A stretch of DNA of 22,903 bases. Source: a virus. Shown in pieces: positions 1 through 22,903 of the stretch. The notes beneath the pieces are model-generated. The model searched no databases. It saw nothing but the letters and a program-made list of their open reading frames with translations, and had not been told where the DNA came from. Every line of letters begins with the position of its first letter. Position 1 is the stretch's first letter. A program made the translations under genes and the position numbers. The stretch lies in the IMG/VR virus record IMGVR_UViG_3300021354_000035, positions 1 through 22,903 of that record, one strand, 5' to 3'.

Positions 1-1
1 C

Positions 2-70
2 ACAAAGTCCCAAGAAGCAAGAAAGCGTCAAATTGCGGAACTGGCTTATGCAAAACTTAACTACCGATAA
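2..70 (+). CDS. C-terminus of upstream gene, probably portal protein (partial)
   Basis: An open frame enters from the left edge and stops at TAA 68-70, leaving 22 residues rich in Lys, Arg, Gln and Ala (ends AYAKLNYR). Too little remains for family recognition. Its place, 12 bases before a scaffold-like gene and followed by the major capsid gene, is where the portal gene normally sits in podovirus head modules, so portal is an inference from order alone. Confidence 0.45.
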   Translation, partial: TKSQEARKRQIAELAYAKLNYR

Positions 71-82
71 CTTGGAGAAATT

Positions 83-1111
83 ATGAGCGAAGAACAACTA
101 GACCGCAGAGCATTATTAGAACAGGCATTGGAGTCAGCAGATGAAGAACCCATGGAAACAGAGGCGGTTTCGAGTAAGGATATTCCCGAGGAGTCCCCTG
201 AAGTTGAAGTTAGCCATGAGGACAGAGAAGAGCCTGCCGAGGATATTTCTGCTACTGAACCTACGGAGTCGGATGAAGAACCGCAGGAGAAGCTAACTCG
301 CCCTTCTACTTGGAAAAAGGAATATGTCAGTATTTGGGACAAAATGGAAAAAGGCGAGCAAATTAACAAGGATGACTTTGTAAAATTTGCCGAATATGCT
401 AACCAGCGAGAGTCCGAGTACAAGAAAGGCGTAAGTACCTATAAAGCTGAAGCTGACCGTGCTAAGTCGTATGAAAACGCTATTGCCCCTTATGCGGATA
501 ACTTACAAAAACGAGGAATTCAGCCTACGCAATACATTGAAAACCTAGTCCGTGCAGAGCAAATTTTGTCTAATGCACCATACCAACAAAAAGTCCAAGC
601 ATTTCAAAAACTTGCGTCAGATTATGGTATACAATTAAATAGTGGACAAGTAACACAACTTGACCCATACACGCAACAACTGATGAACCAGTTAAATATG
701 GTAAACCAGGAAGTTTCAAGCATTAAAGGTCGGTTTGCCCAAGAGGAAAACCAACGCTTAATGGGTGAAATTGAAAGAGTACGAAGTGATGTGGAGAAAT
801 TTCCACATTTTGATGCGGTAAGGGAAGAAATGGCTCAACTACTTGAGCTAGGGAAAGCCCAAGACCTAGAAACAGCTTACAAGAAAGCTGTGCGTATGAA
901 TGATGATGTTTGGGAATTAGAACAGGAAAGACTCCTTAGTACAGCCAGACACCAATCTTCTAAAGCACAGCAAGTAGCGAAAGCGAAGGCGGCAGCAGTA
1001 AGCCCAAAGTCCACTACTCCTAGTGGAAAAGTGGCAGAACCTGGCGATAAAAAGGATAGGCGGTCTTTAATTGCAGAACAATTAGGTGACGCAATGAGCC
1101 GCAGGGTTTAA
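83..1111 (+). CDS. Putative capsid scaffolding protein
   Basis: This 342-residue protein probably acts as the internal scaffold for procapsid assembly. The first ~95 residues are strongly acidic and low in complexity (runs of Glu, Ser, Pro). Residues ~100-300 look helical with coiled-coil character, starting after a PSTWKKEY segment and a stretch holding Glu/Lys/Gln-rich helices. The tail is basic and Ala/Lys-rich (~295-342), as expected for a scaffold that binds the capsid shell through a charged C-terminal end. It lies directly upstream of the major capsid gene, the standard scaffold position. The start is supported by GGAG about 6 bases before the ATG. The assignment rests on composition and order; no catalytic (protease) motif was seen. 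Confidence 0.72.
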   Translation: MSEEQLDRRALLEQALESADEEPMETEAVSSKDIPEESPEVEVSHEDREEPAEDISATEPTESDEEPQEKLTRPSTWKKEYVSIWDKMEKGEQINKDDFVKFAEYANQRESEYKKGVSTYKAEADRAKSYENAIAPYADNLQKRGIQPTQYIENLVRAEQILSNAPYQQKVQAFQKLASDYGIQLNSGQVTQLDPYTQQLMNQLNMVNQEVSSIKGRFAQEENQRLMGEIERVRSDVEKFPHFDAVREEMAQLLELGKAQDLETAYKKAVRMNDDVWELEQERLLSTARHQSSKAQQVAKAKAAAVSPKSTTPSGKVAEPGDKKDRRSLIAEQLGDAMSRRV

Positions 1112-1147
1112 CTAGCCAATTTTGGCACATTTTTTTAAGGATATATC

Positions 1148-2128
1148 ATGGCATTCGCTAACTCAGCAATCACCGATATTATCGCTACAACGATTCAAAG
1201 TCGTAGCGGTGAACTCGCAGATAACTTAACACAAAACAACGCTATTCTTCAGCGCCTTAACCAGAAGGGCAATGTACGCCCATTCTCAGGCGGTAATGTG
1301 ATTTTGGAAGAAATCATGTATGAAGATAGCTCTACTAACAACGCTAACTCTTATAGCGGATATGAAGTATTGAACATTGCACCAGATAGCCCTATTTCTG
1401 CTGCTCAGTACAAAATTGCTCAATACGCAGACTCAGTAACTATGTCTGGTCTTGAAATGTTGCAAAACAGCTCTAAAGAAGCAATCATTGACCTTTTAGA
1501 TGGTCGTATGCAAGTTTCCGAAGCTCGTTTGCTTAACCGCATTTCTGGTGACTTGTATGGTGATGGTACTGGTAACGGTGGTAAGAACCTTGACGGTCTT
1601 GGCGCTGCTGTAGCTGCTGTTCCTACTACAGGAACCTACGGAGGAATTAATAGAGCTACTTGGACTTTCTGGCAGAACCAAATTACTACTGGTGCTACTT
1701 CTTCAACAACCATTCTTGCTGCTATGACTACTGCTGCTATTAAGCAGATTCGTGGTACTGACAAGGCTGACTTGATTGTTGCTGGTAATACTTTGTATGG
1801 TTACTATGTAGGCGCTTTGCAAGCTATTCAGCGTATTGCTGCTGAAGAGTCTGGCGCTGCTGGTTTCGCTTCCCTCAAATTCTACGGTGGCGGTACTTCT
1901 GCTGATGTGGTATTGGGTGGTGGTTATGGAGCACAAGAAACAGCTACTTATATGTACCTGTTGAACACCAACTACATTTTCTTACGCCCACACAAAGAGC
2001 GTAACTTTGTACCTATTGGTGGTGAGCGTCAATCTATTAACCAAGATGCGATTGTAAAATTGTATGGTTGGGCTGGTAATTTGACTACTTCTAACAGCTT
2101 CCTACAAGGCTTATTGACAGGTAGTTAA
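1148..2128 (+). CDS. Major capsid protein
   Basis: This 326-residue protein is the likely shell subunit of the head. It begins with a helical N-terminal arm (AITDIIATTIQSRSGELADN) and continues with a mixed alpha/beta body that includes a segment around residues 95-130 (SGLEMLQNSSKEAIIDLLD, RLLNRISGDL) typical of HK97-fold capsid proteins in uncultivated podoviruses. Length fits the family and it follows the scaffold gene. The ATG has a clean AAGGA ribosome site, and codon use is enriched in GCT/GGT, consistent with high expression. A tetraloop hairpin lies just after the stop. The HK97 fold is inferred from pattern and context and was not checked structurally. Confidence 0.85.
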   Translation: MAFANSAITDIIATTIQSRSGELADNLTQNNAILQRLNQKGNVRPFSGGNVILEEIMYEDSSTNNANSYSGYEVLNIAPDSPISAAQYKIAQYADSVTMSGLEMLQNSSKEAIIDLLDGRMQVSEARLLNRISGDLYGDGTGNGGKNLDGLGAAVAAVPTTGTYGGINRATWTFWQNQITTGATSSTTILAAMTTAAIKQIRGTDKADLIVAGNTLYGYYVGALQAIQRIAAEESGAAGFASLKFYGGGTSADVVLGGGYGAQETATYMYLLNTNYIFLRPHKERNFVPIGGERQSINQDAIVKLYGWAGNLTTSNSFLQGLLTGS

Positions 2129-2131
2129 TGG

Positions 2132-2149
2132 ATAGGGGGAAACCCCTAT
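2132..2149 (+). promoter_or_regulatory. Stable GNRA-tetraloop hairpin after the capsid gene
   Basis: A 7-bp perfect stem (ATAGGGG / CCCCTAT) is capped by a GAAA tetraloop, beginning 3 bases after the capsid stop. It is followed by TTTAT rather than a long T run, so it is a weak terminator at best. It could protect the 3' end of capsid mRNA or partly attenuate transcription into the next gene. Confidence 0.55.
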
Positions 2150-2185
2150 TTATACCGTCTAATTAATTAATAAAGGAAATATATC

Positions 2186-2485
2186 ATGGCATTTACAATT
2201 ACTCCCCTGTCAGGGATTGACTTAAACGACACACAAACCGTTGCTGAAATGGCTTTGAATGGTGGAACATCACCAACATTTGGCCCACTCGGTGCAGAAA
2301 TTTTTGCTTCCGATGGTAAGCGTTATGTTTGGGCTAAAGCTGGCTCAACTATCGCTGCTTCAACAGCAACTTGCTCTATCAATACTACGACTTTCGTAGC
2401 AACTGGTGGTGCTGGTCTATACGCTGGCCCAACAGTCGCAATGGCTTCAGGCGACTATGGCTGGTTCGGTGCAGCTTCTGTTTAA
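2186..2485 (+). CDS. Small virion protein, possibly capsid decoration
   Basis: This 99-residue protein has no recognised family. It is rich in Ala, Gly, Thr and Ser, with predicted beta-strand character throughout and no membrane segment or signal peptide. Position between the capsid gene and a strong terminator, and a translation start region (AAAGGAAATATATCATGGCATTTAC) resembling that of the capsid gene, suggest it is made in quantity with the capsid protein, as decoration or head-stabilising proteins are. A head-fibre or joining role is also possible. The functional call is inference from context only. Confidence 0.55.
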   Translation: MAFTITPLSGIDLNDTQTVAEMALNGGTSPTFGPLGAEIFASDGKRYVWAKAGSTIAASTATCSINTTTFVATGGAGLYAGPTVAMASGDYGWFGAASV

Positions 2486-2522
2486 TAGGTAAAAACTGTT
2501 AAATTGAAAATGTAGTAAAACT

Positions 2523-2559
2523 GGGACTTCCTCAAAAGGGGAGTCCCTTTTATTTTTTT
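2523..2559 (+). terminator. Rho-independent terminator
   Basis: A 9-bp stem (GGGACTTCC with GGGAGTCCC, one G-U pair) with a short A-rich loop is followed at once by TTTTATTTTTTT. It closes the capsid/decoration unit and separates it from the connector and tail genes, which would lower tail-gene expression relative to capsid. Confidence 0.88.
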
Positions 2560-2590
2560 ATAACCCCCTAACCACTTAGGAGCATTAAAA

Positions 2591-3214
2591 ATGGCAATAG
2601 ATAGCGATACTCAAGGTGCAGATGCACGATTAGCAGTCCAATTCTATAAAAAAAGTCTTAAACAAGACATAGCTTCAGACGAAGCTGGTAGACCGATTTT
2701 TAAAGAATTTGATTTTGTCCGTATTATGATTCCTGGCGATAATTTGACAGAAATTGACACATACGCTCAAGAGTCCCATAAACAGCGTTTTCCACGCCAA
2801 TGGGCGCATTATCAAAACCAAGTAGCAAACCATGAAGACATTGTTGGCACACCTTTAGAGCAATGGCCTCAAATTACTCGTAGCCAAGCCGAAGAATTGC
2901 GTGGACTAAAATTCCACACAGTAGAGTCTATTGCAGACTGTTCTGACCAACAACTTCAGCGTATTGGCATGGTAGCAGGGATGTCACCATATAATTTCCG
3001 TTTAAAAGCCAAGTCTTTTTTAAATTTAGCTAATAATTCAGCCGAAGTAGCACAAAGAGAAGCAGAAATGCAAGCACTTCGAGCAGAAAATGATAAAATT
3101 AAGGAAGAAACAGATGCGAAGCTGGCTGCTATGCAAGAGCAGATGTCAGCGCTACTTGCGGCTGTTGCGGAAAAAACTCCCAAAACACGCAAAACAAAAG
3201 TAGCCGAGGCTTAA
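2591..3214 (+). CDS. Conserved phage structural-region protein with C-terminal coiled coil
   Basis: This 207-residue protein is not assigned to a named family. Residues ~1-100 are mixed and include a segment about a proline-rich QWP site. Residues ~103-135 (LKFHTVESIADCSDQQLQRIGMVAG) look like a helix-hairpin-helix style pair. Residues ~145-192 form a Glu/Lys/Ala heptad coiled coil, and the tail is Lys-rich. It follows the terminator and sits one base before the connector gene, an order seen in many uncultivated podoviruses. It could be a head-completion or DNA-binding virion protein. The HhH reading is tentative, as no GxG hairpin is clear. Confidence 0.6.
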   Translation: MAIDSDTQGADARLAVQFYKKSLKQDIASDEAGRPIFKEFDFVRIMIPGDNLTEIDTYAQESHKQRFPRQWAHYQNQVANHEDIVGTPLEQWPQITRSQAEELRGLKFHTVESIADCSDQQLQRIGMVAGMSPYNFRLKAKSFLNLANNSAEVAQREAEMQALRAENDKIKEETDAKLAAMQEQMSALLAAVAEKTPKTRKTKVAEA

Positions 3215-3215
3215 T

Positions 3216-4127
3216 ATGTCCCAAACAATGCTCCAAATGGTGCAACAAACAGCAGCAGAGCTTAACTTAGCTGTGCCGTCTTATGTTGTAGGTAATACTT
3301 CACAAGATGTCCAACAAATTCTAGCCCTTATGAATGGCTCGGGTTATGACCTTTTGAAAGAGTATGATTGGCAAGCATTGCAGGTACAGTACCGCTTCTA
3401 TACACAGTCTTTAACCGCCAACGCCACAACTGTCAATGGTTCGTATAACTTGACTTTTGAGGCTGGCACAGATTTAAGCGCTGTTACAAGCCAATGGCAA
3501 TTAACAGGCTATAACATTCCGCAAGACACTTATGTAGTAAGCGCAAATAACACGACTAAAGTAGTCGTAATGAGCCAAATGGCTAGTGGTGATGGCGTAC
3601 AGTCAGTCGTATGCGCTCAGACTGCCTATGACCTTCCTGCCGACTTTGAAACCATTACAGACCGCACTCAATGGGACAAGTCTAAGCATTGGGAAATGTT
3701 AGGGCCTGAAGATGCCCAACAATGGCAATGGCTAAAGTCTGGTTATATTTCTACAGGGCCTAGAGTTCGTTGGAGAATTCTTGACAACCAATTCCAAATT
3801 TGGCCTGTAATGAATACTAATGAGTATTTAGGCTGGGAATATAGAAGTAAAGGTTGGGCAAGAAGCGCTGCTGGGGATGTTAAAAACAGCTTTACTGCCG
3901 ACTCAGACACTACCGTATTTGATGACCGTTTAATGGTTTTGTTTACCAAAATGAAATATTGGGGCATTAAAGGCTTTGACACTACCGTTGTTTCTCAAGA
4001 CTACCAGCGTGTATTGACTATTGCCAAAGCTAATGACAAAGGTGCGCCTAACCTTTCATTTGCTCCTTACCCAAGTAAAGTGCTTATTGGTTACGCTAAC
4101 ATTCCTGACACAGGCTATGGCTCATAA
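3216..4127 (+). CDS. Head-to-tail connector / adaptor (P22 gp4-like)
   Basis: This 303-residue protein likely forms the ring under the portal that joins the tail hub. The N-terminal ~75 residues are helical (LQMVQQTAAELNLAV... LLKEYDWQAL). This is the adaptor pattern in which early helices contact the portal, followed by aromatic-rich beta segments. The middle carries LPADFETITDRTQWD and a region rich in Trp, with GPRVRWRI...FQIWPV near residues 185-200, both typical of gp4/tail-tubular-A-like proteins. It starts one base after the preceding stop and its stop TAA shares a base with the next ATG (TAATG), consistent with coupled translation. Family membership is by pattern and order. Confidence 0.68.
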   Translation: MSQTMLQMVQQTAAELNLAVPSYVVGNTSQDVQQILALMNGSGYDLLKEYDWQALQVQYRFYTQSLTANATTVNGSYNLTFEAGTDLSAVTSQWQLTGYNIPQDTYVVSANNTTKVVVMSQMASGDGVQSVVCAQTAYDLPADFETITDRTQWDKSKHWEMLGPEDAQQWQWLKSGYISTGPRVRWRILDNQFQIWPVMNTNEYLGWEYRSKGWARSAAGDVKNSFTADSDTTVFDDRLMVLFTKMKYWGIKGFDTTVVSQDYQRVLTIAKANDKGAPNLSFAPYPSKVLIGYANIPDTGYGS

Positions 4128-6133
4128 TGCTATTACAAAAAGCAAAACAAAATACTTCTAAAACAGCTTCTGTACCAGCACCTATTGGTGGCTGGAATGC
4201 TAGGGATTCCCTTGCAAACATGAGTCCTACAGACGCTGTACAGCTAGTAAATTGGTATCCTACGCCTACTGATGTCACTATGCGTAAGGGTTATACAGTC
4301 GTTTCTATTTTGACGACTTCTACTGGCGTAAAGACTATTGGTAGCATTACTTATGTCAATACAACAGCAACTTTAACGACTACTACAGCGCATGGTTTGA
4401 CTACAGGTGCTTATGTGTCTATTACAGGTACAACTCCAGCAGCTTATAGCGGTGTATTTAAAATTACCGTTATTAGCACTACGGCTTTTGCCTACACAAT
4501 GGTTAGTACACCTGCCAACAATGCTACAGTAGTAGGCACATATTTAAACCAAGCTACAACGCCTGTAAATTCGTTAATGAATTACACTAAAACTGTTAGT
4601 TATAACCTTTTTGGCGCTGCTGGCACAGACATTTGGGACACTAAACCTAACCCAGCAACTAAAGTATTTACTGGCATTTCTAGCGATAAATTGCAGTCAG
4701 TCAATATGACTAACACCGCAGGACACTTTTTAGTAGCTTGTAATGGTGTAGACCCTGTAATGATTTATGACGGTAGCGCATGGTTTTATGTAGCCACAAC
4801 AACAACTGCTGCCACAATTAGCACAATTACCCATGTAGGCGCTGTAGCTACGCTTACTACCGCTACGGCACACGGCTTAGTAACAAACAATAGAGTCACT
4901 ATTTCAGGTGCTTCTTCTAGCGAATACAACGGCACTTATGTCATTACTGTAACAGGGGCAAATACCTTTACTTACACAATGGCTTCAACACCTGCGCTTA
5001 ACGCAACTGTAGTAGGGACTTATACCACTATAGGTATAACTGGCGTAAATTCAAATACATTTATTGGTGTAAACCTATTTAAAAACCGTTTATATTTCAC
5101 GCAAAAAGACACATTAAACTGCTGGTATTTGCCAGTAGACTCTATTGGTGGCGCTGCTTCACCTCTTTATTTTGGCTCTATTGCCCGTAATTCTGGTTAT
5201 TTGCAAGCTATGGGTACTTGGACTCTTGACGCTGGACAAGGCGCTGACGACTACGCTGTATTTGTAACCAGTATGGGCGAAGTCATTGTTTATAACGGTA
5301 CTGACCCCTCTTCTGCAACTACATGGGCTTTAAAAGGCGTATGGCAATTAGGTCAAACCTTTGCAAGACGGTGTTTCTTTAAATGGGCTGGCGACTTGCT
5401 TTTATTGACTCAAGACGGCTTAGTACCCCTTGCTTCTGCTTTGCAGTCTAGCCGACTAGACCCTAGAATAAACCTGACTGACAAAATTTATTACCCTATT
5501 AGTCAAGCTGCAACCCTGTATTACAATCAATTTGGTTGGCAAATTAATTATTTTGCTTCTGAAAATATGCTTATATTAAACATTCCAGTTTCTAATGGAA
5601 TAGAACAGTATGTAATGCACACCATTACAAAGTCATGGGCAAGGTTTACAGGTCTTCAAGGTTATGCTTGGGAAGTGTCTGGCGATAACGATATGCACTT
5701 TGGTAGTGATGGGTTTGTAGGCACTTTATATAGTGCTTTGTCTGACGATGGCGCAAATATTACCGCAACTGCACAACAAGCCTATAGTTATTTTGACACT
5801 CCTGGGCAGTTAAAACGCTTTACTATGGTAAGACCTATTCTACAGTCTACAGGTGGTGTACCAGCCGTTTTATGCGGTATTAGCGTGGATTTTGACACGC
5901 AAAGCCAATTAGGTGCGGTTTCATTTAACCCAACTACTCAAACAGAAGGCATTTGGGACACAAGTAAATGGGATGGTAGCGTATGGGCTGGTGGACTTAT
6001 TACCACTAAAGTTTGGCAAGGAGTTACAGGAATAGGCTATACAGGCTCTGTAAACCTTAATGCTGCTAGTCGTAATATTGAATTGCATTGGGCTTCTACC
6101 GATTATGTAATGGAGTCTGGCGGTGTAGTTTGA
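4127..6133 (+). CDS. Tail hub / DNA-stabilisation protein (P22 gp10-like) with two inserted repeat modules
   Basis: This 668-residue protein is the probable tail nozzle that closes the head after packaging. The opening PAPIGGWNARDSLANM and YPTPTDVTMRKGY is the classic start of gp10-type packaged-DNA stabilisation proteins, followed by a long beta-rich (propeller-like) body. Two ~70-residue modules interrupt it at residues ~69-139 and ~230-299. Both follow the pattern ATLTT-x-TAHGL-x(8)-SITG...Y-G-x-Y/F-x-ITV...F-x-YTM-x-STPA-x-NATVVGTY, a small beta domain often inserted in phage virion proteins (FCCH-like). The last ~45 nt of the frame overlap a longer alternative start of the next gene. Adjacent to the connector gene with which it would assemble. 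Confidence 0.78.
   Translation: MLLQKAKQNTSKTASVPAPIGGWNARDSLANMSPTDAVQLVNWYPTPTDVTMRKGYTVVSILTTSTGVKTIGSITYVNTTATLTTTTAHGLTTGAYVSITGTTPAAYSGVFKITVISTTAFAYTMVSTPANNATVVGTYLNQATTPVNSLMNYTKTVSYNLFGAAGTDIWDTKPNPATKVFTGISSDKLQSVNMTNTAGHFLVACNGVDPVMIYDGSAWFYVATTTTAATISTITHVGAVATLTTATAHGLVTNNRVTISGASSSEYNGTYVITVTGANTFTYTMASTPALNATVVGTYTTIGITGVNSNTFIGVNLFKNRLYFTQKDTLNCWYLPVDSIGGAASPLYFGSIARNSGYLQAMGTWTLDAGQGADDYAVFVTSMGEVIVYNGTDPSSATTWALKGVWQLGQTFARRCFFKWAGDLLLLTQDGLVPLASALQSSRLDPRINLTDKIYYPISQAATLYYNQFGWQINYFASENMLILNIPVSNGIEQYVMHTITKSWARFTGLQGYAWEVSGDNDMHFGSDGFVGTLYSALSDDGANITATAQQAYSYFDTPGQLKRFTMVRPILQSTGGVPAVLCGISVDFDTQSQLGAVSFNPTTQTEGIWDTSKWDGSVWAGGLITTKVWQGVTGIGYTGSVNLNAASRNIELHWASTDYVMESGGVV
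4331..4543 (+). repeat. FCCH-like beta module, copy 1 in tail hub gene
   Basis: Encodes about 71 residues ending in NNATVVGTY. It matches copy 2 at 4814-5023 in module length, the TAHGL turn, the FxYTM strand and the final ATVVGTY. The shared architecture points to internal duplication or two captures of the same module. Confidence 0.75.
4814..5023 (+). repeat. FCCH-like beta module, copy 2 in tail hub gene
   Basis: Encodes about 70 residues (ATLTTATAHGL... ending LNATVVGTY), alignable end to end with copy 1. Roughly 90 residues of hub sequence separate the copies, so this is an interspersed rather than a tandem duplication. Confidence 0.75.
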
Positions 6134-6522
6134 TATTACTTAATGAGCAAAGTCTTAAGGTTTGGGCAATTAAACATAAAATGCCTACTTCAGACGATGC
6201 ACATTATTTAGGACAAGTATTAAATGGTGAAATTAGAGCAGTAGTTGTATATTGTGGTTTTTACGGTAAATCTTGCGTAATTCATGTAGGGTCAGAAGGG
6301 CAGCATTGGGCAACTAAAGACTTTCTCAAAGAGGTCTTTAATTACCCATTTAACACCTTGAAATTAAAGGTTATAATTGGCACAGTCGCAGGGAGTAATG
6401 AAAAAGCCCTAAGACTAGACCGACACCTTGGTTTCAAAGATGTTGCCATAATTCCTGACGCACACGAAGATGGAGATTTGGTCATTTTAGAAATGCGCCC
6501 CGAATATTGTAAGTGGGCATAA
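6130..6522 (+). CDS. GNAT-like acetyltransferase-family protein
   Basis: About 130 residues. The second half has a strand (KLKVIIGTVAG) followed by NEKALRLDRHLGFKDVAII, the usual GNAT motif-A/B end in which a helix precedes a GF turn and a strand. Single GNAT proteins of this kind are common beside gp10-like genes in phage virion modules, where they may acetylate virion or host proteins; the substrate is unknown. An ATG at 6088 would overlap the hub gene by 46 nt and add an unlikely Cys/Arg/Trp-rich leader. I prefer TTG 6130, whose last two bases fall in the hub TGA stop (TTGA overlap), with GGAG at 6112-6115 upstream. The acetyl-CoA loop is weak, so activity is uncertain. Confidence 0.68.
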   Translation: MILLNEQSLKVWAIKHKMPTSDDAHYLGQVLNGEIRAVVVYCGFYGKSCVIHVGSEGQHWATKDFLKEVFNYPFNTLKLKVIIGTVAGSNEKALRLDRHLGFKDVAIIPDAHEDGDLVILEMRPEYCKWA

Positions 6523-6532
6523 GGAGATAGTA

Positions 6533-7780
6533 ATGGGTGCAGGTTCAACATTTACGCAGGGTGCTAACCCAAATACGACTAATCCGTATTCTGGGTCTAC
6601 TAACCCTTATATTCAGTCCGCACAAGCTACTACATTAGGTAATTTGGCTGGCGCACAACAAGCCACACAAGCTAACCGCATAAACCAAAATACTCCATAT
6701 GCAAACCTTAATTACACTCAAGGCGTAGACGCTAATGGTAACCCTACATGGACTGCAAACCAACAATTAGCACAACCTTTACAGTCTGCTTTAGGAAATA
6801 TTCAAGGGCAATTAGCGCAAAATACTGGTAACCCACTTGACGCAAGTCAATACCAAGCACAACAAGTAGGTCAAGGCCCTCAATTTTCAGGTATTGGTAA
6901 TGCTGCTAATTTACAAAACCAAGTACAAGGTACTGGCATGGAAGGCTGGGACAAAGCTACTCAACTTCTTAACCAACGCCTTCAACCACAAATGGCTCAA
7001 GCTGCTGAGTCTAATACTGCTGCTTTAGCTAACCAAGGTATTGTCCCTGGAACACAAGCCTACGAAAATGCAATGCGTACTTTTAACCAAGGTCAAAATG
7101 ACTTACTTACCCAAGCACAATTAGCTGGTTCACAAGTGCAAAACACTATGTTTGGTCAAAACTTGGCTGCTGGTCAATTTGGCAACCAAGCAATTACACA
7201 ACAAAATACTAATCAACTTGCTAACCTTGGGTTTAATAACCAAATGGGTCAGCAAGGGTTTGCCAACCAAATGGCAGGTACACAAGCTAATAATGCTGCT
7301 ACACAGCAAAATTATGCAAACGCATTACAACAACAAAATATGCCTTTACAACAATTAGGCGCTTTTCAACAAGCTACAACACCAGGTTATGTAAACCCAT
7401 ACAGCCAAGCTGCTGTTGCTGGCCCTGATTACCTTGGTGCTTATAGCACTTCTAATGCACAACAAATTGCCGCACAAAACGCTGCCAATGCTAAAACTGC
7501 TAATACACAGGCAGGTTTATATGGTTTAGGTGGTGCTGCGTTATTAGGTGGTGGTGGTGTTGGTGGTTTAGCAAGTGGAATTGGTAGCGGGTTAGCTGGT
7601 TTAGCTAATTTATTTGGCAATAATTTTGGCAATAGTGGAATGACATTAGGAATGATTAATGGTGGAGTTACTGGAAACAATTATGACGCTTTTGGCAATT
7701 TAATTAGCTCTGGTAATGCTGCCCCTGCTGCTGCTGATTGGGCAAACGCATTTGGTGGTACTACTGGTATTGGTGGGTAA
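6533..7780 (+). CDS. Gln/Asn/Ala-rich internal (DNA-ejection-type) virion protein
   Basis: This 415-residue low-complexity protein is dominated by Gln, Asn, Ala and Thr in long helical stretches (residues ~25-320) with many QxxQN-like units. A Gly/Leu-rich hydrophobic stretch follows at ~328-365 (GLYGLGGAALLGGGGVGGLASG) that could insert in or cross a membrane. Small residues, helices and an amphipathic Gly-rich segment are typical of podovirus ejection proteins that leave the capsid and build a channel for DNA. It has a GGAG ribosome site and opens a run of four such genes. No enzymatic motif was seen. A specific gp7/gp16/gp20 equivalence cannot be set from sequence alone. Confidence 0.62.
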   Translation: MGAGSTFTQGANPNTTNPYSGSTNPYIQSAQATTLGNLAGAQQATQANRINQNTPYANLNYTQGVDANGNPTWTANQQLAQPLQSALGNIQGQLAQNTGNPLDASQYQAQQVGQGPQFSGIGNAANLQNQVQGTGMEGWDKATQLLNQRLQPQMAQAAESNTAALANQGIVPGTQAYENAMRTFNQGQNDLLTQAQLAGSQVQNTMFGQNLAAGQFGNQAITQQNTNQLANLGFNNQMGQQGFANQMAGTQANNAATQQNYANALQQQNMPLQQLGAFQQATTPGYVNPYSQAAVAGPDYLGAYSTSNAQQIAAQNAANAKTANTQAGLYGLGGAALLGGGGVGGLASGIGSGLAGLANLFGNNFGNSGMTLGMINGGVTGNNYDAFGNLISSGNAAPAAADWANAFGGTTGIGG

Positions 7781-7786
7781 CCAATA

Positions 7787-9031
7787 ATGGCACTTTTTTT
7801 AAAAGACGGCGTTTGGAAAGACACAAGGACTGATGCTGCGCCCAATGAGGGCGGTTTTATAGATGACGCTGGACAAGTATTTAATGCCCAAGGTGAATAT
7901 CAACCAGGAACTGGCGACCCTTCGTTAATTTTTAGTGGTGGCGCTGCTGTAAATGACCCAAATAGAAGTTTTGCACCTGACATTTTGGTTAATGGTCGCC
8001 CTGCTTCAGATAGTTTTTACGAAGCAAAAGGTGCAGTTGCCCCAAGTGCGGAGCAAATGGCGCAAACTTATGACCCTGCATTAGGTGGCGATTTCTTTTC
8101 ACAAAACGCAACTCCTGCGGATACTGGACAAGGGTTAAGTGGTCTTGCTGGTTTTATTAGGGGTCATGGTTACATGGTTCCTTTAGCTTTAATGACTGGT
8201 GGACTTGCTATTGAAGCGGCAGGTGGACTTGGCGCTGCTTCTGCTGGTATTGGTGCTGGTACTGAAGGGGCTGCTTATACAGGGGCTGGTGCTGCTGGTG
8301 CTGGTGGTGGTGCAGGGGCTGGCACTTTAGCTGGTCTTGAAACCACAGGCGCTGGTGGTTTATCTGGTGGCGGTGGGTTTGTACCTACTGCTGGTAGTGG
8401 CGCAAATTTTGGAATTGATGTTGGCGCTAATTATGGTTTAGCTAGTGCAGCAGCCCCTCTTGAAACTACTGGTGCTGGCGGTTTAACTGGCGGTGGTGGT
8501 TTTACTCCTGCTGTTGATAGCGGTGCAAATTTTACAATAGACCCTACTGCAAGTTATACAACTGCTGGCGCTCCTGCTGTAAATGCCCCTATTGGCGACC
8601 AACCTGGCGATTACCCAATGCCAGGAGAGGATGGTACAGCTTCCCAATGGACTCCGTCAAATATTAATCCGCAAGATGTTACAAATTTACTAGACTATAA
8701 CGCTTCATTAAACCCAAGCACTTCACTTACTGACATATTAAAAACTGCCAATCAAGTAAAACAAGGTGTAAGCACAGCTAGTGCAATAGCTAAATTGTTA
8801 GGTGGTACAGGTAGTGGCACAACTGGTGGTACTACAGGCACTACAAGCAATGCAAATTTAAGCGCACTTGCAAACCTTTTAAAACCTGCTGCCCAAACAA
8901 ATAATTATGTTGGTCAAATTAAAGCAAACCAAAACCCTTTTACATTTACCTCTGCTGGGCAAACTTTAGCTTCGCCAGGAATGTATGATGTTTCTGGCTC
9001 AAACTTAGCAAACGCATTAAGGAAAGCATAA
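7787..9031 (+). CDS. Gly/Ala-rich internal virion protein with duplicated segment
   Basis: 414 residues. The N-terminal ~120 residues are ordinary in composition. From residue ~128 (GYMVPLALMTGGLAIEAAGG) comes a hydrophobic Gly/Ala region of ~60 residues. Next come two near-identical 28-residue segments starting LETTGAGGL and ending SGANFxID, 41 residues apart, and then a Thr/Ser/Asn-rich tail. A hydrophobic Gly/Ala region among ejection-type neighbours suggests a membrane-active ejection protein. The stop TAA overlaps the next ATG (TAATG). No named family recognised. Confidence 0.58.
   Translation: MALFLKDGVWKDTRTDAAPNEGGFIDDAGQVFNAQGEYQPGTGDPSLIFSGGAAVNDPNRSFAPDILVNGRPASDSFYEAKGAVAPSAEQMAQTYDPALGGDFFSQNATPADTGQGLSGLAGFIRGHGYMVPLALMTGGLAIEAAGGLGAASAGIGAGTEGAAYTGAGAAGAGGGAGAGTLAGLETTGAGGLSGGGGFVPTAGSGANFGIDVGANYGLASAAAPLETTGAGGLTGGGGFTPAVDSGANFTIDPTASYTTAGAPAVNAPIGDQPGDYPMPGEDGTASQWTPSNINPQDVTNLLDYNASLNPSTSLTDILKTANQVKQGVSTASAIAKLLGGTGSGTTGGTTGTTSNANLSALANLLKPAAQTNNYVGQIKANQNPFTFTSAGQTLASPGMYDVSGSNLANALRKA
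8336..8542 (+). repeat. Imperfect direct repeat, two 84-nt copies with 123-nt period
   Basis: Copies run at 8336-8419 and 8459-8542. Both encode LETTGAGGL-(S/T)-GGGGF-x-P, then SGANF-x-ID. Differences are mostly silent or conservative, suggesting an older in-frame duplication of a 41-codon unit inside the Gly-rich region. Confidence 0.75.
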
Positions 9032-10089
9032 TGGCACTTACTCCTGAACAACAAGCATTAGACTATAACCCTGAATTACAGGATGTTAGCCGCCAAAGAA
9101 AGTTGGCTGAATTGCTAATGGCTCAAGGTATGCAACAACCACAAGGTCAAATGATTAGTGGTCGCTATGTTGCCCCTTCTTGGTCGCAACAGTTAAACCC
9201 TATGGCTAATATATTAGCAGGACAAGCTATTGGCGAAAGAGCAGACACTAAACAAGGGCAAATGGCACAAGCATTACGCATACAAGGAAATGCTGCGGTA
9301 CAAAAAGTTATGGAAGCATATAAGGAGTCTCCACAATTAGGTTTAGAAATGGCTTCTTCTCTTTCTCAATATCCACAAGTTAAAGAATTGTTGCCACAAC
9401 TTGCTAAAACTGGTTTTCATGAACCTACCGCAGAAGTGCAAAACTTTCTTTATGGTCAAAAAGTACCTGAATTTACAAATTACCAAGAGCGTCAAGCTAA
9501 TCTTAAAACGCCTAAAACTTCTATATATAACACTATGCCACCTGCCGAATCTGAATATGCAAAAACTTTTGGCGCTGGTGTTGCTAAACAAGATTTAGCA
9601 TTAAAAGATATTGCTGAGTCAGCACCTGGCGTAATTGCAAATGTTGGTAGACAAAAAGAATTACTTAAATCAGATAAAGTAATTACAGGATTTGGTGCAG
9701 AACCAAGGCTTGCATTGGCTCAATTTGGACAAGCTATTGGTGCTGGCGGTAAAAATGCTGATGAATTGGTTACTAATACTCAAACATTATTAGCTGGTCG
9801 TGCTGGTGCTACTCTTGATGCTATTAAAACTTCTAATTTGGGTTCTGCACAAGGCTTTTCTAATACTGACCGTGATTTCTTAGAAAAAGCTAAATTAGGT
9901 GGAATTAAATATACTGCTCAATCATTGGCAAAACAACTTGATTTGGAAGAAAAAGTTGCAAGAGCAGGTGTTGATAAATGGAATACTCGTTTAAAAGAAT
10001 TACCAAAAAGTGCTTCAGCACCTATTAATACAAGCCCAGTTTCAATACCACCACAAACCAATGTAGTTGATTACAATTCATTGAAATAA
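9031..10089 (+). CDS. Putative internal/ejection virion protein
   Basis: This 352-residue protein is mostly helical, rich in Gln, Ala, Lys and Leu, without membrane segments. An early part (RQRKLAELLMAQGMQQPQGQMISGRYVAPSW) resembles the small conserved N-terminal region seen in phage internal virion proteins, where a Met/Gln-rich helix precedes a SGRYVAPSW-type strand. The middle has amphipathic helices (residues ~180-310). Start overlaps the previous stop (TAATG), giving coupled expression. Placement between two other ejection-type genes supports the role, and no enzymatic motif was found. Confidence 0.58.
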   Translation: MALTPEQQALDYNPELQDVSRQRKLAELLMAQGMQQPQGQMISGRYVAPSWSQQLNPMANILAGQAIGERADTKQGQMAQALRIQGNAAVQKVMEAYKESPQLGLEMASSLSQYPQVKELLPQLAKTGFHEPTAEVQNFLYGQKVPEFTNYQERQANLKTPKTSIYNTMPPAESEYAKTFGAGVAKQDLALKDIAESAPGVIANVGRQKELLKSDKVITGFGAEPRLALAQFGQAIGAGGKNADELVTNTQTLLAGRAGATLDAIKTSNLGSAQGFSNTDRDFLEKAKLGGIKYTAQSLAKQLDLEEKVARAGVDKWNTRLKELPKSASAPINTSPVSIPPQTNVVDYNSLK

Positions 10090-10097
10090 GGAATAAT

Positions 10098-12122
10098 ATG
10101 GATGTTAGGCTGCCAAATGGCACAATAATTACCAATGTTCCTGAAGGAACTACTAAAGCAGAATTAGACGCTAAATTGTCAGCAAATGCTCAATCTTTGC
10201 CGCAAAATGCTGAAGATTTAGCTGCTGGTCGCACCGAAAGTTTGTTAAATCCACAAGCTAATGAGCGCAATATTCCTGCTGTATTAGCACAATCTGTAGG
10301 TAAAGGTTTTGCCAATATTGGTGATATTGTTGCTGGCGCACCTGAAAACTATAAGCGTTTATACCAATATGGCGCAGGTAAATTACAAGGGCAAGATGTT
10401 GAAGCTCCTAGAGGCGCAACACCTATTACAAACCTTTTGGTCAAACATGGAATATTTAGTCCTGAAAGAGAACCTAATACTCCAATATTAAAAGCTGCTG
10501 ACTTTGCTGCTCAAGTAGCTGCTCCTGGAAGCATTGGTAAAATTGGTAGTATTCCTTCTTACCTTACAAGACAAGCAGAAAACATAGGTCAAGGACTTCT
10601 TGGTGGCGCTGCATTAGAAACCGTCAAAGGTGCTGGTATTACAAACCCATTAGCAGAGCAAGCTGTTGCATTTGGCGCTATGGCTGCTCCTGGTGGCGTG
10701 TATTCCATGAGAAATACACCTTCTACTGTTGTAAACCAAGCAATGCGTAATTTAAACCCTGCACAATTAGCGCAAGCACAAGCATTGGTAGACAGGTCTA
10801 TTAAGCTAGGAAGCCCAATTACAGGTGCAGAAGCTATTTCTCAAGTTGCTGGTGGCAGTAAATTGCCTTCAATTCAGCGTTATGTAGAAAATGTACCTCG
10901 TGGGGAAGCGTCTAATATTATGGGCGAATTCATGGCTGGCAGACCGCAAGCTAATGAAAATATGATGGCTAATGCTTTGCGTCAAATTAGCCCTACAGCC
11001 CCTACAGCAGCTATTCCAAGTCGTATGCAAACTGCTGGAGAAAACCTTATAAAAGGTGCTGAAAAAAGTCTTTCACAAAATGTTAAACCACTTTATGAAC
11101 AAGCTGGTAATGTAAGTGTTTACCCAGCACCAAGCATTTTAACAAACCCTAAAATTTCTGATGCAGTTAAAGCAGTTAGAAGTACCTCTGAATATGGTGT
11201 TAAAGGCGCACCAATAAATTCTTTTGAAACTTTAATTGCTGCTAAGAAGTATTTAGACGACCAATATGCTGGTCAAATGACTGCAACTACTGGTTTAAAA
11301 AAAGGTGCTGCTGGTGTAACGGGACAAGCTGTTAATGAATTAAGTAATTATTTAAAAACTAATTCACCTGAATATGCTAAAGGCGCAAAAATGTATCAAA
11401 TTGCGCAAGAACAACAAATTCAACCTTTAAAACAAGGTTTAACAGGTGCTATTGCAGAAACAACTGGTATTCCAGAGCAAATGATTGGGCAACAAAGTGG
11501 CATATTAGCCCCTAAAAACCCTAAAGCTACATTCCCAGAAGATATTAAGCGTACTGTTGAATTGTTGCGTAGAAAAGACCCAACTGTAGCTGCGGACTGG
11601 ACTCGTGCTGAATTGCAAGGTACTTTTGACAAAGTTGCAAGAGACAAAGTTACTGGTGGTAACCAATTTGGTGGCGCTAATTTTGCCGCAAATATTACTG
11701 GAAATAAAGCGCAAAAAGACAATTTGCAAGCATTGGTTGAAGCCTCTTCTGGTAAAGACTCATGGAAAGGCTTTGAAAATATGCTTGAAACCATGCAAGC
11801 ACAAGGCCAGCGTGTACCAGCAGGTTCAGCAACAACCTTTAATAATTTATTGACTCAAGAAATGGAGTCAGGCGGTAAAGGTGCATTTATGAAATATGTT
11901 ACTTCTTTGCCAACAATGGCTAGAGAAGGCATACAAGCCTGGGAATTAGGTAAAAATACTCAAATGCTTGCTAAAATGCTAACTGACCCTAAAACTGTTG
12001 AAAAGTTAAATGAATTGGCAAAAACTAAGCCAGATTCAAGAAAGTCAAGAAATATTGTTAATAGTGTAGTTGGTGGTTATGTAGGTCAAAAACCAGAATT
12101 AACCCCAGAGGAGAATAAATAA
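10098..12122 (+). CDS. Large ejection-type virion protein
   Basis: This 674-residue protein starts with a compact ~30-residue motif (VRLPNGTIITNVPEGTTKAEL) that recurs at the N-termini of phage internal virion proteins. Residues ~70-220 are Gly/Ala/Pro-rich with hydrophobic patches (ADFAAQVAAPGSIGKIG, GQGLLGGAALETV), and the remainder is long helices rich in Gln, Lys and Ala. Size, helix content and position as last of four ejection-type genes before the fibre fit a gp16-like injection protein. No lytic transglycosylase or protease motif was found, so the lysozyme function seen in some relatives appears absent here. The stop TAA overlaps the next ATG. Confidence 0.62.
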   Translation: MDVRLPNGTIITNVPEGTTKAELDAKLSANAQSLPQNAEDLAAGRTESLLNPQANERNIPAVLAQSVGKGFANIGDIVAGAPENYKRLYQYGAGKLQGQDVEAPRGATPITNLLVKHGIFSPEREPNTPILKAADFAAQVAAPGSIGKIGSIPSYLTRQAENIGQGLLGGAALETVKGAGITNPLAEQAVAFGAMAAPGGVYSMRNTPSTVVNQAMRNLNPAQLAQAQALVDRSIKLGSPITGAEAISQVAGGSKLPSIQRYVENVPRGEASNIMGEFMAGRPQANENMMANALRQISPTAPTAAIPSRMQTAGENLIKGAEKSLSQNVKPLYEQAGNVSVYPAPSILTNPKISDAVKAVRSTSEYGVKGAPINSFETLIAAKKYLDDQYAGQMTATTGLKKGAAGVTGQAVNELSNYLKTNSPEYAKGAKMYQIAQEQQIQPLKQGLTGAIAETTGIPEQMIGQQSGILAPKNPKATFPEDIKRTVELLRRKDPTVAADWTRAELQGTFDKVARDKVTGGNQFGGANFAANITGNKAQKDNLQALVEASSGKDSWKGFENMLETMQAQGQRVPAGSATTFNNLLTQEMESGGKGAFMKYVTSLPTMAREGIQAWELGKNTQMLAKMLTDPKTVEKLNELAKTKPDSRKSRNIVNSVVGGYVGQKPELTPEENK

Positions 12123-12361
12123 TGAGTAGAAACGGTAGCGGAGTATTTAACCTTCCCGCAGGTAACCCAGTAGTAACAGGTACTACTATTACAAGTAGCT
12201 GGGCTAACACAACTATGCAAAACATAGCTGACGGACTTACTCAGTCTGTTTCAGCAGACGGACAAACACCTATGTCAGGGGCTTTAAACATGGCAACAAA
12301 CAACATTAATAATGTTGGTACATTAACAGCCTTAACAGGCATCTTTGGCGGGACATACTAA
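12122..12361 (+). CDS. Short tail-fibre N-terminal-type protein
   Basis: 79 residues beginning SRNGSGVFNLPAGNPVVTGT and continuing ITSSWANTTMQNIADGLTQSVSADGQTPMSGALNMATNNINNVG. This is a recurrent fibre opening: the NLPAGNPVVTGT...SWANTT and DGQTPMSGALNM blocks normally start a much longer fibre or spike. Here the frame stops after 79 codons, one base before the next fibre ATG. It may be a stand-alone fibre-attachment protein or a fibre split by ancient rearrangement; the clean stop-start spacing favours a functional small gene. Upstream overlap TAATG gives coupling. Confidence 0.72.
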   Translation: MSRNGSGVFNLPAGNPVVTGTTITSSWANTTMQNIADGLTQSVSADGQTPMSGALNMATNNINNVGTLTALTGIFGGTY

Positions 12362-12362
12362 A

Positions 12363-13502
12363 ATGGCAGCTACAAATTTCACACCAATTTCTTTGTACTA
12401 CAGCACTACTGCTAGTACAGCCCCTACGGCAGGTAACTTAGTTGCTGGCGAATTAGCTATAAACACCGCTGATGGAAAGTTGTTTTACAAAGACTCTAGC
12501 GGAGTAGTACAAACATTAGCTACTAAAGGCGGTGTAAATGGCACTTCTACTGGTCAAGTATTGTTTAACAGTTCAGGCGCTATTGGTGGCTCAAACAATT
12601 TATTTTGGGACATTACTAACGGTAATTTAGGTATTGGTACTGCAACTCCGTCAGGATTTTTAGGTAACAAACTTGTTATAGCAACCGGCGGTACAGCTAA
12701 TGAAGGAATGACAATTTACAGTAGTAGTAATAATGGCTCTATTTGGTTTGCTAAAGCAACAACTGGCACAGGGCGTTATCAGGGTGGTATTGATTATCAA
12801 CATTCTACTGATAAATTGTATTTTTATAGTGCCACTCAAGGCAATATGGTTTTAGATAGTTCTGGTAATTTAGGTATTGGTACTAGTAGTCCTAGTCATA
12901 AGCTAACAGTTACAGATACAGGAACAGCTTATATTGTTTCTAAAGGAGCATCTGGACAAGCTGCATATTTAACTGCTTGCTCAAACGCAAATACAGTTGG
13001 CACAAGTTCATTTGATTTTATTCAATCAGCAGATGGCTCTGGAAATATATATGTAAGACAGGCGCAGCCAATGATTTTTGCCACCAACAACACAGAGCGT
13101 ATGCGTATTGCGTCTAATGGCATAGTAACTATGTCAGCTTATGGGGCTGGTGCAGCAACATTTTCTGCGGCTGGTGTTATTAGTTCTGTATCTGACGAAA
13201 CATGGAAAATAAAAGATGGTGTTCCAGTTAATCCAGATGCAATGTTACAAAAACTAGAGCCAGGATATTGGTTTTACAATGAAGAAAAATCGCCAATTTT
13301 TGGAGCAGACCGACAATTAGGTTTTTATGCTCAAAATGTGCATAAAGCTATTGGTAACGAAGCTGCACCTACACCCGAAGAAGGAAAGCCTTGGGGTTAT
13401 TACGATAGGTCAGTTTTAGCAGTTGCTGTTATGTCATTAAAAAATGCTTTATCTACTATTGAAGAATTAAAACAACGAGTAGCAACATTAGAGGCTAAAT
13501 AA
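12363..13502 (+). CDS. Tail fibre with C-terminal S74 intramolecular chaperone
   Basis: 379 residues from ATG 12363, one base after the previous stop, with GGCGGGA upstream; an earlier in-frame ATG at 12345 lies inside the preceding gene and is unlikely. The N-terminal ~60 residues (FTPISLYYSTTASTAPTAGNLVAGELAINTADGKLFYKDSSG) are a virion-attachment module. Two GNLGIGTxxPS blocks start beta-repeat shaft segments. The C-terminal ~105 residues form a peptidase-S74 domain: SDETWK supplies the Ser277/Lys282 dyad for self-cleavage, followed by GYWFYN, GFYAQNVHK, YDRSVLAVAVMSLKN and a terminal coiled coil (ELKQRVATLEAK). The family trimerises, folds the beta-helix and is then cut off. This is the likely host-receptor-binding protein. 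Confidence 0.88.
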   Translation: MAATNFTPISLYYSTTASTAPTAGNLVAGELAINTADGKLFYKDSSGVVQTLATKGGVNGTSTGQVLFNSSGAIGGSNNLFWDITNGNLGIGTATPSGFLGNKLVIATGGTANEGMTIYSSSNNGSIWFAKATTGTGRYQGGIDYQHSTDKLYFYSATQGNMVLDSSGNLGIGTSSPSHKLTVTDTGTAYIVSKGASGQAAYLTACSNANTVGTSSFDFIQSADGSGNIYVRQAQPMIFATNNTERMRIASNGIVTMSAYGAGAATFSAAGVISSVSDETWKIKDGVPVNPDAMLQKLEPGYWFYNEEKSPIFGADRQLGFYAQNVHKAIGNEAAPTPEEGKPWGYYDRSVLAVAVMSLKNALSTIEELKQRVATLEAK

Positions 13503-13519
13503 CCACGAAAGGAAATAAC

Positions 13520-13732
13520 ATGGAAAACATTAAAAAAAACCAAGTTACTATTGACGATGTAGAGTACCATTTTGAAGATTTAAAACCAGAAGAACAACAA
13601 ATGGTAAATCATTTGATTGATTTGGATAGAAAGTTGGGCGGTATGCAATTTAATCTTTCTCAATTAGAAGTAGGAAAGCAAGCATTTCTTTCTTTGTTGC
13701 GTGAGTCATTAGCTAAAGAGGTGGTGCAATGA
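13520..13732 (+). CDS. Small acidic helical phage protein
   Basis: 70 residues beginning with a strand-type motif (VTIDDVEYHFEDLKPEEQQM) followed by two helices (NHLIDLDRKLGGMQFNLSQLEVGKQAFLSLLRESL). Small proteins with this 'xVTIdgxxYxfedLxxexqq' opening and a Gln/Leu coiled helix recur after fibre genes in phages (DUF6447-like style); the function is unknown to me. It has a good AAAGGAAATAAC ribosome site. Its TGA shares ATGA with the next start. No transmembrane segment. Confidence 0.6.
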   Translation: MENIKKNQVTIDDVEYHFEDLKPEEQQMVNHLIDLDRKLGGMQFNLSQLEVGKQAFLSLLRESLAKEVVQ

Positions 13733-13875
13733 ATTTCACCTTTACATGGATATTAGACAAGTTTGGCTTTCAAGCTAAACCAGCTTTTGACTTTCCTGTT
13801 AAACCAGCCGCCAAAAAAGTTGCCAAAAAAGCCACTAAAGTTGCTGCTAAGAAAACAAAAACAACTAAAAAGTGA
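13729..13875 (+). CDS. Tiny lysine-rich (histone-H1-like tail) protein
   Basis: This 48-residue frame starts in an ATGA overlap with the previous gene and ends by overlapping the next start (GTGA). The first ~25 residues are aromatic (FTFTWILDKFGF... AFDFPV). The rest is a run of KPAAKKVAKKATKV-type repeats with 14 Lys between residues 25 and 48, like the disordered tails of histone H1 and some bacterial HU proteins. It may bind DNA or RNA, or contact membrane phospholipids; function unknown. The tight overlap on both sides supports it as a real gene. Confidence 0.7.
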   Translation: MNFTFTWILDKFGFQAKPAFDFPVKPAAKKVAKKATKVAAKKTKTTKK

Positions 13876-14087
13876 GTAATTTTGTGGAAATTGACCCTGT
13901 AAAATTTGGCGTAACTTGGCAAAAAGTAGAAAACATGGAGTACGAGGTAGCTGAATTACGCAAAGATGTTAAGCAACTACTTGAGTTAGCCAATAAGGGT
14001 CGTGGAGGCCTGTGGGCTGGCATGATGGTGGTTTCTGCTATTTCAGCTTTTGTTGGGTTTATTAGCCATTACATTACAAGCAAATGA
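13872..14087 (+). CDS. Coiled coil plus one membrane segment, holin-like (XhlA style)
   Basis: 71 residues from a GTG start that shares GTGA with the stop of the preceding gene. Residues ~15-44 form a coiled coil (WQKVENMEYEVAELRKDVKQLLELANK) and ~47-67 form a single membrane helix (LWAGMMVVSAISAFVGFISHY) with a short polar tail. The layout matches XhlA-type and similar holin-associated proteins, in which a cytoplasmic coil is held at the inner membrane. Its place at the head of the lysis cassette supports a role in timing lysis. The stop overlaps the next gene (ATGA). Confidence 0.65.
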   Translation: MSNFVEIDPVKFGVTWQKVENMEYEVAELRKDVKQLLELANKGRGGLWAGMMVVSAISAFVGFISHYITSK

Positions 14088-14257
14088 AATCACGGACAAT
14101 GTGGTTTTCCTTGTTGCTTGTAGTGTTTGGCGCACTATTAGACAACTTTTCCTATTTACAGTCAGTTATTGACCAAAGGTACTATGGCATTATTCTGGTT
14201 ATTATTGGTGTCATTGTTGCTGTATTGCGCTTTCTCACTACTGGGCCTTTAAAATGA
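14084..14257 (+). CDS. Two-helix holin candidate
   Basis: 57 residues. There are two hydrophobic helices at ~5-21 (TMWFSLLLVVFGALLDN) and ~34-52 (YGIILVIIGVIVAVLRFL), with a short polar turn (SYLQSVIDQRY) and the ending TTGPLK. The 'KSRTxWF...LxxxFGAL...YGxxLxxIGxxVAVLRxxTTxP' pattern is a recurrent small phage membrane protein taken to be a holin. ATGA overlaps at both ends fuse it into the lysis cassette. It would form inner-membrane lesions that release the endolysin. Confidence 0.72.
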   Translation: MKSRTMWFSLLLVVFGALLDNFSYLQSVIDQRYYGIILVIIGVIVAVLRFLTTGPLK

Positions 14258-14802
14258 CATACATAATTTATTTATTGTTAGTCCCTATTAGCTTGTTATT
14301 AACGCTTATAGCAGTCATTCTAGCCCCCCTACTGCCTTTGTTTGCAGTACAGAAGCTGTGGTGGTGCGACAATCACTCCTATCAAGCTGTAGGCCCTGTT
14401 TTACCAACATGGTTAAATTGGTTTCAAACCCCTGACAACACGCTTAATGGTGACGCTACTTTTCAGCTTGCAAATGGCATAAGCTATTGGGCAAAAGTAA
14501 AATGGCTTTGGAGAAACCCTGCGTATTCTTTTGCTTTGCGGTATTTAAATAACCCTTATTACACTCAAGTTTGGGGCGATAAAACAATTAAGGATAACGA
14601 CAATGCGAAAGAAGGCTGGTGCTTGGTTCACGCTAATGGATTATTTCAATTTACTCTTGTTGCCCCTATTGGTTTTAGTCGTTGCGTGTATGTTAATTTG
14701 GGGTGGAATGTGCGTGGTTTGGTCGATGTCAATGTCAATCCTAAACCGCAAGAATGGCAAGCAACCTTTGTATTTTCGCCTAGAGTGAGTGGTTTTCGCT
14801 AA
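14254..14802 (+). CDS. Membrane-anchored phage protein (DUF7338-like)
   Basis: This 182-residue protein has a strongly hydrophobic N-terminus (residues 2-33), followed by a tryptophan-rich soluble domain: LPTWLNWFQTPDNTLNGD, WAKVKWLWRNPAYSFALRYL, a Gly-rich strand set, and VNLGWNVRG near the end. The LPxWLxWFxTPD...GD...RNPAY signature defines a phage-only family often found near lysis genes; its role is not known. ATGA overlap upstream and TAATG overlap downstream place it inside the lysis operon. A role in regulating lysis or superinfection exclusion would be a guess. Confidence 0.65.
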   Translation: MTYIIYLLLVPISLLLTLIAVILAPLLPLFAVQKLWWCDNHSYQAVGPVLPTWLNWFQTPDNTLNGDATFQLANGISYWAKVKWLWRNPAYSFALRYLNNPYYTQVWGDKTIKDNDNAKEGWCLVHANGLFQFTLVAPIGFSRCVYVNLGWNVRGLVDVNVNPKPQEWQATFVFSPRVSGFR

Positions 14803-15206
14803 TGTTTCCATTACCTATAAGCACCTATATTTACGCTGGTTTAATACTTTTAAGCGTTATTGGTTTTAGTTATGGTCGGTATGAGCATAACAAATATGTG
14901 ACTTTTAAAGCCGAAGTAGAAGCTATAGCTATTAAACAACAAGCTCATGTAGAGTCTATAACTAAACAACAAGCCCTAGTTACTAAAGGAATTGAAAATG
15001 AATACAATGCGAAACTTGCTCTTTTGCGGAATTATTATGCTAACGGGGTGCGCAACCCCAGTAGCGGTGCAATGCCCAACTTTTCCAATGCCACCCCAGG
15101 TTTTAATGATTTCACCGCCAACGGTTTACTTGTTAAATGTGCCGAAACAACCCAGCAATTAGTCAGTCTACAAGAATGGTTAAACGAGCAAATGGGAATT
15201 AAATGA
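14802..15206 (+). CDS. Rz: i-spanin (Rz-like)
   Basis: 134 residues with one N-terminal membrane helix (~6-25, ISTYIYAGLILLSVIGFSY) and a long periplasmic helix rich in Gln, Lys, Glu and Ala (~27-72), the normal layout of Rz inner-membrane spanins. The o-spanin is nested in the +1 frame at 14998-15162, the arrangement of lambda Rz/Rz1. It would span the periplasm with its partner and fuse inner and outer membranes after the endolysin has acted. Its stop shares ATGA with the endolysin start. The end (CAETTQQLVSLQEWLNEQ) is a second helix. Confidence 0.82.
   Translation: MFPLPISTYIYAGLILLSVIGFSYGRYEHNKYVTFKAEVEAIAIKQQAHVESITKQQALVTKGIENEYNAKLALLRNYYANGVRNPSSGAMPNFSNATPGFNDFTANGLLVKCAETTQQLVSLQEWLNEQMGIK
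14998..15162 (+). CDS. Rz1: o-spanin (Rz1-like lipoprotein) nested inside Rz
   Basis: A 54-codon frame lies entirely within the i-spanin gene in the +1 frame. It opens with MNTMRNLLFCGIIMLTGC: a basic start, hydrophobic stretch and lipobox L-T-G-Cys with Cys18 as the lipidated residue. The remaining ~36 residues are Pro-rich (9 Pro), as in lambda Rz1. Signal peptidase II would trim it and Lol sorting would place it in the outer membrane. A GAAAATG context gives only a weak ribosome site, which is usual for embedded Rz1 genes. Lipobox, Pro content and nesting together make this a strong call. Confidence 0.88.
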   Translation: MNTMRNLLFCGIIMLTGCATPVAVQCPTFPMPPQVLMISPPTVYLLNVPKQPSN

Positions 15207-15715
15207 CAGGAAACTTTAAAGCGTGTTTAGACTTAGTATTAAAGTCAGAAGGTGGTTGGGTAAATAATTCCCAAGACCCTGGTGGAGAAACAAACTTTGG
15301 CGTTACTAAGCGTGTATGGGAAGAATATGTAGGACACCCTGTAGAAAGCCTTAAAAAGCTAACTAAAGAAGAAGTAGCACCTTTGTACGAATTAAAATAC
15401 TGGAGGCCTTGCTATGGAGAAATATTATTTAGGGGACTCGACCTGCTTAGTTTTTCAATGGGTGTTAATGCAGGGCCAGGTAGAAGCGTTAAATTGCTTC
15501 AGCAATCTATTGGACTCGTACCTGACGGAATTATCGGCCCTAAAACAAGAGAACTTATTTCCGCCAGTAATAGTGCAACTCTTATCACTAAATTCTCAGA
15601 GGTACGCAGGGAATACTACCGTGCATTAAAAACATTTCCTATATTTGGCAAAGGCTGGCTTAGCCGTGTAGACCACGAAGAAACCGAAGCCCTACAAATG
15701 GCTAAAAACGGCTAG
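15203..15715 (+). CDS. Endolysin, GH108-type muramidase
   Basis: 170 residues. The N-terminal domain (~6-92) has the GH108 catalytic signature SEGGWVNNSQDPGGETNFGVT with the general acid Glu16. Residues ~95-165 match the peptidoglycan-binding domain usually fused to it (LLQQSIGLVPDGIIGPKT-type block). It would cut the glycan strands of the host cell wall. There is no signal peptide, so export depends on the holin. Starts in an ATGA overlap with the i-spanin. The stop TAG shares a CTAG palindrome with the stop of the convergent gene on the other strand, with no terminator between. Confidence 0.9.
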   Translation: MTGNFKACLDLVLKSEGGWVNNSQDPGGETNFGVTKRVWEEYVGHPVESLKKLTKEEVAPLYELKYWRPCYGEILFRGLDLLSFSMGVNAGPGRSVKLLQQSIGLVPDGIIGPKTRELISASNSATLITKFSEVRREYYRALKTFPIFGKGWLSRVDHEETEALQMAKNG

Positions 15716-15951
15716 TAGCGCCCAAATACCCACACGACAATACCTAACCCTATAAGTACCCCAAAAATCACCCACAGGTGGCTGTATTCGTTTCGTAGAG
15801 GCATTTCTAATGCTGTAGCATAGTCAGCGTCTTTAAACGCCTCAGAAGTGCTACTGTAGCTTTTCCCTACCATACCAAATGACCGTGTACTCATAACTTC
15901 TCCCCCATTTATATTAACCGTAAAACTACCGTTTTTTTCGCTTATTAACAT
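15712..15951 (-). CDS. Small membrane protein of the leftward operon
   Basis: 79 residues from ATG 15951, which follows AGGAAAAAA at a good distance; a TTG at 15966 would add five residues but lacks this spacing. Residues ~1-55 are polar (GSFTVNINGGEVMSTRSFGMVGKSYSSTSEAFKD) and residues ~58-77 form one membrane helix (SHLWVIFGVLIGLGIVVWVF), with a very short end. It is the last gene of the leftward chain and its start lies within the preceding gene (overlap 15926-15951). Function unknown. Confidence 0.65.
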   Translation of the reverse strand: MLISEKNGSFTVNINGGEVMSTRSFGMVGKSYSSTSEAFKDADYATALEMPLRNEYSHLWVIFGVLIGLGIVVWVFGRY

Positions 15952-16093
15952 TTTTTTCCTGTTCAATGTATTGACGCAAAATACTAATAATTCCAGCTTC
16001 TACCAATATTCCTAGACCTTCAGCGTCAAAATGTACTAATGCGTCTGCCGAGCCGTCTTTATTTTCTTTAATTATTTCTATTTGAATATTCAC
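15926..16093 (-). CDS. Small conserved phage protein, GTG start
   Basis: 55 residues from GTG 16093, which shares GTGA with the stop of the upstream gene and has AGGAG just before it. The sequence MNIQIEIIKENKDGSADALVHFDAEGLGILVEAGIISILRQYIEQEK, followed by a basic tail, has the layout strand-turn-strand (GSADALVHFD), helix (EGLGILVEAGIISILRQYI). It resembles a widely spread phage small-protein family of unknown function. The stop falls inside the next gene, so the two are translationally coupled. Confidence 0.72.
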   Translation of the reverse strand: MNIQIEIIKENKDGSADALVHFDAEGLGILVEAGIISILRQYIEQEKNVNKRKKR

Positions 16094-16275
16094 TTCTCCT
16101 GTGCCTTTCTTATCGCATTTGGGTGAAACTGCCCATGCCCTTCAGGGCTATCTTCCATGCCCCTAATTACCAAATTTCTTTTTTCTCCACATACACAGCA
16201 AACTTCTACCCTTTGTGGTGGCATAGAGCAAAGCATTGTATTTGTTGAGTGCCAACAATGTGTGTGAGCATTCAT
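16090..16275 (-). CDS. Cys/His-rich probable zinc-binding small protein
   Basis: 61 residues. HTHCWHST at 4-11 and CCVCGEKRN around 26-33 provide a His/Cys set (H6, C7, H9, C16, C26, C27, C29) that fits a small zinc ribbon, with C26-C29 as one knuckle. The C-terminal half (GHGQFHPNAIRKAQEK) is polar. Stop overlaps the next start (GTGA) and its own ATG overlaps the previous stop (ATGA). Similar tiny His/Cys-rich proteins occur in early operons of phages; targets unknown. Its last codons, shared with the upstream gene, carry the ribosome site of the next gene. Confidence 0.68.
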   Translation of the reverse strand: MNAHTHCWHSTNTMLCSMPPQRVEVCCVCGEKRNLVIRGMEDSPEGHGQFHPNAIRKAQEK

Positions 16276-16496
16276 TCTTGTGCCTTTCTTAGTATTGCTT
16301 TAGCAAAGTCTTGTATGTCTTTCATGCTTGATTTCAATGTTGCATCTTTTCGCACATCATCCCAAGTATTTGCTATTTCCTCATCTGTTAGTGTCTTTGC
16401 TGGATGGGTGTAGAGTGGTTGCCAACCACCACCATAATTCTTAAACGACAAACTGCTATCGTCTGCGTTGTACCACGCTACTGGTTCATTGTTCAT
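16272..16496 (-). CDS. Small phage protein with EPVAWYN / PLYTHPAKTLTDEEI motif
   Basis: 74 residues. It has a short N-terminal EPVAWYN strand, a Gly-Gly-Trp-Gln-Pro-Leu-Tyr-Thr-His-Pro segment and a helical end (LTDEEIANTWDDVRKD ... FAKAILRKAQE). The PVAW...PLYTHPAxTLTDEEI pattern recurs in small early proteins of phages of Proteobacteria; no biochemical role is known to me. The ending RKAQE is shared with the next gene. ATGA overlaps at both ends make it part of the coupled chain. Confidence 0.68.
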   Translation of the reverse strand: MNNEPVAWYNADDSSLSFKNYGGGWQPLYTHPAKTLTDEEIANTWDDVRKDATLKSSMKDIQDFAKAILRKAQE

Positions 16497-16654
16497 TTAT
16501 TTAACTCCATAGCTTTTTCAAACTTTTCTTTCCAATACTCTATTTCTTTTGCTTGTTTGCGTAGCATGGCGGCTGCTTTGCCAACTAAATACTCAGGTGT
16601 GTAGGGTTCAACTCTACTTGCATCTAATTCATCGGCCAATTTATTTGCGTTCAT
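16493..16654 (-). CDS. Small helical protein of the leftward operon
   Basis: 53 residues, starting at ATG 16654 in an ATGA overlap with the upstream gene and ending in an ATGA overlap with the downstream one. Sequence: NANKLADELDASRVEPYTPEY then a charged helix (LVGKAAAMLRKQAKEIEYW and KEKFEKAMELNK), forming a short amphipathic coil. It likely dimerises or works as an adaptor; function not recognised. The exact double overlap is the main evidence that this is a gene. Confidence 0.7.
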   Translation of the reverse strand: MNANKLADELDASRVEPYTPEYLVGKAAAMLRKQAKEIEYWKEKFEKAMELNK

Positions 16655-16887
16655 TGTTTTTCCTTTAAGGCTTTGAGGTAATTTTTAAGGGCTTTGTCAT
16701 CATCTTGAAATATTCTGTCAAATAACTCCCGAGTTGGAACTCTGGCGGTATGCGCCTCAAAAGTGCCGTGAAATACATAGTAAGAAAATGCCCTACAAGC
16801 CCATTCGTAAGCCCTACAATCGTCTGCTTGGTCGCATTTGTCACAAGGGGCTTCACCCTCAAAGACTCGTCTTGTGTAGCTTTCCAT
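16651..16887 (-). CDS. Four-cysteine small protein, probable metal-binding
   Basis: 78 residues. Cys15, Cys18, Cys24 and Cys31 are spaced C-x2-C-x5-C-x6-C in the first third (APCDKCDQADDCRAYEWAC), consistent with a bound zinc ion or iron-sulphur cluster. A helical rest follows (FSYYVFHGTFEAHTARVPTRELFDRIF, then a Lys-rich end). The combination TRRVFEGEAPCxxC...ACxxFxxYV...RxPTRxxxxxIF is a recurring small phage/prophage protein; the function is unknown. It starts in a TAATG overlap and ends in an ATGA overlap. Confidence 0.7.
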   Translation of the reverse strand: MESYTRRVFEGEAPCDKCDQADDCRAYEWACRAFSYYVFHGTFEAHTARVPTRELFDRIFQDDDKALKNYLKALKEKQ

Positions 16888-17063
16888 TAGGCTGACTGTG
16901 CGTAAAGCACATCGTCAAACTTTTGCCACAAATTAAGCGCTATTACCATTTCTGTAATGTCATTGTCGCCAATGTAAGCGTATGTTATTTCATCGTTATA
17001 ACCACGCAACTCAACTTTTGTATTGCCAAGAATTATTGAGTCAATGTAATGTCCGTCTTTCAT
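16887..17063 (-). CDS. First gene of leftward tiny-gene operon, unknown function
   Basis: 58 residues. The first half is beta-like (HYIDSIILGNTKVELRGYNDEITYAYIG), followed by a helix (DNDITEMVIALNLWQKFDDVLY). No family recognised. The start is firm: AAAGGGGAAATT directly upstream, one of four copies of this strong ribosome site in the window. A promoter-like pair with palindromes lies 87-115 bases further upstream. Its stop overlaps the next start (TAATG). Confidence 0.68.
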   Translation of the reverse strand: MKDGHYIDSIILGNTKVELRGYNDEITYAYIGDNDITEMVIALNLWQKFDDVLYAQSA

Positions 17064-17137
17064 AATTTCCCCTTTAAAGACTGTAGTTTCTTCTTAATTA
17101 CAAGGGGTTTATATAAGGACATACCCTAATGTGTTTT

Positions 17138-17148
17138 TATACAGTATA
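17138..17148. promoter_or_regulatory. Small inverted repeat TATAC-A-GTATA downstream of -10 box
   Basis: A perfect 5-1-5 palindrome just downstream of the leftward -10 sequence, close to where transcription would begin. Its ATAC/GTAT arms match those of the neighbouring 16-bp palindrome at 17159 and the 18-bp palindrome at 19682. Confidence 0.4.
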
Positions 17149-17149
17149 A

Positions 17150-17178
17150 ATTGTATTAATACTTAAATAAGTATACAA
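17150..17178 (-). promoter_or_regulatory. Candidate sigma-70 promoter for the leftward tiny-gene operon
   Basis: On the minus strand, TTGTAT (17178-17173), a 17-base spacer and TACAAT (17155-17150) match the -35/-10 consensus at 4/6 and 5/6. Transcription would start near 17143, leaving about an 80-base leader to the first gene. Two palindromes overlap it, so it looks regulated. Confidence 0.55.
17159..17174. promoter_or_regulatory. Palindromic operator candidate in promoter spacer
   Basis: ATACTTA-AA-TAAGTAT is a perfect 7-2-7 inverted repeat covering the promoter spacer and part of the -35 box, so a bound dimer would block RNA polymerase. It has the same spacing and outer ATAC/GTAT bases as the palindrome by the regulator gene at 19682-19699. 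Confidence 0.5.
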
Positions 17179-17264
17179 ATATCGGACAACCGCCTTAAAA
17201 AAATAATGGTGTAAGTGCATGAAATTTCAAGAAAAAGTCATGCAAAAATAGGACATTGACAAGT

Positions 17265-17301
17265 ATAACAAAGTAAATTTTGGGGCAATAACAAAGTAAA
17301 T
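17265..17301. repeat. 14-bp exact direct repeat, 23-bp period
   Basis: ATAACAAAGTAAAT occurs at 17265-17278 and again at 17288-17301. The spacing is near two turns of DNA, and the copies are in the AT-rich part of the non-coding region. Confidence 0.7.
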
Positions 17302-17460
17302 AAAAAGTTTCCCAAACGGGCAATTTTGATGAAAAAGTGTGCAAAAAATTAAAAATATTCCCGATAGGGGTATTTTGTAAGGTTTAGTAAAAAAATTACT
17401 AGCAAAATAAAAAATTGTCTAGTAACACACATTAGGTTAGCGTGTAAAAAGTATGTTAAA

Positions 17461-17478
17461 TGACTCATTAATAAGTCA
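17461..17478. promoter_or_regulatory. 18-bp near-palindrome
   Basis: TGACTC-ATTAAT-AAGTCA is symmetric except for one pair, and its right end overlaps the first unit of the repeat array. It could be a dimer-binding site. Confidence 0.4.
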
Positions 17479-17552
17479 AAACTTTACAATTCCATGTCTA
17501 CAACTTTACAATTATCCGCCAAAACTTTACAAAAATGTCTACAACTTTGTTG
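17476..17552. repeat. Iteron-like array, four units with ~21-bp period
   Basis: The core AACTTTACAA occurs at 17480-17489, 17502-17511 and 17523-17532, and a variant AACTTTGTTG at 17543-17552. Start-to-start spacings are 22, 21 and 20, so all units face the same side of the helix. Units 2 and 4 are preceded by TGTCTAC and units 1 and 3 by a C-A-A-A context, giving an alternating pattern. Phased arrays of this kind bind initiator or partition proteins, or repressors. No candidate binding protein is next to it. Confidence 0.72.
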
Positions 17553-17583
17553 ATATGTATACTTTTTGTCAATAACTATACAC

Positions 17584-17623
17584 ATAGGTATCAATATGTA
17601 TATCAAATTAGTACCTATAGGTA
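17584..17623. promoter_or_regulatory. Palindrome cluster TACCTATAGGTA with extra half-site
   Basis: TACCTATAGGTA (17612-17623) is a perfect 12-bp palindrome. An ATAGGTA half-site lies at 17584-17590, so the left arm can also pair with TACCTAT at 17612-17618. Looks like an operator pair; the binding protein is unknown. Confidence 0.4.
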
Positions 17624-17661
17624 ACAGGGCTGTATTTGGCAGTTACTAGCTATTAGGTGGA

Positions 17662-17711
17662 AAGCCGCAAAAACCCTAACTTACTGCATCCTACATTGGC
17701 GGCTTAACGCC
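17662..17711. promoter_or_regulatory. Further stem-forming block next to the junction RNA
   Basis: AAGCCGC (17662-17668) pairs with GCGGCTT (17699-17705). Alternatively GGCG (17698-17701) pairs with CGCC (17708-17711) around a six-base loop. The two folds exclude each other, as in attenuators. Direction and role are not known. Confidence 0.4.
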
Positions 17712-17712
17712 C

Positions 17713-17785
17713 AAAAAATTAGGTGGGGGCGGTCTGCACGGACAGACATGGTAGGCGAAAGGGGAAAACGCCTCGCCCCCGTTGT
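17713..17785 (-). ncRNA. Three-way-junction RNA in the 3' UTR of the exonuclease gene, with anti-Shine-Dalgarno loop
   Basis: Read leftward, starting 5 bases after the exonuclease stop, three perfect helices nest. The outer stem is GGGGGCG/CGCCCCC (17780-17774 with 17731-17725). Hairpin B is AGGCG/CGCCT (17773-17769 with 17757-17753) and its 11-base loop reads TTTTCCCCTTT. Hairpin A is GTCTG/CAGAC (17747-17743 with 17736-17732). Zero, five and zero bases link them, a clean three-way junction, followed by ACCTAATTTTTT as a weak terminator. The C-rich loop is complementary to the AAAGGGGAAAA ribosome site of the exonuclease gene and to related sites elsewhere, so it may act as a regulatory RNA or simply as a branched terminator. 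The fold works on either strand; the leftward reading is preferred for the T run and loop. Confidence 0.6.
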
Positions 17786-18532
17786 TTAGTTTAAACCACT
17801 TTTCAGTTTGTAAATTTTAAGTAATGCTAAAAACATTTCGTAGCCATCACGAAGGTCTTGCTCTTTATGCTCGTATATTGCTACCTCGCCAGTTTCGCCA
17901 TTAATGTAAACATTCGCACACCTAGCAGTAGGCGCTAAAACTTCTCTGTAGGCCGCAAGCTGTAGTGTATGCTCTAAGTAGGGTGTTAGTTCACCAGGGC
18001 TTTTTTCTGTCGTCTTGAAGTCAATAACAACCCCACCAAAGTCATGCTTTGGCTTGCAATATAAATCGCACTTTCCACCATAGCCTTCTTGGTTTACTAG
18101 ACTCTGTTCAGGAATCCATAGCTGCGCCCCAAAATGAGCCGTTACAGCGTCATCTACCTTGCGGACATATTCAGGTATTGCTGGTAGGTATTCTTGGCTG
18201 TAGAAGCTCTCTAAGAAGTCGTGTATTTGAGTGCCCCTAGCCATAGCGTCTTGGGACTTTTTCTTAGACAAGTCCAATATGCGACTAATGTAGTCTTTTT
18301 CTTCTTCTTGCAGACCCCTTGGATTTTCCGCAGCCGCTTTAATGGCCTCTGTTTGAAGCCATGTATTTAGCCCATCTTTAGACAACTGCCCATTTATGGT
18401 GGACACAGACGGTACTAAAGTACCTGGAGCTGCTTTAGCATCACGCAAAGTAACATTTCGCTCTTTGCCGTTTTTACCAGTCATGGTGTAGCGTGGTGCG
18501 CCAGTTAAGGCGCAGTACCAATGTTGTGACAT
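17786..18532 (-). CDS. PD-(D/E)XK exonuclease (RecB/Cas4-like), recombination partner
   Basis: This 248-residue protein has the motifs of a RecB-type nuclease: an early GTQIHDFLE (His104), Glu142, Gly-x-Lys-Cys-Asp156, the active-site strand VVIDFKT with Asp171 and Lys173, and QLAAY (Gln191-x3-Tyr195), typical of the lambda-exonuclease/Cas4 branch. It probably resects double-strand ends to give 3' single strands for the Erf annealase encoded upstream in the same leftward operon, a Red-like pair. The ATG follows AAAGGGGAAAA. The stop is 5 bases before the structured RNA block. Cas4-type Cys ligands for an Fe-S cluster were not evident, so a plain nuclease is favoured. Confidence 0.82.
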   Translation of the reverse strand: MSQHWYCALTGAPRYTMTGKNGKERNVTLRDAKAAPGTLVPSVSTINGQLSKDGLNTWLQTEAIKAAAENPRGLQEEEKDYISRILDLSKKKSQDAMARGTQIHDFLESFYSQEYLPAIPEYVRKVDDAVTAHFGAQLWIPEQSLVNQEGYGGKCDLYCKPKHDFGGVVIDFKTTEKSPGELTPYLEHTLQLAAYREVLAPTARCANVYINGETGEVAIYEHKEQDLRDGYEMFLALLKIYKLKSGLN

Positions 18533-18551
18533 ATTTTCCCCTTTGTACTGC

Positions 18552-18749
18552 TTAGTTAAGTAATTCTAAAATTGCTTCTCTGTCTATGTCATTTAAACAA
18601 CAGTCTGCACAAACTTGTATTACATCACGCAGGACAGTTGCTAAGTCATTAACCTCAAATGCTATTAACTGCCTTTCCTCGTCTACCCCAAAAGGCTCAG
18701 TAGAAATAATGGCTTTGTCGCCAATAACATCTTTAATTTGACTTAGCAT
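18552..18749 (-). CDS. Small acidic protein of the recombination operon
   Basis: 65 residues from ATG 18749; GAGG lies 8 bases before it, while an ATG two codons upstream (18755) is only 2 bases from that site and less likely. The protein is acidic, with a beta-like first half (GDKAIISTEPFGVDEERQLIAFEV) and helical second half (NDLATVLRDVIQVCADC...EAILELLN) holding a Cys-x2-Cys-Cys. No family recognised. Lying between the SSB-like and exonuclease genes suggests a link to recombination or replication. Confidence 0.62.
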   Translation of the reverse strand: MLSQIKDVIGDKAIISTEPFGVDEERQLIAFEVNDLATVLRDVIQVCADCCLNDIDREAILELLN

Positions 18750-18759
18750 ATTCATTTCC

Positions 18760-19002
18760 TCAAAACGGCAAGTCAGAGTCTACAATTTCGTCTGACCCTG
18801 CTGGCTTAAATGCTTTGGCTTCTTTAGCTTTGCCAATAGATACGCTAAAGAATTTCCCTTTAGTGCCTTCCTTAACCCACGCAGATAGGTAACATTCACT
18901 TCCATTGACCATAATAGAGCCTGTATAGTCTGGGTGATTTTCCGTTGTTTTGCGGTCATTTTTGAATAGCGAGCCGCTACCCTCTTTTGGTATGTAAGCC
19001 AT
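18760..19002 (-). CDS. SSB-like single-strand DNA-binding protein with acidic tip
   Basis: 80 residues. The core GSLFKNDRKTTENHPDYTGSIMVNG-x-CYLSAWVKEGTKGKFFSVSIG has the alternating pattern of a small OB-fold and recurs beside recombinases in phages. It ends DEIVDSDLPF, the acidic plus Leu-Pro-Phe tip by which SSB proteins recruit partner enzymes. It would coat single strands made by the exonuclease and help Erf or host enzymes load. ATG overlaps the Erf stop (TAATG), so the two are made together. Confidence 0.75.
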   Translation of the reverse strand: MAYIPKEGSGSLFKNDRKTTENHPDYTGSIMVNGSECYLSAWVKEGTKGKFFSVSIGKAKEAKAFKPAGSDEIVDSDLPF

Positions 19003-19430
19003 TAAATTTCCTTTGCTTTTACTACTGGTTTAGGTGACGAAGCGGCATTACCGTCATCGTCTGCTTGTACTACTCCAACTACTGCTGCCAATGCGTACCT
19101 ACGCATATAAGTTAAACAACTACCAGCGCCTTGTGCGTCAGGCTTTGTAACAGGTACAGACATTTCTTGGCTAATGTATTCGCCAGACTTATGGCTAATA
19201 ATGGTTGTTAAAGACATAGACTTGTCCAAGTCTGAATAAAGACCTGGAAACTGCATAACTGCCAACCCATTCGCAGAAAGAAGCTCACGACAAGCGCCCC
19301 AAACAGACTCAAGGTCAGCATACTTAGACTTAAAAAAAGGGTTAGCTGAGTCTTTAACCGCATGGGACATTTTTCCTTGTACTGTAGACAAAGCTAAAGT
19401 TAAATTTGCAATAGAATCAGACTGGTTCAT
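19002..19430 (-). CDS. erf: Erf-family single-strand annealing recombinase
   Basis: 142 residues that closely fit the ERF superfamily: MSHAVKDSANPFFKSKYADLESV near residues 21-43, a hydrophobic core (NGLAVMQFPG), TTIISHKSGEYI, then DAQGAGSCLTYMRRYALAAVVGVVQADDDG at ~98-127, all hallmark blocks. Erf anneals complementary single strands during phage recombination, genome circularisation and repair. It is a compact version without the longer C-terminal domain of P22 Erf. Co-transcribed with SSB-like and exonuclease genes, forming a complete Red-like module. The start shares ATGA with the upstream stop. Confidence 0.9.
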   Translation of the reverse strand: MNQSDSIANLTLALSTVQGKMSHAVKDSANPFFKSKYADLESVWGACRELLSANGLAVMQFPGLYSDLDKSMSLTTIISHKSGEYISQEMSVPVTKPDAQGAGSCLTYMRRYALAAVVGVVQADDDGNAASSPKPVVKAKEI

Positions 19431-19663
19431 TTTTCGCCCCTAATTGATGGAAAAGAAGCCAAAGGATTGCCAAAAATATTAGCAAAAGTATTAACTACAT
19501 CTTGTAACAATGGGTCTACATGGCTATTGCGTTTTGGTTTGCCACAGGCTTGGCGAATACAGTCCACTTGCTCTTGGCTTAATTCACCGCCAAATTCCAT
19601 GTCGTCAAGTGCTGACTCTAAGAATTCTTCATGCTCAAGCATTAATTGGTTTAATTCAGACAT
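19427..19663 (-). CDS. Acidic protein, first gene of the recombination operon
   Basis: 78 residues. The first half is an acidic helix (MSELNQLMLEHEEFLESALDDMEFGGELSQEQVDCIRQACGKPKR) and the rest is helical and neutral. No family recognised; DNA mimicry or regulation of recombination is possible given its charge and place. It has the strong AAGGGGAA ribosome site, and the operator-like palindrome (19682-19699) is 19 bases before its start. Its stop overlaps the Erf start (ATGA). Confidence 0.65.
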   Translation of the reverse strand: MSELNQLMLEHEEFLESALDDMEFGGELSQEQVDCIRQACGKPKRNSHVDPLLQDVVNTFANIFGNPLASFPSIRGEK

Positions 19664-19681
19664 TTAAGTTCCCCTTAAAAA

Positions 19682-19699
19682 TATACCAACATTGGTATA
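19682..19699. promoter_or_regulatory. 18-bp palindromic operator in the divergent intergenic region
   Basis: TATACCAA-CA-TTGGTATA is a perfect 8-2-8 inverted repeat between the leftward recombination operon and the rightward regulator gene. It is the natural binding site for the Cro/YdaS-like protein encoded 75 bases away, and is placed to control the leftward promoter. A related palindrome is at 17159-17174. Confidence 0.68.
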
Positions 19700-19739
19700 A
19701 GTAATACTTTAACACAAGCAAACAAAAAAAGCGAAGTCT

Positions 19740-19768
19740 TTGCAAATAAACAACAAATAAGTTAAACT
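19740..19768 (+). promoter_or_regulatory. Candidate promoter for the rightward regulator operon
   Basis: TTGCAA (19740-19745), a 17-base spacer and TAAACT (19763-19768) make a weak -35/-10 pair. Transcription would begin at or within a few bases of the regulator ATG 19775, giving a leaderless or nearly leaderless message. AAGTT-A-AACTT (19759-19769) overlaps the -10. Confidence 0.35.
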
Positions 19769-19774
19769 TGGTGA

Positions 19775-20047
19775 ATGGACACAAAATTAAAACTTACCGA
19801 CACCGCAATTATTGACCTTTTGGGTGGGACTTCAAAGGTAGCAAAAATGTGCAGAGTAGACCCAGCAGCCGTGTCTAATTGGCGCATTAGGGGAATACCA
19901 GCCGACAAATATATGTTTTTGGGCGCAAGAATAGAAACCGAAAGTCATGGGCTTGTAACTCGTCAAGACTTATTTCCCAAAAACTATTTTTTAATATGGC
20001 CTGAATTGTTGCCAAAAAGCAACGCATTTATACAAATAGAAGACTAA
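19775..20047 (+). CDS. Cro/YdaS-like helix-turn-helix regulator
   Basis: 90 residues. TDTAIIDLLGGTSKVAKMCRVDPAAVSNWRIRGIPADKY (~8-46) is a helix-turn-helix of the YdaS/Cro type, with GGTSKVAKM and AVSNWRIRGIP as the two DNA-binding helices; RQDLFPKNY follows as the usual end. It likely binds the palindrome upstream and controls the divergent operons, acting as Cro or a repressor. No CI-like partner with a peptidase domain is visible, so a lytic/lysogenic switch cannot be claimed. Stop TAA overlaps the next ATG (TAATG). Confidence 0.82.
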   Translation: MDTKLKLTDTAIIDLLGGTSKVAKMCRVDPAAVSNWRIRGIPADKYMFLGARIETESHGLVTRQDLFPKNYFLIWPELLPKSNAFIQIED

Positions 20048-20604
20048 TGCTTAAATTACCTAGCGTTACCATTTGTGCTATAGACTCGGTTCAGCCTGAC
20101 AAAGCCAAAAAAGCCATAGAAAGAAGCAAACGACACATTGAATTTGGTGGCGAATTATTTATTGACCACATGAGTATTAACGGTCGGCAAGCGTATAGCA
20201 AATTTGTGCTTCAAGAGCTACATAAATACATTCATACGGACTTTGTTTTAATAGTGCAATGGGATGGGTGGGTCATTGACGCAAACGCTTGGCAGCCTCA
20301 ATTTTTAGACTACGACTACATAGGGGCAGTATGGCCCTGGCATCCTGAAGGACTGCGTGTAGGTAATGGGGGTTTTTCGCTACGAAGCAAGAAGTTGTTG
20401 CAATTATGCGACACTCCGCAGTTTAAATACAACGACAAAAATGAAGATGACCTAATATGTCATTTTAACCGTGACTACTTGGTTAGCAATGGAATTAAGT
20501 TTGCCCCCGAAGAATTAGCAAGGTATTTTAGCTATGAAAGGGAGTTGTCAAACTTGCAAACCTTTGGTTTTCATGGAGATTTTCACATGAGTAAATACTT
20601 GTAG
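20047..20604 (+). CDS. DUF5672-type glycosyltransferase
   Basis: This 185-residue protein matches the DUF5672 pattern. It has LPSVTICAIDSVQPDKA at the N-terminus, YSKFVLQELHKYIHTDFVLIVQWDGWVIDANAWQPQFLDYDYIGAVWPW (Asp73 in the QWDG metal-binding block), then VGNGGFSLRSKKLLQL and EDDLICHF, ending with a FAPEELARYFSYE block. The family is a GT-A-like glycosyltransferase fold; donor and target are unknown. In a phage it could modify host surface glycan, its own virion or DNA. It is unusual to find it directly coupled to the cro-like gene (TAATG), which suggests early expression. The end of the gene carries the promoter of the following non-coding RNA. Confidence 0.85.
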   Translation: MLKLPSVTICAIDSVQPDKAKKAIERSKRHIEFGGELFIDHMSINGRQAYSKFVLQELHKYIHTDFVLIVQWDGWVIDANAWQPQFLDYDYIGAVWPWHPEGLRVGNGGFSLRSKKLLQLCDTPQFKYNDKNEDDLICHFNRDYLVSNGIKFAPEELARYFSYERELSNLQTFGFHGDFHMSKYL

Positions 20605-20610
20605 TATTAT
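20582..20610 (+). promoter_or_regulatory. Strong sigma-70-like promoter inside the end of the glycosyltransferase gene
   Basis: TTCACA (20582-20587), exactly 17 bases, then TATTAT (20605-20610) matches the -35/-10 consensus at 5 of 6 positions each. Transcription would begin near 20617, immediately before the structured non-coding block. Confidence 0.62.
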
Positions 20611-20616
20611 TGCAGT

Positions 20617-20940
20617 CCGCACTCCAGGCGTACTAAGCACCTAAATCGGTGGCGTGGAAGAAAAGATAGGCGAGTGATGCACCCCAACTTTGCCTAGTAG
20701 CGTTAAATGGCGACTACACAAGATTTTAGGGACAAGGTGATACAAGACCTTTAATCGACTGAACATTAACCTCGGTAGGACTAGGTGTCAGTATTTCTAA
20801 GACATTGGGTCAGTTGATAGTTTCCTATCACCCTTGGTCAAACTATGTCGTAAATTTGCAACTAAGGGTTTGTCATAGGTGACAATGGCAAAAAACAAGA
20901 AGAAACTGGTATTACTCAATAACGAGTAAACATTTAAGGG
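20617..20940 (+). ncRNA. Candidate structured non-coding RNA or long structured leader
   Basis: About 340 bases carry no believable gene but many helices: CACC/GGTG (20638-20651), TAGGC/GCCTA (20667-20696), GTAGCG/CGACTAC with one bulge (20697-20717), AAGGT/ACCTT (20734-20751), CGACTGA/TCAGTTG (20756-20816) closing CCT/AGG (20770-20779) and TGTC/GACA (20786-20804), TGATAG/CTATCA with a TTTC loop (20815-20830), ACCCTT/AAGGGT (20830-20869), TGTCA/TGACA (20871-20884) and TTACTC/GAGTAA (20912-20929). A good promoter ends at 20610. No known family (tRNA, tmRNA, RNase P, group I/II intron) was recognised. It could also be a regulatory leader for the exported protein gene at 20948. The 3' end is uncertain. 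Confidence 0.55.
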
Positions 20941-20947
20941 GAATTAA

Positions 20948-21259
20948 ATGAAAGACTTTATAGGTAGTTGTTTATTAGGTTTTGTATTAGCAGCTATGTT
21001 TGTCTACGGCATACCTGCTCAAGCACAGACTTACCCAGTAACTGACGCTAGAGGTTATAACCAAGGCACAGTACAAATTAACGGCAACACCGCACAATTT
21101 GTAAACCCTATGGGCTACACCACTCAGACTGCTACAATATACCCTAACCAAGTCGTAATCACGACACCAAACGGTTATACACAAAGCGTTGTTGGTAACA
21201 CAGGTTACACAGTACCACCTAGCCCACCAACACCGTCAAGTCCAAGGGTGTTGCAATGA
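20948..21259 (+). CDS. Small exported protein with repeated GYxQ-type motif
   Basis: 103 residues. Residues 1-26 are a Sec signal peptide (basic start, hydrophobic core IGSCLLGFVLAAMFVYG, A-Q-A cleavage site before QTYP). The mature part holds three ~20-residue units, each with a Gly-Tyr turn (ARGYNQGTVQING, MGYTTQTATIYPN, NGYTQSVVGN), and ends in a Pro/Ser-rich tail. It would reach the periplasm or outer surface and may alter the host envelope, for example to block superinfection; the target is unknown. AAGGGGAA precedes the ATG, and a ~340-base structured region lies upstream. Stop overlaps the next start (ATGA). Confidence 0.72.
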   Translation: MKDFIGSCLLGFVLAAMFVYGIPAQAQTYPVTDARGYNQGTVQINGNTAQFVNPMGYTTQTATIYPNQVVITTPNGYTQSVVGNTGYTVPPSPPTPSSPRVLQ

Positions 21260-21426
21260 AAATAGCCACCATTAGCCATAATCCAAAACAAAGAGTAACA
21301 ACATTTAATTTGTCAGATGATTATGAAAATTTAAACAATACTATTAAGCTAGATGTTTTAAATAATATGCTTGCAGGTTTACAAGCGGAAATAGGTAAAC
21401 AAATAGAAATAGTAATTAAGGAATAG
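21256..21426 (+). CDS. Small acidic/amphipathic protein, unknown
   Basis: 56 residues. A short beta-like start (KIATISHNPKQRVTTFNLSDDYENLNN) precedes a helix (LDVLNNMLAGLQAEIGKQI) and a strand-like end. No family recognised. It starts in an ATGA overlap with the exported protein and ends 2 bases before the next ATG, so it is part of the operon. Confidence 0.62.
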   Translation: MKIATISHNPKQRVTTFNLSDDYENLNNTIKLDVLNNMLAGLQAEIGKQIEIVIKE

Positions 21427-21428
21427 GA

Positions 21429-21800
21429 ATGTTTGATGAATTCTGGTCTTTATATCCACGAAAAATTGCTAAAGCAACTGCAAGAAAAGCCTGGGCAAAA
21501 TTGTCCGCAGAACAACAACTTATGGCTGCAAAAGCTATTGACACACATTGCCAATACTGGAGTGCAAAAGAAACCGAGTTAGAGTTTATACCTTACCCTG
21601 CTACTTGGTTAAACAATGAGCGTTGGGAAGATGAATTAGTAATTGAGCCGAAAAAAGAAAAACAAAGTAAAGAATGGATGTTTAGTAATGAAGGCATTGA
21701 AGCTAAAGCTATGGAGTTGGGAATTATGGGTAACGGTTACGACACCTATGCAAGCCTCAAAGCTAAATGTATGAGCAAGCTAAACATAAGTGCGCTGTAA
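21429..21800 (+). CDS. Replisome-organiser/helicase-loader-like protein (short form)
   Basis: 123 residues. It opens FDEFWSLYPRKIAKATARKAWAKLSAEQQ, continues with helix, and has FIPYPATWLNNERWEDE at ~52-68. These blocks (FWxxYPRKxxKxxARKAW and IPxPxTWLxxxRWxDE) are the C-terminal signature of phage replication initiation/loader proteins such as DnaT/O-like proteins. The usual N-terminal DNA-binding domain is missing, so this is a short, perhaps split, version that may contact a helicase. ATG preceded by AGGA. Overlaps the next gene by 34 nt. Confidence 0.68.
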   Translation: MFDEFWSLYPRKIAKATARKAWAKLSAEQQLMAAKAIDTHCQYWSAKETELEFIPYPATWLNNERWEDELVIEPKKEKQSKEWMFSNEGIEAKAMELGIMGNGYDTYASLKAKCMSKLNISAL

Positions 21801-21979
21801 GGCAATTATGCAAGTGGCGGCATAAATGGGGTTTAAATAAATTTAGACTTTATATAAGCAAGCATAATTTTGACGAACAACTTTTGCGTGATTTTTATGA
21901 CCAGTACCAACTGGGTAATAAGGGAGAAACAGGATGTTGGAAAAATACATTGTCGCAGCAACAGGGCTTGGGTATTTAG
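21767..21979 (+). CDS. Small basic phage protein (DUF7696-like)
   Basis: 70 residues: HKCAVRQLCKWRHKWGLNKFRLYISKHNF, then LLRDFYDQYQLGNKGETGCWKN. The 'xxHxCAVRxLCxWRxxxGxxxFxxYI...FxxxxxxGNxGxxGxW' pattern is a recurring small phage protein. The sequence is basic with several Trp and may bind nucleic acid; role unknown. It overlaps the replisome protein by 34 nt and the next small membrane protein by 46 nt, so real coding is backed by the conserved-type motif rather than by clean spacing. Confidence 0.6.
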   Translation: MYEQAKHKCAVRQLCKWRHKWGLNKFRLYISKHNFDEQLLRDFYDQYQLGNKGETGCWKNTLSQQQGLGI

Positions 21980-22080
21980 TCGTAGGACTAGCGCAATACG
22001 CTAAAGGCTCAACTTCTAATGGTTTAATTTGGGTTGGTTATGCTGCGGCCCAAGTCGGTCTATGGATGAACCTTAAATGA
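21934..22080 (+). CDS. Tiny two-helix membrane protein
   Basis: 48 residues with two hydrophobic stretches (IVAATGLGYLVVGLA at ~6-20 and GLIWVGYAAAQVGLWMN at ~30-46) separated by QYAKGSTSN. It has a GGGAG ribosome site and an ATGA overlap with the next gene. Small phage membrane proteins of this form are common in early or replication regions; function unknown, possibly membrane tethering of the replisome or exclusion. Confidence 0.68.
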   Translation: MLEKYIVAATGLGYLVVGLAQYAKGSTSNGLIWVGYAAAQVGLWMNLK

Positions 22081-22403
22081 ATTACGACCCTAATGACGCT
22101 ATTGACTTTATTTTTAAAACAGCGCCCCTATACGCAAAAGCAAAAGGCCATTTAGCCCAATTCGAGGCATTTAAACATTCTTTAAAAGCCATTGAAATGG
22201 CTAAGTCAGAAGCTCATACTATTGGCGGCAAAGAAATAGACGCTTACAAGTCACAGGCTTACCAAGAGTTATGTGAAGCCATTGGCATGGCGACAGAAGA
22301 AACAGAAGCACTACGCTGGCAATTAGAAGCCGCCAAAATGCGTTTTGAAGCATGGCGCAGCCAAGAAGCAAGTAATAGAAACATAGACAGGCTAACCAAA
22401 TGA
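22077..22403 (+). CDS. Helical conserved phage protein
   Basis: 108 residues, almost wholly helical: APLYAKAKGHLAQFEAFKHSLKAIEMAKSEA, a polar break (HTIGGKEIDAYKSQAYQELCEAIGMATEETEALRWQLEAAKMRFEAWRSQEASNR), ending in a basic segment. The 'EAFxxSLKAxxM...YxSQxYxxLxxAIxxATxExExLRWxLxAAxMRxExWRxxEAxxR' pattern occurs in many phage early operons; the function is unknown to me. Starts in ATGA overlap and ends in ATGA overlap with the next gene, in the chain that leads to the nuclease. Confidence 0.68.
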   Translation: MNYDPNDAIDFIFKTAPLYAKAKGHLAQFEAFKHSLKAIEMAKSEAHTIGGKEIDAYKSQAYQELCEAIGMATEETEALRWQLEAAKMRFEAWRSQEASNRNIDRLTK

Positions 22404-22576
22404 CAGACTATTCTGAAAACTATTTACGCATACAAAAACTATTAAAGTGCTACCACAACGCTACCCTTAAGAAACAATACGAAAAAGCTACGCTAATAGC
22501 CCATGACTTAGCAGAAGAAACTATAAAACTAGAGTTTTCTACTTACGCCCAAGTAAAGCAACAATGGCTCAAATAA
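22400..22576 (+). CDS. Small helical protein upstream of the nuclease
   Basis: 58 residues: an N-terminal helix with KLLKCYHN, a Lys-rich middle (LKKQYEKATLIAHDLAEET) and an end with IKLEFSTYAQVKQQW. No family recognised. ATGA overlap with the previous gene and a single-base TAATG overlap with the next give it a firm place in the operon. Confidence 0.62.
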   Translation: MTDYSENYLRIQKLLKCYHNATLKKQYEKATLIAHDLAEETIKLEFSTYAQVKQQWLK

Positions 22577-22903
22577 TGCGTAGCACCCCTACTCATATTG
22601 ACTATGGGGACTTTGTTGGTTTGTTGCCTACCTCGCCAGGCTTTACGCCAAGCAATGTAGACGGAATTGCCGAAAGAAAAGGCAAGTTTTTAATAATGGA
22701 ATGGAAACGCCCTAATGAAAGGTCAAGTAAGGGCCAACAATATATGTTGCAAGCATTGGCAAGCAAACCTGACTTCATTGTGCTTATTATTCGGGGCGAT
22801 ACCGACAATGGTGTAAGCATGGGTAATTATTACCTTGTGCAACCGCAAGGTGGGTGTATATTAATTGGGAATGGCTTTGAGTCTTTTAAAGCCTATTACA
22901 AAC
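22576..22903 (+). CDS. Endonuclease-like PD-(D/E)XK protein (3' end outside window)
   Basis: The frame begins at ATG 22576 and runs past the window end (109 codons seen). PSNVDGIAERKGKFLIMEWKRPNERSSKGQQYMLQALA holds a D-x2-x-E-R...E-x-K core (Asp in the VDG block, Glu/Lys in EWK), the pattern of a Holliday-junction-resolvase or VRR-type nuclease strand, with a Gln-x3-M/Leu helix after it. This could be a phage resolvase or recombination nuclease placed beside the replication genes. The truncated end prevents a full test. Confidence 0.65.
   Translation, partial: MRSTPTHIDYGDFVGLLPTSPGFTPSNVDGIAERKGKFLIMEWKRPNERSSKGQQYMLQALASKPDFIVLIIRGDTDNGVSMGNYYLVQPQGGCILIGNGFESFKAYYK

Follow-up and report, generated by a model that had tools for sequence, protein, structure and literature searches.

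The stretch of DNA analysed here, which we refer to as the window, is 22,903 nucleotides long and comes from a virus record (IMGVR_UViG_3300021354_000035). It contains a leftward operon with ERF, SSB and PD-(D/E)XK exonuclease genes. The stop codon of the exonuclease is at 17786, and an RNA with a three-way-junction fold begins 5 nt downstream. The locus is composed as follows:

17786 to 18532, minus strand: PD-(D/E)XK exonuclease (Pfam PF12705, PHROG 298), the gene in whose 3' UTR the RNA sits and which is also a predicted target.
17722 to 17780, minus strand: three-way-junction RNA, supported by its fold, by covariation in relatives and by covariance models (one copy per genome).
17780 to 17774 with 17731 to 17725, minus strand: outer helix of the junction RNA, GGGGGCG/CGCCCCC; a 3' ACC ends the RNA.
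17753 to 17773, minus strand: hairpin B, stem AGGCG/CGCCU, with compensatory changes in relatives (AGGCG, AGGUGA, AGAUGG and others).
17758 to 17768, minus strand: loop of hairpin B, UUUUCCCCUUU, with the core UCCCCUU at 17765 to 17759.
17732 to 17747, minus strand: hairpin C, GUCUGU(CCGU)GCAGAC, with compensatory changes at two pairs.

On the minus strand the order is outer helix, hairpin B, the joint ACCAU, hairpin C and ACCU. The helices have 7, 5 and 5 bp (6 with a closing U-G), and the loop of hairpin B has 11 nt. A sequence-only reading of this DNA had described a perfect three-way junction, gapless at two joints, at this distance from the exonuclease stop, and folding reproduced all of its structural statements. 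The 111-nt fold of 17690-17800 had a z of -3.1 against shuffles.

We used the exonuclease as a query, which returned 205 relatives, and kept 80. In 77 of the 80 fetched relatives the junction lies immediately 3' of the exonuclease. In L059 and L070 an ORF is inserted at the exonuclease end and the junction directly follows the insert. The locus of L017 is cut off, which leaves 79 testable loci, and the junction is present at the exonuclease end in all 79. We read the inserted ORFs as HNH-like; they lie at the extreme 3' end of the exonuclease (L302:3730-4300, L059:2700-3190 and L070), each with the junction RNA after the insert. Pattern scans found additional members, every one of them behind an exonuclease end. 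Matches to the class I pattern (see below) without a preceding exonuclease end had no junction and were treated as chance.

The 51 distinct junction sequences fall into three classes, and the window belongs to class II. In class I the outer helix is 11 bp long and the loop of hairpin C is AUCACGGA; the class III junction is shorter. All 403 pair cells of class I are standard, none is unpaired, and 7 pairs have changed on both sides. In class II, 99.2% of 245 pair cells are standard and 5 pairs have changed on both sides. Kinship within the classes makes shuffles overstate the significance, whereas a slid control retains the relatedness, and in the slid controls standard pairs fell to 33-58%. 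G-U pairs are frequent on the exonuclease strand (56 in 51 folds). Since they would be A-C on the opposite strand, the structured strand is that of the exonuclease. With covariance models, the window and 20 long relatives each gave a single copy (21/21 genomes); the class III copy in G015 was a weak match (21 bits), yet it is directly visible. Stem B is variable, with UGUGC, UGCGA, CUGGA, UUGGC and more besides the forms listed above, and the loop core UCCCCUU is constant across the 51 distinct sequences. A loop variant found later, in L299 (CCCCCCUUU), keeps CCCCUU and retains pairing with AAAGGGG. Classes I and II also have a conserved ACCA joint and ACC tail. Conservation and covariation in relatives had been set as the test on which the junction could fall, and the outcome was the opposite: 99-100% standard pairs, compensatory stem changes in both classes and a fixed loop core. 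The junction is a real RNA family.

The loop of hairpin C reads CACGGA in class I and UCCGUG in class II (17732-17747 of the window, minus strand). The two are mutual reverse complements, which may reflect inversion, chance or cross-talk between phages.

No Rfam family matched the junction at the gathering threshold, and the weak list up to E = 5 was without a phage antisense family. A nucleotide search of annotated phages and plasmids gave no match in phages and one chance match of 37 nt in a plasmid. Text search, with most subscription papers outside its reach, found no published description of the junction RNA. A tRNA- or tmRNA-like reading of the 7-bp stem and ACC was rejected, as no tRNA was called on the junction, ARAGORN reported none in the window and the Rfam tmRNA model scored 10 bits against a cutoff of 47.

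The loop of hairpin B is complementary to the Shine-Dalgarno (SD) sites of four genes in the window:

18534 to 18544, minus strand: exonuclease SD AAAGGGGAAAA, the full 11-nt loop complement; AAGGGG in 82/86 distinct start contexts of relatives.
17066 to 17075, minus strand: SD AAAGGGGAAA of the 17063 gene, the first gene of the next leftward operon; AAGGGG in 21/22 contexts.
19663 to 19679, minus strand: SD hairpin UUUAAG[GGGAA]CUUAAA of the 19663 gene, the first gene of the recombination operon; AAGGGG in 35/38 contexts.
20931 to 20950, plus strand: SD hairpin CAUUUAA[GGGGAA]UUAAAUG of the 20948 gene, with the start codon within the stem; AAGGGG in 28/36 contexts.

The matches span 11 nt at the exonuclease, 10 nt at the 17063 gene and 8 nt each at the 19663 and 20948 genes. 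These lengths agree with the sequence-only reading, but the exonuclease match had been placed at 18545-18535 and lies at 18544-18534. Counting both strands, AAGGGGA occurs six times in the window: in the loop's own complement, in one terminator and in the SDs of the four named genes. The chance that four of the five non-self sites land in SD windows is about 7e-8. Loop-duplex energy ranked the four genes 1-4 of 41 start regions (-14.7 to -12.3 kcal/mol, with the next at -10.1), and for all four sites the loop is a better pairing partner than a generic 16S tail. The claim that the loop complements four of the phage's own ribosome sites therefore holds, with AAGGGGA SDs at exactly those genes and far above chance.

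The terminator with the sixth copy (2520-2558, plus strand, after gene 2186) has AAGGGGA in its stem. Many of the 21 genomes share this conserved terminator, and pairing between it and the junction loop is conceivable in principle. We also considered a local anti-SD upstream of the targets. In the window a CCCCTT upstream of the 17063 gene pairs with its SD, but since CCCCTT is found in only 2/28 upstream regions of relatives, it is not the general mechanism.

Across the 21 genomes AAGGGGA occurs 158 times, of which 101 are SDs of ORFs, 21 are loop complements and 36 are other sites, many of them the conserved terminator. It is the top 7-mer in SD windows, in 87 of 1220 crude gene calls, and these phages do not use it as a general SD. 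In the same genomes, homologues of the targets have AAGGGG in 56/61 cases (exonuclease 21/21, 19663 gene 17/20, 20948 gene 12/14, 17063 gene 6/6), compared to 0/188 for homologues of late genes, with no capsid or tail gene among the matches, where AAGGA, AGGAG and weak sites prevail (Fisher p ~2e-50, relatedness ignored). The distinct start contexts listed above were taken from all fetched loci, and canonical AAGGAG was never found in them at any of the four genes. Among the controls, AAGGGG was seen in 0/15 distinct contexts of the capsid gene and in 8/50 of SSB, which is in the same operon. Further AAGGGGA genes in the relatives are small unknowns and genes that we read from their sequence as phosphoesterase-like and DnaQ-like, with no recognisable structural genes among them. 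The matching motif is thus confined in relatives to the gene set that the sequence-only reading had named, and the relatives are only a partly independent test, as the four genes were chosen through the match itself. The covariation of loop and ribosome sites that had been looked for was not found. Since both are essentially invariant, the support comes from co-conservation and gene-class specificity and not from co-change. One locus, L024 (loop UAUCCCCUU, SD AAGGGGAUA), was considered as a case of co-change and rejected, as L007 and L032 break the pattern.

The SD of the 19663 gene and that of the 20948 gene each lie inside a small hairpin loop, with the start codon in or beside the stem. The stem at the 19663 gene is closed by the A of the start codon, and relatives show AUCUAA[GGGGAA]UUAGAUG, with a C-G for U-A exchange. 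SD hairpins of at least 6 bp were found at 32% of AAGGGGA sites, compared to 6% with shuffled flanks and 0-4% for other SD types; several homologues of the 20948 gene have short stems only. In the window the exonuclease SD is part of a larger hairpin loop, with GCAGUAC/GUACUGC (18551-18545/18518-18512) as the closing helix. The SD is thus in a hairpin loop at two targets generally and at three in the window, two of these having the start codon inside or adjoining the stem. This arrangement suggests loop-loop pairing between the junction RNA and the predicted SD hairpins of the targets.

We consider it likely from the sequence evidence that the junction is an anti-SD RNA in a 3' UTR which turns down the translation of its own exonuclease and of early genes at the head of operons and spares the late genes. 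The leftward early transcript would run through the 19663 gene, the ERF annealing protein, SSB, the 18755 gene and the exonuclease and end with the junction RNA. The latter may act as a 3'-UTR domain of the recombination-operon mRNA or as a processed small RNA. Once the whole operon is transcribed, the loop would pair with AAGGGGA sites in trans, and in cis at the exonuclease, and block initiation. A kissing complex at the 19663 gene, and likewise at the 20948 gene, would mask the SD and stabilise the stem that contains or adjoins the start codon; at the exonuclease and the 17063 gene the loop would pair with a more open SD. Translation of the early genes would then fall, with a dosage-dependent early shut-off and autorepression of the exonuclease as the outcome. 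The late genes would be spared because their AAGGA/AGGAG sites fit the CCCC loop poorly. The timing would follow from the position, because the RNA is made only once the last early recombination gene is transcribed. The junction RNA is therefore best described as probably a phage-made switch that lowers early protein synthesis, and the circuit is probably wider than self-regulation and splits early from late genes. A more specific form of this idea has two SD variants, AAGGGG in early operon-leading genes and AAGGA/AGGAG in late genes, and an RNA loop similar to the 16S rRNA tail yet specific for AAGGGG; together they would make a translational early-to-late switch through loop-loop pairing that keeps start codons in hairpins. 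We propose this form tentatively and rate it somewhat below even. AAGGGG and AAGGAG pair about equally with a generic 16S tail, and AAGGGG could be a plain strong SD, which is an argument against the regulatory reading.

The same observations were weighed against other functions of the junction. It could be mainly an element for the 3' end of the recombination operon, either a branched intrinsic terminator or a barrier to 3' exonucleases, with the loop match being secondary. Its place immediately after the operon's last gene, the G+C-rich outer stem and the window tail AATTTTTT would fit this, as would the at least 5 T in 8 nt found in 44/72 distinct tails. However, 28/72 tails have at most 4 T, an ACCUNA spacer separates the stem from the U-run, and no terminator was called at the site. 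A U-tract was seen in only part of the relatives, and because it is not conserved the branched terminator proposed as the alternative by the sequence-only reading is weak. Moreover, a terminator does not require that the loop stay fixed while its stem changes, or that other operons have SDs of a matching class. We regard a mainly 3'-end function as unlikely. Much the same low likelihood goes to a loop that serves as an anti-SD weapon against host mRNAs, for translation shut-off or takeover, with the GGGG sites of the phage as strong early SDs hit secondarily or by accident. A CCCCUU loop is able to pair in trans with any AAGGGG SD, and the reviewed phage sRNAs PreS and ipeX target host genes (PMC12197685). 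Yet in the relatives AAGGGG is confined to the same phage genes and shielded in hairpins, and a phage avoiding self-inhibition would lose GGGG from its own SDs and not keep it.

It is very improbable that the junction acts through a bound protein, such as a CsrA-like or a ribosomal one, as a sponge or a protein-controlled 3' UTR. The loop of hairpin C in class I displays ACGGA, which resembles a CsrA site, and the joint ACCA and the tail ACC are the conserved parts in classes I and II. Hairpin C of class II, which includes the window, reads UCCGUG and has no GGA, so that the conserved GGA in hairpin loops of a CsrB-like CsrA sponge is lacking and ACGGA is limited to hairpin C of class I. Nor would a protein site explain why the SDs of a single gene class are exactly complementary to the loop.

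The anti-SD reading has precedents. Small RNAs of low-GC Gram-positive bacteria (RsaE, SprD, RNAIII, FsrA and LhrC) pair a UCCC-containing loop with the SD and block translation initiation (PMC4132741). The junction RNA would share with those of staphylococci and Listeria the principle of a C-rich loop against the SD (PMC4132741); its UCCCCUU exactly complements AAGGGGA at four genes and is conserved in relatives. They are chromosomal and have other folds, whereas the junction RNA is phage-coded, lies in a 3' UTR and forms a three-way junction (the sequence relation was compared via Rfam only), and its loop fits a distinct SD variant of one gene class of the phage itself. Among phage RNAs, c4 of P1/P7 and sar of P22 repress their own phage's genes by pairing at ribosome sites (PMC12197685). 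Each acts on one antirepressor mRNA in lysogeny or immunity control, while the junction RNA has four predicted start sites in three or more early operons, and no Rfam antisense family matches it even at loose thresholds. The RNA ipeX is processed out of a phage porin transcript and, like PreS, acts on host genes, VpdS acts on phage and host mRNAs, and VpdS and PreS work through Hfq (PMC12197685). With the predicted junction RNA these three have in common that they are small trans-acting RNAs from phage genomes, but PMC12197685 does not describe any of them as fitting an SD variant reserved for one class of phage genes. The new elements are a private phage SD variant, a multi-operon early target set and a covarying junction in a 3' UTR.

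If the anti-SD reading is true, these phages have a multi-target translational regulon built on a private SD variant that is read by a phage RNA, and the temporal order of the phage programme is encoded in ribosome sites and not in promoters alone. The junction adds a structured, strongly covarying RNA family without an Rfam match in a widespread uncultured phage group. It could also be of use as an orthogonal translation-tuning tool.

A more distant clade (MW202674 and L274-L279) has an exonuclease that is about 43% identical. Behind the exonuclease this clade, including L272:3720-3778 and L274-L279, has a conserved unrelated-looking fold, UGCGCC...GGCGCA, which exposes UCCUU, part of the 16S anti-SD sequence. 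Coupling of loop and SD was not seen in the clade, where early SDs are mostly of the AGGUGA type. The fold may be a diverged relative of the junction or have arisen independently, and gives no support for the pairing.

A search for the host with the exonuclease in genome contigs found only a 33% relative, in a Syntrophaceae MAG. The Betaproteobacteria-1 RNA (RF02932) is another structured RNA of the same phage group and differs from the junction in place, strand, size and sequence. It is found in 7 relatives (e.g. L004:2632-2755, L046:2643-2769 and L080:3218-3342), on the strand of the 20948 homologue and about 250 nt upstream of it, and the window, where the equivalent gap is 20605-20947, had no match to it. 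Its presence in relatives is a hint that the hosts may be betaproteobacteria and that a second phage RNA may lie close to a target gene.

Other elements surround the junction. A second conserved element, GGGCGTTAAGCCGCC...GCGGCTTTC, follows it at 17660-17712 (minus strand) and in many relatives, and others have a TGGGCGAAAGCGTAAAGAAGCAAGTAGCCCACC-like element in this place. The gap before the 17063 gene contains the short repeats TTGTAAAGTT and TTTACTTTGTTAT (17480-17540 and 17262-17300, minus strand), which are possibly iterons or operator sites. In one relative a tRNA-Asn gene is found directly after the junction RNA (L080:5817-5892, plus strand).
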